Shown in pieces: positions 1-64,000 of a DNA stretch of 64,000 bases (positions are counted from its first letter, which is position 1; each line of letters opens with the position of its first letter). The notes beneath the pieces were generated by a model. It was given only the letters and a program-made list of their open reading frames with translations, was not told where the DNA came from and did no database searches. Made by a program: the position numbers and the translations under genes. The DNA lies in the NCBI RefSeq assembly GCF_900156335.1, contig NZ_FTMZ01000002.1:248001-312000 (forward strand), given 5' to 3'. Origin of the DNA: Sphaerotilus natans (GTDB taxonomy: Bacteria; Pseudomonadota; Gammaproteobacteria; Burkholderiales; Burkholderiaceae_C).

Positions 1-129
1 TCGGGCCTGCAGGACGCGGTCGCGCGTCACCGTGCGCGTGCCCGGCCGCCCATGCAGCACGCGGTCGACGGTGGCCAGGCTCACGCCGGCCTGCAGCGCG
101 ATCTCCTTCAGCGAAACGACATGGGTCAT
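1..129 (-). CDS. LacI-family transcriptional regulator, N-terminus only
   Basis: The first 43 residues of a DNA-binding regulator are present; the rest lies beyond the window edge. The peptide is a typical LacI-family helix-turn-helix: 'LKEIALQAGVSLATVDRVLHG' style, with the recognition helix around residues 16-24 (SLATVDRVL). The start is the ATG at 129. It is divergent from the dioxygenase gene at 308, with 178 bases between them, so it may control that gene; this is inference. The ligand cannot be told from this fragment. Confidence 0.85.
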   Translation of the reverse strand, partial: MTHVVSLKEIALQAGVSLATVDRVLHGRPGTRTVTRDRVLQAR

Positions 130-307
130 CCGGTCTCCTGGGGCCATGCCCGTGCGCAGCATCGCACCACCTTGGCGCCTGGGGCAAGTCACCGGCCCGG
201 CCGCTGAGGTGTCGCTGAGGTGTCTGGGCGGCCAGCACCGCGCACGACCTTCCTAGACTGGCTGCAAACGGGCGCCCCTCGCCGCCCGATCCACAGGAGA
301 CACGACC

Positions 308-1480
308 ATGACCCCGTCCTCGTCCGCCCGCTGGCTGCGCAGCACCGAGGCCCGCCTCGAGGATCTGCAGGCGGTGCTGGCCTCGCGCACCGATCCGGCC
401 GGCTGCCCACGGGCCGCCGACCTCGTGCGCGAGGTGCCGATCTATGACAGCGCCGCACTGCGCCGCCACCTGGCCGAGGCCCCCACGCAGCGCGAGGCGC
501 TGATGGCCGAATGGGCCTGGGTCTGGGAAGACGGCCCCGGCATCCTGGTGATCCGGGGCGCGTTCGGGCCCGCCGAGGTGCTCGATCCGGTGACCGCCTG
601 CTTCGAGTCGCTGATCCGTCAGGAGCGGGCCGCCGGCCCAGGCAGCGACCACTTCGCCGCCGCCGGCGCCAACGACCGGGTCTGGAATGCGCTCGAGAAG
701 CTCTGCCTGATGGACCCGGAGGCCTTCGCGCGCTACTACGCCAGCGACATGCTGGACCTGGCCGCCGAGGCCTGGCTGGGGCCGGGCTGGCAGCTGACCT
801 CCCAGATCAACAACGTGCGCCCCGGCGGTGCGGCCCAGATGCCCCACCGCGACTACCACCTCGGCTTCATGACGACCGCGCAGGCCGAGCGCTACCCCGC
901 ACATGTCCATCGCCTCTCGCCGATGCTGACGCTGCAGGGGGCGGTGGCACACGTCGACATGCCGATCGAGAGCGGCCCGACGCTCTACCTGCCGCATTCC
1001 CAGAAGTTCGCACACGGCTATCTGGTGGCAGGGCGGACCGATGTCCAGGCCTGCTTCGAGGCCCACCAGGTCCAGTTGCCGCTGGCGCGAGGCGATGCGG
1101 TGTTCTTCAATCCGGCGCTGCTGCACGCGGCCGGCGCCAATCGATCGACCGACATTCAGCGCCTGGCCAACCTGCTGCAGATCTCCTCGCCCTTCGGACG
1201 GGCGATGGAGACGGTCGACCGCCAGCGCATGACGCAGGCGCTCCATCCGGTCCTGCGTCGGCTGCGTGAGCAGGGCTGGAGCGAGGCCGCGCTGGCGCGG
1301 GTCATCGCCGCGAGTGCCGAGGGCTACGCCTTTCCGACCAATCTGGACCGCGACCCGCCCCGCGCAGGCCTGGCGCCAGACAGCGTGCAGCAGGTGGTGC
1401 GCCGGGCGCTGGCGGAAGACTGGGCCGAAGATCGGCTGGCCCAGCAGCTCGACACGATGGCAGCCCGGCGCCTGAGCTGA
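308..1480 (+). CDS. Phytanoyl-CoA dioxygenase (PhyH) family protein
   Basis: A 390-residue Fe(II)/2-oxoglutarate-dependent oxygenase-like protein. The iron-binding triad can be read: H180-x-D182 in MPHRDYHLGF, and a distal His at about 273 in NPALLHAAGANRS, with Arg residues just after it that could bind 2-oxoglutarate. A good ribosome site (AGGAGA, about 294-299) supports the ATG at 308. It has no signal peptide, so it should be cytoplasmic. The substrate is unknown; family members hydroxylate acyl-CoAs, ectoine, halogenated or antibiotic substrates. It converges on cca with only 15 bases between stops. The divergent LacI-type gene suggests control by a small carbon compound, which is inference. 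Confidence 0.8.
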   Translation: MTPSSSARWLRSTEARLEDLQAVLASRTDPAGCPRAADLVREVPIYDSAALRRHLAEAPTQREALMAEWAWVWEDGPGILVIRGAFGPAEVLDPVTACFESLIRQERAAGPGSDHFAAAGANDRVWNALEKLCLMDPEAFARYYASDMLDLAAEAWLGPGWQLTSQINNVRPGGAAQMPHRDYHLGFMTTAQAERYPAHVHRLSPMLTLQGAVAHVDMPIESGPTLYLPHSQKFAHGYLVAGRTDVQACFEAHQVQLPLARGDAVFFNPALLHAAGANRSTDIQRLANLLQISSPFGRAMETVDRQRMTQALHPVLRRLREQGWSEAALARVIAASAEGYAFPTNLDRDPPRAGLAPDSVQQVVRRALAEDWAEDRLAQQLDTMAARRLS

Positions 1481-1495
1481 GCCCGGCAGCGGCCC

Positions 1496-2728
1496 TCAGC
1501 CGCCCTCGGGCAGCGCCGCAGCCACCGCTGCGATGCGCGCCTGCTGCAGCGCCTGGCCGATCGCCGGGCCCTTCAGGCCACGCGCCAGCGCCTCGGCGCT
1601 GACGGCGCCCGAGTCGACCGCCCGCGCCGCCGCCAGCGCCGTGCGCAGCCGGTCGGCCTGCGGATAGGGTCGATTCTCGAAGCCGAGCCGGCCGCGTGCG
1701 TCGCACTCGCAGGCCTGCAGCGCCTGCTCGAAGCGCTCGGGCCGGCGCCAGGCGTCGCAGCGGTCGAAGAGCCGCACCAGCGCCTCCGCGCCGAAGCCGG
1801 CGCTGGCGTGCAGGTTGCCGTGCTCGCGCGCGACCAGCTCGGCCAGCTCGCGGCACTCGACCGGCACGCGCAGCCGCGCCGCCAGCGGCCCGAGCAGCTT
1901 CACGCTGCGCCCCTCGTGGCCGAGGTGGCGCGGCAGGATGTCGGCCGGCGTCGTGGCCTTGCCCAGGTCGTGCGCCAGGCAGGCGAAGCGCACCGGCAGC
2001 GCGGTGCCCAGGCGCTCGGCCATGTCCAGCACCATCATCAGGTGCACGCCGGTGTCGATCTCCGGGTGGTAGTCGGCGCGCTGCGGCACGCCGAACATCG
2101 CATCCACCTCGGGCAGCAGCCGCGCCAGCGCGCCGCAGTCGCGCAGCACCTCGATCATGCGCGAGGGCCGCGCCTCCATCAGCCCGCGCGCGAGCTCCTG
2201 CCAGACGCGCTCGGGCACCAGCGCGTCGACCTCGCCGGCCTCGACCATCGTGCGGCACAGCGCCAGCGTCTCCGGCGCGACCGAGAAGTCGGCGAAGCGC
2301 GCCGCGAAGCGCGCCAGCCGCAGGATGCGCACCGGATCCTCGGCGAAGGCCGGCCCGACATGGCGCAGCACCCGCGCCGCGAGGTCGGCCTGACCGCCCC
2401 AGGGATCGACCAGCGTGCCGTCCGCGTCCTGCGCCATCGCGTTGATGGTCAGGTCGCGGCGCGAGAGGTCGTCCTCCAGCGTCACCTCCGGCCCGGTGCG
2501 GAAGACGAAGCCGTGGTAGCCGGGACCGGTCTTGCGCTCGGTGCGCGCCAGCGCGTATTCCTCGTGGGTGCGCGGATGCAGGAAGACCGGAAAGTCGCGG
2601 CCGACCGGCAGGTAGCCGGCCGCGCCCATGGCCTCGGGCGTGGCACCGACCACCACCCAGTCCCGATCGCCCGACGGGCGCCCCAGCAGGCGGTCACGCA
2701 CCGCCCCTCCAACCAGAAACACGTTCAT
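1496..2728 (-). CDS. cca: CCA-adding enzyme (multifunctional tRNA nucleotidyltransferase)
   Basis: A 410-residue tRNA nucleotidyltransferase, close to the 412 residues of E. coli Cca. It begins [16 protein letters not shown]; the GG...RD motif is followed by the catalytic acid pair in GDRDWVVVG (D21 and D23). The second conserved block [11 protein letters not shown] and the RNA-binding block [17 protein letters not shown] follow. A C-terminal HD phosphohydrolase domain has the AHDLGK motif, so this is the multifunctional form with phosphodiesterase and phosphatase activities. I chose the ATG at 2728 because it fits the family start; a 39-residue upstream extension has no matching features. 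Confidence 0.95.
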
Positions 2729-2986
2729 GCAACCATTCTCGCCGCCGTCGCCACCCGAGGCGAGATCCGAGGCCCCCGATGGATTGATCAATTTCAGCCA
2801 ACCGGAACGCGGGATTTCCATTCCCTTGAGTGCAGGGTGTATCAAGCATCACACAAGTCCTACCCATGACCCGGGGATGGTACGCACCTGTAGCGAGATG
2901 CTTCAATAATCACCAAACACTTCGCCGTACCAATTGTGAGCGTCAGTCGATTGCCGGGTCGGCGCAGCGTGATGGGAGAAGCAGTC

Positions 2987-3607
2987 ATGTCCGCAACCTC
3001 GAAACCGCAGCGCTGGCGCACCGCCCTGGTCGGCGCCGCGCTGGCCTGTGCCGGCGCCGCCGCGCAGGCGGCCTACACCGAGCAGGAAGCCCTGGGCGGC
3101 GATCCGAACGACGCGATCTCGATCCCCCAGGACCTGGGCACGCTGAGCAACGGCGGCCTGCTGCAGGTCGACGGCTCGCGCCTGACCACCACCGACGGCG
3201 GCAGCTCCTCCGACTTCTACAGCTTCACGCTGGCCGAGCAGATGTGGGTCACTTTCACGCTGACCCCGGACCGCGCCAGCGCCATGCCGGTGCTGGGCCT
3301 GTTCCAGGGCAGCTCGGTGGCCACCGGCACGCTGGCCTCGGCGACCGATGACGACGCCGGCGACGGCGTCAGCCGCCTGACCTTCAACATGAACCTGTCG
3401 GCCGGCACCTACTACACCGCGGTCATGGGCTACCGCGCGCACTGGTGGGACTTCGACGGCGGCGGCGATGCCGGCTGGGACTACCGCCTGAAGCTGAGCG
3501 GCTGGACGCCGGCCGCACCGGTGCCGGAAGCCTCGACGCTGGCGATGATGATGGCCGGCCTGGGCCTGCTGGGCCTGGCCAGCCGCCGGCGCCGCAACGC
3601 GGCCTGA
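2987..3607 (+). CDS. PEP-CTERM sorting-domain protein
   Basis: A 206-residue exported protein. It has a signal peptide (about residues 1-29, cleaved near AAQA-AYTEQ), a beta-rich middle with a DFYSFTL...GTYYTAVMGY pattern like bacterial pre-peptidase C-terminal domains, and a C-terminal PEP-CTERM tag: VPEAS, a hydrophobic helix (LAMMMAGLGLLGLA), then SRRRR. Such tags are cut and anchored by exosortases in bacteria that make exopolysaccharide; no exosortase gene is in this window. The ATG at 2987 was chosen over upstream starts because GGGAGAAG precedes it and the signal peptide begins there. The region 2729-2986 upstream is the divergent promoter region with cca. Confidence 0.85.
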   Translation: MSATSKPQRWRTALVGAALACAGAAAQAAYTEQEALGGDPNDAISIPQDLGTLSNGGLLQVDGSRLTTTDGGSSSDFYSFTLAEQMWVTFTLTPDRASAMPVLGLFQGSSVATGTLASATDDDAGDGVSRLTFNMNLSAGTYYTAVMGYRAHWWDFDGGGDAGWDYRLKLSGWTPAAPVPEASTLAMMMAGLGLLGLASRRRRNAA

Positions 3608-3630
3608 TCCGGCTCGGCGCCCCTGCCCCT

Positions 3631-3712
3631 CCGTCATGCCCGCGAAAGCGGGCACCCACGAGGGACAGGAGGCTGAGGTCCGCGTGGGTCCTCGCCTTCG
3701 CGAGGATGACGG
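3631..3712. repeat. REP-like pair of inverted palindromes
   Basis: Two hairpins face each other. The first is GCCCGC-GAAA-GCGGGC (3638-3653), a perfect 6-bp stem. The second is CCTCGC-CTTC-GCGAGG (3690-3705), also a perfect 6-bp stem. The flanks CGTCAT...CCCAC and GTGGGT...GATGACG are complementary, so the whole block can fold as one long stem. This resembles the 'GTCATTCCCGCG' intergenic palindromes of proteobacteria. It lies between convergent genes and may end transcription from both sides. Confidence 0.7.
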
Positions 3713-3753
3713 GGGAGAGAGGCGGAAGACGACCGTTGACGCCGCACTCGGCC

Positions 3754-4719
3754 TCAGCGCCGGGCTGAGCGGCGCCGGTCGGCATCCGTGAGGCCGGCCT
3801 GCAGGATCGGCGCCATCACCGCGCCCACGCCAGCGGGCCGGATGCCCAGCGACTCCAGCCCCGGCCGGCGGCCGGTGGCGACATTGGGTACCTTCATCGA
3901 ATCGATGTTGTCGCCCGACATCAGCGGCTCGCCCGGCAGCAGGCCCAGCGCGGCCGCCTGCAGCCGGCCAGCCCAGTCGGGCAGCGGCAGCACCAGGCGC
4001 TCGTGACCGCTCCAGCGCCCGGACAGGCGCACCAGCTGCGCCAGCGTGCAGACCTCCGGGCCGGCGCACTCGATCACCTGGCCGACCGTCGCCCGGTCGA
4101 GCAGGCAGCGCACCAGGGCTGCGGCCACATCCTCGACCCAGACCGGCTGGAAGCGCGCGTTCGCGCCGGCCAGCGCCATCACCGGCGCCAGCGCCTGCAG
4201 CCGCGCGAACAGGCGGATGAAGCGGTCGTCGGCCCCGAAGATCACGCTCGGACGCAGGATCGTCAGCTCAAGGCCAGCCGCGCTGCGCAGCACCTGCTCG
4301 CCGGCGGCCTTGCTGCGCAGGTAGCGCGACGGGGCCGACTGCGGATCGCCCTCGGGCACGCCCAGCGCGCTGACATGGATCAGCCGCGGCACGCCCGCAC
4401 GCAGGCAGGCCGCGGCAATGCGCTGCGGCAGCACGACATGGGCCGCCTCGAACTGCGCGGCGCTGCCGTGCAGGATGGCCACCAGATTGACCACCGCATC
4501 GGCGCCCTGCATCAGGCGCTCGAGCGTGGCCGGATCATGCACGTCGGCGGCGACACGCTGCACCGTCGGCAGCGTCGCCAGCGCGGCGCCCCGGCTCGGG
4601 CGGCGGCTCGGCACGACGATGGTGCAGCCGGCGGCGGCGGGCTCGGCCGCCCAGCGGGCCGCCAGCGAGCGGCCGACAAAACCGGTTCCGCCCAGGATCA
4701 GCAGCTTGCGAAAGGCCAT
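3754..4719 (-). CDS. NAD(P)-binding epimerase/dehydratase-like protein (complex I NDUFA9-like)
   Basis: A 321-residue Rossmann-fold protein of the atypical SDR group. The dinucleotide-binding motif GGTGFVG is at residues 9-15. The usual YxxxK is represented by SRYLRSKAAGE, and the second half contains FQPVWVEDVA and a substrate-like region. The sequence resembles the NDUFA9-type 'NAD-dependent epimerase' proteins of betaproteobacteria. Its substrate is unknown. The start ATG at 4719 opens directly into the Rossmann strand (MAFRKLLILGG). It follows slt with a 35-base gap, so the two are probably co-transcribed. Confidence 0.8.
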   Translation of the reverse strand: MAFRKLLILGGTGFVGRSLAARWAAEPAAAGCTIVVPSRRPSRGAALATLPTVQRVAADVHDPATLERLMQGADAVVNLVAILHGSAAQFEAAHVVLPQRIAAACLRAGVPRLIHVSALGVPEGDPQSAPSRYLRSKAAGEQVLRSAAGLELTILRPSVIFGADDRFIRLFARLQALAPVMALAGANARFQPVWVEDVAAALVRCLLDRATVGQVIECAGPEVCTLAQLVRLSGRWSGHERLVLPLPDWAGRLQAAALGLLPGEPLMSGDNIDSMKVPNVATGRRPGLESLGIRPAGVGAVMAPILQAGLTDADRRRSARR

Positions 4720-4754
4720 GGCAAAAAGTCCTCGGAAAGCATCGGCGGGATCGG

Positions 4755-6794
4755 TCAGGGCAGCTGGCGGTTCTCCGCCGGCGCCTCGGCCGGACGCGGG
4801 CCGATGGCCGGCTGCAGGCGCGGCTTGAGCGTGACCTGCGCGCGCCCGGCCATCAGCGCGCCGTAGTAGCTGGCGTTCGACAGCACCTTCTTCACATAGT
4901 CGCGGGTTTCGGTGAAGGGAATGTTCTCGGCCCAGGCGGCCACTTCCATGACCGGGCCTTCGCGCCAGCGCCGCGGCCGGTTCGGGCCGGCGTTGTAGCC
5001 GGCCGCCGCCAGCGCCTGCGAGCCGCCGAAGTCGTCGAGCACCAGCTTCAGGTAACCGGTGCCGAGCTTCAGGTTGGTCGACTTGTCGGCGATCTGTGCA
5101 TCGGTGTAGGGCATGCCCAGGCGGCGGGCGGTCCAGCGCGCGGTGGCCGGCATGACCTGCATCAGGCCGGAGGCTCCCACACCGGAGCGCGCATCGGTCA
5201 CGAAGCGCGACTCCTGACGGATCAGGCCGTAGACATAGGCCGGATCGACGCCGACCTCGCGCGCAGCGGCCAGCACGTCCTCGCGGAAGGGCGTGGGAAA
5301 GCGCTGCGCCATGTCGACTTCCTGACGGGTGCGCTCGCTGGTGTTGATGCAGCGGTCCCAGACCGCGTTGTCGCAGGCGTGCTGGGCGGCGGCCAGCAGC
5401 TGGCGGTCGCTCATGCCGCGCAGCGAGAAGTTCCACTCGCGCACGCCCTCGCTGCGCAGGCCCAGGCCGATCATCGCCAGCGCCCGGTCCAGGCCGGGAT
5501 GGCGCACCGCCTGGGCACGCTCCTCGGCGGAGAGCGGTGCCGGACGGGCGGGCAGCTGCTGCGGCCGGCCCAGGTCCTCGGCGGCGAGCTTGCCGTAGAA
5601 GCTGTACTGGCCGGCGATGCGCTCGAGCAGCGCAGCGGCGCCCGGCTGAGCGGTGGCCTGCAGCGCACGCGCCTTCCAGTAGATCCAGGCGTCGTCGGCC
5701 TGCGCGGTGCGGCTCATCGCGTCGATCGCCTCGAGGATGCGGCTCCAGCGGCCGGCATCCTCGCTGCGCAGCGCGACGCGCACCCGCCAGGCCAGGGATT
5801 CGTCGTTCCACTCGACCTCGCGCTCGGCCAGACCGGCACGGCGGAACCAGCCGTCGGCCTCGGGCATCAGCTTCATCGCTGCCTGGCGCGCGACCACGCC
5901 CCAGGCCCAGGACTGCGCCTCGGCCGGCAGCTGCGCCTGCCAGCGCGACTGCAGCTCGGTGGCGGCCAGCGCCGGATCGGTCGCGGCCAGCCGCGCCAGC
6001 GCCATCAGCGTCAGCTCCAGACCCGGACGGGTGCCGACATCGGCACGCCGGGCCAGGAAGCGCTGCGGCTGCTCAAGGATCTCGCCGAGCGCCGAGCTGT
6101 CCTGATCGAGCAGGCTCAGCGCCTGGCGCGCGGCGGCCGTGCGCTTGGCCTCGGCCGCCTGGCGGGCCTTGAGCCAGACGTCGGCCGGGCTGAACTGGCG
6201 AGCCTCCAGCAGCGCGGCCACCAGCAGCGTGCAGCCGTCGCCACCGTCGCGCTGCGCGAACCAGGCGCTGCGGGCGGCCGCGCGCACGTCCTCGCCGGCC
6301 TGGTGGCGCAGCAGCAGCGCATAGCAGCTCACCTCGCGGTCGTCGTTCATCCGGAAGCGCGGATGATCGACGGCGAAGTTGCGCCAGTCGCGCCGACGGC
6401 CCAGCTCCAGCAGCCAGTCGTTGCGCAGCCGGTCTTCCACATAGCTGCCCGGCCAGCGGGCGTAGAAGGCCTCCAGCTCGGGCTGCGTGGCCTCGGCCAG
6501 GCGCAGGTTCAGATCCCAGTAGTCGGCCCACATCGCCAGCGGGTGTCCCGCCTCGACCAGCGCGTCGCGGTGCGCCCGCAGCCGGGCGCGGTCGCGCTTG
6601 CGCCAGGCCTCGCGCGCCTGCGACAGACGCTCGTCGAGCTGGCGCATCGGCGCGGTGCGGGTCGACAGGGACGTCTCGACGATGCCGGTGGCGTCGGTCG
6701 TCTGGGCGGTGCAGGCCAGGGGCAGCAGCGGCAGGATCGCGGCGGCGAGCAGCGCGCCCACCGCGCCGCAGCGCAAGGAGAAGGGTCGTGTCAT
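4755..6794 (-). CDS. slt: Soluble lytic murein transglycosylase
   Basis: A 679-residue periplasmic enzyme that cleaves peptidoglycan glycan strands with formation of 1,6-anhydromuropeptides. It has a signal peptide (about 1-30), a long alpha-helical U-shaped region, and a C-terminal SLT domain. The catalytic glutamate is E528 in GLIRQESRF, followed by GASGLMQVMPATA, LGTGYLK and AAAGYNAGP, all hallmark motifs of the Slt70 family. Length is close to E. coli Slt (645). A Cys near residue 28 (PLAC) is not a good lipobox, so I read it as soluble rather than a lipoprotein. It is divergent from fau with 140 bases between. Confidence 0.93.
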   Translation of the reverse strand: MTRPFSLRCGAVGALLAAAILPLLPLACTAQTTDATGIVETSLSTRTAPMRQLDERLSQAREAWRKRDRARLRAHRDALVEAGHPLAMWADYWDLNLRLAEATQPELEAFYARWPGSYVEDRLRNDWLLELGRRRDWRNFAVDHPRFRMNDDREVSCYALLLRHQAGEDVRAAARSAWFAQRDGGDGCTLLVAALLEARQFSPADVWLKARQAAEAKRTAAARQALSLLDQDSSALGEILEQPQRFLARRADVGTRPGLELTLMALARLAATDPALAATELQSRWQAQLPAEAQSWAWGVVARQAAMKLMPEADGWFRRAGLAEREVEWNDESLAWRVRVALRSEDAGRWSRILEAIDAMSRTAQADDAWIYWKARALQATAQPGAAALLERIAGQYSFYGKLAAEDLGRPQQLPARPAPLSAEERAQAVRHPGLDRALAMIGLGLRSEGVREWNFSLRGMSDRQLLAAAQHACDNAVWDRCINTSERTRQEVDMAQRFPTPFREDVLAAAREVGVDPAYVYGLIRQESRFVTDARSGVGASGLMQVMPATARWTARRLGMPYTDAQIADKSTNLKLGTGYLKLVLDDFGGSQALAAAGYNAGPNRPRRWREGPVMEVAAWAENIPFTETRDYVKKVLSNASYYGALMAGRAQVTLKPRLQPAIGPRPAEAPAENRQLP

Positions 6795-6934
6795 GAGGGA
6801 GGGCCGGGAGCGGCTGCAGGGAAATCCAGTGTAGGCCAGGCCCCAAACACGAGGCCCGTGCCGGGTTGCCGCGGTGCGTCAAAGCCACGCACAATCCGAC
6901 GACCCGCCCTTCAACGCCCACGCCGCCGCACGCG

Positions 6935-7531
6935 ATGACCTCCACGCCCTTCAAGCTGCCCGATCCGCCCCGCGACAAGGCCGTGCTGCGCAAGCAGCTC
7001 CAGGCCGAGCGGATGTCGATGAGCGACCGCCACCAGCGCTCGGTCCACCTGCAGGAGGTGCTGATGGTCTGGCTGCTGACCCGGCGCGAGCGCACCATCG
7101 GCGCGTTCTGGTCGATCAAGGGCGAGTTCGACGCGCTGCCGGCGCTCTACCGCTGGAGCGAGTCCGACCCGTCGCGGCGCATCGGCCTGCCGGTCATCGA
7201 CAAGAAGACCCGCCAGCTGCGCTTCCATGTCTGGTACCCGGGCTGCCCGATGGAGGAGGATGCCTACGGCATTCTCAAGCCCAAGGACACCGAGGAGTTC
7301 CACCCCGAGCTGCTGCTGGTGCCCTGCGTCGGCTTCGGACCGAAGGGCGTGCGCCTGGGCTACGGCGGCGGCTTCTACGACCGCACGCTGGCCTCGCTCG
7401 ACCCGATGCCCTACACCGCCGGCATCGGCTACGGCCACGGCTTCATCCCGTGGCTCGAGGCCGAGCCGCACGACGTGCCGCTCGACGCGATGCTGACCGA
7501 GGAAGGCACGGTCTGGCAGCGCGACGCCTGA
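6935..7531 (+). CDS. fau: 5-formyltetrahydrofolate cyclo-ligase
   Basis: A 198-residue enzyme that converts 5-formyl-THF to 5,10-methenyl-THF using ATP. An N-terminal RKQLQAERMSM motif holds the basic residues of the folate/ATP site, and the signature VPCVGFGPKGVRLGYGGGFY (with D and R after it) is the conserved ATP/folate loop. The ATG at 6935 opens MTSTPF and gives the family's usual length; an earlier in-frame start at 6866 adds 23 residues without conserved features. A strong hairpin follows the gene at 7570. Confidence 0.9.
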   Translation: MTSTPFKLPDPPRDKAVLRKQLQAERMSMSDRHQRSVHLQEVLMVWLLTRRERTIGAFWSIKGEFDALPALYRWSESDPSRRIGLPVIDKKTRQLRFHVWYPGCPMEEDAYGILKPKDTEEFHPELLLVPCVGFGPKGVRLGYGGGFYDRTLASLDPMPYTAGIGYGHGFIPWLEAEPHDVPLDAMLTEEGTVWQRDA

Positions 7532-7569
7532 GCCTGGGCGCTGCACCGGAAAGCGCCCCGGAAAGGGGA

Positions 7570-7599
7570 GCGGCCGTGGCAGTTGCCTGCCACGGCCGC
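7570..7599. terminator. Hairpin between convergent fau and ompW
   Basis: A perfect 13-bp stem with a TTGC loop: left arm 7570-7582 (GCGGCCGTGGCAG), right arm 7587-7599. It lies 38 bases after fau and 94 bases after the ompW stop on the other strand. The + side is followed by a pyrimidine-rich GTCTCTCTCC, not a pure T run. It probably serves both genes. Confidence 0.7.
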
Positions 7600-7692
7600 G
7601 GTCTCTCTCCCCGACGCCTCTCCAGCGTTCTCCCCCCGGGCGCTTGAGGCCGCCCGGTCACCCCGCAATCGGATTCGGGATCAGATCCGGAA

Positions 7693-8298
7693 TCAGAACT
7701 TGTAGCCGACGCCCACGCCGACCAGCACCGGGTCGACCTTGATCTTGCCCAGCGTCGCGCCGGCCGCGCTCAGGTCGGTGCGGATCCAGACCTTCTTGAC
7801 GTCCAGGTTGACCGACCAGTTCTTGTCGATGGCGAAGTCGGTGCCGATCTGCAGCGCGCCGCCGAAGCTGTTCTTGTCGATCGACAGGCCGCTCGGCAGG
7901 CTGACGTTCGAGAAGCGGGTGTAGTTCAGGCCGGCGCCGACATAGGGCTTGAGCGCGCCCAGGCCCAGGTCGGTGAAGTGGTACTGCAGCGTCAGGGTCG
8001 GCGGCAGGTGCTTGAGCGTGCCGATCTTGGTGCCGTCAGCCTTGACATCCTGCTTCTGCGGATAGGTCAGGATCAGCTCGGCGGCCAGGTTCGGCGAGAT
8101 GAAGTAGGTGAAGTCGACTTCCGGCAGCACCTTGCTGTTGATGCCGACGTCGAGGCCGGGAATGCTGTCCTTGTTGGCCGGATCCAGGTGGACCACGCGG
8201 GCACGCATCACCAGATCACCGGCCGCGTTCTGGGCCGAGGCGAGCGGCGTGGCGACGAGGGCGGCAACGGCAGCGAGGGCGAGGCAGGTCTTGTTCAT
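7693..8298 (-). CDS. ompW: OmpW-family outer membrane protein
   Basis: A 201-residue outer-membrane beta-barrel. A signal peptide is cut after about residue 22 (PLASA-QNAAG). The mature part begins AGDLVMRARVVHLDP, a typical OmpW first strand, and the chain ends in GVGVGYKF with a terminal Phe for BAM-dependent insertion. The OmpW motif FAIDKNWSVNLDVKKVW is present near the C-terminus. The start at 8298 has AGGAG just upstream. OmpW forms an 8-strand barrel for small hydrophobic compounds; the ligand here is unknown. Confidence 0.88.
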   Translation of the reverse strand: MNKTCLALAAVAALVATPLASAQNAAGDLVMRARVVHLDPANKDSIPGLDVGINSKVLPEVDFTYFISPNLAAELILTYPQKQDVKADGTKIGTLKHLPPTLTLQYHFTDLGLGALKPYVGAGLNYTRFSNVSLPSGLSIDKNSFGGALQIGTDFAIDKNWSVNLDVKKVWIRTDLSAAGATLGKIKVDPVLVGVGVGYKF

Positions 8299-8414
8299 GG
8301 CGGGCTCCTGTAGGGATTCGGTTTCCGGCACCTCTTGGTCTTGGCACCGGGCATGAATCCATTGGAGCCTGACGCGCCGGCTGTCGACTTGCGGCGGCTC
8401 AAGTCGCTGGCCGC

Positions 8415-8430
8415 GCGCCCCTCGGGGCGC
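8415..8430 (-). terminator. Possible terminator after metF
   Basis: A GCGCCC-CTCG-GGGCGC hairpin (6-bp stem, extendable by the CpG flanks) lies 52 bases beyond the metF stop. There is no T tract, so it is only a weak candidate for ending the ahcY-tlyA-metF transcript. Confidence 0.35.
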
Positions 8431-8482
8431 AGCCGGCTTGACCTGCGTCAGATGCGCGACCGTGCGCTGTCGCCTTTTTGCA

Positions 8483-9352
8483 TCACTGCGCGGGCGCCGC
8501 CGCGGGGATCAGCTCGAGCCGGCGGCAGATCTCCAGCACCGTCGCGCTGGCGTTCATCGTGTAGAAGTGCAGCGCCGGCACGCCGGCGCAGCGCAGCTGC
8601 TCGCACAGGTCGGTGACCACGTCCAGGCCGAAGGCGCGGATCGAGGCGCTGTCGTCGCCGAAGCTCTGCAGGCGCAGGCGGATCCAGCGCGGCACCTCCG
8701 CGCCGCAGCTGTCGGCGAAGCGCAGGATGCCGCTGGAGTTGGTGATCGGCATGATGCCGGGCACCACCGGGATGTCCGCGCCCAGCGCCTGCGCATCCTC
8801 GACGAAGCGGAAATAGGCGTCCGAGTTGAAGAAGAACTGCGTGATCGCCGAGTCCGCGCCGGCGCGGGCCTTGGCCGCGAAGGCCTGCACGTCGGCCTGC
8901 GGCGACTTGGCCTGCGGGTGCATCTCGGGATAGGCCGCCACCTCGATGTGGAAGTGGTCGCCGGTCTCGGCTCGGATGAAGCTCACCAGGTCGCTGGCGT
9001 GGCGGAACTCGCCCATCGGACCGAAGCCGCTGGGCAGGTCGCCGCGCAGCGCGACGATGCGCTTCAGGCCCATCGCCTTGAACTGCGCCAGGCGCTCGCG
9101 CACCGACTCGCGCGTCGCGCCGACGCAGGTGAAGTGGGACGCGGCCTCGCGGCCCTCGTCAAGGATGGCCTGGACGGCGCCGATCGTGCCGTCCTGCGTG
9201 CTGCCGCCAGCGCCATAGGTCACCGAGCAGAACTGCGGCTCCAGCACGTAGAGCTCGCGGCGCACCTGGGCCAGCTTGGCCGTGCCCTCGGGCGTCTTGG
9301 GCGGGAAGAACTCGAGACTCAGCGGCAGCGGGGCCGCGGGGGTCGTCGTCAT
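8483..9352 (-). CDS. metF: 5,10-methylenetetrahydrofolate reductase
   Basis: A 289-residue FAD enzyme that reduces methylene-THF to 5-methyl-THF, the methyl donor for methionine synthesis. The N-terminus LSLEFFPPKTPEG carries the catalytic Glu, and the block FCSVTYGAGGSTQDGT, the VALRGDLPSG loop and ITQFFFNSDAYF are signature regions. It is the last gene of the riboswitch-led methyl-cycle operon ahcY-tlyA-metF, 52 bases after tlyA. Its placement matches the job of refilling methionine and S-adenosylmethionine. Confidence 0.95.
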   Translation of the reverse strand: MTTTPAAPLPLSLEFFPPKTPEGTAKLAQVRRELYVLEPQFCSVTYGAGGSTQDGTIGAVQAILDEGREAASHFTCVGATRESVRERLAQFKAMGLKRIVALRGDLPSGFGPMGEFRHASDLVSFIRAETGDHFHIEVAAYPEMHPQAKSPQADVQAFAAKARAGADSAITQFFFNSDAYFRFVEDAQALGADIPVVPGIMPITNSSGILRFADSCGAEVPRWIRLRLQSFGDDSASIRAFGLDVVTDLCEQLRCAGVPALHFYTMNASATVLEICRRLELIPAAAPAQ

Positions 9353-9404
9353 GGGGAAAGTCTCCAGCGGGAGAAAGGGTCGTCGGCGCGGCGCCTGCGG
9401 CGGG

Positions 9405-10166
9405 TCAGCCGGGAATGCGCCGCGCGTGCATCAGGAATTCGCGGTTGCCGTCGCCGCCGGTGATCGGGCTGTCCAGCCAGCGCTGCACCGCCAGGCCGCA
9501 GCCGGCCGCGGCCTCGCGCAGCCGGGGCTCGACCCGCGCCAGCGCGGCCGCGTCCTTCACCAGGCCGCCCTTGCCGATGTCGCCGGGCTGCAGCTCGAAC
9601 TGCGGCTTGACCAGCATCAGCAGGTCGCCGGCCGGAGCCAGCAGCGGCGCCAGCGCCGGCAGCACCAGCGCCAGCGAGATGAAGGACAGGTCGCCGGTGA
9701 TGAAGCCGAAGCCGCCCGCCGGCATCGCCGCACCCAGGTCGGCCGCCGCCAGATGGCGGGCGTTGAGGCCCTCCAGCGCGGTGACGCGGGCGTCGCCACG
9801 CAGGCGCGGGTGCAGCTGGCCGTGACCGACATCGACACCGACCACCCGCGCGGCACCGCGCGCCAGCAGCACGTCGGTGAAGCCGCCGGTGCTCTGGCCG
9901 ACATCGAGCGCCACCTGGCCGGCGACCTCCAGCCCGCAGGCCGCCAGCGCGCCCTCGAGCTTCAGTCCCCCGCGCGACACCCAGCGCAGCTCGGCGTCGT
10001 CGGTGACCTCGATCTCGCAGCCCTCGGGCAGCTCGTCGCCGGCCTTGCGCGGCATGCTCCAGCCCCGGGGCCCGAGCCAGCGCACGGCGCCCTGGGCGAT
10101 CAGCCGCTGCGCGGCCGAGCGCGTCGGCGCCAGGCCGCGGCTCACCAGCATCTGGTCGGCACGCAT
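9405..10166 (-). CDS. tlyA: TlyA-family rRNA 2'-O-methyltransferase / hemolysin-like
   Basis: A 253-residue protein with an N-terminal S4 RNA-binding domain (MRADQMLVSRGLAPTRSAAQ) and a C-terminal FtsJ-like methyltransferase domain. The SAM-binding motif is ALDVGQSTGGFTD (about residues 88-100). KPQFELQPGDIGKGG is a conserved TlyA block. Family members methylate 16S and/or 23S rRNA cytidines. It starts 23 bases after ahcY. Being a SAM-using enzyme in a SAH-controlled operon makes sense: its product SAH is cleared by AhcY. Target site here is unproven. Confidence 0.88.
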   Translation of the reverse strand: MRADQMLVSRGLAPTRSAAQRLIAQGAVRWLGPRGWSMPRKAGDELPEGCEIEVTDDAELRWVSRGGLKLEGALAACGLEVAGQVALDVGQSTGGFTDVLLARGAARVVGVDVGHGQLHPRLRGDARVTALEGLNARHLAAADLGAAMPAGGFGFITGDLSFISLALVLPALAPLLAPAGDLLMLVKPQFELQPGDIGKGGLVKDAAALARVEPRLREAAAGCGLAVQRWLDSPITGGDGNREFLMHARRIPG

Positions 10167-10189
10167 CTTCGACAGCGCGGCGGGGCCGA

Positions 10190-11623
<1,434 letters not shown>

Positions 11624-11779
11624 GTCAGCAAGCTCCAGAAGTTCCAGGAATGGAACCGTCCGGACCGCACGCTCGTCATCGGCAGGAAAGCCCGGCGGGC
11701 GCGGCACGAAGCACGATGGCAGTGCGATGCGCGCAGCTCACCCCGGGATTTCCGGCCGCGTCGGGTGCGCGGTCGGACG

Positions 11780-11858
11780 GGTGAGCGCCGTTGCCTGTGG
11801 GAAGGGGTCCGAGCCTGGGGCGGTCGCCTGAATCGACCGGCCTTGCAACGCTCCTCGG
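11780..11858 (-). promoter_or_regulatory. S-adenosylhomocysteine (SAH) riboswitch
   Basis: Read on the minus strand, the leader contains the conserved SAH-riboswitch blocks in order: CCGAGGAGCGTTGCAAG (11858-11842), CAGGCTCGG (11817-11809) and CAACGGCGCTCACC (11793-11780). CCGAG pairs with CTCGG, and GAGCGTTG can pair with CAACGGCGCTC. This is the class known upstream of ahcY in beta- and gammaproteobacteria; it turns expression on when SAH builds up. It sits 157 bases before the ahcY start. Confidence 0.93.
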
Positions 11859-11871
11859 ACACGAGGCCCGC

Positions 11872-11877
11872 ATTGTA
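11872..11877 (-). promoter_or_regulatory. Predicted -10 box of the ahcY operon
   Basis: TACAAT on the minus strand, 13 bases before the first conserved riboswitch base. This places the transcription start right at the 5' end of the aptamer. No good -35 hexamer is visible at 16-18 bases. Confidence 0.55.
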
Positions 11878-11968
11878 GCGACGCCCGATCGAGCGCCGTG
11901 GCGAGGATCAGCCCCTGCGGCGGCCGGGTGATCCGCCGATCAGGCGCCAGCCGCGACCGGGCCCTGGA

Positions 11969-12832
11969 TCAGAGCAGGGCCTGGGCGGCCAGTCGCTCGG
12001 CTGCCGGCGTCGACAGCGCCAGCCATTGGGCCAGCTCCTCGAGCTCCTCCAGGGTCAGCCCGGCCGGCGGATCGAGCTCGGCGCGGCGCGCCAGCGTGGC
12101 CGACAGCGCCAGCAGCCGACGCTGTGGACGCAGCAGCGCCAGGCCGCCCCGCTCGGGATCGTGCGCCTCCTCATGCGGACGCGGCAGCAGCTGGCACAGC
12201 AGCGTCGACAGCCGGGCCTGACTCATCAAGGCCTGCTGCAGTTCGACCAGCGTGCCACCGAGCAGCTCGCGCTGACGAGCCTCGTCGGGATCGCGCCCGA
12301 GCCGACGTGCCACCTCTGGCGCTCGCCACCACAGCAGCACCTCGGCGAGGTTGTGCATCACGGCCGCACCCTGCATCGCCTCGGCATGCGGATCGCCATG
12401 CTGCAGCTCGAACTCGGTGACCACCCGCGCGGTGCGCCAGGCGCGCTCGAGCAGGCGCATCACCTCGTCGAGCCGCTGCGGATCGGCGCCGGTGCGCAGT
12501 TCTTCCTCCAGCACCCGCAGGCCCGCAGGCGGAAAGGCGCGGAAGAAGGGCCCGATGCCCATCAGCACGACCGCTGCCGTGACGGTCTGGATCTCGGTGA
12601 CCTGGTGCTCGCCGCGGTGCCGGCCGGCGTGGGACAGCACCCGCATCGTCATCAGCGGGTCACCTCGCACCGCGTCGGCGATCATGTGCGCGTCGACATT
12701 GCCGCAGCGCTCCTCGAGCAACGCCAGCTCGGTCAGCTGCTCGGCGGTATCGGCCAGGATCGGCGCCGGCACGGCACAAAGAAAGGCACCCCAGGCATCG
12801 GGGTCGGTCGGAAGGGGGGACTGCGGGCTCAT
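11969..12832 (-). CDS. HDOD-domain protein
   Basis: A 287-residue cytoplasmic protein of the HDOD group, a catalytically dead relative of HD phosphohydrolases used in signalling. The core is recognisable: PAPILADTAEQLTEL at the N-terminus, then DPLMTMRVLSHAG, a VTAAVVLMGIGPFFRAF helix, and a QGAAVMHNLAEVLLWW segment in place of the metal-binding HD site. The start at 12832 is preceded by GAGGAG; a start 33 bases upstream lacks one. No partner gene is adjacent, so its pathway is unknown. Confidence 0.75.
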   Translation of the reverse strand: MSPQSPLPTDPDAWGAFLCAVPAPILADTAEQLTELALLEERCGNVDAHMIADAVRGDPLMTMRVLSHAGRHRGEHQVTEIQTVTAAVVLMGIGPFFRAFPPAGLRVLEEELRTGADPQRLDEVMRLLERAWRTARVVTEFELQHGDPHAEAMQGAAVMHNLAEVLLWWRAPEVARRLGRDPDEARQRELLGGTLVELQQALMSQARLSTLLCQLLPRPHEEAHDPERGGLALLRPQRRLLALSATLARRAELDPPAGLTLEELEELAQWLALSTPAAERLAAQALL

Positions 12833-12973
12833 GTCCGGCTCCTCGGCAGGCGGATGTGACGGCACAGGAATGTCCTGACCGATGTTATGAGCACCGCAGA
12901 TGCGCCAATCCCCCGATCAGGCGCACGGAACGGCCGCGATCAGCCGTTCAGCCCACGGTCCAGGAATCCACGC

Positions 12974-13252
12974 TCAGTTGCGCGGCGAATCCGGCAGCAG
13001 GCAGATCAGGTCGCCATGGCGATACAGCGCCTCGAAACGCCGGCCATCGAGATCGATGGAGCGGACCTCGAGTGCAACACCTTCGCTGGCACAGGCCTCG
13101 TGCGCTGCACGGTCACGGTCCAGATCCGCAACGAGCCGAGCGCGACGCGATCGCATCAGGCTTAGCCAGGAGCGCAGGGCGTGAAAGCGTGGTGCAGCGG
13201 CGGGGCGGGACGAGGGGGCCGACGAGGCAGCCAGAGAGAGCGAGGTGTTCAT
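12974..13252 (-). CDS. Small hypothetical protein
   Basis: A possible 92-residue protein. The N-terminal third is Ser/Ala/Arg-rich; the last third (LDGRRFEALYRHGDLICLLPDSPR) looks like a folded small beta unit and has normal codon use, which is why I list it. There is no clear ribosome site before the ATG at 13252, so the true start could be internal (for example the Met at residue 33). I do not recognise a family. Confidence 0.4.
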   Translation of the reverse strand: MNTSLSLAASSAPSSRPAAAPRFHALRSWLSLMRSRRARLVADLDRDRAAHEACASEGVALEVRSIDLDGRRFEALYRHGDLICLLPDSPRN

Positions 13253-13633
13253 GGCGGTGGCAAGCTCGAAAAAACGGTCAGGTATCGCGAGGAGGAGAGA
13301 GGCTCGGAACGGTCATTCGGCAAATCGACGGGCCAGTGGATGAGGGTTTCATCGCATTCACGAGAGTTTCCGAATTACTGCGACATGTCCGGCGGAAATG
13401 TCTTGACAGTCGAGATCATGCTAGGCGATGCGCGCCGCGGCCGGAAAGCCCCCCAAAGATGGAATCGGGTATCAGTCGGATACCCGGTAATTTTTCAGGT
13501 TCCGGATTCAGGAGAAACCCTCGGACGGACAGGGACCGCTGTCCTGAATGAAACCCCATGACCCCGCAAACGGCACCCGACCTAGGAACAGCACGGGTAT
13601 CAGGGTCATGTCGACAGGCCTAGGATGGACTGC
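13253..13633. other. 381-base non-coding stretch with terminator and repeats
   Basis: No convincing gene. It is less GC-rich than its surroundings. It holds a TTGACA hexamer (13403-13408) without a good -10 at normal spacing, a strong hairpin plus T run (13464-13495), a GGACAG/CTGTCC inverted repeat (13527-13544), two copies of CGGGTATCAG (13466-13475 and 13594-13603), and a TAGGAT -10-like box (13621-13626) just before the DUF2189 gene. Confidence 0.6.
13464..13495 (+). terminator. Strong Rho-independent terminator without an upstream gene
   Basis: CGGGTATC-AGTCG-GATACCCG is a perfect 8-bp stem (13466-13473 / 13479-13486), extended by an A-T and a G-T pair, and followed by AATTTTT (13489-13495). 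It reads only on the + strand. No + strand gene lies upstream for more than 600 bases, so it may end a small RNA or a premature transcript. Confidence 0.65.
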
Positions 13634-14395
13634 ATGAACGCCCACGCCGTTGCCGCCTTGCCCGTGCGCACCCTCCGGCCGCTGCAGCCGATGGTCTGGC
13701 TGGAGCGTGCATGTCATGACATCCGGATGGCCCCTCAGGTCGGATTCGGTCACGGCGCCCTGATGGCGCTGTTCGGCATGTTGCTGATGCTGCTGGCACG
13801 CGATCGCTTCTGGCTGCTGGCCGGCTCGATGTCAGGCTTCCTGCTGGTGGCGCCCATCCTGGCGACCGGCCTCTATGCGGTCAGTCGCGCCATCGAGCGG
13901 GGCGAGACCGCGGGCTGGTCGACGGTGTTCGCGATCTGGCGCTCGCTGGATCGACGTCTGGTCGGATTCGGGCTGCTGCTGGCCGCCGCAGGCACAGGCT
14001 GGGTGATGACCTCGGCTGCGCTGATCACGCTGATGGCACCGCAGCCGGTGCAGACGCCAGCCGATTTCCTGACCCTTGTGGTGCTGAACCGGGAGTCCTG
14101 GCTGTTCGAGGCCTGGCTGGCACTGGGCGGGCTGCTGGCGGCACCGGTCTTCGCCTCGAGCGTGACCGCGATCCCGATGCTGGTCGATCGTCAGGTCAGC
14201 GTCGGCGACGCGGTGCTGGCGAGCTGGCGCACCGTGCTGGAGAACCCGGTGCCGATGGGCGTCTGGGCGGTGCTGGTGATGGGCTTCGCGCTGCTCGGCA
14301 TGGGCTCGCTGATGCTGGGCCTGGTCTTCGTGATGCCGATGCTGGGTCATGCCAGCTGGCATGCCTACCGCGATCTGCTGCCGACCGAGGGCTGA
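13634..14395 (+). CDS. DUF2189 integral membrane protein
   Basis: A 253-residue inner-membrane protein with about six hydrophobic helices. The DUF2189 signature is clear: WLERACHDIRMAPQ, then a long helix, then GFLLVAPILATGLYAVSRAI with ERGE after it. Function unknown. I chose the ATG at 13634 rather than 13625: TAGGAT (13621-13626) lies seven bases before it. That hexamer could be a -10 box of a leaderless transcript, or its AGGA could be a weak ribosome site; both favour 13634. Confidence 0.75.
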   Translation: MNAHAVAALPVRTLRPLQPMVWLERACHDIRMAPQVGFGHGALMALFGMLLMLLARDRFWLLAGSMSGFLLVAPILATGLYAVSRAIERGETAGWSTVFAIWRSLDRRLVGFGLLLAAAGTGWVMTSAALITLMAPQPVQTPADFLTLVVLNRESWLFEAWLALGGLLAAPVFASSVTAIPMLVDRQVSVGDAVLASWRTVLENPVPMGVWAVLVMGFALLGMGSLMLGLVFVMPMLGHASWHAYRDLLPTEG

Positions 14396-14611
14396 GCCGC
14401 AGCGGCGCCCACAAGCGCGCAAGCGCCCGCGTGTCTCTCCGACAACACGCCACAAGGGCGAGTGCCCGGTCACCGGGAAAGAACTTGATCGCCATCAATC
14501 GGCAGGCCTGAGCTGCAAAAGGGCATGACGGCCCGACCGGCGCCAGCGCGTATCATCCCGGCGCCTTGCCGCACCCACCGCGCCCCGCCCTCTTTCGCCC
14601 CCTGCCTGCCC

Positions 14612-14821
14612 ATGTTCGGCTACACCGAGGAACAGCTCGCCCAGTTCGGTCTGACCATCGGTGTCAGCGCCTTCATTCTCTACATGCTCTTCATCGTGCT
14701 GCAGCTCGCGCGCGAGTCGAAGGCCGGCAAGTTCGGAACCTTCGTCCTGTTCATCGTGCTGGCCTTCGGCATGCTGGGCTTCGTGGCGAAGAACATCATC
14801 GCCTGGGCGATGGGGATCTGA
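14612..14821 (+). CDS. DUF2788 small membrane protein
   Basis: A 69-residue protein with two predicted transmembrane helices (about residues 13-32 and 43-65) separated by the basic linker ARESKAGKFG. It matches the DUF2788 type (MFGYTEEQLAQFGLTIGVS). Function unknown. The ATG at 14612 is preferred over an upstream start that adds a 29-residue Pro/Arg-rich tail. A TATCAT box at about 14551 may be its -10, giving a short leader. Confidence 0.75.
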   Translation: MFGYTEEQLAQFGLTIGVSAFILYMLFIVLQLARESKAGKFGTFVLFIVLAFGMLGFVAKNIIAWAMGI

Positions 14822-14846
14822 GCGCAGATCCCGCTCGGATCACGGC

Positions 14847-15131
14847 TCAGATCACCATCTTGACCATCGGATGGGTGGTCAGCGTCCGGTAGAGCTCGTC
14901 GAGCTGCTCCCGGCTGGTGGCGTTGATGGTGATCGTCAGGCCCAGATAGTTGCCCTTGGCACTGGGGCGGTGCTCGATCGTCGCGGGATCGAAGCCGGGA
15001 TCGAACTGCAGCGCCACCTGCGCGATCGCGGCCGCGAAGCCATCGACATGCAGGCCCATGACCTTGATCGGGAAGGCGCAGGGATACTCGATGAGCGACT
15101 GCTCGGGCGGAATGACGGGCGGGGTGTGCAT
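14847..15131 (-). CDS. ybeD: YbeD/DUF493 family protein
   Basis: A 94-residue small cytoplasmic protein. It has the family pattern: LIEYPCAFPIKVMGL, a central helix, then KGNYLGLTITINATSREQLD and a C-terminal LYRTLTTHPMVKMVI. YbeD has an ACT-like fold of unknown role and often lies next to dacA and lipB; here it follows the PBP5-type gene by 17 bases. AAGGAGAG precedes the ATG at 15131. Confidence 0.88.
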   Translation of the reverse strand: MHTPPVIPPEQSLIEYPCAFPIKVMGLHVDGFAAAIAQVALQFDPGFDPATIEHRPSAKGNYLGLTITINATSREQLDELYRTLTTHPMVKMVI

Positions 15132-15148
15132 CTCGGACTCTCCTTGCT

Positions 15149-16300
15149 TCAACGCAGCCACAGGCGCAGCTGGTCCCAGGCGCGCCCGAACATGCCGGCC
15201 TGAGCGACCGGCTCCAGCACGGTGACCGGCACCTCGGCGAGCACGCGCGTGCCCGACAGCACCTTCAGCGTGCCGACCTGCTGGCCCTGGCTGAGCGGCG
15301 CGATCAGCGGATCGGTGCGCACCAGTTGCGTCTTGACCTGTGCCGCCTCGCCACGCGGCACAGCCACGCTCACCGGCACCTGAGTGCCGATCTTGGCGGT
15401 AGAGGCCGCGCCCTTCCAGACCTCGGCCGAAGCGATGACCTGGCGGGCATCGTAGACCTTGACCGCATCCCAGCTGCTGTAGCCCCAGTTGAGCAGCTTC
15501 TGGCTCTCGACCGCACGCGACTCCTTCGACGAGGCCCCGACGACGACGCTCAGCAGCCGGCGTGATCCGTTGGGCAGATCGCGCTTGGCGGTGGCGATCA
15601 GGCAATAGCCGGCCGCATCGGTGTAGCCGGTCTTCAGACCGTCGACGCTCGGATCGCGCCACAGCAGCAGGTTGCGGTTCTGCTGCGTGATCTTGTTGAA
15701 GGTGAATTCCTTGATCGAGTAGAACTTGACCTCGCCGGGGAAGTCCTGAAGCAGCCGGGTAGCGATGATGCCGAGCTCGCGCACCGTGCTGACATGGCCC
15801 GGGGCCGGCAGGCCCTCGGGGTTCCTGAACTGCGAGACCTTCAGGCCGAAGGCCTGGGCCTGGCGGTTCATCATCGCGACGAAGTTCTCGACCGAGCCGC
15901 CGACCGCCTCGGCCAGCAGCACGGTGGCATCGTTGCCGCTCTGCACGATCATGCCCTTGATGAGGTCCTCGACCTTCACCTTGTTGCCGACCTGGATGTA
16001 CATGCGCGACGCATCGGTCATGCCGGTGCGCCAGGCACGCTCGGAAACGGTCAGCTCCTGGTCGAGCGCGAGCTTCTTGTCGCGCAGGGCCTGGAAGACC
16101 AGGTAGGCGGTCATCAGCTTGGTCAGCGAGGCGGGCTCGACGGTCACGTCGGCATCGCGCGCGGCCAGCGGCTGGTTGGTGCTCAGGTCGAGCAGCACAT
16201 AGGCGCGGGCGGCGATCTCGGGCGGCTGGGGCAGCGCCTGGGCGGACACGGTCTGCGGCAGCAGCGCGGCCAGCGCGAGGGAAGCAAGAAGTCGTTTCAT
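15149..16300 (-). CDS. D-alanyl-D-alanine carboxypeptidase (PBP5/6 type)
   Basis: A 383-residue periplasmic serine peptidase that trims the terminal D-Ala from peptidoglycan stem peptides. Signal peptide 1-20 (cut at SA-QALPQ). The three active-site motifs are S58-LT-K61 (PASLTKLMTAY), SGN (VQSGNDATVLL) and KTG (DGLKTGYTDAAG). A C-terminal beta-rich domain and the amphipathic tail AWDQLRLWLR should anchor it to the inner membrane. It is the DacA/DacC group; which paralogue cannot be decided here. Operon with ybeD. Confidence 0.92.
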   Translation of the reverse strand: MKRLLASLALAALLPQTVSAQALPQPPEIAARAYVLLDLSTNQPLAARDADVTVEPASLTKLMTAYLVFQALRDKKLALDQELTVSERAWRTGMTDASRMYIQVGNKVKVEDLIKGMIVQSGNDATVLLAEAVGGSVENFVAMMNRQAQAFGLKVSQFRNPEGLPAPGHVSTVRELGIIATRLLQDFPGEVKFYSIKEFTFNKITQQNRNLLLWRDPSVDGLKTGYTDAAGYCLIATAKRDLPNGSRRLLSVVVGASSKESRAVESQKLLNWGYSSWDAVKVYDARQVIASAEVWKGAASTAKIGTQVPVSVAVPRGEAAQVKTQLVRTDPLIAPLSQGQQVGTLKVLSGTRVLAEVPVTVLEPVAQAGMFGRAWDQLRLWLR

Positions 16301-16387
16301 CGGAGCGGTCGGAATTCGTTCAGGCGCGTTGGAACACGCGGGCGGCCGGCCGGTTCCCCGGCACGGCGGCGAAGGGGCGCAGGCCGG

Positions 16388-17005
16388 TCAGCGCCAGCTG
16401 CGCACGATCAGGTCGCGCAGCTGGGTAAGCTGGCCGTGGAAGAAATGGCCGGTGCCGGGCATGACGATGACCGGCAGCTGCTGCGGCCGCGCCCAGTCCA
16501 TCGTCGCCGACAGCGGCACCACGTCGTCGGCCTCGCCGTGGATCACTACCGTGTCGGGCGGCACGTCGGCAGGAAGAGCACGCTGCGTCGACGGGCCGAC
16601 CAGCAGCAGGCGCGAGGCGCGGGCGTCGCCCTCCAGCTGCGCCGCGGCCAGCGTGGTGACATAGGCGCCGAAGGAGAAGCCGCCCAGCGCCAGCGGCCGC
16701 CCGGGCAGGCGGTGCGCGGCGATCACCGCCAGCAGGTCCTCGCTCTCGCCGCGGCCCTCGTCGTGCGTGCCTTCGCTGGCGCCGACGCCGCGGAAGTTGT
16801 GGCGCACCGTGCGCCAGCCCATCTGCAGGAAGGCGCGGACCATGGTCTGCACGACCTTGTTGTCCATCGTGCCGCCGAACAGCGGGTGCGGATGCGACAG
16901 CACCACCACGCCGACCGGCGCCTCGCGCTCGGCCGGATGGTCGATGGCGATCTCGATCGTGCCGGCCGGACCGGTGATCCGGGCGCGTTCGGTCTGCGCG
17001 TTCAT
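16388..17005 (-). CDS. Alpha/beta hydrolase
   Basis: A 205-residue small alpha/beta hydrolase of the COG2945 type. The nucleophile elbow is GFSFG (Ser), the acid is in HGEADDVVP and the His in GTGHFFHG. The oxyanion region is VLSHPHPLFGGTMDNKV, typical of this group. No signal peptide. Substrate unknown. Its ATG overlaps the stop of the upstream ferredoxin gene (17002-17005), so translation is probably coupled. Confidence 0.82.
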   Translation of the reverse strand: MNAQTERARITGPAGTIEIAIDHPAEREAPVGVVVLSHPHPLFGGTMDNKVVQTMVRAFLQMGWRTVRHNFRGVGASEGTHDEGRGESEDLLAVIAAHRLPGRPLALGGFSFGAYVTTLAAAQLEGDARASRLLLVGPSTQRALPADVPPDTVVIHGEADDVVPLSATMDWARPQQLPVIVMPGTGHFFHGQLTQLRDLIVRSWR

Positions 17006-17331
17006 CGGCCGACGTCCGCAGGCACGACCAGCCGCTCGACGATCTGGCCGTTCTTCAGGTGCGACTCGACGATCTCGTCGATGTCGCTGCGGTCGACGAA
17101 GGTGTACCAGGTCGCGTCCGGGTAGACCACCGCGACCGGGCCGCCCGCGCAGCGGTCCAGGCAGCCCGCCTTGTTGACGCGCACCTTGCCCGGCCCGGCC
17201 AGACCGGCGGCCTTGACCTGCTTCTTGCAGTGGTCGAAGGCTGCCTGGGCATCGTGGTCGGCGCAGCAGGACTCGCCGTTGTCACGCTGGTTCAGGCAGA
17301 AGAAGATGTGGCGTTCGAAGTAGCTGCTCAT
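17002..17331 (-). CDS. (2Fe-2S) thioredoxin-like ferredoxin
   Basis: A 109-residue protein with the thioredoxin-like [2Fe-2S] fold. Cysteines fit the cluster: FFCLNQRDNGESCCADHD near the N-terminus and AGCLDRCAGGP in the second half. Such proteins transfer electrons; the partner is unknown. The ATG at 17331 has no ribosome site. A TACAAT box (minus strand, 17339-17344) ends seven bases before the ATG, suggesting a leaderless transcript. It overlaps the hydrolase gene by four bases. Confidence 0.85.
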   Translation of the reverse strand: MSSYFERHIFFCLNQRDNGESCCADHDAQAAFDHCKKQVKAAGLAGPGKVRVNKAGCLDRCAGGPVAVVYPDATWYTFVDRSDIDEIVESHLKNGQIVERLVVPADVGR

Positions 17332-17357
17332 GGGCTGGATTGTAGGAGTCACCCCGA

Positions 17358-18521
17358 TCAGGGCACAGGCGCGGGGGCGCGGATGCGGTGGGGATCGGCG
17401 ACCTGGATCAGCAGAAACAGCAAGGCGGCGAAGGGCCAGAGCCAGCCGATCCACTGCGCCAGGCCGTGAAAGCGGATGAAGCGTCCGCGCTCCCAGCCGG
17501 TCAGACTCAGCGAGAAGTACGGATCGGTTCCCGCCTGGGTCACCAGCATGATCAGCAGCGTCAGCGCCACCAGCCCCAGCGCGGCGACCAGCCGGCGTGG
17601 CACGAAGGCCAGGCCCAGCCCCAGGCCCAGCCCGACCAGCAGACCCGGCAGCACCGGCGGCGTCAGCCAGGACATCGCGTGCTCGGGGCCGAAGTTCAGC
17701 AGCGTCGACAGCGCGGTCGCACCGACGCCGGCCAGCAGCAGCAGCGCCAGCGTCACGATGCGGTGACGCACCCGGCGCAGCATCACGAAGCTGACCACGC
17801 AGGGCGCCAGCAGCCCGAGCGCGATCACCGAGACCTCGGCGCCGGGTTCGAGCGCGCCGACCGGATCGGGCAGCGGCACCCAGCGACGCAGCGGCGTGTC
17901 GGCCAGCCAGACATCGAGCGCGACCAGCAGCCGCTCCAGGGCCTGCCCGGTGGCCAGCGGCACGGGCGGGGGGAAAAGCAGCCCGATCGGCCAGGACAGC
18001 AGCAGCGCCAGCCCCAGCGTGCCGTGGGGCACGAAGATCACGTCGCGCAGACGCTGCCAGTGCGCCAGAACGCCCAGGCGCAGCAGCAGCACCGCCACCA
18101 GCGCACCGACCAGCGTGCCGGCGCTGTTGAGCAGCCAGTCATGGCGCGAGGGCACGCGCAGCGGCAGCAGGTTCTGCGTCCACTCCATCAGCAGCGACAG
18201 CAGCGAGCCGAACAGCAGCGCCTGCAGCAGCGTGCCGAGCGGCCGCCGGCCGGCACGCAGCCAGGCCAGCGCCAGCAGCAGCCCGAGCGGCAGGTAGCCG
18301 GCGAAGTTGGCCCAGAGATCGAAGCGGTTGTGGCGCTGCACCGGCAGCCACAGCAGCTCATGCGGCAGCTGGCCCGGCAGCAGCACCGGCCAGCGCCACG
18401 GCCCGAAGGGGTGCAGGCTGGCGTAGACGATCAGCCCGGCCCACAGCCAGGCCAGCGGCCAGGAGGACGAGCGGTGCGCCAGCGGCGGCGCAGGCGATGG
18501 CGGCAGCGCGGCGGACGTCAT
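17358..18521 (-). CDS. VanZ-family membrane protein
   Basis: A 387-residue inner-membrane protein with about nine to ten hydrophobic helices. The VanZ-like core is at residues 25-150, with YASLHPFGPW, DLWANFAGYLPLGLLLA and MEWTQNLLPLRVPSRHDWLLNSAGTLVG-type motifs. VanZ-like proteins are mostly uncharacterised; the name comes from teicoplanin resistance, which should not be assumed here. It starts 12 bases after hemJ, so the two genes probably share a transcript. Confidence 0.8.
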   Translation of the reverse strand: MTSAALPPSPAPPLAHRSSSWPLAWLWAGLIVYASLHPFGPWRWPVLLPGQLPHELLWLPVQRHNRFDLWANFAGYLPLGLLLALAWLRAGRRPLGTLLQALLFGSLLSLLMEWTQNLLPLRVPSRHDWLLNSAGTLVGALVAVLLLRLGVLAHWQRLRDVIFVPHGTLGLALLLSWPIGLLFPPPVPLATGQALERLLVALDVWLADTPLRRWVPLPDPVGALEPGAEVSVIALGLLAPCVVSFVMLRRVRHRIVTLALLLLAGVGATALSTLLNFGPEHAMSWLTPPVLPGLLVGLGLGLGLAFVPRRLVAALGLVALTLLIMLVTQAGTDPYFSLSLTGWERGRFIRFHGLAQWIGWLWPFAALLFLLIQVADPHRIRAPAPVP

Positions 18522-18533
18522 CGCCCCGGACGG

Positions 18534-18974
18534 TCAGAAGGGCTTGAAGACGACCAGCGCGACGATCGCGGCGAACAGCAGCACCGAGATCTCGTTGTAG
18601 ACACGGAACCAGACATGGCTGCGGCGATTGTCGGCGCGCTCGAAGCCGCGCAGCAGCCGCGCGTTCATGTGATGGAAGCCGATGACCGCCACCACCAGCG
18701 TCAGCTTGGCATGCACCCAGGCATTGCCGGGGCCGCGCCAGAAGGGCCAGCCCAGCCACAGCGCCAGGCCGGTGACCAGCGCGATCACCATCAGCACGGT
18801 GGCAAAGCGCTGCAGCTTGCGCCCCATCAGCAGCAGGCGCTCGCGCTCGGCATGACTGTCGGGCGCGACCATCGCCAGGTTGACCAGGATGCGCGGCAGG
18901 TAGAACAGCCCCGCGAACCAGCTGGCCACGAGGATGATGTGCAGGGTCTTGGTCCCCAGGTAGAGCGTGTCCAT
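18534..18974 (-). CDS. hemJ: HemJ-type protoporphyrinogen IX oxidase (CopD/UPF0093 family)
   Basis: A 146-residue membrane protein with four predicted helices. The family's conserved His and Lys residues are present: KTLHIILVASWFAGLFYLPR at the N-terminus and HAKLTLVVAVIGFHH in the third helix. HemJ oxidises protoporphyrinogen IX in haem synthesis; CopD-like permeases are a related alternative but are normally longer. No ribosome site is visible; TATCAT (18981-18986, minus strand) ends six bases before the ATG, fitting a leaderless start. Confidence 0.75.
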   Translation of the reverse strand: MDTLYLGTKTLHIILVASWFAGLFYLPRILVNLAMVAPDSHAERERLLLMGRKLQRFATVLMVIALVTGLALWLGWPFWRGPGNAWVHAKLTLVVAVIGFHHMNARLLRGFERADNRRSHVWFRVYNEISVLLFAAIVALVVFKPF

Positions 18975-19027
18975 GGGGCGATGATACGGCCCGGACCAGC
19001 GCCCCTGACCGGGGCAGGTCACTGCGG

Positions 19028-20371
19028 CTAGAGGATGCGGCGCGGGTGGGCCAGCGCCTCGTGCGCGGCATGCAGCCGGCGCACCAGCACCCGGATGAAG
19101 GCCTCGTCGAACAGATGCCGGGTGGCCGGGCTCAGCCGGGCCAGGGTATCGGGCGTGAAGGAGATCGTCGTGGCGCTGTCGGTCACGATCACGTCGGTGC
19201 TGTGCACCCGCAGCTCCGGATTGGGCGCCAGATAGGCCATCTCGCCGACCGAGGTGCCCGAGCCCAGCACCGCCACGCGCCGGCCGTCGCGCCAGACCTC
19301 CAGCGTGCCGGTGGCGATGATGTGGAAGGTGCGGCCCTCCTCACCGCGGCGGTACAGCGCCTGGCCGGCGGGCAGGCGCTCCCAGCGCGCCCGGTGCACC
19401 ACCTCCCACAGCGCGATGTCGCCGAAGCGGGTGAAGAAGTCCAGCGTGCGCAGCAGCGTGAAGCGCTCGGAGTCGAGCACGCCCTGCACCGCGCCGCGCG
19501 GCACATGCTGCATCGCGATCAGGCCGGAGAGCGCCTCGCCGAGCGCCTCCCAGGAGGCATGGCGGTCGTCGGCACGCTTGGCCAGGCAGCGGCGCACCAC
19601 CCGGTCGAGCGCCGGCGAGACCCCGGTGCGCACGCCCACCAGCGAGGGCGGCTCGACATGGCAGATCTGGTGCATCAGGCTGGCCTGGCTGGAGGCCTCG
19701 AAGGGCGCATGGCCGGCGATCAGGTGATAGAGCACCGCGCCCAGGCCGTAGATGTCGGCGCGCGCGTCGAGCTCGGCGCCGTCGAGCTGCTCCGGCGACA
19801 TGTAGGCCAGCGAGCCGACGCGGTGGACCTGCGTCTCGTCCGAGCGCAGGTTCAGCGCGCTGCCGAAGTCGGTCAGCTTGATGTCGCGCACCTCGCGGTC
19901 GCTGCCCACGGTCAGGATGTTGGCCGGCTTGACGTCGCGGTGGATCAGCCCCTGGCGATAGCAGTAGCCCAGCGCCATCGCGCACTTGAAGCCGATTTCG
20001 ACGATCTGGTCGAGCGGCAGCAGATGGTCGGGCGCGCAGAAGGCGCGCAGCGTCGTGCCGGGCACGTACTCCATCACCACATAAGGCGCACGCGGGTCGG
20101 GCACCGCGTCCAGGATGTCGACCACGTTCGGGTGGTGCAGCCGCCCGGCCAGCGCCGCCTCCGAAGCGAAGAAGCGCGCGAAGACATGCGCGTCGGCCGC
20201 GTCGCCCAGCACGCTGGCGCGCACCCGCTTGACCGCGACCTGGCGATCGTTGAACTCGTCGTGGCAGAGGAAGACCTCGCTGGTCGTGCCCTCGCCGAGA
20301 CGGCGGATCACGCGGTACTTGCCGATGCGCTGCGGCGGGTCGGAGAGGTCCGGGGCGGAGAGATCGATCAT
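19028..20371 (-). CDS. Ser/Thr protein kinase with C-terminal cyclic-nucleotide-binding-like domain
   Basis: A 447-residue soluble kinase. The kinase domain spans about 18-285: glycine loop LGEGTTSEV (25-33), catalytic lysine K48 (VAVKRV), [10 protein letters not shown] (D146), DFGSA (D168) and YMSPEQ. All key residues are intact, so it should be active. A cNMP-binding-like beta-barrel follows (about 310-420). Its phosphate cassette keeps GE (SVGEMAYL) but lacks the usual Arg-Thr-Ala, so the ligand may differ or be absent. No membrane segment. It is divergent from argS. Substrate unknown. Confidence 0.85.
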
Positions 20372-20468
20372 CGGCGGCGGGCTCGGACAGGGTGGGCGAT
20401 CTTTTCATCGGCCCCTGCCCGACACAAGTGCGGATTGCTCGGCCGACCCGCCCCGTAGAATCCGCCCC

Positions 20469-22154
20469 ATGATTCAAGCCAAAGAGCAACTCCTCGCCGC
20501 CCTCGGCGACGCGCTGGCCGAGATCGCGCCGGGTGCGGCGATCGAGCCCGCCTTCGAAAGCCCGAAGCAGGCCGCCCACGGCGACCTCGCCTGCACCGCC
20601 GCGATGCAGCTGGCCCGACCGCAGAAGAAGAACCCGCGCGAGCTGGCCGGCGCGCTGATCGCCGCGCTGCAGGCCCGCCCGGCGGTGCAGCAGTGGGTCG
20701 AGGCACTGGAGATCGCCGGCCCCGGCTTCATCAACATCCGCCTCAAGCCCGCCGCGCGCCAGCAGGTCGTGGCGCAGGTGCTGGCCGAAGGCGCCGGCTT
20801 CGGCCAGGCCGCGGCCAACGGCCGCAAGGTGATGGTCGAGTTCGTCTCGGCCAACCCGACCGGGCCGCTGCATGTCGGCCACGGCCGCCAGGGCGCCCTG
20901 GGCGACGCGCTGTGCAATCTGTTCGGCTCGCAGGGCTGGCAGGTGCACCGCGAGTTCTACTACAACGACGCGGGCGTGCAGATCGCCACGCTGGCCAACT
21001 CGACCCAGTGCCGCCTGAAGGGCCTCAAGCCCGGCGACGCCGCCTGGCCCGAGTCGGCCTACAACGGCGACTACATCCAGGACATCGCCGACGCCTTCAT
21101 GGCGCGCGCCACCGTCCAGGCCGACGACCGCGAGTTCACCGGCTCGGGCGACCCGGACGACCTCGACGGCATCCGCCAGTTCGCGGTGGCCTACCTGCGC
21201 CACGAGCAGGATCTGGACCTGCGCGCCTTCGGCGTCAAGTTCGACCACTACTACCTCGAATCGAGCCTGTACAGCTCGGGCCGGGTCGAGGAGACGGTGG
21301 CGAAGCTGGTGGCCGCCGGCAAGACCTTCGAGGAGGGCGGGGCCCTCTGGCTGCGCTCGACCGACTACGGCGACGACAAGGACCGCGTGATGCGCAAGTC
21401 CGACGGCGGCTACACCTACTTCGTGCCCGACGTCGCCTACCACGTCCACAAGTGGCAGCGCGGCTTCGACAAGGTCGTCAACGTGCAGGGCTCGGACCAC
21501 CACGGCACGATCGCGCGGGTGCGCGCCGGCTTGCAGGCGGCCGGCGTCGGCGTGCCCCAGGGCTGGCCCGACTACGTGCTGCACAAGATGGTCACCGTCA
21601 TGAAGGGCGGCGAGGAGGTGAAGATCTCCAAGCGTGCGGGCTCCTATGTCACGCTGCGCGACCTGATCGAGTGGACCAGCCGCGACGCGGTGCGCTTCTT
21701 CCTCATCAGCCGCAAGGCCGACACCGAGTTCGTCTTCGACGTCGACCTGGCGCTCAAGGCCAACGACGAGAACCCGGTGTTCTACGTCCAGTACGCCCAC
21801 GCGCGCATCTGCTCGGTGCTGGAGAAGTGGAAGGCCGAGCACGGCGGCGACCCGGCCACGCTGGCCACCGCCGACCTGGCGGTGCTGGACGCGCCGACCG
21901 AGTTCGCGCTGATGAACAAGCTGGCCGAGTACCCCGAGATGCTGGCGCGCGCCGCCGAAGGGCTGGCGCCGCACGACGTCGCCTTCTACCTGCGCGATCT
22001 GGCCTCGGCGTACCACAGCTACTACGCCGCGGTGCGCTTCCTCGACGGCTCGGCCGCCGCGATGGCGGCGCGCATGGCGCTGCTGCAGGCCACCGCCCAG
22101 GTGCTGCGCAACGCGCTGGCGGTGCTGGGCGTGAGCGCGCCCGAGCGCATGTGA
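20469..22154 (+). CDS. argS: Arginyl-tRNA synthetase
   Basis: A 561-residue class I synthetase that charges tRNA-Arg. The HIGH-type motif is HVGHG (in [14 protein letters not shown]). The KMSKS-like region is [14 protein letters not shown], and the C-terminal DALR anticodon domain ends the chain ([14 protein letters not shown]). Length fits the family. No clear ribosome site; TAGAAT (20456-20461) ends seven bases before the ATG, a leaderless-type arrangement. Confidence 0.96.
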
Positions 22155-22170
22155 GCGGCCTGACGGCGCG

Positions 22171-22857
22171 ATGACGAGAACGGTGATGGCATCAAAAGCG
22201 AAGACTCAGCGCGGCGGCTTCGGCGTCGGCGTGGTGGTGGGCCTGCTGGGCGGTCTGGTGCTGGCGCTGGGGGTGGCGATCTTCGTCACCAAGGCGCCCG
22301 TGCCGTTCGTCGACAAGGTGCCGGGCCGCACCGCGGAGCAGGATGCCGCCGAGGCGGAAAAGAACCGCCAGTGGGATCCGAACGCGCCGCTGCACGGCCG
22401 CCCGCCCGGCCGGCCCGCCGAGCCGCCGCCGGCCACGCCGCCCGCCCAGGACCCCGACCCGATCGGCGCGATCGCCGAGCGCCAGAGCCGCCCGCCCGAG
22501 GCCGCCAGCGCCCCGCCGCCGGCCCGCCCGGCCTCAAAGCCCCCCGCACGTGCCGAGGCCAGCGCCTCGGCTCCGGCCCCGACGGGCGGCGAGACGTCGG
22601 CGAAGACCAGTGCTGATCCGTTCACCTACTTCGTGCAGGTCGGTGCGTATGGCAGCGCCGACGAGGCCGAGCAGCAGCGCGCGCGGCTGGCGATGAACGG
22701 GCTCAAGGCCCGCATCACCGAGCGCGAGCAGAACGGCCGCGTGATGCACCGCGTCCGCCTGGGCCCCTACGACAGCCGGGAGGATGCGGAGCGCATGCGC
22801 GACCAGCTCTCGGCCTCGGGCCAGGGCGATGCCGCGCTGGTGCGCGTGCCGCGCTGA
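22171..22857 (+). CDS. SPOR-domain membrane protein (FtsN-like)
   Basis: A 228-residue bitopic protein: short cytoplasmic tail, one membrane helix (about 18-42), a Pro/Ala-rich periplasmic linker, and a C-terminal SPOR domain (about 150-228; FTYFVQVGAYGSADEAEQQR, HRVRLGPYDSREDAERM). SPOR domains bind denuded glycan strands at the division site. It resembles the FtsN-like proteins that follow argS in betaproteobacteria. The start could also be the ATG at 22186; neither has a good ribosome site. Confidence 0.85.
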   Translation: MTRTVMASKAKTQRGGFGVGVVVGLLGGLVLALGVAIFVTKAPVPFVDKVPGRTAEQDAAEAEKNRQWDPNAPLHGRPPGRPAEPPPATPPAQDPDPIGAIAERQSRPPEAASAPPPARPASKPPARAEASASAPAPTGGETSAKTSADPFTYFVQVGAYGSADEAEQQRARLAMNGLKARITEREQNGRVMHRVRLGPYDSREDAERMRDQLSASGQGDAALVRVPR

Positions 22858-22917
22858 ACCTTCGGCCCCGGATCGGGTCCGAACGGCCTGCACAGAACCA
22901 TCGAAAGGAACCATCGA

Positions 22918-23586
22918 ATGAAGCGTCGCGAGTTCGTCGCCGGAAGCAGTGCCGCGCTGGCACTGGGCGGTCTGGTCAGCGCACCGGCCTCGGCCCAGGC
23001 CGGTTTCCAGGAAGGCCGCCACTATGTGCGGCTGCAGCAGCCGGTGCCGGTCTCTGCCCCCGCCGGCAAGATCGAGGTGCTCGAGTTCTTCTGGTACGGC
23101 TGCCCGCACTGCAACGCCTTCGAGCCGACGCTCGAGGCCTGGGTCAAGAAGCTGCCCGCCGATGTCGCCTTCCGCCGCGTGCATGTCGCCTTCCGTCCGA
23201 GCTTCGAGCCGCTGCAGCGGCTCTACGCCACGCTGGAGAACATGAACCTGGTCGAGGCGCTGCACCGCAAGGTCTTCTACGCGGTCCACCAGCAGGGCGC
23301 ACGGCTGGACAAGCCCGAGGCGGTCATCGACTTCGTCGTCGCCAACGGCGTCGATCGCACCAAGTTCACCGAGATGTACAACTCCTTCGGCGTGCAGAGC
23401 AAGGTGCGCCAGGGCAAGCAGCTCTCCGAGGCCTACAAGATCGACGGCGTGCCGGCCCTGGGCATTCACGGCCGCTTCTACACCTCGCCGGCGCTGGCCG
23501 GCGGCGAAGGCGCCTCCGAGGTCCAGGGCCAGACCCGCGCGCTGGCGCTGACCGACCAGCTCGTCGCCAGCCTGCGCAAGGGCTGA
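22918..23586 (+). CDS. dsbA: Thiol:disulfide interchange protein DsbA
   Basis: A 222-residue periplasmic oxidase that introduces disulfide bonds. Signal peptide 1-27 (PASAQA). The active site is C62-PH-C65 (YGCPHCNAF) in a thioredoxin fold with the helical insert, and the cis-Pro loop is GVPALGIHG. GAAAGGA-type ribosome site before the ATG. It lies in a rightward run with argS and the SPOR gene, but two hairpins after it suggest transcription ends before lptA. Confidence 0.93.
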   Translation: MKRREFVAGSSAALALGGLVSAPASAQAGFQEGRHYVRLQQPVPVSAPAGKIEVLEFFWYGCPHCNAFEPTLEAWVKKLPADVAFRRVHVAFRPSFEPLQRLYATLENMNLVEALHRKVFYAVHQQGARLDKPEAVIDFVVANGVDRTKFTEMYNSFGVQSKVRQGKQLSEAYKIDGVPALGIHGRFYTSPALAGGEGASEVQGQTRALALTDQLVASLRKG

Positions 23587-23605
23587 GGCACGGCAGGCTG
23601 GGAAT

Positions 23606-23646
23606 CGGCCGCCTGACGCGGCCGCCCGCCCGGTGACACCGGGCGG
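23606..23646 (+). terminator. Two tandem hairpins after dsbA
   Basis: First hairpin CGGCCGC-CTGAC-GCGGCCG (23606-23624). Second is a near-continuous palindrome CCGCCCGGTG-A-CACCGGGCGG (23626-23646), which as RNA gives an 8-bp stem with a TGACA loop. No T run follows. The second overlaps the -35 box of the lptA promoter, so it could also be an operator. Confidence 0.5.
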
Positions 23647-23661
23647 ATCGAAGGCTACAAT
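23633..23661 (+). promoter_or_regulatory. Sigma-70 promoter of lptA-lptB-rpoN
   Basis: -35 GTGACA (23633-23638), 17-base spacer, -10 TACAAT (23656-23661). The start point would be near 23668, which rules out the ATG at 23660 as the lptA start and supports the one at 23690. Confidence 0.65.
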
Positions 23662-23689
23662 GCAATTTTCATGCCTTCGATTGCCACTG

Positions 23690-24337
23690 ATGGCTGCTGT
23701 CGCTGTTCCGTGCTGGTTTTCACACCGCTGCCTGCGTTCGGCCCCGGCCCTGCTGGCGGCGGCCCTGCTGATGATCGCCAGCATCGCGCCCGCCCGGGCC
23801 GAGCGCGCTGACAGCGCACAGCCGCTGGCCTTCGATGCCGGACGGATGGTGCTCGACGGCAAGCGCAAGGTCCGGGTACTCAGCGGCGGGGTCGAGATCA
23901 GCCGCGGCACGCTGCTGCTGAAGGCGGCCCAGGTCGAGCTGAAGGAGACGCCCCAGGGCGGCCAGTTCGCGATCGCCACGGCGGCCGATGGCCAGTTCGT
24001 CACCTTCCGCCAGAAGCGCGAGGGCGTCGACGAGACGGTCGAGGGCCAGTCGCGCCGCATCGAGTACGACAGCGTCAGCGAGACGGTGCGCTTCATCGGC
24101 CAGGCCCAGGTGCGGGTGCTGCGCGCCGGCGCCCCGGCCGACCAAGTCAGCGGCCAGACCATCGTCTACGACCACGGCCGCGATGTCTTCGAGGTGCAGG
24201 GCGGCCTGCCGGCCAGCACGCAGACCCCGACGCCTGGCGCCGCCAGCGGTCGGGTGCGCGGCGTGCTGACGCCCCGGCCGGCCGGCGCGGCCTCGCGCCC
24301 GGCCGGTGCCGACGCGGCGACGGAGGGCGCCCGTTGA
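23690..24337 (+). CDS. lptA: Lipopolysaccharide transport periplasmic protein LptA
   Basis: A 215-residue periplasmic protein that bridges LPS between the inner and outer membranes. Signal peptide about 1-36 (ending [12 protein letters not shown]). The OstA/LptA beta-jellyroll follows: [20 protein letters not shown], a central [15 protein letters not shown] strand and [10 protein letters not shown] Pro/Ala-rich tail extends past the fold. The start was placed at 23690 because the promoter -10 box overlaps the earlier ATG. lptC is not next to it, unlike in many genomes. Its stop overlaps the lptB start. Confidence 0.85.
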
Positions 24338-25089
24338 GCGCCCCGCCCCGCCAGCGCCTCGAGGCCGAGGGCCTGCAGAAGCGCTACGGCGCGCGCCTGG
24401 TCGTCAAGGACGTGCACCTGGCGGTGCACAGCGGCGAGGTCGTCGGCCTGCTCGGGCCGAACGGCGCCGGCAAGACCACCAGCTTCTACATGCTGGTCGG
24501 TCTGGTCCGGGCCGATGCCGGCCAGATCCGCATCGACGGCGAGCGGGTCGAGCAGCTGCCCATTCATCAGCGCGCCCGCCTCGGCCTGTCCTACCTGCCG
24601 CAGGAAGCCTCGATCTTCCGCCGCCTGACGGTCGAGGAGAACATCCGCGCGGTGCTGGAGCTGCAGCAGGACGCTGACGGCCGGCCGCTGGGCCGCCGCG
24701 CCATCGACGAGCAGCTCGGCGCGCTGCTGGCCGACCTGTCGATCGAGCGGCTGCGCGACAGCCCGGCGCCGGCGCTGTCCGGCGGCGAGCGTCGGCGCGT
24801 CGAGATCGCGCGGGCGCTGGCCACGCAGCCGCGCTTCATCCTGCTCGACGAGCCGTTTGCCGGGGTCGATCCGATCGCGGTGCTCGAGATCCAGCGCATC
24901 ATCGGCTTCCTGAAGGCGCGGCAGATCGGCGTGCTGATCACCGACCACAACGTGCGCGAGACGCTGGGCATCTGCGACCGCGCCTACATCATCAGCGAGG
25001 GCCGCGTGCTGGCCGAAGGGGAGCCGGCGGCCATCGTCGAGAACCCGCAGGTCCGCAAGGTCTACCTCGGCGAACACTTCCGGATGTGA
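24334..25089 (+). CDS. lptB: LPS export ABC transporter ATP-binding protein LptB
   Basis: A 251-residue ATPase that powers LPS extraction by LptFG. Walker A is [10 protein letters not shown]-loop YLPQEASIF, signature LSGGERRR, Walker [13 protein letters not shown]-switch TDHN. The start is a TTG at 24334 overlapping the lptA stop (TTGA), so translation should be coupled. Length is slightly over the family's usual 241. Confidence 0.95.
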
Positions 25090-25096
25090 CCGCCCC

Positions 25097-26767
25097 ATGA
25101 AACCTTCCCTCCAGGTCCGCCTGTCGCAGCATCTGGCGCTCACGCCGCAGCTCCAGCAGTCGATCCGGCTGCTGCAGCTCTCGACGCTGGAACTGCATCA
25201 GGAAGTCGAGCAGATGCTCGAGCAGAACCCCTTTCTCGAGGCCGACGAGGACAGCGGCGGCGGCCCGGAGGCGGTCACCGTCGAGGGCGGCACCGCCACT
25301 GCCGCAGAGCGCGAGGACTGGAGCGCGCCCGGCACCGACTCCGCTGGCGAGGCGCCGGCCGACAGCGGCAGCAGCGGTGACGGCGAGAGCGCCGGCGTCG
25401 ACCAGCTCGACTTCGAAGGCGGCGACGCCGGCAACGACTGGGACAGCGGCCAGGACGACTACCAGAGCCTGTCGGACGTGGGCGGCACCCGCAATGGCGC
25501 GCCCGACGACGAGGACAGCGACTGGAGCGAGCGCTCCAGCGTCGCCGAGAGCCTGCCCGACCACCTGCGCAGCCAGCTGCGCGGCATGCGCCTGGCGCCC
25601 GAGGACCAGCTGCTGGTCGAGGCGCTGATCGACTCGCTGACCGAGGACGGCTATCTGGCCGACCCGCTCGAGGAGATCGCCGAGCGCCTGGCCGTCGGCC
25701 TGGAGCTGGGCGAGTCGCTCGGCCGCGATGCCGCACCGGGCCAGGTCACCGCGGTCGACATCGACCAGGCCGAGCTGCCCGAGGCCCCGACGCCGGAGGA
25801 GGCGCAGGCCGCCGCCGAGCTGCGCGAGGAGCTGCTCGACCGGCTGCGCTGCGCGCTGGGCTGGCTGCAAAACCTCGAGCCCTGCGGCGTGGGTGCGCGC
25901 GACCTGGGCGAATGCCTGGTGCTGCAGCTGCGCGAGCACGACGCCACCGAGGCGCGCCGGGTCGCCATCCTGATCTGCCAGGGCCATCTGGAGCTGCTGG
26001 CGCGGCGCGACATGAAGAAGCTGGTGGCCGCCACCGGCGCTGACGAGGACGACATCCGTGACGCGCAGTCGCTGATCGTCACGCTCGAGCCCAAGCCGGG
26101 CCGGCGCTTCGCCCGCGCCGAGGCCAACATCGTCGTGCCCGACGTCATCGTGCAGAAGGCCGGCCGCGGCTGGCGCGTGGTGCTCAACCCGGACGTGATG
26201 CCCAGGCTGCGCATCAACGACATGTACGCGCAGGCGCTGCGCCAGCACCGCGGCCAGCGCGGCGCCGACGACGCCGGCAGCGGCGCGACGCTGTCGGCGC
26301 GGCTCCAGGAGGCGCGCTGGTTCGTCAAGAACATCCTGCAGCGCTTCGACACCATCCAGCGCGTCAGCCAGGCCATCGTCGAGCGCCAGAAGGGCTTCTT
26401 CACCCACGGCGAGATCGCGATGAAGCCGCTGGTGCTGCGCGAGATCGCCGACGAGCTGGGCCTGCACGAGTCCACCATCAGCCGCGTGACCACCGCCAAG
26501 TACATGGCCACGCCGTTCGGCACCTTCGAGCTGAAGTACTTCTTCGGCTCATCGCTGAACACCGAGGCGGGCGGCAATGCGTCGAGCACGGCGGTGCGTG
26601 CGCTGATCAAGCAGTTCGTCGCTGCAGAGGATCAGCGCAAGCCGCTCTCCGACAGCCAGCTCAGCACGATGCTGGAGGAGCAGGGCATCCAGGTCGCGCG
26701 CCGCACGGTCGCGAAATACCGCGAGGCACTGAAGATCGCGCCGGCCAACCTGCGCAAGGCGATCTGA
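25097..26767 (+). CDS. rpoN: RNA polymerase sigma-54 factor
   Basis: A 556-residue sigma-54. Region I is Gln/Leu-rich (LSQHLALTPQLQQSIRLLQL); region II is long and acidic (about 50-170); region III has the core-binding and HTH parts (LHESTISRVTTAKYMATPFG); the RpoN box is ARRTVAKYREAL near the C-terminus, which contacts the -24 element. It starts seven bases after lptB. The usual hpf gene does not follow; a small gene with a sigma-54 promoter does. Confidence 0.96.
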   Translation: MKPSLQVRLSQHLALTPQLQQSIRLLQLSTLELHQEVEQMLEQNPFLEADEDSGGGPEAVTVEGGTATAAEREDWSAPGTDSAGEAPADSGSSGDGESAGVDQLDFEGGDAGNDWDSGQDDYQSLSDVGGTRNGAPDDEDSDWSERSSVAESLPDHLRSQLRGMRLAPEDQLLVEALIDSLTEDGYLADPLEEIAERLAVGLELGESLGRDAAPGQVTAVDIDQAELPEAPTPEEAQAAAELREELLDRLRCALGWLQNLEPCGVGARDLGECLVLQLREHDATEARRVAILICQGHLELLARRDMKKLVAATGADEDDIRDAQSLIVTLEPKPGRRFARAEANIVVPDVIVQKAGRGWRVVLNPDVMPRLRINDMYAQALRQHRGQRGADDAGSGATLSARLQEARWFVKNILQRFDTIQRVSQAIVERQKGFFTHGEIAMKPLVLREIADELGLHESTISRVTTAKYMATPFGTFELKYFFGSSLNTEAGGNASSTAVRALIKQFVAAEDQRKPLSDSQLSTMLEEQGIQVARRTVAKYREALKIAPANLRKAI

Positions 26768-26769
26768 AG

Positions 26770-26786
26770 CGCACCACTGCGGTGCA
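26770..26786 (+). promoter_or_regulatory. NtrC-like enhancer site
   Basis: CGCACCACTGCGGTGCA matches the NtrC consensus TGCACYA-N3-TGGTGCA at 12 of 14 fixed positions. Its centre is about 137 bases before the predicted start point of the sigma-54 promoter at 26891, in the usual range for enhancers. The dyad lies right after the rpoN stop and could instead act as a terminator hairpin (GCACC-ACTGC-GGTGC); no T run follows. Confidence 0.5.
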
Positions 26787-26889
26787 CTTCAGCCACCTCC
26801 GGCCGATGCCGCGTGAAATGAATCCGGGATGACCCCGAGTGGCGCTGGTGCAGGCGCCCACCGCCGGGGCGGTTTTTCCGGATTTCCGC

Positions 26890-26905
26890 CGGCACGCCGC
26901 ATGCA
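26890..26905 (+). promoter_or_regulatory. Sigma-54 (-24/-12) promoter
   Basis: GGCACG-CCGCA-TGCA: GG at 26891-26892 and GC at 26903-26904 have the exact sigma-54 spacing, and GGCACG and TGCA match the consensus TGGCACG-N4-TTGCA except for two bases. The start point would be near 26915, just before a CAGGAG ribosome site. Confidence 0.6.
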
Positions 26906-26933
26906 ATGGCCATCGGGCACTCAGGAGTCCCCG

Positions 26934-27182
26934 ATGAACACCGACGATCCCGCCGCCGCACGCCACCAGATCGCCAGCCGCATTCACGATCTGCTCAGGC
27001 GCGAGACCGGCCAGGAGATCGACACCGCGCTGATGCTCGGTCCGCCGGAATATGCCCGCGCGGTGCTGAGCCTGTGCCGCGCCTGCGGCCATGCCGAGCT
27101 CGCGCTGCTGGCCGACCAGTTCACGGCCCTGCTGCGCCCGCCGCTCAGGGCGGCGACACCGGATCGCTCGCTGCGCCGCTGA
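26934..27182 (+). CDS. Small hypothetical protein under sigma-54 control
   Basis: An 82-residue, mainly helical protein (RHQIASRIHDLLRRETG..., PPEYARAVLSLCRACGHAEL) with two Cys and a basic tail. I do not recognise it. A CAGGAG ribosome site (about 26922-26927) lies before the ATG at 26934, and a sigma-54 promoter and NtrC-like site lie upstream, so it may respond to nitrogen status; that is inference. Its 3' end overlaps the convergent DUF4126 gene by 38 bases. Confidence 0.65.
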   Translation: MNTDDPAAARHQIASRIHDLLRRETGQEIDTALMLGPPEYARAVLSLCRACGHAELALLADQFTALLRPPLRAATPDRSLRR

Positions 27183-27777
27183 GCGCCCGGCGCAGCCGCG
27201 CCGCCAACGCGCGCAAATGCCAGGCCAGCCGCCACAGCAGCAGCAGCATCGCCAGCGTCAGCACCCCCAGCGCGACGGCCGCCAGCACCGGATCACGCCA
27301 GACCAGCCACAGCATCGACGGCACCAGCGCATCGCCCGCCAGCGACAGCCCCCAGTTGCTGAAGGGCTCGGGCGAGGCATTGACCGCCGCGCGGGTGGCC
27401 GACTTGGCCGCATGTGCGGTGGCCGCCAGCGAGCCGCCCAGCACCGCGGCCGCCGCCGCCCAGCCCGCCTCGTCGCCGCCGAAGACCGCCGCGGCCAGCG
27501 CCGCACCGGCCGGCACGCGCACCAGCGTGCTGACCATGTCCCAGAAGGAGTCGAGCCCCGGGATCTTGTCGGCCAGGAACTCGACCAGCAGCATCAGGCC
27601 GCTGGCGCCAAGCACCAGCGGATGCATCAGCCAGTGCAGCCCCTCGGGCAGGCCGATACCGGCGTAGCGGCCGGCCAGCCCGGTCAGGAACAGCACCGCG
27701 TACAGGCGCAGGCCGCTGGCCCAGCCGAGCGTCGCGGCGACCGACATCAGCTCGGCCGTACCGAAGGAGACAGACAT
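27145..27777 (-). CDS. DUF4126 membrane protein
   Basis: A 210-residue inner-membrane protein of the DUF4126 type: ATLGWASGLRLYAVLFLTGLA, then GLPEGLHWLMHPLVL and FLADKIPGLDSFWD, signature stretches of this family. Five or six hydrophobic helices; function unknown. I chose the ATG at 27777. TAGGAT (minus strand, 27785-27790) ends seven bases before it, either a -10 of a leaderless mRNA or a weak AGGA ribosome site. Confidence 0.78.
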   Translation of the reverse strand: MSVSFGTAELMSVAATLGWASGLRLYAVLFLTGLAGRYAGIGLPEGLHWLMHPLVLGASGLMLLVEFLADKIPGLDSFWDMVSTLVRVPAGAALAAAVFGGDEAGWAAAAAVLGGSLAATAHAAKSATRAAVNASPEPFSNWGLSLAGDALVPSMLWLVWRDPVLAAVALGVLTLAMLLLLWRLAWHLRALAARLRRALSGAASDPVSPP

Positions 27778-27853
27778 GCCGTCCATCCTAGCGCGCCCGG
27801 CAGCAGGCGCGCCCGGACCTTCGGCCGGCCGAGCGCGGGCCTTCAGCCGAGCT

Positions 27854-29827
27854 TCACGCCGGCACGCCGACCAGCACCGACAGCGCCGTCATGAAGCGCT
27901 CCAGGCGCGCACCGCCGAGGAAGGCCTCGGCCTGGGCGCCGTCGATCAGCCCGACAAAATGCTCGCGCGAGGCCTCGTCGTCCTGCGCCCGGACCAGGCG
28001 CTCCTCCAGCGTGTCGCTGGCCACCAGATGGCAGACCGGCACCTGGCGGACCCGGTCGGCACGGTGCACGCGGCTGAAACGCTGCGCCAGCAGCGCCGGA
28101 TTCCAGGGCCGGTCCAGATGCAGGATCGCGGTGGCGGCATGGCGCAGGCCGAGCTGGCCGCCGGGGCTGTCGTCGCAGCACAGCAGCACCCGCTGCTGCG
28201 GATCCTGCTGGAAGGCGCTGACCAGCGCACGGCGCGCCTCGCCGCCGACATCGACCGGCAGGGCCAGGTGCGCGATGCCACGCTCGGTCAGCGCCGCCGA
28301 CAGCGCCTCCAGGCTGTCGACCCACTGGCTGAAGACCACCACGCGCATGTCCGGCTCGGCCAGCAGCGTCTCGAGGCCCTCGATCGTGGTGCCGATCTTG
28401 CCGGCATTGCAGCCCAGGCGCAGCGCATGCAGCGTCGAGAGCAGGCGGCGCTGGTCGGCATCGGACAGATAGCGGCTGCGCTGCCAGCGCTGCACCGCAC
28501 GGACGATCTGCGCCAGGCGGGCGTCATGCAGCGGCCGCTCGGCCGCATCGAGCTCGACCGGGCAGATCGCCTCGACCGTCTCGGGCAGCTGGCGCAGCAC
28601 CAGGGTCTTGGTGCGGCGCAGCAGCCACGGACCCAGCGCCTCGAGGCGCTCGGCCACCGGCGCCTCGGCCAGAGCCTCGAGGCGGCCGATCGCGCCCAGG
28701 CACGACGCGTCGACCCATTCCAGCATCGCGCGCAGCGCACGCGGACGCACCTCGACCGGCGTGCGGGCCACGGACAGCGCAAACGGGCCGTCCAGAGTCG
28801 CCAGCGCCGCCGCGAAGTCGGTGTCCAGCCAGGGGCTGAGATTGGCGTCGTCGCTCTCGTCGACGACCACGCTGTCGGGCGCGAAGGCCTGGAGCGCGGC
28901 CAGCGTGTCGGCCTGCACCGCCAGCGCGGCCTCGGCCAGCAGCAGCAGCGGTGCCTGCGGCGAGGCCTCGGCCTGCGCCGCCGCGGTGATGTCCGTCACC
29001 GAGCCCGCCTGCAGCGCGCTCAGGCCGGTCAGGGCCTGCCACTGCTCGGCCCAGTGCGCCAGGCGCTCGGCCGGGGCCAGCACCAGCGCGCGCTCGGCGC
29101 CGAACTGGGCCGCCAGCAGGCGCAGCGCGGCCACCGCCTGCACCGTGCGTCCCAGGCCGGCGTCATCGGCCAGCACGCTGCGGCCCGCGCAGGCGGCGTA
29201 GAGCGCGCCCTCACCTTGGTAAGTGCGCAGCGGCAGCGTGACCAGCGCGGTCAGCAGCGGGCTGGCGGGGCCTTCCGGCATGCGGGTCTCGAGCAGATGG
29301 ACGCGCTCGCGCATGTCGCGCGCCGGGGCCAGCCACAGCCAGACCGCCTCGTCGACACGCAGCGCATGGCGGCGCTCGCGGGCGATGCGCACCATCTCCA
29401 GCAGCGCCAGGTCATTGACCAGCGGAGCGGCAGCCGTGGGCTGATCCAGCTGCGCGGCCAGCGCCAGCAGCTCGGCCGGGCAGTCGCGGCCCGGGGTCCA
29501 GGCCAGACGACGCACCGGGCCCAGCGCCTCGAGCGCGACCTGGCTGAAAGGCGGCGCCAGCGGCTGAGGCTCCGGCTCCGGCTCGGGCTGAGGCTCAGGT
29601 TCTGGCGCCAGCTCGGGCTGCGGCATCGGATCGCCGAGGTTATCCACAGCTTGTCCACAGGCGTTATCCACAGCCTGCGTCAGTGCATCGGGACCTTCAT
29701 CTGCAGTTGCGGTCGTGCCCACGTCCACGGGGGTGTCCACCGCCACGACCTCGGCCGGTTCGGCCACCGGTTCGGCGACAGGCTCGACGATGGCTTCAGC
29801 AGCGGGCTCGGCAGCCACTTCGACCAC
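27854..29827 (-). CDS. SNF2-like helicase-fold protein (main part; 5' end frameshifted)
   Basis: A 657-residue frame with an acidic Pro/Glu-rich N-terminus (1-95) followed by a SWI2/SNF2-type ATPase fold. Motif I is LADDAGLGRTVQA, where the usual Walker A Lys is Arg (R227); motif II is VVVDESDD instead of DEAH; the second lobe keeps RVVVFSQW and QRFSRVHRADRVRQ (motif VI). ATP use is therefore doubtful. The GTG at 29827 is only where this frame opens; the real start is probably at 30399 in another frame (next entry). Three DnaA boxes lie in the linker codons at 29640-29672. Confidence 0.7.
   Translation of the reverse strand: MVEVAAEPAAEAIVEPVAEPVAEPAEVVAVDTPVDVGTTATADEGPDALTQAVDNACGQAVDNLGDPMPQPELAPEPEPQPEPEPEPQPLAPPFSQVALEALGPVRRLAWTPGRDCPAELLALAAQLDQPTAAAPLVNDLALLEMVRIARERRHALRVDEAVWLWLAPARDMRERVHLLETRMPEGPASPLLTALVTLPLRTYQGEGALYAACAGRSVLADDAGLGRTVQAVAALRLLAAQFGAERALVLAPAERLAHWAEQWQALTGLSALQAGSVTDITAAAQAEASPQAPLLLLAEAALAVQADTLAALQAFAPDSVVVDESDDANLSPWLDTDFAAALATLDGPFALSVARTPVEVRPRALRAMLEWVDASCLGAIGRLEALAEAPVAERLEALGPWLLRRTKTLVLRQLPETVEAICPVELDAAERPLHDARLAQIVRAVQRWQRSRYLSDADQRRLLSTLHALRLGCNAGKIGTTIEGLETLLAEPDMRVVVFSQWVDSLEALSAALTERGIAHLALPVDVGGEARRALVSAFQQDPQQRVLLCCDDSPGGQLGLRHAATAILHLDRPWNPALLAQRFSRVHRADRVRQVPVCHLVASDTLEERLVRAQDDEASREHFVGLIDGAQAEAFLGGARLERFMTALSVLVGVPA
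29640..29672 (+). repeat. Cluster of three DnaA boxes
   Basis: TTATCCACA (29640-29648), TTGTCCACA (29651-29659) and TTATCCACA (29664-29672), all in one direction. The first and third are perfect consensus DnaA boxes. They lie inside coding sequence for a low-complexity linker (QAVDN-ACG-QAVDN). Confidence 0.7.
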
Positions 29828-30399
29828 AGCCTCGGGCGTGGGCGCGGCGCGGCGCGGCGACGCGGGGCGCGCTTGCGGGGCGTCTTCGCGGCCGGCTCCG
29901 GTGCGGCCTCGACCACAGCCGTCGTTTCGGCGGGCGCGGAAATCGGCTCGGGCACCGGCTCAGCGATCGGCTCGGGGGTTGCGGCGGGCGTCACCTCGGC
30001 CTTGGCCGCGGTCTTGCGGGCGCGCGGCGCAGCACGCTTGCGGGCCGCCTTGGCCGCAGGGACCGGTTCGGCCTGCGGTGCGGGCTCGGGCTCGGGCGCG
30101 ACCTCGGCCGCGGGGGCATCAGGGGCGACGACCGGGGCTTCGGTCGGCGCGATCACCGCCGGCTCGGACGCGGCGGTCTTGCGGCGCGGCGCGGCGCGCT
30201 TGCGCGCCGGCTTGGCCGGGGCCGCAGCGGTCGGCTCGGCGGCGACCGCCACCGGCTCGGATGCCGTCACCGGCAGGGCCGGCGCGTCGTCGACGGGAAG
30301 CGCTGGAGTCTCCGGGATCGCCGAAGTCGCCGGATGAGAGGTGGCGCGCGCAGTGCGGGCACGGGGGGAGGAGGTCTTGCGGGATGAGGTAGACGCCAT
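29680..30399 (-). pseudogene. Lys/Ala/Pro-rich N-terminal part of the SNF2-like gene, out of frame
   Basis: From the ATG at 30399 (MASTSSRKTSS) this frame encodes histone H1-like repeats: several PARKRAAPRRKTAA-type basic blocks separated by acidic Ala/Glu/Pro stretches. Near 29838-29862 the frame should switch by -1: after RKRAPRRRAAPR it runs into an unlike Trp/Ser/Leu-rich tail, whereas the other frame continues as PTPEAVVEVAAEP. The switch sits in a GCGCC repeat, so one missing base (mutation or assembly error) is the simplest cause. The AT-hook-like repeats suggest DNA binding. Confidence 0.6.
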
Positions 30400-30601
30400 G
30401 GTGGCTGGGCCGGCAGAGCCGGCCGATCGGTGTGCGAAGTCTTTTGCGTTGGGCGGCACTGTAGCCGGTATGGCGACCCCACTCCCGATCCATCACCGCA
30501 ATCCGGCGACAAGCCCCCTCGGGAATGCGCGGGAGTGCGGGTTTTTCAGGAGCGTGCGACCGGTCAGGAACGCCGGTCCGGAACGCCTCTAGCATGCGCG
30601 C

Positions 30602-31240
30602 ATGGAACTCGATCTTCTCCTGGCGGCCGGGCCGCTGGCGGTGGCGCTGTGGCTGCGCCCGTGGCGGCTGGTCGGCCCGGCGGGGCCACCGTGGATCTGG
30701 CTGGCCTGGTGCGCGCTGATGCCGCTGCTGTGGGGCACCGACCGCTATGTCGGCATGTCGGTGGTGCAGCCGCTGTCGGGCGCGGTGATGCTGCTGATGA
30801 TGACCGGCTGGCCGCTGGCGATGCTCGCGCTGGTGCCGGTGACGCTGCTGACCTGGGCGATGGCCGGGCTGGATGCGGCCGAGGCGCTGCACCGCCTGGT
30901 CTGGCTCGGCCAGATGCCGGCGACGATCGCGCTGCTGCTGGGCGCAGCGGTGCGGCGCTGGCTGCCGAACCAGCTCTTCGTCTACATCCTCGGCCGGGGC
31001 TTCGCCGCGACCGCGCTGAGCTGCGTGCTGTCGGGCGCGCTGTCGATGGCGCTGCATGGCGCGACACCCGGCCTGGACCCGGACGAGCAGATGATCGGCC
31101 GCTGGCTGGCGGCCTGGGGCGATGCCTTCCTGGTCGGCATGCTGGTGGCGATCTTCGTCGCGTTCCGGCCGCACTGGCTGGCAACCTATTCCGACCGGCT
31201 CTACCTCCGCCCCCCCGACGACGAACCGCCCACCCGCTGA
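30602..31240 (+). CDS. CbiM-like energy-coupling factor permease (COG3235 type)
   Basis: A 212-residue inner-membrane protein with about six helices. The run VVQPLSGAVMLLMMTGWPLAMLALVPV resembles the CbiM/COG3235 group that acts as substrate-specific parts of metal or vitamin uptake systems. The metal-binding N-terminal Met-His of true CbiM is absent, and no ATPase or CbiQ-like gene is adjacent, so the transport role is unsure. TAGCAT (30590-30595) ends six bases before the ATG, a leaderless-type start. Confidence 0.6.
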   Translation: MELDLLLAAGPLAVALWLRPWRLVGPAGPPWIWLAWCALMPLLWGTDRYVGMSVVQPLSGAVMLLMMTGWPLAMLALVPVTLLTWAMAGLDAAEALHRLVWLGQMPATIALLLGAAVRRWLPNQLFVYILGRGFAATALSCVLSGALSMALHGATPGLDPDEQMIGRWLAAWGDAFLVGMLVAIFVAFRPHWLATYSDRLYLRPPDDEPPTR

Positions 31241-31278
31241 GCCCGGCCGGAAAAACGAGGGGTTTTCCCGGATCGGGC
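31241..31278 (+). terminator. Hairpin after the CbiM-like gene
   Basis: Arms GCCCGGCCGGAAAAAC (31241-31256) and GTTTTCCCGGATCGGGC (31262-31278) pair with small interruptions, starting at the base after the stop codon. It probably ends or attenuates that transcript before the gene at 31308. Confidence 0.45.
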
Positions 31279-31307
31279 CGGCGCGGCCCGCCTAAGATGC
31301 GCCGCAG

Positions 31308-32642
31308 ATGAAAGACACCGCATCCCCCTCCTCCCCCCGGGTGCTGCGCAGGCTGCTGCAAGGCCTGGGCGCGCTGCTGCTGTCGGGCCTCGTCGCCGCC
31401 CTGGTGCTGCTGGCGCTGGCCTTCCACGACCAGCCGCTGGTGCGGCGCGAGGCCGCGTCGATGTCGGCCGAGGATCTGCTGCGAGTCAAGCTGCTGCTGC
31501 GCGCGGCCGATCCGCGCCACCCCGCGCCGCAGGCGGCCGGCCGCAGTGCGGACGGCTCGGCGCTGCGGGTGCTGCGCGCCGACAGCCGCGACATCGACCT
31601 GCTGCTCAACGACGCGACGCAGCGGCTGCTGCGCCTGCCCAGCCGGCTGGTGCCCGGCACCGGCAGCGCGCGGCTGCAGGCCAGTCTGGAGATGCCGGCC
31701 AGCCCCTTCGGCCGCTGGCTCAACATCGAGGCCGACCTGCGCGAGACCGCCGGCCTGCCCGTGCTGGAGCGGCTGCATCTGGGCGGCGTGCCGGTGCCGC
31801 CGGCGCTGGCCGAGTGGCTGCTGCGCCATGAGCTGACCCGCCGTGGCCTGACGGAGCAGGCCGAGCTGCTGCTCGACATGGTGCGCCGCGTCAGCCTGCA
31901 GCCCCAGGAGGTCGAGATCGCCTATGTGTGGCGCGAGGACACGCCCGACCGCCTGCGCGCCTCGCTGGTGCCGCAGGCGCTGCAGCAGCGGCTGCAGGCG
32001 CATGTGCGCGAGCTGACGCGGCTGGCCCGCCAGGCGCCGGAGCCAGCGCCGCTGGCAACGCTGCTGCAGCCGATGCTGGGCTTCGCCGCCGGCCGCTGCG
32101 GCCTGGACTGCCCGCCGCAGGACCTGGCCGCCGAGCACCGCGCCGCGCTGGTGGTGCTGGCGCTGCATGCGGCCGGCCAGCCGCTGTCGCGCATCGTGCC
32201 GCAGGCACGCGACTGGCCGCGGCCGCCGGCGCGCACCGTCACGCTGCTGGGCCGCCCCGACTTCGCGATGCATTTCCTGGTCTCGGCGGTGCTGGCCGCC
32301 GAAGGTGGCGGGCGCCTGGCCGATGCGATCGGCATCTACAAGGAGGTGGTCGATTCGCGCGACGGCAGCGGCTTCAGCTTCAACGACATCGCCGCCGACC
32401 GCGCCGGCACCCGCTTCGGCCAGATCGCGGTGCAGGACCCCGGCCGGCTGCGCGCCGCGGCACTGCAGGACCAGGACGCCACGCTGAAGGAGGCCGACTT
32501 CATGCCGCCGGTCGACGGCCTGCCCGAGTTCATGCCCCAGGCCGAGTTCCAGGCCCGCTACGGCGGCATCGGCGCCGCGCCCTACCGGCGGATGATGGCC
32601 GAGATCGAGCAGCGGGTGATGTCGCGCCCGCTGCTGCGCTGA
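31308..32642 (+). CDS. Hypothetical protein with N-terminal membrane anchor
   Basis: A 444-residue protein with one membrane helix (about 18-40) and a large, probably periplasmic, domain. I do not recognise a family. Features: ALRVLRADSRDIDLLLNDATQRLL, an LQASLEMPASPFGRWLNIEADLRE segment, and a conserved-looking C-terminal part (HFLVSAVLAAEGGGRLADAIG, SGFSFNDIAADRAGTRFG) that looks like a folded catalytic or lipid-binding region. Normal codon use. TAAGAT (31293-31298) lies nine bases before the ATG. It may belong with the adjacent polysaccharide genes, but this is only position. Confidence 0.65.
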   Translation: MKDTASPSSPRVLRRLLQGLGALLLSGLVAALVLLALAFHDQPLVRREAASMSAEDLLRVKLLLRAADPRHPAPQAAGRSADGSALRVLRADSRDIDLLLNDATQRLLRLPSRLVPGTGSARLQASLEMPASPFGRWLNIEADLRETAGLPVLERLHLGGVPVPPALAEWLLRHELTRRGLTEQAELLLDMVRRVSLQPQEVEIAYVWREDTPDRLRASLVPQALQQRLQAHVRELTRLARQAPEPAPLATLLQPMLGFAAGRCGLDCPPQDLAAEHRAALVVLALHAAGQPLSRIVPQARDWPRPPARTVTLLGRPDFAMHFLVSAVLAAEGGGRLADAIGIYKEVVDSRDGSGFSFNDIAADRAGTRFGQIAVQDPGRLRAAALQDQDATLKEADFMPPVDGLPEFMPQAEFQARYGGIGAAPYRRMMAEIEQRVMSRPLLR

Positions 32643-32663
32643 ACCCTGAATGAAAATTTCATC

Positions 32664-33191
32664 ATGAGTTGTCCACAGCCCCGCCCCCACCTGCCCCGCG
32701 AGACGCTGGTCGAGGTCGTCCGCCACACGCCGCTGGTCTCGATCGACCTGATCTGCCGTGATCCGCAGGGCCGGGTGCTGCTGGGCTGGCGCAGCAACCG
32801 CCCGGCACAGGCGAGCTGGTTCGTGCCGGGCGGGCGCATCCTGAAGGACGAACGCATCGAGCAGGCGATCGAGCGCATCGCCGCGGCCGAGCTCGGCCTG
32901 CCGGCGGCGCTGGCCGCGCAGGCCCGCCCGCTCGGCGTCTACCAGCATCTGTACCCGGACAACTTCGCCGGCATCGAGGGCGTGACGACCCACTATGTCG
33001 TGCTCGGCTGGACGCTGGATCTGCCTGCAGGCGAGCTGCAGGCCGCCGATGCCCAGCACCGCGAGCTGCGCTGGTTCACGCCCGCCGAGCTGCGCGCCGA
33101 TCCGGCGGTGCATCCGAACACCCGGGCCTATTTCGACGCCTCGATCACCGCACCGCGCACCGCAGCCTCGGCCCCCGGGCTCGCTGCATGA
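32664..33191 (+). CDS. gmm: GDP-mannose mannosyl hydrolase (Nudix)
   Basis: A 175-residue Nudix enzyme of the Gmm/WcaH type, which hydrolyses GDP-mannose to GDP and mannose and so tunes sugar-nucleotide supply for polysaccharides. The modified Nudix box is GGRILKDERIEQAIERIAAA followed by ELG, matching the GDP-mannose subfamily, and SWFVPGGR and GVTTHYVVLGW are further signatures. It stands at the edge of the exopolysaccharide locus, which fits. A TTGTCCACA (32670-32678) overlaps its first codons. Confidence 0.82.
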   Translation: MSCPQPRPHLPRETLVEVVRHTPLVSIDLICRDPQGRVLLGWRSNRPAQASWFVPGGRILKDERIEQAIERIAAAELGLPAALAAQARPLGVYQHLYPDNFAGIEGVTTHYVVLGWTLDLPAGELQAADAQHRELRWFTPAELRADPAVHPNTRAYFDASITAPRTAASAPGLAA

Positions 33192-33343
33192 GCCTGTGCT
33201 GAAGGCAGGATGAACAGACTGTCGTTTTTTTAACATCTGCTTAATCCAGGTCACAGGAACGACAGGGTCCGTGCCTAAGATGCCACCGAATCCTCACGTC
33301 GGGCGCGGGCAGCGCGGGCCGATCTGGTGAGCCTCCGGTCATC

Positions 33344-34582
33344 ATGGATGCAAGGGACCTGATGCGCGGCAGTGTGTCGCAGACCCGGAATCACCCGATC
33401 GGCACCGGCCCGCCCCGGCGTGAGGAGGCCTCTCCCGGCCGGCCGCGTCTCGGCGCGAGATCCGGACCTGGCCTGGCCGCTGCGCTGCTGCTGTGCGCGG
33501 GCCTGCTGCCCGGCGCTGCCCACGCTGCATCGCTGCTGCAGCCCCCTCCCCCCTGTCCCGTCGCCATCCCGGCGCATCCGCCCGCCACCGCGCAGGTGTG
33601 GCGCGTCAGCGACTTTGGCGCCATTCCCGACGACGATCTGGCCGATGACGAGGCACTGCGTCGCGCGCAGGCCACGTTGCGTCCCGGCGACTGGCTGGTG
33701 TTTGAGCCCGGCCTCTACCTGCAGGCGCACAGCGTGACGATCGACCGGCCCGGCCTGACGCTGTGGGGCCCGGGCGCGACGCTGCAGGCGCTCGATCCGG
33801 CCGACCATGCGCTGCGGCTGCAGGCCGACGGCGTGCGGCTGGCCGGACTGACGCTGCGCGCGCGCACCGACCGGCGCCGCGACGCGCCGGCGCAGTCGCG
33901 GCTGGTGCTGCAGGGCGCCGGCCAGGTGGTGCAGCAGGTGCGCATCGAGGGCGCCGGCGCGGCCGGCATCCTGGTGCTCGGCGCGCGCGGCTTCCTGCTG
34001 GCCGACAACCGGATCCGCGCCACGCTGGCCGACGGCATTCATGTCAGCGGCGGCAGCCGGCAAGGCCGCATCGAGAACAACCAGGTGAACGATGCCGGCG
34101 ACGACCTGATCGCGGTGGTGTCCTACGACAGCGATCCCGCGCCGGTGCAGGACATCCTGGTGCGCGACAACCAGGTCGCGGGCGGGCGCTGGGGGCGCGG
34201 GCTGGCGGTGGTCGGCGGCGAGCGCATCACGCTGGCGAACAACCGCATCAGCGACGTGCTGCGCGCCGCCGGCATCCTGGTGGCGCAGGAGGGCCCGTGG
34301 CGCACCCGGGGCGTCGATCAGGTGCGCATCGAGCGCAACCGGCTGATGCGCATCGGCCGGCCTCAGGATGCGGCGCAGGCCGCCGGTGCGCCGACCGGCC
34401 ATGCGGCGATCGAGGTGCATCGCCACGAGACGCCGCCCGGCGCGGCCGGCATCGGCCGGCTGCACCTCGAGGACAATCGGGTCGAGGACAGCGGCGTGCC
34501 GGCGCTGCGGCTGCGCGACGGCCGCCTCGATGCCGGCGCCAGCGGCGCGCGGCTCGACTGCCCGGCCCTCAGTACGCGTTGA
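33344..34582 (+). CDS. Exported right-handed parallel beta-helix protein
   Basis: A 412-residue protein. An unusually long Arg-rich start is followed by a hydrophobic export segment (about 44-62, ending AHAASLL). The rest is a pectate-lyase-like beta-helix: VWRVSDFGAIPDDD, then repeated turns such as GFLLADNRIRATLADGIHVSG, RIENNQVNDAGDDLIAVVSY and LANNRISDVLRAAGILV. Such proteins cut or epimerise polysaccharides; in an exopolysaccharide locus it may be a lyase or a tailoring enzyme. The true start may be the ATG at 33362. The 3' end overlaps the convergent fusion gene by 14 bases. Confidence 0.72.
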   Translation: MDARDLMRGSVSQTRNHPIGTGPPRREEASPGRPRLGARSGPGLAAALLLCAGLLPGAAHAASLLQPPPPCPVAIPAHPPATAQVWRVSDFGAIPDDDLADDEALRRAQATLRPGDWLVFEPGLYLQAHSVTIDRPGLTLWGPGATLQALDPADHALRLQADGVRLAGLTLRARTDRRRDAPAQSRLVLQGAGQVVQQVRIEGAGAAGILVLGARGFLLADNRIRATLADGIHVSGGSRQGRIENNQVNDAGDDLIAVVSYDSDPAPVQDILVRDNQVAGGRWGRGLAVVGGERITLANNRISDVLRAAGILVAQEGPWRTRGVDQVRIERNRLMRIGRPQDAAQAAGAPTGHAAIEVHRHETPPGAAGIGRLHLEDNRVEDSGVPALRLRDGRLDAGASGARLDCPALSTR

Positions 34583-36788
34583 GCACCACGCCGGCGATGT
34601 CGGCGCGGGTGCGGCGCAGCCGCTCGACCAGCAGATTCATCGCCCGGGCATCGGTGCGGCCGTTGCGCCCGACCAGCACCGCCTGGCCGCAGGTCGCGGC
34701 GATGACACGCGCGTCGGCGCTGTCACGCGCCGGCGGGGTGTCGACGATGACGCGGTCGAACTCGCGCTGCAGCTCGCGCAGCAGCACCGCGAACAGCGGC
34801 TGCTGCAGCAGCTCGAGCGGATTGGGCGGCGGCGCGCCCACCTGCATGACGAACAGCCCCGGCAGTTCGGCCGAACGGTCGAAGGGCCGGGCGGGACGGC
34901 GGCCGTTGAGCAGGTCCGCCAGGCTGGCGCGCTCCTTCAGGCCGAAGACGCGGTGCAGCGCCGGTGCGCGCAGATTGCCGTCGACCAGCACGGTGCGCTC
35001 GCCGAGCTGGCTGAAGGTGATGGCCAGATTGGCCGCGACATGGGTGCGGCCGTCGCCCCGGTCCGGACTGAGCACCGCCAGCGGCACCCGCGGACCGGCC
35101 AGGATGCGGCTGCGCAGCTCGCGAAAGGCCTCGGCCTGGGCACCGTGCGGATCGGTGGCCACCACCAGCCCGCCGGCGCCGAAGCGGCTCAGGTCCAGCG
35201 CGCACGGATAGTTGAACTGCATCGACAGCGCCCGCAGCACGTCGGCCTGGCTGGCCAGATCGAGCGCGACCGCCGCCTCGCCGAAGCGCAGTCCCATGCG
35301 CCGCTGCACCACCAGGATGTGGGCGATGTCGCCATCGGACAGCGGCCGCAGCGTGCGCAGCAGCTCGCCGATCGGCCGGGCCGGATGCGCCGACACCACC
35401 GCCGTGGTCGGTGCAGGCTGCGGCGGCAGCGCCATCGGGTCGGGCCGCGGCTGCCAGGCGGCCAGCACCGCCGGCACGATGTCGGGCTCGGCCGGTGCCG
35501 GCGGCATCGACACGGGGGCGGCGGTGCTGGCGGCGGCGACGGTGGCAGGAGAGGCAGAAGCGTCAGGCATCGGGATCAGGCTCAGGTCGGGGCGGGAGAT
35601 CGCGCGCGCGACGGGCTCCGGTGCGGTCGCCGCTGCGGGCTCGCCGTGAAAGGCGGCCCAGGCGCGCTCGACCTCGGCGGCGAAGCGCTCGCGGAAGCGC
35701 TCCGGCGCAAAGTCCTCGGCATGGCGGCGGCAGGTCTCGGGCGCGATCGGCGCGGGCAGCGCCTCGAAGGCCTCGACCGCGGCGATCAGCGCCTCGGGCG
35801 TCTGCGCGTCGAAGAACACGCCGGTGCGCTGCGCCGGGTCGCCGCGGCCGCGCACCGTCTCCAGCGAGCCGCCGCGGCCGTAGGCGATCACCGGCGTGCC
35901 GCAGGCCTGGGCCTCGACCGGGGTGATGCCGAAGTCCTCCTCGGCGGCGAAGACGAAGGCGCGGGCGCGCTGCATGTGGTCGACCAGCGTGGCGTCGTCC
36001 TGGAAGCCCAGCACCGTCACGTTCGGACCGGCGGTGGCGCGCACCTTGTCCATGTCGGGGCCGTCGCCGATGACCACCAGCCGGCGCTGCGGCATGCGCG
36101 CGAAGGCCTCGACGATCATCGGCATGCGCTTGTACGGCACCATGCGCGAGGCGGTCAGGTAGAAGTCCTCCTTGTCGGCGCGCAGCGCGAAGCGCGCCAC
36201 GTCCACCGGCGGATGCACCACGCCGGCCTCGCGCCGGTAGACCTTGCGCACCCGCCGGCCGATGAAGGCCGAGTTGGCGACGAAGCGGTCGACGCCGGCG
36301 GCGGTGCGGCTGTCCCACAGCCGCATGTAGTGCAGCATCGCGCGGGCGAAGGCGCCCTTCAGGCCGCTGTCCATGCCGGACTCGCGCAGGTACTGGTGCT
36401 GCATGTCCCAGGCGTAGCGGATCGGCGAATGGATGTAGCAGACATGGAGCTGGTCCGGCCCGGTCAGCACGCCCTTGGCCACCGCGTGGCTCGACGAGAC
36501 GATCAGGTCGTAGCCCGACAGGTCGTGCTGCTCGACCGCCAGCGGCATCAGCGGCAGGTAGTGGCGAAAGCGCTTGCGCGCGCCCGGCAGGCGCTGGATG
36601 AAGGTGGTGCGCGCGACCCGGCCGCCCAGGAAGCCGCGCTCGCCGGGGCCGAGAAAGTCGACCACCGCATACAGGTCGGCCTGCGGGTAGATCTGCAGCA
36701 GCTGCTCGACCACCTTCTCGCTGCCGGCATGGTTGACCAGCCATTCGTGGACGATGGCGACGCGCTCGGGGCGGGACGGGGAGAACAT
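34569..36788 (-). CDS. GT4 glycosyltransferase fused to an EpsG-like tyrosine-kinase-type ATPase domain
   Basis: A 739-residue two-enzyme fusion. Residues 8-385 are a GT-B glycosyltransferase of family 4: VAIVHEWLVNHAGSEKV, the donor-site EX7E motif in EEDFGITPVEA (E284...E292). A Pro/Ala-rich linker runs 386-470. Residues 471-540 are the EpsG N-terminal module (GELLRTLRPLSDGDIAHIL). Residues 565-739 are the BY-kinase-type ATPase: Walker A SPDRGDGRTH has Arg (R581) for Lys, Walker A' is LVDGNLR (N605 for the second Asp), Walker B IVDTPPA is intact. The chain ends in NAY with no tyrosine cluster. It may be a glycosyltransferase with an inactive regulatory domain. Last gene of the operon. Confidence 0.85.
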   Translation of the reverse strand: MFSPSRPERVAIVHEWLVNHAGSEKVVEQLLQIYPQADLYAVVDFLGPGERGFLGGRVARTTFIQRLPGARKRFRHYLPLMPLAVEQHDLSGYDLIVSSSHAVAKGVLTGPDQLHVCYIHSPIRYAWDMQHQYLRESGMDSGLKGAFARAMLHYMRLWDSRTAAGVDRFVANSAFIGRRVRKVYRREAGVVHPPVDVARFALRADKEDFYLTASRMVPYKRMPMIVEAFARMPQRRLVVIGDGPDMDKVRATAGPNVTVLGFQDDATLVDHMQRARAFVFAAEEDFGITPVEAQACGTPVIAYGRGGSLETVRGRGDPAQRTGVFFDAQTPEALIAAVEAFEALPAPIAPETCRRHAEDFAPERFRERFAAEVERAWAAFHGEPAAATAPEPVARAISRPDLSLIPMPDASASPATVAAASTAAPVSMPPAPAEPDIVPAVLAAWQPRPDPMALPPQPAPTTAVVSAHPARPIGELLRTLRPLSDGDIAHILVVQRRMGLRFGEAAVALDLASQADVLRALSMQFNYPCALDLSRFGAGGLVVATDPHGAQAEAFRELRSRILAGPRVPLAVLSPDRGDGRTHVAANLAITFSQLGERTVLVDGNLRAPALHRVFGLKERASLADLLNGRRPARPFDRSAELPGLFVMQVGAPPPNPLELLQQPLFAVLLRELQREFDRVIVDTPPARDSADARVIAATCGQAVLVGRNGRTDARAMNLLVERLRRTRADIAGVVLNAY

Positions 36789-36798
36789 CGAAGATCCC

Positions 36799-37866
36799 TC
36801 AGGCGAAATGCAGGTCCATCAGGTCGGCGAACTCGCGCGCGGCCCGGTCCCAGGTGAAGCCGGCGGCACGCTGGCGGCCGGCCTGGCGCAGCTCGGCCGC
36901 CAGCGCGTCGGAGTCCAGCAGCCGGCGCAGCTGCGCCGCCAGCGTGGCCGGATCGTCCGGGTCGCAGTAGAGCGCGGCGTCGCCGCAGACCTCGGGCAGC
37001 GAGGCGCGGTCGGAGGAGATCACCGGGCAGCCGCAGCACATCGCTTCCAGCGGCGGCAGGCCGAAGCCCTCGTAGAACGAGGGAAAGACGAAGCAGGCCG
37101 CGCCCTCGTAGAGCGCGCGCAGCTGCTGGTCGCTGACATAGCCGGTGCGCTGCAGCCGGCGGTCGTCCAGGTCCAGGCCGCCGGCCTGCGCGAAGATGCG
37201 CGCGTTGCCGCCGCCGGCGGCCACCAGCACGATGCCGGGATCGTCCAGCAGCGCCATCGCCTTCAGCACCGCGGCGAAGTTCTTGTTGTGCGACAGGCTG
37301 CCGACGGCCAGCACATAGCGCCGGCCCTGCAGGTCCAGGCGCTCGAACACGGTCGGATCGGCGGGCAGGCGCAGGATGTGCTCGCCGCCCTCGGGCAGCA
37401 CCTCGATGTCGAGAAAGGGCCGACCGAAATGGCGCACCAGCTCGTCGGCGCTGAAGCGCGACACCGTGGTGACCACCCGCGCGCGGTGCATCACCGAGTC
37501 CAGCATGACCCGGTACCAGTGGCGGAAGGCGAAGCCGTAGTTGCGCGGATTGGCCACCGCCGCCGCGTCGTGGATCACCACCATCTGGCGCTGGTGGCGC
37601 CAGGGCGCGGTGTTGCACAGATTGACCAGCGGCTCGTCGCCGGCCAGCGCCGGCAGCTCGGTCTGCTCCCAGCGGTGGCCCTGATGGCGGCCGGCGCGCG
37701 CCAGCGCCAGGCCCGGCGGCAGCGGCGTGACCAGCCGGGCATCCTGCGGCACGATCGCACGCGCCTGCGGCAGCAGGCCCAGCCGCGTGCCCGCGCCCAG
37801 CAGCTCGATGGCGAAGCGGTCCACGCCGGTGGCGGGGCGGGTCAGGAAACGGGCGTTGATCAGCAT
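36799..37866 (-). CDS. Glycosyltransferase family 4
   Basis: A 355-residue GT-B enzyme that adds a sugar to the lipid-linked repeat unit. The N-terminus MLINARFLTRPATGVDRFA is a typical acceptor domain start; the donor half has GSLSHNKNF, then FVFPSFYEGFGLPPLEAMCCG with the EX7E motif, and DRASLPEVCG. It overlaps the upstream GT2 gene by seven bases and is followed after ten bases by the fusion gene. Confidence 0.9.
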   Translation of the reverse strand: MLINARFLTRPATGVDRFAIELLGAGTRLGLLPQARAIVPQDARLVTPLPPGLALARAGRHQGHRWEQTELPALAGDEPLVNLCNTAPWRHQRQMVVIHDAAAVANPRNYGFAFRHWYRVMLDSVMHRARVVTTVSRFSADELVRHFGRPFLDIEVLPEGGEHILRLPADPTVFERLDLQGRRYVLAVGSLSHNKNFAAVLKAMALLDDPGIVLVAAGGGNARIFAQAGGLDLDDRRLQRTGYVSDQQLRALYEGAACFVFPSFYEGFGLPPLEAMCCGCPVISSDRASLPEVCGDAALYCDPDDPATLAAQLRRLLDSDALAAELRQAGRQRAAGFTWDRAAREFADLMDLHFA

Positions 37867-38885
37867 GTCGGTGTTTCCCGGCCGCTCAGGCGGCGATGCT
37901 GGCGGGCCAGCCGGCCCGCCAAAGCGCGCGGCAGCAGCAGCACGCCGGCCATCCAGCCCAGCATCAGCAGACGCTCGCCCAGGCGCAGATCGGGCCAGCG
38001 CAGCACCGCCCGCAGCGCACGGCCGGCCGTGCGTGCGCGCGGCAGCGCCGGATCGGCGGGGCCCAGGCGCAGGCCCATGACCAGGGTGCGCGCCTCCCAG
38101 GGCGCCAGCGCCAGCTCGCGCCGGCGCGGGATCACCAGATGGTCCAGCGCAGCAGCCAGCGCCTGCTTGCCCTGCAGGACACGCCGGCAGGCCTCCCGCA
38201 GCGCGCCGTGGCGGGCCGAGGGCAACCAGTCGTCCGGCCCGGCGCCGCGGTAGGCACCCAGCGGCTGGGGCAGCGAACGCACCACGCCACAGGCCGGCGC
38301 CAGCAGGATCGGCACGGTATCGGCGCCGGCCTGCCAGGGCGACTCGTCCAGCGGCAGCACCCGCGCCAGGAAGTCGCGGTGGAAGACATTGCCCGAGCAT
38401 GGCGGCGAGCCATAGGCGCCGAACTCGCGCAGCAGCGCCAGCGCCTGTGCACCCTCGTGCAGCCGGCGCGGCAGCTGGCGGCCCAGCGGCCGGTCATCCG
38501 CATCGACCAGATCGAGGCGAAACTGCAGCTTGCTCACGCCCGGCGCCCAGGCGGCCAGCACCTGCGCGGCCGCCTGCGGATAGAGCCAGTCCTCCGACTC
38601 CAGGAAGAGCAGCAGCTCGCCGCGGGCGGCGGCGAAGCCGGCGTTGATGGCCGCGGCCTGACCCACCCCGCCGAGCGCGATGCAGCGCAGCTGCGGCGCC
38701 ATGCGCCGGATCACGCCGAGCGAACCATCGCGCGAGCCGTCGTCGACGACGATGACCTCGACCGCCCCGGGCTGCTCGCGCGCGAGGGTCTGCGCGCAGG
38801 CCGACTCGATCGCATGCGCGACGAAGCGCTCGCGCTGGCGGTTCAGCACGACGATGCTCAGGCGCGGTCGCTGCAGCATGTTCAT
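37860..38885 (-). CDS. Glycosyltransferase family 2
   Basis: A 341-residue GT-A enzyme. The N-terminal domain shows LSIVVLNRQRERFVAHAIES, VIVVDDGSRDGS (nucleotide-binding Asp pair), and LLLFLESEDWLYP in place of the usual DxD. A C-terminal hydrophobic part (LGWMAGVLLLPRALAG) may touch the membrane. Start at 38885 overlaps the polymerase stop (ATGA). Its product is part of the repeat unit; the sugar is unknown. Confidence 0.88.
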   Translation of the reverse strand: MNMLQRPRLSIVVLNRQRERFVAHAIESACAQTLAREQPGAVEVIVVDDGSRDGSLGVIRRMAPQLRCIALGGVGQAAAINAGFAAARGELLLFLESEDWLYPQAAAQVLAAWAPGVSKLQFRLDLVDADDRPLGRQLPRRLHEGAQALALLREFGAYGSPPCSGNVFHRDFLARVLPLDESPWQAGADTVPILLAPACGVVRSLPQPLGAYRGAGPDDWLPSARHGALREACRRVLQGKQALAAALDHLVIPRRRELALAPWEARTLVMGLRLGPADPALPRARTAGRALRAVLRWPDLRLGERLLMLGWMAGVLLLPRALAGRLARQHRRLSGRETPTC

Positions 38886-40192
38886 GGCTGGCGGCCTTCC
38901 GGCGTGGACGTGGAGGCTGACGCGGGCGTGGGGACCAGCACCCGCGCCAGCAGCAGCGCCAGCACGATGCCGCAGGTCCAGGTGAAGGCGCGCGCGGTGC
39001 CCAGATAGGGATAGCGGTACATCTCCATGAAGCTGATGAAGAAGATCGGATAGAGCAGCACCCCGGCCAACCGGCCCTCGCGGTAGGCACGGAAGGCCAT
39101 GCCGCTGAGCAGGCCGACCGCGCACATGTAGACCACCGCGCCGGTCAGGCCGAGGTCCGACACCACCGCGTACAGGCCGGAGGGGCTGTTGAACTCCGGG
39201 TCCTGGTAGGTGAACAGGTGCTGCTCGAAGGTGCGCCCGGCATAGCCGGTCAGCGTCGAGAAGGGCTGGCCGAGGCCGAGCGGCGCGCGGTGCAGCCACT
39301 CGAGCGTGAACTCGAAGGTCCAGGTCGGCCAGGCGGAGTTCGCCAGCAGGCTCGCGCCATTGTTCAGCGAGGTGTAGTAGTAGCTGGCGAAGCGCCCGAG
39401 CGCGAACTCCCAGAAGTCCAGCCGGCCCTGGTAGGTGTCGGACGCCCAGGAGCGCGCGTACTCGGCCGCACCGAAGTAGAGGATCACCAGCGGAATGGCC
39501 GCGAACGGCCCGGCCACCCGCAGCAGCGTGCCGGCCGCGCCCGGGCGCGCCGCTGCCCAGCGGCCCACCGCCAGGCCCAACGGCACCAGCGACTCGATCA
39601 GCGCCAGCCGCTCCGACCAGACATAGACGCGGAAGGCGGTCAGCAGCGCCAGCACGATCGCCAGCCCATGCAGCGCGCGCGGCAGCGGCAGCGCAGGGCC
39701 CTGGCCCGCCGCCCCCGGATCGAGCCGGCGGAACAGGTAGAGCGAGAAGAACACCGGCGTGACATTGGCCAGCGAGGTCAGCCCCGGCGTCAGCTCGATG
39801 CTGTCGCGCTCGGGCTTGTAGGCCCCGCTGAGGATCGCCCACAGCAGCGCCGGGTCGAGCAGGAAATCCCGGAACCAGACCGAGAAGGCCAGCACCGCCA
39901 CCAGGCCGATGGCCAGCGCGGCGCGGTCCGCGCCGACGCCCAGCGGGCGCGGCGCGCCGGCACGCGGCTGCAGCTGCGCGCCCAGCGCGCCGCCCAGCGC
40001 CAGCGCCGCCAGCAGCAGGCCGCCGAGCATCAGCCAGCCCAGGTCGAGCACCTGCACGCCGCGGATCGTCAGCGCCGGATGGCGCACCTCGCCGGCCCAG
40101 GCGATCAGGAACATCAGCGGCAGCAGGAAGCCGCAGGCGATGCCCGCCGGCGAGCTCCACCACGGCATCGAGGCGGTGCGGGCTGCCCTCAT
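38882..40192 (-). CDS. O-antigen/exopolysaccharide polymerase-like membrane protein (Wzy type)
   Basis: A 436-residue inner-membrane protein with ten or more helices and one large periplasmic loop (about 260-330, rich in Tyr: YARSWASDTYQGRLDFWE, FASYYYTSLNNGASLL). Wzy proteins have little sequence conservation; the call rests on topology, the loop, and the position between flippase and glycosyltransferases. It would join repeat units in the periplasm. It overlaps both neighbours by four bases (ATGA). Confidence 0.75.
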   Translation of the reverse strand: MRAARTASMPWWSSPAGIACGFLLPLMFLIAWAGEVRHPALTIRGVQVLDLGWLMLGGLLLAALALGGALGAQLQPRAGAPRPLGVGADRAALAIGLVAVLAFSVWFRDFLLDPALLWAILSGAYKPERDSIELTPGLTSLANVTPVFFSLYLFRRLDPGAAGQGPALPLPRALHGLAIVLALLTAFRVYVWSERLALIESLVPLGLAVGRWAAARPGAAGTLLRVAGPFAAIPLVILYFGAAEYARSWASDTYQGRLDFWEFALGRFASYYYTSLNNGASLLANSAWPTWTFEFTLEWLHRAPLGLGQPFSTLTGYAGRTFEQHLFTYQDPEFNSPSGLYAVVSDLGLTGAVVYMCAVGLLSGMAFRAYREGRLAGVLLYPIFFISFMEMYRYPYLGTARAFTWTCGIVLALLLARVLVPTPASASTSTPEGRQP

Positions 40193-41427
40193 CGCGCCCG
40201 CCCCGGCCGGCAGCACGCCAGCACCGCGCCCGACAGCAGCAGCACCAGCAGATCGGCGCCCAGCAGGGCCCAGCCGTAGGCGCTTCGCCCCACCCACTGT
40301 GGCAGCAGCGCCAGCAGCGCGCAGAACAGCAGCGTCGCGGCGGTCTGCACCAGCGCGTAGTGACGCTCCAGCCCGAAGGCGATCAGCGACTGCTGACCGA
40401 ACAGCGCCGCCACCGCCTGCAGCGGCACGCTCAGCGCCAGCAGCAGCACCAGCGCCACCGCCAGCGGCTCCTCGCGGTGAAATACATAGCCGACGATGTG
40501 CGGCGCAGCCAGCATCGCCAGCGCGCCCACCGTCAGGCCGATGGCCAGCATCGCCGCCAGCAGGCGCCGGCCGAAGCGCAGCGCCTCGTCCGGCGCGCTG
40601 GCCGCCAGCCGCGCAAAGCGCACGAAGCCGAACTGCTGCAGCGGCAGCTGCACCGCCTGCCCGGCCATGCGCACCCGCAGCGCCAGGCTGGCCGCGCCGA
40701 CGGTGGCGGCGTCCGCCTGCAGGCCCAGCAGCGCGATGCCGCCATTGGTCAGCATCGCGCCGTTGACATTGCCCGAGACGATGGCCGAGGCGCCGCGCAG
40801 CAGCTGCCCGATGCGATCGGCCTCCAGGCCGGCGCGGCGCGCCAGCCCCCGGCGCAGCAGCAGGAACCAGGTCAGCGCGCTGGTGGCCAGCGACACCAGC
40901 GCGTAGACCGCCAGCGCGCGCTCCATCGTCGCCAGGCGCGGCACCAGCGCCAGCAGCAGCGCGATGCCCAGCAGCCGCACGCCGGTGGTGACCAGCAGCA
41001 GCAGCCGGGTCTGCTCGAGGGCACGGGCATACCAGCCGGCATCCAGCGCGAAGCCGATCAGATAGGCCAGCGAGGCCAGCATCAGCGCCTCCTCGCCGGG
41101 CGGGCGCAGCAGCAGCAGCAGCGCGCCGCAGCCGCTGGCCACCGTCGCGCACAGCAGCAGCTTGGCGGCGGTGATGTTCCACAGCGTGCGGTGCGCATGG
41201 TCGGCATCGTCGCGACGGCGCGCGACCTCGCGGGTGCCGTACCAGTCGAAGCCGAACTCGATGATCATGCCCAGGAAGCCCCCCAGCGCCGCGTAGAAGG
41301 ACACCACGCCGTAGTCGTGCATGCCCAGCGTGCGCCCGCACACCACCGCGAACACCAGCGGAAAGGCGAAGGTGGCGATCTGGGTCAGCGTCAGCTCGAG
41401 CAGCTGCAGGCGCACCGGCACAGGCAC
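40189..41427 (-). CDS. Polysaccharide flippase (Wzx/MATE-like)
   Basis: A 412-residue membrane protein with about 12 helices, of the oligosaccharide flippase superfamily (FAFPLVFAVVCGRTLGMHDYG at the start, then IIEFGFDWYGTREVAR). It moves lipid-linked repeat units across the inner membrane. The start is a GTG at 41427, two bases after the epsG stop, with GGGGA as ribosome site; no ATG fits. Its stop overlaps the polymerase start. Confidence 0.82.
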   Translation of the reverse strand: MPVPVRLQLLELTLTQIATFAFPLVFAVVCGRTLGMHDYGVVSFYAALGGFLGMIIEFGFDWYGTREVARRRDDADHAHRTLWNITAAKLLLCATVASGCGALLLLLRPPGEEALMLASLAYLIGFALDAGWYARALEQTRLLLLVTTGVRLLGIALLLALVPRLATMERALAVYALVSLATSALTWFLLLRRGLARRAGLEADRIGQLLRGASAIVSGNVNGAMLTNGGIALLGLQADAATVGAASLALRVRMAGQAVQLPLQQFGFVRFARLAASAPDEALRFGRRLLAAMLAIGLTVGALAMLAAPHIVGYVFHREEPLAVALVLLLALSVPLQAVAALFGQQSLIAFGLERHYALVQTAATLLFCALLALLPQWVGRSAYGWALLGADLLVLLLSGAVLACCRPGRAR

Positions 41428-41429
41428 CG

Positions 41430-42374
41430 TCAGTCCCCGCGCATCACCACGCCGGCCAGGTCGACCGACTCGCGTCGCAGCGACTCGACCAGCGCGCCCA
41501 GCTCGGCGGCACGGGCGTGATGGCGCCGCGCCAGCACCAGCGCCTCGCCGCAGGCCGCAGCGATCACCCGGGCGTCGGCGCCATCGGTCGCGGCCGGGGT
41601 GTCGACGATGACCCGATCGAAGCGGGTCGCCAGATTGCGCAGCAGCGCGGCGAAGCGGCCGCGCTCGAGCAGCTCGAGCGGATTGGGCGGCGGCGCGCCG
41701 ACCGGCAGCAGCGCCAGGCAGGGCAGCACGTCGATGCGCTGCGGCTCGGGCTGCCGCGCCGGGTCGGCCAGCAGCACGCTCAGCCCGGGCCGGTCCGGCC
41801 GGTCGGCCAGGCCGAACAGCCGGTGCAGCCGCGGCGCACGCAGGTCGGCATCGACCAGCACCGTGCGCTCGCCCAGCTGGCTGAAGGCGGCCGCCAGGTT
41901 GGCGGCGGCGTGGCTGCGGCCATCGCCCCGGCGCGGACTGACGATCGCCAGCACCCGGCCGGGCGGATGCGCACGGGCCGACCCCGGCCCCGGCCCCGGC
42001 ATCGGCGCCGGCACCCGCAGCATCAGCTGCGCGCGCAGGTCGCGCCACAGCTCGGCGGCCGGTCCGTGCGGATCGGCGGCAACGCTCAGCTCGGCCAGAT
42101 GGGGATGCGCCGCCACATCGACACAGGCATAGCCGAACTGGCGCGCCAGCGCCTGCTGCAGCTGGGCGGGCTGCACCAGCCCGAGCTGCAGCGCCGCCTC
42201 GCCGAAGCGCAGCTCGCGCTCGGCCTGCAGCGCGACGATGCGGGCGATGTCGGCGTCGCCCAGCGGGCAGACGTCGCGCAGCAGCTCGCCCAATGGCCGC
42301 TCGCCCGGCGGCACCGCCACCTGCAGCAGCTGATCATGTCCGTCGCGCGGGCTCATCGGCCGACCTGCCGTCAT
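41430..42374 (-). CDS. epsG: EpsG-like chain-length tyrosine-kinase-type ATPase
   Basis: A 314-residue cytoplasmic partner of EpsF. N-terminal EpsG module at 27-85 (LGELLRDVCPLGDADIARIV), then the ATPase domain from about 135. Walker A SPRRGDGRSH has R153 where BY-kinases have Lys; Walker A' VLVDADLR (D175, D177) is intact; Walker B is IVDTPAA (A261 for the usual second Pro). There is no C-terminal tyrosine cluster; only one Tyr is present. BY-kinases normally control polymer length by phosphorylation cycling; whether this one phosphorylates is uncertain. It overlaps epsF by four bases. Confidence 0.85.
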   Translation of the reverse strand: MTAGRPMSPRDGHDQLLQVAVPPGERPLGELLRDVCPLGDADIARIVALQAERELRFGEAALQLGLVQPAQLQQALARQFGYACVDVAAHPHLAELSVAADPHGPAAELWRDLRAQLMLRVPAPMPGPGPGSARAHPPGRVLAIVSPRRGDGRSHAAANLAAAFSQLGERTVLVDADLRAPRLHRLFGLADRPDRPGLSVLLADPARQPEPQRIDVLPCLALLPVGAPPPNPLELLERGRFAALLRNLATRFDRVIVDTPAATDGADARVIAAACGEALVLARRHHARAAELGALVESLRRESVDLAGVVMRGD

Positions 42375-43792
42375 GTCCGGCCGGCCCGGCCCGGGCCGCG
42401 CAAGGCCGGAAAGGCCGCCACCGGCGTGCGGGCGCCTGGGCGCGACGACGGGATCTCGACCAGCAGCGGCAGACCCAGCAGCTCGGGCACATCGTCGGCG
42501 CAGCGCAGCCGGCGGTCGCGCAGCTCGGCCAGCAGCGTCGCGCCCAGCGCCAGCACGCTGCCCAGCACCGCTGCGATGCCCAGGTTCACGCCCAGCAGCG
42601 GCGAGGAGGCCTGCGCCGGTGCGGTGGCCTGCTTCAGCACCGAGACATTGCTCAGGCGCGCCTGGCGCTCGGTGCCGCTCTGGGTGGCGCGGCCGGCCAC
42701 CGCGTCATAGGCCTGCTGGGCGTTCTGCACGTCGCGCAGCAGCACGCGGGCCTCGTCGCGGCGGGTGGTCAGCTCCAGCACCCGGGCTCGCTGCTCGTCC
42801 AGCGCGGCCTTCGCCTGCGCCAGGCGCTGCTGGTTGACGTTGTCGCTCAGGCCCAGGCTGGAGGCGACGCGGCGCGACTCGGTGGCGAGCTGCCGGCGCA
42901 GCCGCTCGACGGTGGCGCGCTGCTCGAGCATCTGCGGATGCTGCTCGCCCAGCCGGGCGCCCATTTCGTCGAGCCGCGCCTCCTGGCGCGCCAGATCAGC
43001 CGACAGACCGGCGACCACCGGATGCGCCAGCACCTCCGGCGCCCGGTCCGGGCTGGCCGCGGCCTGCGCCCGGCGGCTGCCGGACTCGCCGGCCTGCGCT
43101 TGCAGCGCCACCAGCTGGCTGGAGAGCTCCGACAGGCGCGCGGTCTCGATGTCGACCCGCTCGTCGCTGCCGACCGCCAGCAGGCCATGCTCGCGCTGGA
43201 AGGCCGACAGGCGCTGCTGCGCTTCCTCCAGCGCGGCACGCAGCTGGCGCGCACGCGCGTCGAAGAAGTCGCTGCTGCCGCGCGCCGGATCGAGCCGCAG
43301 CGCCAGGCTGGTGTCGACGAAGGCCTGCACGAAGGCATTGGCAAGGCGCGCCGCCTCCTCGCGGCTCTCGGCGGTGTAGGCGATCGAGATCACGCCGGAT
43401 TCCTTGGCCGGGCGCACCTCCAAGCGCTTGCGCATCGCGGTGGCCAGCCAGGCCTCGAAGTCGCCGACGCCGCCGGTCTCGTCCTGCCACTTCGCCCGCG
43501 CCGGGCCGTCCGCGCGGCCCAGGCCGGTGGCGGCGATGACCGCCCGCGCCACCCGCTCGCTCTGGATCAGGTCGACCTGCATCGCCATGTAGGTGCTGGC
43601 CTGCGGCGGCTGGGCATCGCCCGGCGCCACCGGATCGGCCGCCCGGGCGTCGACCAGCACCATCGCCGTCGCGGTGTAGCGGGTGGGCAGCAGCAGGCTG
43701 ACCGCGAGGGTCAGCCCGAGCACGGCCAGCAGGACCGCCAGCGCAAGGCGCCAGCGCGCACGCAGGGCCATCAGGAAACGGGCAAGCGACAT
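42371..43792 (-). CDS. epsF: Chain-length determinant protein EpsF (Wzz/PCP type)
   Basis: A 473-residue inner-membrane protein. First helix about 13-35, periplasmic coiled-coil (about 170-390, e.g. ALEEAQQRLSAFQREHGLLA), and second helix near 405-425 followed by a short Pro/Arg-rich cytoplasmic tail. It sets polymer length together with the EpsG ATPase. First gene of the leftward operon; only a weak ribosome site precedes the ATG. Confidence 0.88.
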   Translation of the reverse strand: MSLARFLMALRARWRLALAVLLAVLGLTLAVSLLLPTRYTATAMVLVDARAADPVAPGDAQPPQASTYMAMQVDLIQSERVARAVIAATGLGRADGPARAKWQDETGGVGDFEAWLATAMRKRLEVRPAKESGVISIAYTAESREEAARLANAFVQAFVDTSLALRLDPARGSSDFFDARARQLRAALEEAQQRLSAFQREHGLLAVGSDERVDIETARLSELSSQLVALQAQAGESGSRRAQAAASPDRAPEVLAHPVVAGLSADLARQEARLDEMGARLGEQHPQMLEQRATVERLRRQLATESRRVASSLGLSDNVNQQRLAQAKAALDEQRARVLELTTRRDEARVLLRDVQNAQQAYDAVAGRATQSGTERQARLSNVSVLKQATAPAQASSPLLGVNLGIAAVLGSVLALGATLLAELRDRRLRCADDVPELLGLPLLVEIPSSRPGARTPVAAFPALRGPGRAGRT

Positions 43793-44128
43793 GGAAGGTC
43801 AGTATCTGTATTACGAATTGAAACCCATGAATCCTTGGCAACCATTGGATTCAGATGATCAACATGGGCGAATGGACCCGATCTGGCGTCGTGATGCCAT
43901 CCTGCAGGCACGGGCCAAGTTCATACATCACCGCCCATCTTTTGCACTTCATGGCGCTCATGCAGCGATCTTTAGACTTTCACATTTCAGGGCCCAACTT
44001 CTGGACAGGCGCGCCACATGACTGAAGGAGGCCGCAAGGTCATTCATCTGCGGGACAGGTTTTCGGGTGAATAATGCACGAAAACAACGCAACATCCGCC
44101 AGCCCCACCGTCTCCGAGAGATTTTTGT
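43793..44128. promoter_or_regulatory. Divergent promoter region of the exopolysaccharide locus
   Basis: 336 bases with no gene, clearly less GC-rich than its flanks. It must hold the promoters for epsF (left) and epsB (right). A TGAATCC...GGATTCA inverted repeat (43828-43853) lies 36 bases before epsF, nested inside a wider CCCATG...CATGGG pair (43824-43868); it looks like an operator. Sigma-54-like strings here all have spacing one base short. No clear -35/-10 pair was found. Confidence 0.5.
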
Positions 44129-44845
44129 ATGAAATCGAAACAGTCGGCAGGCCCGCGCTCGGACCGGACGCTGCAGGAATTTGTCGGTGGCGCCTGCCGC
44201 TTCAGGCGCCGCAACCAGGCGCGATCGGGCAGCCGGCTGGCCCGGCTGCAGCTCCGGCTCGACCAGTTCGCCGCACTGCTGCTGCTGCTGCTGTTCGCGC
44301 CGCTGATGGCGGTGATCGCGCTGCTGGTGTGGCGCCGCGACGGCGCGCCGGTGCTGTTCGGCCACTACCGCATCGGCCAGCACGGCCGACCCTTCCGCTG
44401 CCTGAAGTTCCGCAGCATGTACCTCGACTCGGAGGCGATGCTGCGCGAGCTGCTCGAGCGTGACCCGGCCGCGCGTGCCGAATGGGAGCGCGACCACAAG
44501 CTGACCGACGATCCGCGCATCACCCCGATCGGCCATTTCCTGCGCCGCACCAGCCTCGACGAGCTGCCGCAGCTCTTCAACGTGCTGCGCGGCGAAATGA
44601 GCCTGGTGGGCCCTCGCCCGATCACGCTGGCCGAGCTGCCGCGCTACGGCCAGGTGCGCTGGCACTATCTGAGCGTGCGCCCGGGCATGACCGGCCTGTG
44701 GCAGGTCAGCGGCCGCAACGACACCACCTACGACGAGCGCGTCGAGCTTGACCGCGAGTTCGTCGAGCAGCACAGCCTGAAGCTGCGGATCAGCATCCTG
44801 CTGCGCACGCTGCGGGTGGTCATCCGGGGCAGCGGCGCCCGATGA
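44129..44845 (+). CDS. epsB: Undecaprenyl-phosphate sugar phosphotransferase (EpsB-like)
   Basis: A 238-residue initiating transferase that puts the first sugar-phosphate on undecaprenyl phosphate. It lacks the N-terminal four-helix region of WbaP-type enzymes and has one membrane re-entrant helix (about 45-68) and the catalytic core: LKFRSMYLDSE, DPRITPIGHFLRRTSLDELPQ (split here at 20), NVLRGEMSLVGPRP, RPGMTGLWQVSGRN. It overlaps the next gene by four bases. Confidence 0.9.
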   Translation: MKSKQSAGPRSDRTLQEFVGGACRFRRRNQARSGSRLARLQLRLDQFAALLLLLLFAPLMAVIALLVWRRDGAPVLFGHYRIGQHGRPFRCLKFRSMYLDSEAMLRELLERDPAARAEWERDHKLTDDPRITPIGHFLRRTSLDELPQLFNVLRGEMSLVGPRPITLAELPRYGQVRWHYLSVRPGMTGLWQVSGRNDTTYDERVELDREFVEQHSLKLRISILLRTLRVVIRGSGAR

Positions 44846-45942
44846 GCACCGTCCTGCATCTGGTGACCCGGCTGCGGCCGGGCGGCCACGGCGGCACGCT
44901 GTGGCCCACGCTGATGGCGCTGGCCGACGGCCAGCTGATGCAGCAGGTGCTGCCGCTGGCGGCCGGTGCCGGCGCGCTGCAGGCGGCACGGCTGCTGAGC
45001 CCGGAGTCGGTGCAGCTGCTGCCGGTGCCCGCGATCCGGGCGGTGGCCACCGCGCTGCGACGCGTGCTCGACGCGCCGGCGCCGCCGCAGGCCCTGCACC
45101 TGCACGGCCTGCCGGCGCTGCTGAGCGCGCGCCATGTGCTGCAGGGCCGACCCCGGGCCCCCATGCCGCTGTTCCTGCACCAGTGCAGCCGGGTGCTGGC
45201 CCAGAGGCTGCTGCAGGGCATGCCGGAGCGCAGCGTCTTTCTCGTCGGCCCGGACCGGGTCGATCCGCTGGCCGCAGCCCCGCTGCCCGGCGCGGTCGAT
45301 GCGGCCTTCTTCAGTCAGCCGCTCATCGCGGACACCGTCCCGCGCATCGTGACCGCGGCCACCGGCGATCCACAGGCCGACGAGGAGATCGCGCAGGCCT
45401 TCGCCGAGCTGGCGGTCATGCTGTCGGGCATTCAGGCCGCACGCCAGCCGGCCTTCGCCTGGATCGGCCCGGTCCCCGGACCGGTGCGCGCGCTGCTGCT
45501 GGCCGCGCAGGTGAAGCTGCAGGAAATCGCGCTGGCGCAAGCGCCGGCACGCGCCCGGGCGCTGGCCCAGGCCTGGATCTATCTGGCGCCGGATGTGGCC
45601 GGCCGCGGCGCGGACCGGCTGGCCGAGGCGATGGCGGTCGGGCTGGCCTGCGTGGCCGCGCCGGCACCGGCCTACCGGCTGCAGATCATCGATGCGCTGT
45701 CAGGCGAGCTGCACGCGCGCCGCGCCGATCTGCTTCAGGCGCTGGCCCGGCTGCTCGAGTCGGATGCGCTGCGTCTGGCGATGGGCCGTGCGGCGCGGCT
45801 GAGGGCGCGCCATCAGCACGGTCATCACCGCTTCCGCGCCTCGCTGCTGCTGGCGCACGGGCTGTCACCGCTGCCGGTGCTGCGCCACGAGGCCGGCCAT
45901 GCGACCCCGGCGGTGCCCGGCGCGCCCGCGTCGCCGGGCTGA
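44842..45942 (+). CDS. Glycosyltransferase-like protein
   Basis: A 366-residue protein that starts like a GT4 enzyme (STVLHLVTRLRPGGHGGTLW) and has a second half with a GT-B-like donor domain (WIYLAPDVAGRGADRLAEAMAVGLA), where the EX7E motif is not clear. It may be a diverged glycosyltransferase or a partner of EpsB. Start overlaps the epsB stop (ATGA), so the two are coupled. It converges on the chemoreceptor gene. Confidence 0.65.
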   Translation: MSTVLHLVTRLRPGGHGGTLWPTLMALADGQLMQQVLPLAAGAGALQAARLLSPESVQLLPVPAIRAVATALRRVLDAPAPPQALHLHGLPALLSARHVLQGRPRAPMPLFLHQCSRVLAQRLLQGMPERSVFLVGPDRVDPLAAAPLPGAVDAAFFSQPLIADTVPRIVTAATGDPQADEEIAQAFAELAVMLSGIQAARQPAFAWIGPVPGPVRALLLAAQVKLQEIALAQAPARARALAQAWIYLAPDVAGRGADRLAEAMAVGLACVAAPAPAYRLQIIDALSGELHARRADLLQALARLLESDALRLAMGRAARLRARHQHGHHRFRASLLLAHGLSPLPVLRHEAGHATPAVPGAPASPG

Positions 45943-45963
45943 ACCCACGGGCCGGGCCGCCGG

Positions 45964-47526
45964 TCAGGCGTGCAGGCCGTCGCGTGCCAGGCGGAACACC
46001 GCCATCGCCTGCACCATCTGCTGCGCTTGCTGGCGCAGGCTGTCGGCGGCTGCGGCAGACTGCTCGACCAGCGCGGCGTTCTGCTGCGTGGTCTGGTCCA
46101 TCTGCGTCACCGCCTGGCCGACCTGGCCGACGCCGGTGCTCTGCTCCTGGCTGGCCAGGCTGACCCGCTCGATCATCTCGCCGACATGGCGGATGTGGTC
46201 GACGATCTGGGTCATCGTCGCGCCGGCCTGATCGACCAGCTGCGAGCCCTGGTCGACACGGGCGACGCTGTCGGTGATCAGCGACTTGATCTCGCGTGCG
46301 GCCGAGGCCGAGCGCTGCGCCAGGTTGCGCACCTCGGCGGCGACCACCGAGAAGCCCCGGCCCTGCTCGCCGGCCCGCGCGGCTTCAACGGCCGCGTTCA
46401 GCGCCAGGATGTTGGTCTGGAAGGCGATGCCGTCGATCACGCCGATGATGTCGGCGATCTTGCGCGAGCTCTCGTTGATCGCGCGCATCGTGTCGACCAC
46501 CTGGGTCGTGACCTCGCCGCCGCGCTGCGCGGCCTGGTTGGCCTGGCTGGCCAGCACGCTGGCCTCGCGGGCATTCTCGGCGTTGTGGCGCACCGTCGAG
46601 CCGAGCTGCTCCATCGTCGCGGCCGTCTGCTCGAGTGCGCTGGCCTGGTCCTCGGTGCGGCGGCTCAGGTCCTGGTTGCCCTGAGCGATCTCCTGGCTGG
46701 CCGAGGAGACCAGCTCGGCATTGCCGCGCACCGAGCCGACGATCTCGACCAGGCGGGCCTGCATGCGCGACAGCGAGGCCAGCAGCTGGCCGGTCTCGTC
46801 GTCCGACTCGACCCGGATCGGCACCGTCAGGTCGCCTGAGGCGACCCGGTCGGCGATCTCGACGGCCTCGCGCAGCGGCGTGGTGATCGAGCGCGTCAGC
46901 CGCCAGGCCATCGCCACCGAGGCGATCAGCGCCAGCAGCGCACCGATGCCGACGACCAGCAGGCCCTGCTGCTTCGCCGCGTCGCTGGCCTGCGCTGCGG
47001 TCGCCGCCCCCTGGCTGTTGAGCGCGATCAGCTTCTCGAGCGAAGCCATGGCCGCCGAGAAGCTTTTTTCACCTTCGCCTTCGAGCAGCTGACGAGCCTC
47101 GCTGTTGGCATTGCTACGCGACAGCTCAAGGGTTCGCTGACGCACACCCAGCCCACTGACCAGATCGCCCTTGAAGCGGTCGTGCAGCATCCGCTCCTCG
47201 TCGCTGCTGATCAGCGCCTCATAGCCGGCGTGGATGCGCTCGAAGCGCTGCTGGATGTCGGCCATGCGCTTTTCGAGCGCCTGCATCGCCACCTCATCGG
47301 TGTTGAGCACATGCAGGGTGTCGACAATGCGCAGCTCGGCCAGCAGCGACCGCATCTGGTTGACACTCTCGACACTGGGCAGCCAGTTGCCGGTGATCTC
47401 GGCGCGGCGTTCATCCATCGCGCGCATCTGCACTACCGCGGTGGCGGCAATGGCCAGCATCAGGGCGGTCAGCACCGCAAAAGCCAGCGCGAGGCGTCGC
47501 GACAGGCCGAGTCGGCTGGGATTCAT
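45964..47526 (-). CDS. Methyl-accepting chemotaxis protein
   Basis: A 520-residue transmembrane chemoreceptor: helix 1 (about 10-33), a four-helix-bundle periplasmic sensor (about 34-190), helix 2 (about 191-211), HAMP, and a cytoplasmic signalling domain with the hairpin tip IDGIAFQTNILALNAAVEAA. No CheR-docking pentapeptide at the C-terminus (ends ARDGLHA). AGGAG precedes the ATG at 47526. No other chemotaxis gene is nearby. Ligand unknown. Confidence 0.93.
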   Translation of the reverse strand: MNPSRLGLSRRLALAFAVLTALMLAIAATAVVQMRAMDERRAEITGNWLPSVESVNQMRSLLAELRIVDTLHVLNTDEVAMQALEKRMADIQQRFERIHAGYEALISSDEERMLHDRFKGDLVSGLGVRQRTLELSRSNANSEARQLLEGEGEKSFSAAMASLEKLIALNSQGAATAAQASDAAKQQGLLVVGIGALLALIASVAMAWRLTRSITTPLREAVEIADRVASGDLTVPIRVESDDETGQLLASLSRMQARLVEIVGSVRGNAELVSSASQEIAQGNQDLSRRTEDQASALEQTAATMEQLGSTVRHNAENAREASVLASQANQAAQRGGEVTTQVVDTMRAINESSRKIADIIGVIDGIAFQTNILALNAAVEAARAGEQGRGFSVVAAEVRNLAQRSASAAREIKSLITDSVARVDQGSQLVDQAGATMTQIVDHIRHVGEMIERVSLASQEQSTGVGQVGQAVTQMDQTTQQNAALVEQSAAAADSLRQQAQQMVQAMAVFRLARDGLHA

Positions 47527-47643
47527 CTTGGCTCCTGGACAGCGACCGCCACGGACAGGTGGAAAGGAGCGCGACAGGCAGCGGCCGACCGTGACGCGCG
47601 ACACGACGGCGCATCGTGCCCGCGGCCGACTCCGGCAGAAGCG

Positions 47644-49176
47644 TCAAGAAGACCGGGGCGACACCGCCAGTTCGTCGGCGGCGGCCGGATGCAGTGCCAC
47701 CAGCACCTCGCGCAGCAGCGTGTCGATCAGCGCATGCAGCCGGGCCTCGGTGGCCGGCAGGTCGGTGCGCTCGCTCCAGGCCTCGTCGAGCAGGGCGCGA
47801 CGTGCCTGCAGCGCCGCCTCGATGCGCTCGCGCCAGTGCGCCGGAGAGGCATGGCCGCTCCACTCGCCGCGCCCACGCCCGAAATGCGCGATCGCCAGAT
47901 AGCGCAGCAGCGCGTGCGTCAGCAGCGCCTCCAATGCGCTGTCCTGCAGCAGCAGCCGGCTGCCGTCGCGCCCGCGCACCAGGTTCAGCCCGTGCGCCAG
48001 GCCGGCGGCGCCGAGCGCGCCCAGCACACTGCCGGCGATCAGGCCGCCGCCCAGCGTCAGCCCGCCGCTGGCCAGGTCGGCGCCCAGCCCGGCCAGCGCG
48101 CCCGAGACCAGCCCGCCGACGATGGCCGCCGGCGCCGGCGCCACCCGCGACTGATGATCGAAGGCCGCACCGACCCGCTCCAGGATCTCGTCGGCACCGG
48201 CCTGCCCTTCCAGCGCATGCAGATGCAGCAGCTCCGACGTGCTGGAGCGGATCTCGCCGTCGAGCCGCGCCAGCAGCTCGCGCCCGGCGCGTGCCAGCGG
48301 CGTTTCCTCGTCGCGGCCCAGGCCGAGCGCGCTGCCGACCTGACGCACCAGCCCGCGCAGCGCACCGCTGTCCTCGACCGGCTGCACCATCGCCGCCACC
48401 CGCGCTAGGCTGGCCGCCAGCAGCTGCGCCGAGCGGCCCAGCCGCGCGAGCCGCTCCTGGCGGCCGGCCGCGCGCAGCCGCGCCATCAGCGGCCGGCGCG
48501 CCTCGGGCAGCACCTGCTCGATCTCGCGCAGCAGCACCAGCTCCTGCACCCAGCAGCGCGAGAAGGCGTCCAGCGGCAGCACCGCACGCACCGCGGCGAC
48601 GCCCTGCAGCCGGGTGCGCCAGCGGTCGAGCTCGGCCTGCAGGCGCTCGGGCGCGTCCGGGCCGCCCAGCTGGTTGAGCAGCACGATCACCGGCAGGCCG
48701 GTCCAGGCCAGCAGCTCCATTTCCGGATCGACATAGCCGGCCGCCTCGGGCGACTCGGCGGCGCTGACCAGGTAGAGCGCCACGTCGGCCTCGTCGCGCA
48801 CATTGCGCAGCGCCTGCTGGCTGGCCCAGAAGGCGCGGTCGCGCCAGCGGTCCCAGACCTGGCTGAGCAGCCAGCCCAGCGGCGTGCCGGACTGGCGCAT
48901 GCGCCGCACCAGCCGCACGCTGTCGCCGAAGCCCGGCGTGTCCCACAGCATCAGCCGCGCGCCGTCGGGCGCCTCGATCATCGGATGGGCGTCGGCGAAC
49001 TCGGTCACATGGGTGGCGTCGCGCACCACGCCGACATCGCGGCCCAGCAGCGTGCGCGCCAGCGTGGTCTTGCCGATGTTGGTGTGCGACACCAGGGTCA
49101 GCGCCAGCGTGTCGGCGCGTGCACCCGGCGGCGTGCCGGGTGCGGCGCTCATGTCCAGATCCAGACTGACCTTCAT
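47644..49176 (-). CDS. DUF3482 GTPase-like protein
   Basis: A 510-residue protein with an N-terminal Era/TrmE-type GTPase domain: G1 VSHTNIGKTTLARTL, a Thr-rich switch I (ATHVTEF), G3 LMLWDTPGFGDS, and a G4 that reads LLNQLGG rather than NKxD. A C-terminal DUF3482 region follows, with a glycine-rich, membrane-like segment (LASGGLTLGGGLIAGSVLGALGAAGLA). It always pairs with DUF2868 proteins; the stop-start overlap with that gene (ATGA) shows co-translation. Function unknown. Confidence 0.82.
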   Translation of the reverse strand: MKVSLDLDMSAAPGTPPGARADTLALTLVSHTNIGKTTLARTLLGRDVGVVRDATHVTEFADAHPMIEAPDGARLMLWDTPGFGDSVRLVRRMRQSGTPLGWLLSQVWDRWRDRAFWASQQALRNVRDEADVALYLVSAAESPEAAGYVDPEMELLAWTGLPVIVLLNQLGGPDAPERLQAELDRWRTRLQGVAAVRAVLPLDAFSRCWVQELVLLREIEQVLPEARRPLMARLRAAGRQERLARLGRSAQLLAASLARVAAMVQPVEDSGALRGLVRQVGSALGLGRDEETPLARAGRELLARLDGEIRSSTSELLHLHALEGQAGADEILERVGAAFDHQSRVAPAPAAIVGGLVSGALAGLGADLASGGLTLGGGLIAGSVLGALGAAGLAHGLNLVRGRDGSRLLLQDSALEALLTHALLRYLAIAHFGRGRGEWSGHASPAHWRERIEAALQARRALLDEAWSERTDLPATEARLHALIDTLLREVLVALHPAAADELAVSPRSS

Positions 49177-50714
49177 GCGCTGGCTCCCGCAGGCCGCAGG
49201 CCGGCCAGCACCGTCTGGGCCGCCGTGTCGTCCGCGGCCGGGCGGCCCTCGTGCAGACGCACGCAGCCCAGACCCAGGCTGTCGGCCAGCGCCTGCCAGG
49301 CCTGCAGGCGCTGCGCCAGCCGCTCGGGCGCGCTGGCGGCGAAGCGGGCCATGAAGCTGCTGTCCTCGACCAGCATGACGATGCGCGGCCCCGGCCGCCC
49401 GCCCGGCGCCGAGGCCGTCATCAGCGCATGCAGCCAGCGGCCGTGGATTTCCGGCTCGGGCGTCGCCGACAGATCGAACAGCGGCAGCAGCAGCGAGGGC
49501 GATCCCGCCACCGAGGCCTGCAGCGCGGTCTCGTCCTCGCTGCCGTAGGCGCGCACCGGCGCGACCTGCAGCGCCAGCGTCTCGCCCAGCTGCCGGCGCA
49601 GCAGATCGGTCAGCGCCGCGACCCGGGCCGGCTCGGCCGGCTGCGCGTAGGGCAGCAGCACCGGCCGCTCGGCCTCGCGGCGCTGCTGGCCGAGCAGCTC
49701 GCGGAAATAGGGCTCGGTCAGCGGCAGCGGAAAGCGCCGCGCCCGCCAGCCGGCCTGCAGTGCCGCCAGCAGCGCCAGCAGCGCACGCGGCAGCACCACC
49801 GCCAGCACCAGCGTGATCGACCACAGATGGATCCACGGCGCGGCGGTGTCGATGCCGCCGGGTGCGGGCTGCACCGGCGCGCCTTCGGTGAGGCGCAGCG
49901 CCGCCAGCGTCGCGACATCCGGCAGGCTCAGGCCGGACAGCCGCGCCGCCGGCTCGAGCAGCAGCGACAGCACCTGATGCACCGTGCCGGCATCCAGGAA
50001 AGTGCTGGACCAGCCGACGCGGTAGTCGAGCACCAGCCCGCGCAGATAAAGCGAGGCGATCACGCCCAGCGCCACCCCGATCGCGCCCAGATGCAGCAGC
50101 AGCGCGGCGCGGGCGCCGGCCAGCGGGGCGCTCAGGCTCAGCCACTGGACGGCCAGCGTGTCGAGCAGGCTGGCCAGGCTGGGCGCATCGGGAGCGTCCG
50201 GCGGCGGGCGCCGTTCATCGCGGCGGGTGCGCCGCAGGCTGCGCAGATCGAGCGTGCGCCGGGCCAGCCAGCCGCGCAGACCGCCCGGCCGCGGCACGGC
50301 CGAGGGCCGCAGCGCCAGCAGCGCGCGCAGCAGCACCAGCACGATCACCCCAAGATTCCACAGCACCAGCGCCCAGACCGGCGGTGCCAGCAGGCTGATG
50401 CGATGCGCGGGGCCGAGCGCATCGGCCACCAGCCCGAGCATCAGGCCCAGACCGAGCGCGGCCGGCATCCAGCGCCCCCGCCACAGCGGATGCGCCAGCC
50501 AGTCGCGCACATGCGATTCGCGCGGCCCGAGGCGGCGCAGCGCCGCGGCGGCACGGCGCGCCAGGAAGCGCTCGGGCGTGTCGTCGGCCGGCGCCTCCTC
50601 GAGCGCGACGCGCGAGGCCCAGCGGCGGTCCTCCTCGCCCCACAGCGGATGCGCGGGGCGGGCGGTCTCGAAGGCGCGCAGCAGCAGCACCTGGCGGGCG
50701 TTCGTCTCGTCCAT
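49173..50714 (-). CDS. DUF2868 membrane protein
   Basis: A 513-residue inner-membrane protein with about four to five helices (near 85-105, 115-135, 205-230, 315-335) and a long cytoplasmic C-terminal domain (SEDETALQASVAGSPSLLLP, PRIVMLVEDSSFMARF). It matches the DUF2868 partner of DUF3482 GTPases. Role unknown; the pair resembles a membrane-anchored GTPase switch. Start at 50714 chosen because it opens MDETNARQVLLLRAFE, the family start. Confidence 0.78.
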   Translation of the reverse strand: MDETNARQVLLLRAFETARPAHPLWGEEDRRWASRVALEEAPADDTPERFLARRAAAALRRLGPRESHVRDWLAHPLWRGRWMPAALGLGLMLGLVADALGPAHRISLLAPPVWALVLWNLGVIVLVLLRALLALRPSAVPRPGGLRGWLARRTLDLRSLRRTRRDERRPPPDAPDAPSLASLLDTLAVQWLSLSAPLAGARAALLLHLGAIGVALGVIASLYLRGLVLDYRVGWSSTFLDAGTVHQVLSLLLEPAARLSGLSLPDVATLAALRLTEGAPVQPAPGGIDTAAPWIHLWSITLVLAVVLPRALLALLAALQAGWRARRFPLPLTEPYFRELLGQQRREAERPVLLPYAQPAEPARVAALTDLLRRQLGETLALQVAPVRAYGSEDETALQASVAGSPSLLLPLFDLSATPEPEIHGRWLHALMTASAPGGRPGPRIVMLVEDSSFMARFAASAPERLAQRLQAWQALADSLGLGCVRLHEGRPAADDTAAQTVLAGLRPAGASA

Positions 50715-50819
50715 GGCGGGTGACTTTAGCGTGTGCGCGGCATCAGGCCCCCGACCGGGGCACGGGACTACCATGACGGCAACGCTGTCTGTTCACCCTC
50801 TGCCAAGGATCCCGACCCC

Positions 50820-51809
50820 ATGACCGACCCGCAAGCCCGCCTTTCCCGACGCACCGTCCTGGCCACCGGCGCCGCGGCGCTGGCCGCCACCGCCCTGCCG
50901 GCTGCGCGCGCCGACAGCCGCACGATCCGGCTGCTGGTCGGATTCCCGGCCGGCGGCGGCACCGACGCCATCGCCCGGCTGCTGGCCGAGCGGCTGCGCG
51001 AGGTGCTCGGCCAGCCGGTCATCGTCGAGAACAAGCCCGGCGCCGGCGGTCAGCTCGCCGCGCAGGCGCTCAAGGCCGCCGCGCCCGACGGCAGCACCTT
51101 CTTCATCAGCCACGACCACACCATCTCGATCCTGCCGCTGGTCGCGCGCCAGCCCGGCTTCGATCCGGCCAAGGACTTCGTGCCGGTGGCCGGCTTTGCC
51201 GACTTCGTCAACGCGCTGGCGCTGTCGGACGCCACGCCCGCAAAAAGCCTGCGCGAGTACGTCGACTGGGTGCGCAGCGCCGGCCAGGGCAAGGGCGCGA
51301 TCGGCGTGCCGGCGCCGGCTTCGGTGCCGGAATTCCTGGTCAAGGTGATCGGCGACAAGCACGGCCTGGACCTGGTGGCCGCGCCCTACCGCGGCAGCGC
51401 GCCGATGATCACCGACCTGCTCGGCCGCCAGATCGCCGCCGGCGTCGGCTCGATTCCCGACTTCATCGAGAACCACCGCGCCGGCCGGCTGAAGGTGGTC
51501 GCGGTGCTGGGCGGGCGGCGCCAGGCGGCGCTGCCGGAGGTGCCGACCTTCGCCGAGCTCGGCCTGGCGGGCTTCGAGGACATGCCCTACTACGGCGTGT
51601 TCGCGCCGGCCGGCACGCCGGTAGACGTGCGCGAGCGCTTCGCCGCCGCGCTGGCGAAGGTGATCGCGCAGCGCGAGGTGCATGCGCGGCTGACCGCAAT
51701 GGGCCTGAGCGTGGCCTTCAGCGACGGCGCGAAGCTGGCCGCACGCGAGCAGGCCTACCGTGCGACCTGGGCACGCATCATCCGCGCCAGCGGCTTCCAG
51801 CCGCAGTGA
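50820..51809 (+). CDS. Bug-type tripartite tricarboxylate transporter receptor
   Basis: A 329-residue periplasmic binding protein. Twin-arginine-like signal (LSRRTVLATGAAALAATALP, RR at 10-11). The mature protein has the Bug pattern: IRLLVGFPAGGGTDAIARLL and VIVENKPGAGG, then the C-terminal PYYGVFAPAGTP. Bug proteins bind small carboxylates or amino acids, usually for TctAB transporters; no TctA or TctB gene is adjacent, which is common for this expanded family in Burkholderiales. AAGGA precedes the ATG. Confidence 0.9.
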   Translation: MTDPQARLSRRTVLATGAAALAATALPAARADSRTIRLLVGFPAGGGTDAIARLLAERLREVLGQPVIVENKPGAGGQLAAQALKAAAPDGSTFFISHDHTISILPLVARQPGFDPAKDFVPVAGFADFVNALALSDATPAKSLREYVDWVRSAGQGKGAIGVPAPASVPEFLVKVIGDKHGLDLVAAPYRGSAPMITDLLGRQIAAGVGSIPDFIENHRAGRLKVVAVLGGRRQAALPEVPTFAELGLAGFEDMPYYGVFAPAGTPVDVRERFAAALAKVIAQREVHARLTAMGLSVAFSDGAKLAAREQAYRATWARIIRASGFQPQ

Positions 51810-51894
51810 CGCTCAAGTCGGCGCCTTGGGCGGCCGATCTTTCTCCGGTCCGGCGGATCGTGTCGTCCCGCCGGCGTCGTCCGCCGGAGGAAGC

Positions 51895-52977
51895 ATGCAG
51901 ATCGTCATCGTCGATGACAACCGGGTCAACGTCGCGCTGCTGAAGGCGCTGGCACGCCAGCTCTCGGAGGTGCCCAGCGTCGACTTCACCGACCCGGTGC
52001 CGGCGCTGCAGTGGTGCCTGACCCACGACTTCGACCTGCTGCTGCTCGACTACATGATGCCGGTGGTCGACGGCCTGTCCTTCATCGAGCAGCTGCGCCT
52101 GCATCCGGGCAAGGCCGACGTGCCGATCCTGATGATCACCGCCAGCCACGAGGCCCAGGTGCGCTACGACGCGCTGGCGCGTGGGGCCAGCGACTTCCTC
52201 ACCAAGCCGGTCGACCGGCCCGAGTTCCTGGCGCGTGCGAAGAACATGCTCGCGCTGCGTCGCAGTCAGAAGGCGCTGGCCGAGCGGGCCGCGACGCTGG
52301 CCGAGGAGGTCGAGCGCGCCACCCGGGTGATCGCCGAGCGCGAGTACGACACCATCCTGCGGCTGTCGCGCGCGGCCGAGTACCGCGACCCCGAGACCGG
52401 CCTGCATCTGGTGCGCATGGCGCTGTACTCGCGGCTGATCGGGCGTCAGCTCGGCCTGCCCGAAGCCATGCTCGACATGCTGCACCGCGCCGCGCCGATG
52501 CACGACATCGGCAAGGTAGGCACGCCCGATCACATCCTGCTGAAACCCGGCCGGCTCGACGACCGGGAGATGGTCATCATGCGCGAGCATGCCGCCATCG
52601 GCTACCAGATCCTGCGCGACAGCCCCTCGCCGCTGCTGCGCATGGCTGCGGTCATCGCGCACAGCCATCACGAGAAGTTCGACGGCAGCGGCTATCCGCA
52701 GGGGCTGCGCGGCGAGGCGATTCCGCTGGTCGGGCGCATCGTCGCGGTGGCCGATGTCTTCGATGCGCTGACCTCCAAGCGCCCCTACAAGAAGGCCTGG
52801 CCGCTCGAGCAGGCGCGCAGCTTCCTGGTGGACAACGCCGGCAGCCATTTCGACCCGGACTGCGTCGAGGCGCTGCTGTCGGCCTGGAGCGAAGTCATCG
52901 CGATCCATGATCATCATCAGGACAGCTTGCCCGAAGAGCCCGGCCAGGCGGCGACCCCGACGCGCACCGCGGCCTGA
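51895..52977 (+). CDS. Response regulator with HD-GYP domain
   Basis: A 360-residue soluble regulator. Receiver domain 1-125: acidic pair DD (7-8), phospho-acceptor D52 (LLLLDYMMP), Thr in LMITAS and Lys in FLTKPVD. HD-GYP domain 160-335: [26 protein letters not shown] and [13 protein letters not shown], all metal and c-di-GMP residues intact. It should break down cyclic-di-GMP when phosphorylated. GGAGGA precedes the ATG. It is followed after four bases by its likely kinase. Confidence 0.92.
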
Positions 52978-52981
52978 AGCC

Positions 52982-54904
<1,923 letters not shown>

Positions 54905-54906
54905 GC

Positions 54907-55578
54907 TCAGAAGCTGTAGCCGATCGCCACCGAGAGCTGCGGAATCGCGCGGACCTTGCCGACGCCGTCGCGCAGCTCGGCCAGCTCCTTGTCGAGGTTG
55001 GCCTGGATGTCGGGCTCATTGGCCAGCGCACCGCGTACCGTCGCATTGACCTTGGCGCGGCCGACCAGCGCGCCGAGGTCGGCGCCGACGCGCCAGCCCG
55101 AGGCGCTCTGGTGGCCCCAGCCGATGCCCAGATAGGGCGTGACGCTCGGGAACTTGACCTCGACCTTCAGGCCGTCGGCGGCGGTGGTGGTGTAGGTGCG
55201 ATCGCCGATGGTCAGCGAACCGCTGTCGCCGGAGGCATCCAGCGTGACCTTGTACTGGTTCGAGCTCAGGCCGCCGGTCAGCCGGAAGCCGCCCCCGAAG
55301 GGAAACCAGTCGCCCAGCACCGCCAGACGCTGCAGCTTGTAGCGGCCGTCGTAGCGAATGCCCTCCTCGGTGGTCGACTTCGAGCGGCTGCCCAGCGTCA
55401 TGAAGTCGGCGCGCACGGTGAAGCGGCTGTCGATCGGATGGGCATAGCCCAGGCCGATGCCGGGCAGGCCGACATTGGCATAGACCTCGCCCGCACGGGC
55501 CTGGGGCAGCAGCCCTGCCGTGACCAGGGTCAGTGCGGCGGCCAGGGCCGGGGACAGGGAGAAACGGGATGCGCTCAT
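54907..55578 (-). CDS. Outer-membrane beta-barrel protein
   Basis: A 223-residue exported protein: signal peptide 1-29 (PQARA-GEVYAN), repeated amphipathic beta-strands (GLGYAHPIDSRFTVRADFM, KLQRLAVLGDWFPFGGGFRL), and a C-terminal GYSF with the terminal Phe of outer-membrane barrels. Similar to uncharacterised OmpW/OmpA-like small porins. Its stop lies only two bases from the stop of the convergent kinase gene. Confidence 0.78.
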   Translation of the reverse strand: MSASRFSLSPALAAALTLVTAGLLPQARAGEVYANVGLPGIGLGYAHPIDSRFTVRADFMTLGSRSKSTTEEGIRYDGRYKLQRLAVLGDWFPFGGGFRLTGGLSSNQYKVTLDASGDSGSLTIGDRTYTTTAADGLKVEVKFPSVTPYLGIGWGHQSASGWRVGADLGALVGRAKVNATVRGALANEPDIQANLDKELAELRDGVGKVRAIPQLSVAIGYSF

Positions 55579-55697
55579 GGCGGACTCCTGGGGTCATCAC
55601 TCGGACCGGCCCGATGCCGATCCGCTTGAACACAGCCTAGGCGCACGCGCGCGCGCCAGCATCGTCCGCATGGCCGATACCGTGACCGAATGAGGCA

Positions 55698-56651
55698 TCA
55701 GCGCATCATTGCTGCGTCATTCGCGGCATAGACGAGCACCTTCAGCGCGCGCTCCGGATCGACATCGGCGAAGACCGGCGGATTATCCAGGCGCCGCACG
55801 AAGGTCAGCTCGGGCGCGTGCTCGCGCATCGCGTCGTGCAGGAAGGCGCTGCCCAGCTCGGGCGCGTTCAGGCACAGCAGCACCTGGCCGCCAGGCATCA
55901 GCAGATCGGGCAGGCGGCGCAGCAGCCGCGCGTAGTCCTTGGTGGCGACGAAGCTGCCCTTCTGGTAGCTGGGCGGATCGACCACGATCAGGTCGTAGGG
56001 CCCGCCGCGGCCGATCTTGCCCCAGGTGGTGAAGAGGTCATGCGGCAGGAAGGTCGCCCCGGATTCGAGCGAGTTGAGCCGGTGGTTCTGCTGGCCGATC
56101 GAGATCGCGCCGCGGCTCATGTCGAGGTTGACCACCCGGCCCGCGCCGCCCGCCAGCGCCGCCACCGAGAAGGCGCAGGTGTAGGCAAAGAGATTGAGCA
56201 CCTTCAGGCCGGGCTGCCGGCGCGCCTGCTCGCGCACCCAGCGCCGGCCCTCGGCCATGTCCAGGAACAGGCCGTGGTTCTGACCGCGCAGCACATGGAC
56301 GAGGAACTTCAGGCCGTCTTCCTCGACGACATGCGGCTCGGGTACCGCGCCGGCCATCAGGCGCGTCTCGCTGCGGCCCTCGTGGCGGCGCTGGAAGACC
56401 CAGTTCAGCGGCTCGCCCGGCGCGAGCTCGGCCCAGCGCGCGGCCAGCGCCGCGCCGATCGCGGTCAGCTCGGCCTCGTCCTCGGCCGGGTCGGCGGCGG
56501 GCGCCCGGAAGCAGGTCAGCACCCAGACCGGCGGCCAGGCGTCCAGCGTCCAGGGCTCGCAGCCGGGGTGCAGGCCGCCACGGCCGTGGAATATCCGCAC
56601 CGCGTTCCGCGGGCGCGGCATCGTGGCAATCGCATCAAGCAGAGCCTTCAC
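55698..56651 (-). CDS. Class I SAM-dependent methyltransferase (RlmI-like)
   Basis: A 317-residue enzyme of the COG1092 group related to RlmI, which methylates a 23S rRNA cytosine. The methyltransferase core is VLNLFAYTCAFSVAALAGG (motif I), VVNLDMSRGAI, and the catalytic-type loop VVDPPSYQKGSF. The N-terminal half lacks the PUA domain of E. coli RlmI, so it is a shorter relative. Substrate uncertain. Confidence 0.82.
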   Translation of the reverse strand: MKALLDAIATMPRPRNAVRIFHGRGGLHPGCEPWTLDAWPPVWVLTCFRAPAADPAEDEAELTAIGAALAARWAELAPGEPLNWVFQRRHEGRSETRLMAGAVPEPHVVEEDGLKFLVHVLRGQNHGLFLDMAEGRRWVREQARRQPGLKVLNLFAYTCAFSVAALAGGAGRVVNLDMSRGAISIGQQNHRLNSLESGATFLPHDLFTTWGKIGRGGPYDLIVVDPPSYQKGSFVATKDYARLLRRLPDLLMPGGQVLLCLNAPELGSAFLHDAMREHAPELTFVRRLDNPPVFADVDPERALKVLVYAANDAAMMR

Positions 56652-56865
56652 GGCGCCTCCTCGTCCTGAAGGATCGCGGCCGCCATGGCGCCAATCCCGG
56701 TGTCCTCGTGAGCTGACGCGGCGCCAGGAACGGCCGCCAGGTCAGGCGCTCCGGGGAGGCCATCAGGACCTCGACCGGGCCGGCAATCTACCACCCGGTC
56801 GACACGCAAGACCACTGCGGCCGTTCTAGGTGTTGTTCCGGGTGCGACGCTGCACTCGATTTGCC

Positions 56866-56892
56866 AATAATCCACCAACTAACGCGCGTTAG
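56866..56892 (+). promoter_or_regulatory. Promoter and LacI-type operator of the sugar operon
   Basis: A -10-like AATAAT (56866-56871) is followed by the perfect 14-bp palindrome CTAACGCGCGTTAG (56879-56892), centred on CG as LacI-family operators are. The palindrome covers the expected start point (about 56878), 29 bases before the permease ATG. The LacI-type gene at 61784 is the likely repressor. No good -35 was found. The rest of 56652-56920 shows no gene. Confidence 0.65.
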
Positions 56893-56920
56893 ATGATTCG
56901 TGCAACAGCATCTCCCACCC

Positions 56921-57835
56921 ATGACCGCACCGTCCACCACTGCCATGCCCGGCGCCCTGTCGCCCCAGCGCCGCGCTGAGACGCTCGCTGCGTGGGCGCT
57001 GCTGGCGCCGGCGCTGATCGGCTTTGCGCTGTTCCATGCCTGGCCGCTGCTGCGCGCCATCCAGATCAGCCTGACCGACTGGAACCTGCTGCGCGAGCCC
57101 CAATTCATAGGGCTGGACAACTACGTTCGCCTGTTCGAGGACGACAAGTTCTGGAACGGCATGAAGCTCTCCGGCCTCTACGTGCTGCTGAACATCCCGC
57201 TGCAGACAGCGCTGGGTCTGTTCCTGGCCGTGGCGATGCACCGGCTGACCCGAGCGCTGACGGTGCGCGCGCTGGTGCTGCTGCCCTACCTGCTGTCCAA
57301 CGTGCTGGTGGCGCTGATCTGGCTGTGGATGCTGGACCCGATGCTGGGCCTGGTGAACCACCTGATCAGCGCGGCAGGCCTAGAGCGCCAGCCCTTCTTC
57401 GGCGGCGCCGACAGCGCGCTGCTGACGGTGGCGGCGGTCAACATCTGGCGCCACATGGGCCTGGTGGCCATGCTGTTCCTGGCCGGACTGCAGAGCATCC
57501 CGGCCAGCCTGTACGAGGCCGCGGCGCTCGAGGGCGCCAGCGAGTGGCAGATGTTCCGCCACATCACGCTGCCGCTGCTGCGCCCGGTGATGGTCTTCGT
57601 GCTGGTCACCAGCGTGACCGGCTCCTTCCAGATCTACGACACGATCGCCGTGACCACCAATGGCGGACCGCTGGACTCGACCCGCGTCGTCGTGCACTAC
57701 ATCGTGCAGAACGCCTTCTCGTTCTACCGCATGGGCTACGCGTCGGCGATGGCCATGGTGCTGTGCGCGGTGATGGGGATCTACACGCTGGCGCAGATGC
57801 GCCTGATGCGCGCGGCCGAAAGCGATCTGGCCTGA
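56921..57835 (+). CDS. Sugar ABC transporter permease (MalF-like)
   Basis: A 304-residue inner-membrane permease with six helices. The EAA loop is EAAALEGASEWQMFRHITLPLL (cut here), which docks the ATPase. N-terminal helix LLAPALIGFALFHAWPLL and the GLDNYVRLFEDDKFW segment are typical of carbohydrate uptake family 1. The ATG at 56921 is chosen over a GTG at 56900; neither has a strong ribosome site. First gene of the operon. Confidence 0.9.
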   Translation: MTAPSTTAMPGALSPQRRAETLAAWALLAPALIGFALFHAWPLLRAIQISLTDWNLLREPQFIGLDNYVRLFEDDKFWNGMKLSGLYVLLNIPLQTALGLFLAVAMHRLTRALTVRALVLLPYLLSNVLVALIWLWMLDPMLGLVNHLISAAGLERQPFFGGADSALLTVAAVNIWRHMGLVAMLFLAGLQSIPASLYEAAALEGASEWQMFRHITLPLLRPVMVFVLVTSVTGSFQIYDTIAVTTNGGPLDSTRVVVHYIVQNAFSFYRMGYASAMAMVLCAVMGIYTLAQMRLMRAAESDLA

Positions 57836-57854
57836 AGCGCACGAAAGCCTTGCC

Positions 57855-58814
57855 ATGAACGACACCCCCACCCTGTTGGCCGAGCACACGGCAGCCCCGG
57901 ACCGCCCTGCAGACGCCCGACCCGCCGCCGCGCGCCGCCGTGCGCTGCCTTGGGGCGGGATGGCAGCCTGGCTGGTGCTGGCCGCGCTGCTGGCACTGAC
58001 GCTGGCCCCGTTCTGGATGATGCTGAAGACAGCGCTGACGCCGGCGGCCGAGCTGTTCAGTCAGAGCACTCGGCTGTGGCCCGAAGCGCCGACGCTGGAC
58101 AACCTGCGCCGCGTGCTCGGCGGCATGGACGCTGCGCAGGCCATCGCGGCTGGAGGCTCGGGCGCACGCATCGACGTCAGCCGCGCGGTGCTCAACTCCC
58201 TGGTGTTCACCGCCGTGGTGGTGGTGCTGCAGACGGCCTGCGCCGCCATGGCCGCCTATGCCTTCGCGCGGCTGCGCTTCCCTGGCCGGCAGGTGCTGTT
58301 CGGCATGTTCATCGCGTCGATGATGGTGCCCGGAGTCGTCACCTTCATCCCCAATTTCATCCTGATCAAGGACCTGGGCTGGCTGAACACGCTGCCCGGA
58401 CTGGTGGCGCCCTTCGCGCTGATGCAGGGCTTCTCGGTGTTCTTTCTGCGCCAGTTCTTCCTGTCGATCCCGCGCGATCTTGAGGAGGCCGCCCGGCTGG
58501 AGGGCGCCGGCTTCGGGTGCATCTTCCTGCGCATCGTGCTGCCGCTGTCGACCACGCCGCTGGCCACCATCGCGGTACTGACTGGCATCGGGATGTGGAA
58601 CGAGTTCTTCTGGCCCTCGCTGGTGGCGCGTGACGAGACCTGGCAGGTGCTGCCCGTCGCGCTGCAGGCCTTCAAGTCGCAGACACCCCAGGGCCAGCCC
58701 GACTGGTCCGGCCTGATGGCCGCGGCCAGCCTGGCCGTGCTGCCCACCCTCGTGCTGCTGCTGGTGCTGGGTCGGCGGGTGGTCGAGTCGGTTCAGTTCA
58801 GTGGCGGCAAGTGA
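57855..58814 (+). CDS. Sugar ABC transporter permease (MalG-like)
   Basis: A 319-residue permease with a Pro/Ala-rich start, six helices and the EAA loop EEAARLEGAGFGCIFLRIVL. MALG-type features include FMIASMM-like FGMFIASMMVPGVVTFIPNF and GMWNEFFWPSL. It follows the first permease by 19 bases and forms the channel with it. Confidence 0.9.
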   Translation: MNDTPTLLAEHTAAPDRPADARPAAARRRALPWGGMAAWLVLAALLALTLAPFWMMLKTALTPAAELFSQSTRLWPEAPTLDNLRRVLGGMDAAQAIAAGGSGARIDVSRAVLNSLVFTAVVVVLQTACAAMAAYAFARLRFPGRQVLFGMFIASMMVPGVVTFIPNFILIKDLGWLNTLPGLVAPFALMQGFSVFFLRQFFLSIPRDLEEAARLEGAGFGCIFLRIVLPLSTTPLATIAVLTGIGMWNEFFWPSLVARDETWQVLPVALQAFKSQTPQGQPDWSGLMAAASLAVLPTLVLLLVLGRRVVESVQFSGGK

Positions 58815-58923
58815 TGGCCGCCCCCCGCCCGAATTTTCCAGTGGCGCCACTGCAATGCCACCAACCGCCCGACGGCCACGCCGTGGCCGCATCGATCCCG
58901 ACCGACACGCTGAGGAGACATCC

Positions 58924-60279
58924 ATGACAACCCACCTGACGCCCTTCCTGCCGCCTGCCACCTCGCGCCGCCGTGCCGTCGTGCATGCCGGCTCGGCCCT
59001 CGCCCTGCTGGCCGGCGCGCTGGCTCCGGCCGCCCAGGCCGCCGAGGTCAAGTACATGCTGTGGGACAGCAACCAGCTGCCCGCCTACCAGCAGTGCGCC
59101 GCCGATTTCGCGAAGAAGAACCCCGGCACCACCATCAAGATCACCCAGGCCGGCTGGAACGACTACTGGACGGCGATCTCCACCGGCTTCGTCTCGGGCA
59201 CCGCGCCCGACGTCTTCACCAACCACCTGGCCAAGTACCCCGAGTTCGCCAAGAACCAGCAGTTGGTCGACCTCACGCCCTACATCCAGAAGGACAAGGT
59301 CGACACCCAGGCCTACGCCGCCGGCCTGGTCGACGTCTGGGGACGTGACGGCAAGCAGTACGGCCTGCCCAAGGACTGGGACACCATCGGCTTCATCGTC
59401 AACCTGGCGCACGCCAAGAAGCAGGGCGTGACGCTGGCCGATCTGCAGGCCATGACCTGGAACCCGAAGGACGGCGGCAGCTTCGAGCAGCTGGTGCGCA
59501 AGCTGACCGTCGATGCCAAGGGCCGCAACGCCGCCGATCCGGCCTTCGACCGCAAGTCGGTGGCCGTCTACGGCTACCAGAACCCCGGGCACGGCGGCAT
59601 GATGGGCCAGACCGAGTGGAGCCACTTCGCCGTCACCAACGGCTTCAGGTTCCAGGACAAGCCCTGGGCCGGCAGGTTCTTCTACGACGACCCGAAGCTG
59701 GCCGAGACGCTGGACTGGCTGGCCGGACTGCCAGCCAAGGGCCTGTCGGCCGGCTACGAGAGCACGCGCAGCCTGGGCTCGGACGCGATGTTCGTCGGCG
59801 GCAAGGCGGCGATGGTGCCACAGGGCTCCTGGATGATCACCTACTTCGCCGGCAACGCGAAGTTCGAGCATGCCTGGGTGCCGCTGCCCAAGGGGCCGAA
59901 CGGCCGCCGCGCCACCATGTTCAACGGCCTGGCCGATTCGATCTGGGCTGGCTCCAAAGTCAAGGACGAGGCCTGGAAGTGGGTCAAGTACCTGGCCTCG
60001 GCCGATTGCCAGCAGGTGGTCGCCGGCCATGGCGTCGTCTTCCCCGCCATCCGAGGCATGGCCGAGAAGGCGGTCGAGGCGCAGAAGAAGAAGGGCGTCG
60101 ACGCGTCCGCCTTCCTGGCCATGTCCAGGGAGCAGACCTTCCTGGCGCCGATCGCCGACAACGGCTCGCAGGTCGACGAGCTGGTCAAGGGCGCGATCGA
60201 GTCGGTGCTGCTGGGCCGGCAACCCGCCAGCGTCGCCCTCAAGGACGCCAACGCCAAGGTCAACGCACTGTTCCGCTGA
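58924..60279 (+). CDS. Sugar ABC transporter substrate-binding protein
   Basis: A 451-residue periplasmic binding protein of the MalE-like cluster. Signal peptide 1-40 with an Arg-Arg-Arg stretch (SRRRAVVHAGSALALLAG). The mature chain begins AEVKYMLWDSNQLPAYQQ and has GFVSGTAPDVFTNHLAKYPEF and KWVKYLASADCQQVV, typical of oligosaccharide binding proteins. GAGGAG precedes the ATG. The sugar is unknown; a glycoside or alpha-galactoside fits the neighbouring GH4 gene. Confidence 0.92.
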   Translation: MTTHLTPFLPPATSRRRAVVHAGSALALLAGALAPAAQAAEVKYMLWDSNQLPAYQQCAADFAKKNPGTTIKITQAGWNDYWTAISTGFVSGTAPDVFTNHLAKYPEFAKNQQLVDLTPYIQKDKVDTQAYAAGLVDVWGRDGKQYGLPKDWDTIGFIVNLAHAKKQGVTLADLQAMTWNPKDGGSFEQLVRKLTVDAKGRNAADPAFDRKSVAVYGYQNPGHGGMMGQTEWSHFAVTNGFRFQDKPWAGRFFYDDPKLAETLDWLAGLPAKGLSAGYESTRSLGSDAMFVGGKAAMVPQGSWMITYFAGNAKFEHAWVPLPKGPNGRRATMFNGLADSIWAGSKVKDEAWKWVKYLASADCQQVVAGHGVVFPAIRGMAEKAVEAQKKKGVDASAFLAMSREQTFLAPIADNGSQVDELVKGAIESVLLGRQPASVALKDANAKVNALFR

Positions 60280-60310
60280 CACCCGCCCCTCCACCGAAAG
60301 TTCCCGCCGC

Positions 60311-61726
60311 ATGAGCCACCGCCGCCCCAAGATCACCCTCATCGGTGCCGGCAGCACCGTCTTCACCCGCAACCTGCTGGGCGACATCCTGGCCTGGCCC
60401 GAGCTGGCCGAGGCCGAGATCGCGCTGCACGACATCGACGTCCACCGGCTGGACCTGTCGCGCCAAGTGGCCGAACGCCTGGCCGGCCTGCTGGGCGCCC
60501 GGCCGCTGATCACCGCCACCACCGACCGCCGCCGCGCGCTGGACGGCGCGCGCTTCGTCATCAACACCATCCAGGTCGGCGGTTATCGCCCGTCGACGGT
60601 GATCGACTTCGAGATCCCGAAGAAGTACGGCCTGCGCCAGACCATCGGCGACACCCTCGGCATCGGCGGCATCATGCGTGCGCTGCGCACCATCCCCGTG
60701 CAGCTGGCCATGCAGCGCGACATGGACGCGCTGTGTGCCCCCGGCGCGCTGCACCTGAACTACGTCAACCCGATGGCCATGCTGACCTGGGCGCTGAACC
60801 GGGCCAGCACCCGCGTGCCCACGGTGGGCCTGTGCCACAGCGTGCAGGGCACCGCCCACGAGCTGGCGCGTGATCTGGACCTGCCGGCCGACGAGATCGA
60901 CTACCTGTGCGCCGGCATCAACCACATGGCCTTCTACCTGCGGTTCGAGCACCGCGGCCAGGACCTCTACCCGCGCCTGCGCCAGATCCATGCCGAGGGC
61001 CGCGCCCCGGACTGGAACCGCGTGCGCTACGAGATGCTGGCCCAGCTCGGCCACTTCGCCACCGAGAGCAGCGAGCACTTCGCCGAGTACACGCCCTGGT
61101 TCATCAAGAAGGACCGGCCCGAGCTGCTGGAGCGCTTCAACGTGCCGCTGGACGAGTACCCCGGCCGCTGCCAGGTCTACGAGCGGGCCTGGCCGCACAT
61201 CGAGCGCGAGCTGCAGCAGCCCGGCGCGGCCGATCCGGCTGCCCTGCGCGCCGAGCTGGAGGCGGCAAAGATCCATGTCATGCCGCGCGAGGTGAGGGGC
61301 GCGGCCGGCCTGATCGAGGGCCTGCGCACGGTGAACCGCTCGATGGAGTACGGCGGCACCATCATCCACAGCATGGTCAGCGGCCAGCCCAGCGTCATCT
61401 ACGGCAACGTGCCCAACCGCCAGCTGATCGACAACCTGCCGCAGGGCTGCTGCGTCGAGGTGCCCTGCCTGGTCGATGCCAACGGCGTGCAGCCGACCCG
61501 CGTCGGCGCGCTGCCGGTGCAACTGGCCGCGCTGATGCGCACCAACGTCAACGTCCAGGAGCTGGTGGTCGAGTCGGTGTTCAGCCAGCGACGCGACCAT
61601 GTGTACCATGCGGCGATGCTGGATCCGCACACCGCGGCCGAGCTCGATCTGTCGCAGATCCGCGCGATGGTCGACGAGCTGCTGGCCGCCCACGGCGACA
61701 TCCTGCCCGAGTACCTGCGGAACTGA
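60311..61726 (+). CDS. Glycoside hydrolase family 4 (alpha-galactosidase/alpha-glucosidase type)
   Basis: A 471-residue NAD- and metal-dependent glycosidase. The Rossmann motif is IGAGSTVF (11-18), the substrate loop has YVNPMAMLTW and GLCHSVQG, and the metal ligands are C200 and H205 in CAGINHMAFY. Closest in pattern to MelA-type alpha-galactosidases; the exact sugar is not certain. It would hydrolyse the sugar brought in by the transporter in the cytoplasm. Confidence 0.88.
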   Translation: MSHRRPKITLIGAGSTVFTRNLLGDILAWPELAEAEIALHDIDVHRLDLSRQVAERLAGLLGARPLITATTDRRRALDGARFVINTIQVGGYRPSTVIDFEIPKKYGLRQTIGDTLGIGGIMRALRTIPVQLAMQRDMDALCAPGALHLNYVNPMAMLTWALNRASTRVPTVGLCHSVQGTAHELARDLDLPADEIDYLCAGINHMAFYLRFEHRGQDLYPRLRQIHAEGRAPDWNRVRYEMLAQLGHFATESSEHFAEYTPWFIKKDRPELLERFNVPLDEYPGRCQVYERAWPHIERELQQPGAADPAALRAELEAAKIHVMPREVRGAAGLIEGLRTVNRSMEYGGTIIHSMVSGQPSVIYGNVPNRQLIDNLPQGCCVEVPCLVDANGVQPTRVGALPVQLAALMRTNVNVQELVVESVFSQRRDHVYHAAMLDPHTAAELDLSQIRAMVDELLAAHGDILPEYLRN

Positions 61727-61783
61727 CGCGCCGGGCGCACCGTGCGGCCGGCGGGCCCGCACGATCCACCCTGCCTGCTGCCG

Positions 61784-62911
61784 ATGTCCTCGCCCGCCTC
61801 CCCGCCGCCGCGCAAGCCCCCCACCAGCACCGAGGTCGCCCGCGCGGCCGGCGTCTCGCGCACCACCGTGTCCTTCGTGCTCAACGGGGTCGATCACCAG
61901 GGCATCAGCGAGGCCACGCGCGAGCGCGTTCTGGCTGCCGCGCGCGATCTTGGCTACACGCCCCATGCCGGCGCCCGACGCCTGGCCGGCGGGCGCAGCC
62001 ACACGGTGGGCGTGCTGATCCCGCGGCTCAAGCACCTGTACGTGGACGTCTTCCTGGCACAGCTGGTGGCTGCCGTGAACGACCGCTGCCGCGCCCAGGG
62101 CCTGCGGCTGCTGGTCGAGGCCTGCGGTGACGAGGCCGAGGCCAGCGCTCCGAGCAGCGCCGACCGCGTGCGAGCGCTGGTGCGCGGCGGCACGGTCGAT
62201 GGCCTGATCGCCTTCGGAGGGGATACTGCACTGAACCAGGCCCTGCTGGAAGGGCCAGAGCATGGCGTGCCGGTGGTGATGATCGGGCTGGATCTGCCCG
62301 GGCTAGGCAGCCTGCCCTGCGTCGGCAGCTGCGGCATGGCGGCCGCACAGGCGCTGGTGGAGCACCTGCTGGCCTGCGGTCACCGCCGGATCGGATTCAT
62401 CGACTACGAGTCTCATGCAGAGGCACCTCCTGGCGTGGTGGGAGAGCGCGAGCAGGGCTGGCGCGCCGCGCTGCAGACGGCCGGCCTGCCTGTGCCACCC
62501 GCCTGGTGCACGCGGGCCGACATCACCGCCGAGAGCGGCCACCGCGCCATGCAGGCCTTGCTGGCATCGGCAGGGGGAGTGGCAGCAGGTGGCCCGCCGC
62601 TGGACGCCGTCTTCGCCGGCAACGACACCATCGCCTTCGGCGCCTTGCGGGCGCTGCGCGAGGCAGGCTGGCGTGTGCCGCAGGACATCGCGCTGGTCGG
62701 CTTCGACGACATTCCGCTGGCGCCTTATGCCGAGCCGCCGCTGACTACCGTCCACACCGACGCCGTGGCTCACGGTCATGCCGCGATGGACCTGCTGGCC
62801 ATGCTGATGGGCGGCAGGCAACCCGAGTCCACGCGGGTCGAGCTGTCGACGCGGCTGGTGGTGAGACAGTCCTGCGGCGGACAGCGCCTGCTGCAGCCCC
62901 TCACAGGCTGA
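61784..62911 (+). CDS. LacI-family repressor of the sugar operon
   Basis: A 375-residue regulator: HTH at 16-42 (TSTEVARAAGVSRTTVSFVL), hinge helix ([11 protein letters not shown]), and a periplasmic-binding-like ligand domain (VGVLIPRLKHLYVD, VFAGNDTIAFGALRAL, DIALVGFDDIPLAPY). The start at 61784 is preferred over a GTG at 61742. As last gene of the operon it likely represses it through the palindrome at 56879. It overlaps the convergent xth stop by 11 bases. Confidence 0.92.
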   Translation: MSSPASPPPRKPPTSTEVARAAGVSRTTVSFVLNGVDHQGISEATRERVLAAARDLGYTPHAGARRLAGGRSHTVGVLIPRLKHLYVDVFLAQLVAAVNDRCRAQGLRLLVEACGDEAEASAPSSADRVRALVRGGTVDGLIAFGGDTALNQALLEGPEHGVPVVMIGLDLPGLGSLPCVGSCGMAAAQALVEHLLACGHRRIGFIDYESHAEAPPGVVGEREQGWRAALQTAGLPVPPAWCTRADITAESGHRAMQALLASAGGVAAGGPPLDAVFAGNDTIAFGALRALREAGWRVPQDIALVGFDDIPLAPYAEPPLTTVHTDAVAHGHAAMDLLAMLMGGRQPESTRVELSTRLVVRQSCGGQRLLQPLTG

Positions 62912-63707
62912 CGTCGTAATCCACCGTCAGCGGCGCATGGTCGCTGAACCAGCTGTCCTTGTAGATCGAGGCGGCGCGGGCCGTCTCGGCCAGACCGGGC
63001 GTGGCCAGGTGGTAGTCGATGCGCCAGCCGACGTTCTTCGCGCGGGCCTGGCCGCGGTTGCTCCACCATGTGTAGCAGGCGTCGGTGGTGTCGGGGTGCA
63101 GGTGGCGGTAGACATCGACCAGGCCGCCGCCGCCCTGGTCGAGCGGCGTCAGCAGCGTCGTCATCCAGGCGCGTTCCTCGGGCAGGAAGCCGGAGTTCTT
63201 CAGGTTGCCCTTCCAGTTCTTCAGGTCGGCCTCGCGGTGCGCGATGTTGACGTCGCCCATCAGCACGAACTCGCGCCCGCTCTGGCGCAGCGCGCGCAGG
63301 TGCGGCGCAATGCGGGCCAGGAAGCGGTACTTGGCCTGCTGGCGCTCCTCGGAGGACGAGCCGCTCGGGAAGTAACAGCTGATGATGGACAGCCGTCGAT
63401 GTGGCGAGTCGTAACGGGCTTCAAGGTAGCGGCCCTCCGCGTCGAACTCCTCGTCGCCGAGCCCGACGATGACCTCGCTCGGCGTGACACGGCTGTAGAC
63501 GCCCACGCCCGAGTAGCCTTTTTTCTGCGCATGATGGAAGAAACCCTGCATGCCGTCGATGACGGACAGCGACGGGCTCAGGTCCGGAGCCTGTGCCTTG
63601 AGCTCCTGCACCCCCATACAATCGGCGCGTACCGACTCGACCCACGCATGAAGGCCCTTGGTGGCCGCTGAGCGGATGCCGTTGAGATTGAGGCTGACCA
63701 GACGCAC
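62901..63707 (-). CDS. xth: Exodeoxyribonuclease III
   Basis: A 268-residue AP endonuclease/exonuclease of the XthA family, for base-excision repair. Metal and catalytic motifs: [10 protein letters not shown] (Asn), [10 protein letters not shown] (Glu), [11 protein letters not shown] (Asp-x-Asn), and WRIDYHLAT with [11 protein letters not shown] (Asp-His pair). The start is a GTG at 63707 with GGAAGG nine bases upstream; a TTG at 63713 is too close to that site. It is divergent from pyrE with 18 bases between starts. Confidence 0.92.
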
Positions 63708-63725
63708 GAGCAAAGACCTTCCGAG

Positions 63726-64000
63726 ATGACGACCCCAGACGCAAGCACCTCCCGCACCGATGCCCTCGCCCAGGATTTCGTGGCTTTTGCAGTCGACGCC
63801 GGCGTGCTGCGCTTCGGCGAGTTCAAGACCAAGGCGGGGCGGCTGTCGCCCTATTTCTTCAACGCCGGCCTGTTCGATGATGGCGCCCGGCTGGGCCGCC
63901 TGGCCGAATTCTATGCACGCCGGCTGATCGACTCGGGCCTGGAGTTCGACATGCTGTTCGGCCCGGCCTACAAGGGCATCACGCTGGCGGCGGCGGTGGC
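63726..64000 (+). CDS. pyrE: Orotate phosphoribosyltransferase, N-terminal part
   Basis: The first 91 residues of PyrE, cut off by the window end. The signature parts visible are [20 protein letters not shown] and the PRPP-related [15 protein letters not shown]. It makes OMP from orotate in pyrimidine synthesis. The start is the ATG at 63726, 18 bases from the divergent xth start. Confidence 0.93.

Follow-up and report, generated by a model that had tools for sequence, protein, structure and literature searches.

We analysed a 64,000-nucleotide stretch of Sphaerotilus natans DNA (the window), in which one open reading frame with an ATG start codon occupies exactly positions 34569-36788 of the minus strand. 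Judged by its neighbours, this gene is the last one of an exopolysaccharide operon of Wzx/Wzy type. The locus contains the following features:

33344-34582, plus strand: right-handed beta-helix protein (PF13229, 56.3 bits), convergent with the fused gene and overlapping its 3' end by 14 nt
34569-36788, minus strand: fused gene, 739 aa (GT4 glycosyltransferase, linker, MshEN-like domain, EpsG-type (BYK-fold) ATPase)
34569-35201, minus strand: residues 530-739, BYK-fold ATPase with Walker A (GDGRT), Walker A' (DGNLR), Walker B (VIVDTPP) and ExxRxxR
35217-35375, minus strand: residues 472-524, MshEN-like 24+5+24 repeat (NF053729, MshEN 5htl, motif table)
35385-35639, minus strand: residues 384-468, Pro/Ala-rich linker (pLDDT, length, composition, dN/dS)
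35640-36788, minus strand: residues 1-383, WbaZ-like GT4 domain (PF00534/PF13439, PDB 2f9f, model, EX7E)
36799-37866, minus strand: GT4 glycosyltransferase directly upstream of the fused gene (GT4b)
37860-38885, minus strand: GT2 glycosyltransferase (PF00535, 65.7 bits)
38882-40192, minus strand: polytopic protein, probable Wzy-type polymerase (TIGR04370, 1.6e-4, 20.8 bits, below the cut-off of 40)
40189-41415, minus strand: Wzx-type flippase (PF01943, 64.8 bits; no NCBIfam match)
41430-42374, minus strand: separate, unfused EpsG-like protein, 314 aa (TIGR03029, 229 bits, below cut-off; tree)
42371-43792, minus strand: EpsF, co-polymerase without a kinase domain (TIGR03017, 435.8 bits, cut-off 422.75; PF02706)
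44129-44845, plus strand: WbaP-type initiating phosphoglycosyl transferase, divergent (PF02397, 204.6 bits; TIGR03022, 307.4, below the cut-off of 403)
44842-45942, plus strand: further glycosyltransferase, weak GT group-1 match (PF00534, 22.6 bits, below the cut-off of 26.4)

Ten nucleotides separate the stop codon of GT4b from the start codon of the fused gene, and the GT4b-GT4 pair is also present in unfused loci (L107, L114, L115, L184 and L185). A beta-helix homologue adjoins the fusion in all five other genomes that carry it, the copy in G008 being cut by the contig end. The probable polymerase has seven hydropathy segments and no Pfam match, and EpsF has two hydropathy (TM) segments. 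The EpsG half has two more copies in this genome. Since a separate EpsG is encoded in the operon, adjoining epsF, the fused EpsG half is a paralogue; that it might be the only chain-length kinase was ruled out. Neither this second EpsG nor the MshEN-like subdomain with which the fused EpsG half begins figured in the initial annotation. Note that at the G+C content of the window (71.6%) an open frame alone is weak evidence, and the argument therefore rests on conservation.

Composition of the fused protein

The initial annotation described a GT4 glycosyltransferase with an intact EX7E motif, joined by a Pro/Ala linker to an EpsG-type half in one 739-residue frame, and this was borne out. A domain search of the whole protein placed PF00534 over its cut-off on the GT4 half (83.5 bits versus 26.4; best stretch, residues 203-348) and aligned TIGR03029 (EpsG) nearly full length with the C-terminal half. 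The EX7E motif reads E284-x7-E292. The GT4 half matched PDB 2f9f (WbaZ-1) at 8.2e-16, and its predicted structure has two lobes, is mostly confident and resembles GT4 structures. The next-best GT4 copy in the same genome matched at 9.4e-5 over residues 210-302 only, with no other good copy. Unfused WbaZ-like GT4s (48 rows of alignment A2, from Proteobacteria, Bacillota and one Thermodesulfobacteriota) are 50-72% identical to the fused domain. In contrast to the fused protein, their chains stop 0-36 residues past the domain in 15 of 16 and 7 of 7 frames listed; the one exception, L152 in genome G229, is a GT4 joined to another GT4.

The linker is predicted to be disordered, with pLDDT below 50 across residues 384-468. 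Its length in the six genomes with the fusion is 89, 93, 102, 136, 73 and 116 residues, always in frame. Over 15 pairs, dN/dS (Nei-Gojobori, own script) ranged from 0.05 to 0.33 for the GT4 half and from 0.02 to 0.41 for the kinase, and was highest in the linker in every pair (0.22-0.98, a rough value because the linker alignments are loose, with 26-80% pairwise identity). By this measure both halves are under purifying selection. An internal start yielding a separate EpsG was not supported: in the 45 codons directly preceding the EpsG half, no start codon position is common to all six genomes (GTG at -30 in three, another at -2 in the other three), and no Shine-Dalgarno-like sequence at the usual spacing was seen by eye in any of them; in G012 a GGAG abuts the GTG at -30, which is too close.

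On the C-terminal half, TIGR03029 scored 221.5 bits, the alignment spanning model positions 5-273 of 274. This is below the curated cut-off of 313.8, so that this half is EpsG-like and not a certified EpsG; the cut-off was exceeded in 5 of 100 family genomes. Modelled alone, the EpsG half gave a confident BYK fold, with CapAB and Wzc as top Foldseek/PDB matches (E to 5.6e-17). The full-length model was poor in the kinase because only six rows cover it. The position of the Walker A lysine is occupied by Arg in all six fused proteins, and by Lys (22), Arg (12) or Met (2) in 36 other aligned EpsGs. The first Asp of Walker A' and the Walker B Asp are kept in 6/6, while the second Walker A' Asp is replaced by Asn in 6/6 fused proteins and in 9/36 others. 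As Arg and Asn also occur in unfused EpsGs, a fusion-specific loss of activity was ruled out as the meaning of these changes. The Gly of DGN is almost confined to fused proteins (6/6 versus 1/36). No C-terminal Tyr cluster was found in the six fused rows, whose final 30 residues hold at most one Tyr each; the same holds for the 8 rows listed from among the 36 others, some of which are truncated at the end. The ExxRxxR motif, which we take to be the ring-interface motif of BYK, is present in 6/6. The Walker A Arg and the missing Tyr-rich tail make 'kinase' a tentative name for this half. A role as a docking domain or an ATP switch is therefore likelier than that of a kinase, and ATP binding is uncertain given the Arg.

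Between linker and ATPase, residues 472-524 form two motifs of 24 residues each, separated by 5 residues, the spacing of MshEN. The EpsG profile matched MshEN 5htl at 5.4e-7, and NF053729 (NCBIfam c-di-GMP motif) scored 23 bits, under its cut-off of 38. Gly3 and Gln24 of both motifs are kept in 6/6 fused proteins, and Gly10 is lost from both in 6/6. Arg1 of motif I is missing at its place in 40/40 rows having the frame; the fused proteins have an Arg one residue ahead of this position. No MshEN chain appeared among the 50 Foldseek matches listed for the EpsG half model. Judged by these residues, the c-di-GMP-type motif of the fused protein is degenerate. Because the degenerate domain is also found in EpsGs without a glycosyltransferase, it did not arise for the fusion. 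The observation draws attention to an MshEN-like, putatively ligand-binding domain of EpsG proteins.

Distribution and ancestry of the fusion

Six of the 13 genus genomes, the one analysed here included, carry the fusion in a single frame without stops, and the other seven lack it; among the genus genomes, G007 (83%) and G010 (68%) are incomplete. The same join in five other genomes of the genus, in G006 within a 4.8 Mb contig, ruled out an assembly error. At the level of sequence, the fusion is confirmed as real, with both parts intact and conserved. The search for this architecture in other genomes returned no case outside the genus in overlapping sets of 100, 120, 120, 150 and 200 genomes. 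In the large sets, scoring covered the top 5-10 candidates of each genome at a threshold of 1e-120 (1e-90 in one), so that strongly diverged fusions could be missed; the whole-protein scan of genome contigs covered the best 80 of 586 relatives, ordered by the GT4 half. The statement that these functions are normally separate genes agrees with 187 loci, in which 147 frames encode GT4 alone and 117 the kinase alone, with a joint frame only in the six genomes of the genus. A literature search found nothing on a bifunctional protein with a glycosyltransferase domain and a tyrosine kinase domain in a polysaccharide context.

To trace the two halves, GT4 and kinase were aligned in two alignments (a joint alignment misplaced kinase rows), and trees were built by a quick method with SH-aLRT only. 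The fused GT4s form one clade (SH-aLRT 100). In the kinase tree the six fused sequences also form one clade (99), whose sister is the unfused homologues of G004 and G009 (96), and this group stands next to the separate EpsGs of the operon (99). In G004 and G009 the unfused EpsG homologue lies at the same place, after GT4b. In the rpoB tree, a single branch for the fusion carriers is weakly supported (56/88). With a single clade for each half, the trees fit one origin of the fusion.

Possible function of the joined form

Repeat-unit glycosyltransferases may be physically held at the Wzx/Wzy/co-polymerase machine, and two-hybrid contacts lend this some support. One report describes a co-polymerase-glycosyltransferase contact, PssP2-PssC, in a two-hybrid assay (PMC4182512). 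PssJ-PssP2 and PssJ-PssT are single positive pairs, called uncertain by the authors (PMC7589315), and the EcpK-EpsV pair is presented as a case of a BY pseudokinase acting as co-polymerase scaffold (PMC12004946). That six related species kept the joined form suggests that the sugar-adding step is held at the polymer-making machine. Being natural and conserved, the covalent join of a GT4 with the ATPase of a co-polymerase would provide a clean way to test such holding.

We propose, rating the chances as about even, that a spare duplicated EpsG was apparently recruited as a tether, holding the GT4 domain at the EpsF/Wzx/Wzy assembly. By sequence, an EpsG paralogue sited after GT4b in the genus is joined head-to-tail to an intact GT4, a domain that may add a single sugar, in the cytoplasm, to the lipid-linked repeat unit. 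For its part, the EpsG-like half would dock on EpsF from the cytoplasmic face, either by itself or together with the separate EpsG in mixed rings, via the conserved ExxRxxR surface; rings and mixed rings are suggested by analogy with the BYK family. Owing to the flexible linker, several GT4 domains could work around the Wzx/Wzy/EpsF assembly, and the tether would keep repeat-unit completion beside export and polymerisation. The ATPase half would serve as a nucleotide-controlled dock and not as a classical tyrosine kinase. The initial annotation had suggested that the fusion ties a repeat-unit glycosyltransferase to chain-length control. Conservation of the fusion and its place in an operon with a true EpsF partly support this interpretation, whereas the fused kinase is a paralogue and a separate EpsG is present; a coupling of sugar addition to chain length is conjectural. 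Against the tether, the separate EpsG could do all the docking on EpsF, leaving the fused half idle. Seven of the 13 genus genomes and the sampled outside genera manage without the fusion, which also counts against it, as do the uncertain ATP binding and the weak rpoB support for a single branch of fusion carriers.

The strongest alternative, which we consider possible though rather unlikely, is a passive merger of neighbouring operon genes, with the halves working as before and the linker a mere spacer. The unfused EpsG homologue following GT4b in G004/G009, the fast evolution of the linker and the separate case of L152, in which a GT4 of this kind is joined to another glycosyltransferase, are all as expected from such a merger. 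However, both halves are constrained and in frame in six species despite a second EpsG in the operon, which would make loss of the fused half easy. An extension of the tether strikes us as unlikely: the fused protein, by itself or mixed with the separate EpsG, may form a ring under EpsF with a crown of flexibly attached GT4s, its ATP state (perhaps with a second messenger bound by the MshEN-like domain) being one switch for sugar addition and chain length. If so, the ATP state would release or hold the polymerase complex and the repeat-unit transferase together.

It is improbable that the EpsG half is a regulatory module that phosphorylates the attached glycosyltransferase, or controls it by its ATP state, as CapAB acts on CapM. 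In S. aureus, CapM is a phosphorylation substrate of CapA1B1, which increases the synthesis of lipid I-cap 4-fold (PMC6441080), and the fused proteins keep the Walker B Asp and the first Walker A' Asp; but they have the Walker A Arg, Asn at the second Walker A' Asp and no Tyr cluster, and CapM is a priming transferase, not a GT4. Equally doubtful is a switch in which c-di-GMP, bound by the MshEN-like domain, would gate the GT4 linked to it. The 24+5+24 spacing, the retained Gly3 and Gln24 and the 5htl match would suit it, as would NfrB, a glycosyltransferase plus MshEN under c-di-GMP control (PMC8669469). In contrast, Arg1 of motif I and both Gly10 residues are missing, NF053729 stays below cut-off, the listed Foldseek matches lack MshEN, and EpsGs without a glycosyltransferase share the degenerate domain. 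Post-translational cleavage into separate GT4 and EpsG2 would fit the long disordered linker, but given how little of the linker sequence is conserved we regard it as very improbable. An assembly error or pseudogene merging two genes is already refuted, because independent assemblies share the join, and both halves are under purifying selection.

Comparison with known systems

The fused protein shares the BYK fold with Wzc and CapAB (sequence and Foldseek) and lacks their Tyr cluster and Walker A Lys; in Wzc, moreover, the kinase is joined to the co-polymerase and not to a glycosyltransferase. In NfrB, too, a single chain carries a glycosyltransferase and, after it, an MshEN-type domain, but this is a GT2 with a fully conserved MshEN motif (PMC8669469), whereas in the fused protein the glycosyltransferase is a GT4, the motif is degenerate and an ATPase domain is added. 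The BY pseudokinase scaffolds EcpK and HfsB resemble the fused half in their kinase-less PCP-2 partner, the lack of a C-terminal Tyr cluster and the proposed docking; however, both are described as stand-alone proteins (PMC12004946), and EcpK has no Walker motifs, which are largely kept in the fused protein. Another related system is EpsG/EpsF (TIGR03029, TIGR03017), a bipartite co-polymerase with a stand-alone BYK-like ATPase. The fused half covers the EpsG model almost from end to end, and its operon includes a true EpsF, but this half scores below the EpsG cut-off, is joined to a GT4 and comes as a second copy in addition to a normal epsG.

Domain architecture and operon

The initial annotation had described a GT4 glycosyltransferase, a Pro/Ala linker and an EpsG-type ATPase in a single 739-residue chain. 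This description was borne out by PF00534, the EX7E pair, the low pLDDT of the linker and TIGR03029. A domain search of the whole protein returned PF00534 in the N-terminal part and, below its cut-off, TIGR03029 in the C-terminal part.

Features of the fused protein and of the genes for EpsF and the separate EpsG
34569-36788, minus strand: fused gene, one open reading frame, 739 residues
Residues 1-383: GT4 glycosyltransferase; PF00534, 83.5 bits; EX7E pair at 284 and 292
Residues 384-468: linker rich in Pro and Ala; pLDDT < 50
Residues 471-739: EpsG-like half; TIGR03029 covered almost whole, 221.5 bits (cut-off 313.8)
Within the EpsG-like half: MshEN-like part, 53 residues in tandem (24+5+24), resembling the MshEN c-di-GMP receptor
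Second part of the EpsG-like half: ATPase with the BYK fold (half model, mean pLDDT 89.5)
42371-43792, minus strand: epsF; TIGR03017 above cut-off
41430-42374, minus strand: separate epsG, between epsF and the Wzx flippase gene

By sequence, the nearest solved glycosyltransferase relative of the GT4 half is WbaZ-1 (PDB 2f9f), and its predicted structure, mostly confident, has two lobes and matches GT4 enzymes. CapAB and Wzc were the best Foldseek matches of the EpsG half model, with no MshEN chain among the best 50 rows; a profile of 42 EpsG rows matched MshEN 5htl (5.4e-7).

The minus-strand gene order is epsF, separate epsG, Wzx flippase, polytopic Wzy-like protein, GT2, GT4 and fused gene, the start codon of the last lying 10 nt from the stop of the preceding gene. 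A WbaP-type transferase and a glycosyltransferase with a weak match are divergent to the operon. EpsF has two hydropathy segments and lacks a kinase domain. The genome encodes two more EpsGs besides the fused one; a second good copy of the fused-type GT4 was not found in it. A beta-helix protein (33344-34582), which may be an enzyme that acts on the polymer, is convergent with the fused gene, overlapping it by 14 nt, and a homologue adjoins the fusion in all five other fusion genomes. A minus-strand frame at 27854-29827 has a start rich in Ala, Glu, Pro and Val.

Conservation and distribution of the fusion

Open frames are common at the G+C content of the window (71.6%), so that conservation, and not an open frame alone, decides whether the fusion is real. 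The same architecture was found in 6 of 13 genomes of the genus, where a single stop-to-stop frame spans the two halves (the source genome G000, and G011, G012, G006, G007 and G008). It was not found in the remaining seven (G001, G002, G003, G004, G005, G009 and G010, the last only 68% complete). Linker lengths in the six, as delimited for the dN/dS comparison, are 89, 93, 102, 136, 73 and 116 residues. Over 15 pairs, dN/dS was 0.05-0.33 for GT4, 0.02-0.41 for the kinase and 0-0.5 for the MshEN-like part; the linker had the top value in every pair (0.22-0.98), these values being rough because linker alignments are loose. Among the 45 codons that immediately precede the EpsG half, no start codon occurs at a place common to all six genomes, and inspection by eye revealed no Shine-Dalgarno-like sequence at the usual spacing before the start codons there. 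On this sequence evidence, the GT4-EpsG fusion is real and conserved and, in these samples, limited to part of one genus.

Outside the genus, whole-protein searches with frames checked returned GT4-only matches and no further fusion in the family (100 and 200 genomes), in 120 genomes of the order, in 120 relatives or in 150 genomes of the phylum. In searches that started from EpsG, no GT4 in frame with it, apart from the window's own, was present in 30 loci from 100 family genomes (39 matching) or in 12 loci from 143 class genomes (9 matching). Among 187 loci compared, frames with both halves came only from the six fusion genomes. A named-genome scan, which may omit near relatives, yielded 0 fusions in 80 genomes (best 80 of 586 relatives). 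The distribution is that of a sample and not a census, because the genome sets overlapped, scoring was confined to the best candidates of each genome and the thresholds were 1e-120 or 1e-90.

In two other sampled genomes, G055 and G514 (loci L114, L182 and L007), an unfused GT4 gene and an EpsG gene are arranged tail-to-tail; thus, the two also occur side by side elsewhere, in a different orientation. The GT4 of G055 is identical to the one on MAG contig L007, and G524, a genome of the same family, has a GT4 domain identical to that of the Rubrivivax MAG L008. A different fusion at the same protein end, L152:1501-3885 (G229), has a GT4 of this kind connected to another GT4 by a Pro-rich linker. 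The 881-residue frame at L168:1177-3819 (minus strand), whose EpsG-like part is preceded by residues resembling by eye the C-terminal membrane region of a co-polymerase, is possibly an EpsF-EpsG fusion.

EpsG, GT4, MshEN and BYK are each known already; their combination appears to be new. A glycosyltransferase fused to BYK or EpsG was not found in titles and abstract openings of the open-access literature among the matches listed, nor is one described in the available portions of PMC11340318 or PMC4195743.

Origin of the fused gene

In G004 and G009, the position just behind the upstream GT4 gene, taken by the fused gene in the others, is occupied by an unfused homologue of EpsG (63% identical), and no epsG is present between epsF and wzx. 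In a kinase tree (quick method, SH-aLRT support only), the six fused domains formed one clade (99), sister to G004/G009 (96), followed by the separate EpsGs from the genomes with the fusion (99; five rows, without that of G011). The fused GT4 domains likewise formed one clade (100), with unfused GT4s of other genera nearest. Of the 11 genomes that gave an rpoB match, five carry the fusion, and the rpoB tree placed these five to one side of a weakly supported branch (56/88). The simplest reading of these sequences is that EpsG was duplicated in the genus and that the second copy was then fused once to GT4.

Between the source genome and G012 (L109), synonymous divergence across 35634-37866 was 0.051 for the GT4 half and 0.128 for the upstream GT4 gene (36799-37866, minus strand), compared to 0.18-0.49 for the other 12 genes or parts (kinase half 0.228). 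No such drop was seen versus G006 (0.418 and 0.469, respectively). The drop suggests a recombined tract that ends in or near the linker, the glycosyltransferase module having been swapped separately from the kinase. G012 also carries a second, unfused GT4 of the same family, located in a separate cluster that includes a sugar transferase (L110; G012:C11:1-19000); the nearest tree relative of this GT4 is from Malikia.

Properties of the EpsG half and proposed role

The MshEN-like part might be taken to bind c-di-GMP, as the receptor that it resembles does (motif from the available portion of PMC5013675), but the sequences argue against a confident claim. Arg1 of motif I is absent at its place in all 40 rows with the 24+5+24 frame (from a table of 49 rows, several cut at the start), Gly10 is absent from both motifs in all six fused proteins, and the NCBIfam c-di-GMP motif score of the EpsG half is below cut-off. 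Unfused EpsGs carry the same domain, and so the degenerate form predates the fusion. Spacing, Gly3 and Gln24 are conserved in the MshEN-like N-terminal domain of EpsG rows (35217-35375 and 42138-42296 in the window). Four loci from other genera (L116, L118, L120 and L122) have Gly10 in both motifs and look nearer the binding consensus.

That the EpsG half is a classical kinase is argued against by replacement of the Walker A lysine with Arg (6/6 fused, 12/36 other aligned EpsGs) and of the second Walker A' Asp with Asn (6/6 and 9/36), and by absence of the Tyr cluster. ExxRxxR, the BYK ring interface, is present in all six fused proteins.

The anatomy and conservation of the fused protein are established here; how it acts we infer from known systems. 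We favour a tether, in which the EpsG half would dock on EpsF and the linker would hold GT4 near the site of repeat-unit export and polymerisation. As far as the available portions of the respective papers go, several systems are comparable. A co-polymerase can touch a glycosyltransferase, PssP2 contacting PssC in the two-hybrid assay (PMC4182512); PssJ-PssP2 and PssJ-PssT were single positives that the authors called uncertain (PMC7589315). A BYK can stimulate a transferase, as CapAB acts on CapM (PMC6441080), and NfrB is a GT-MshEN protein under c-di-GMP control (PMC8669469). In EcpK-EpsV, a BYK-like protein without kinase motifs has been proposed as the scaffold of a kinase-less co-polymerase (PMC12004946).
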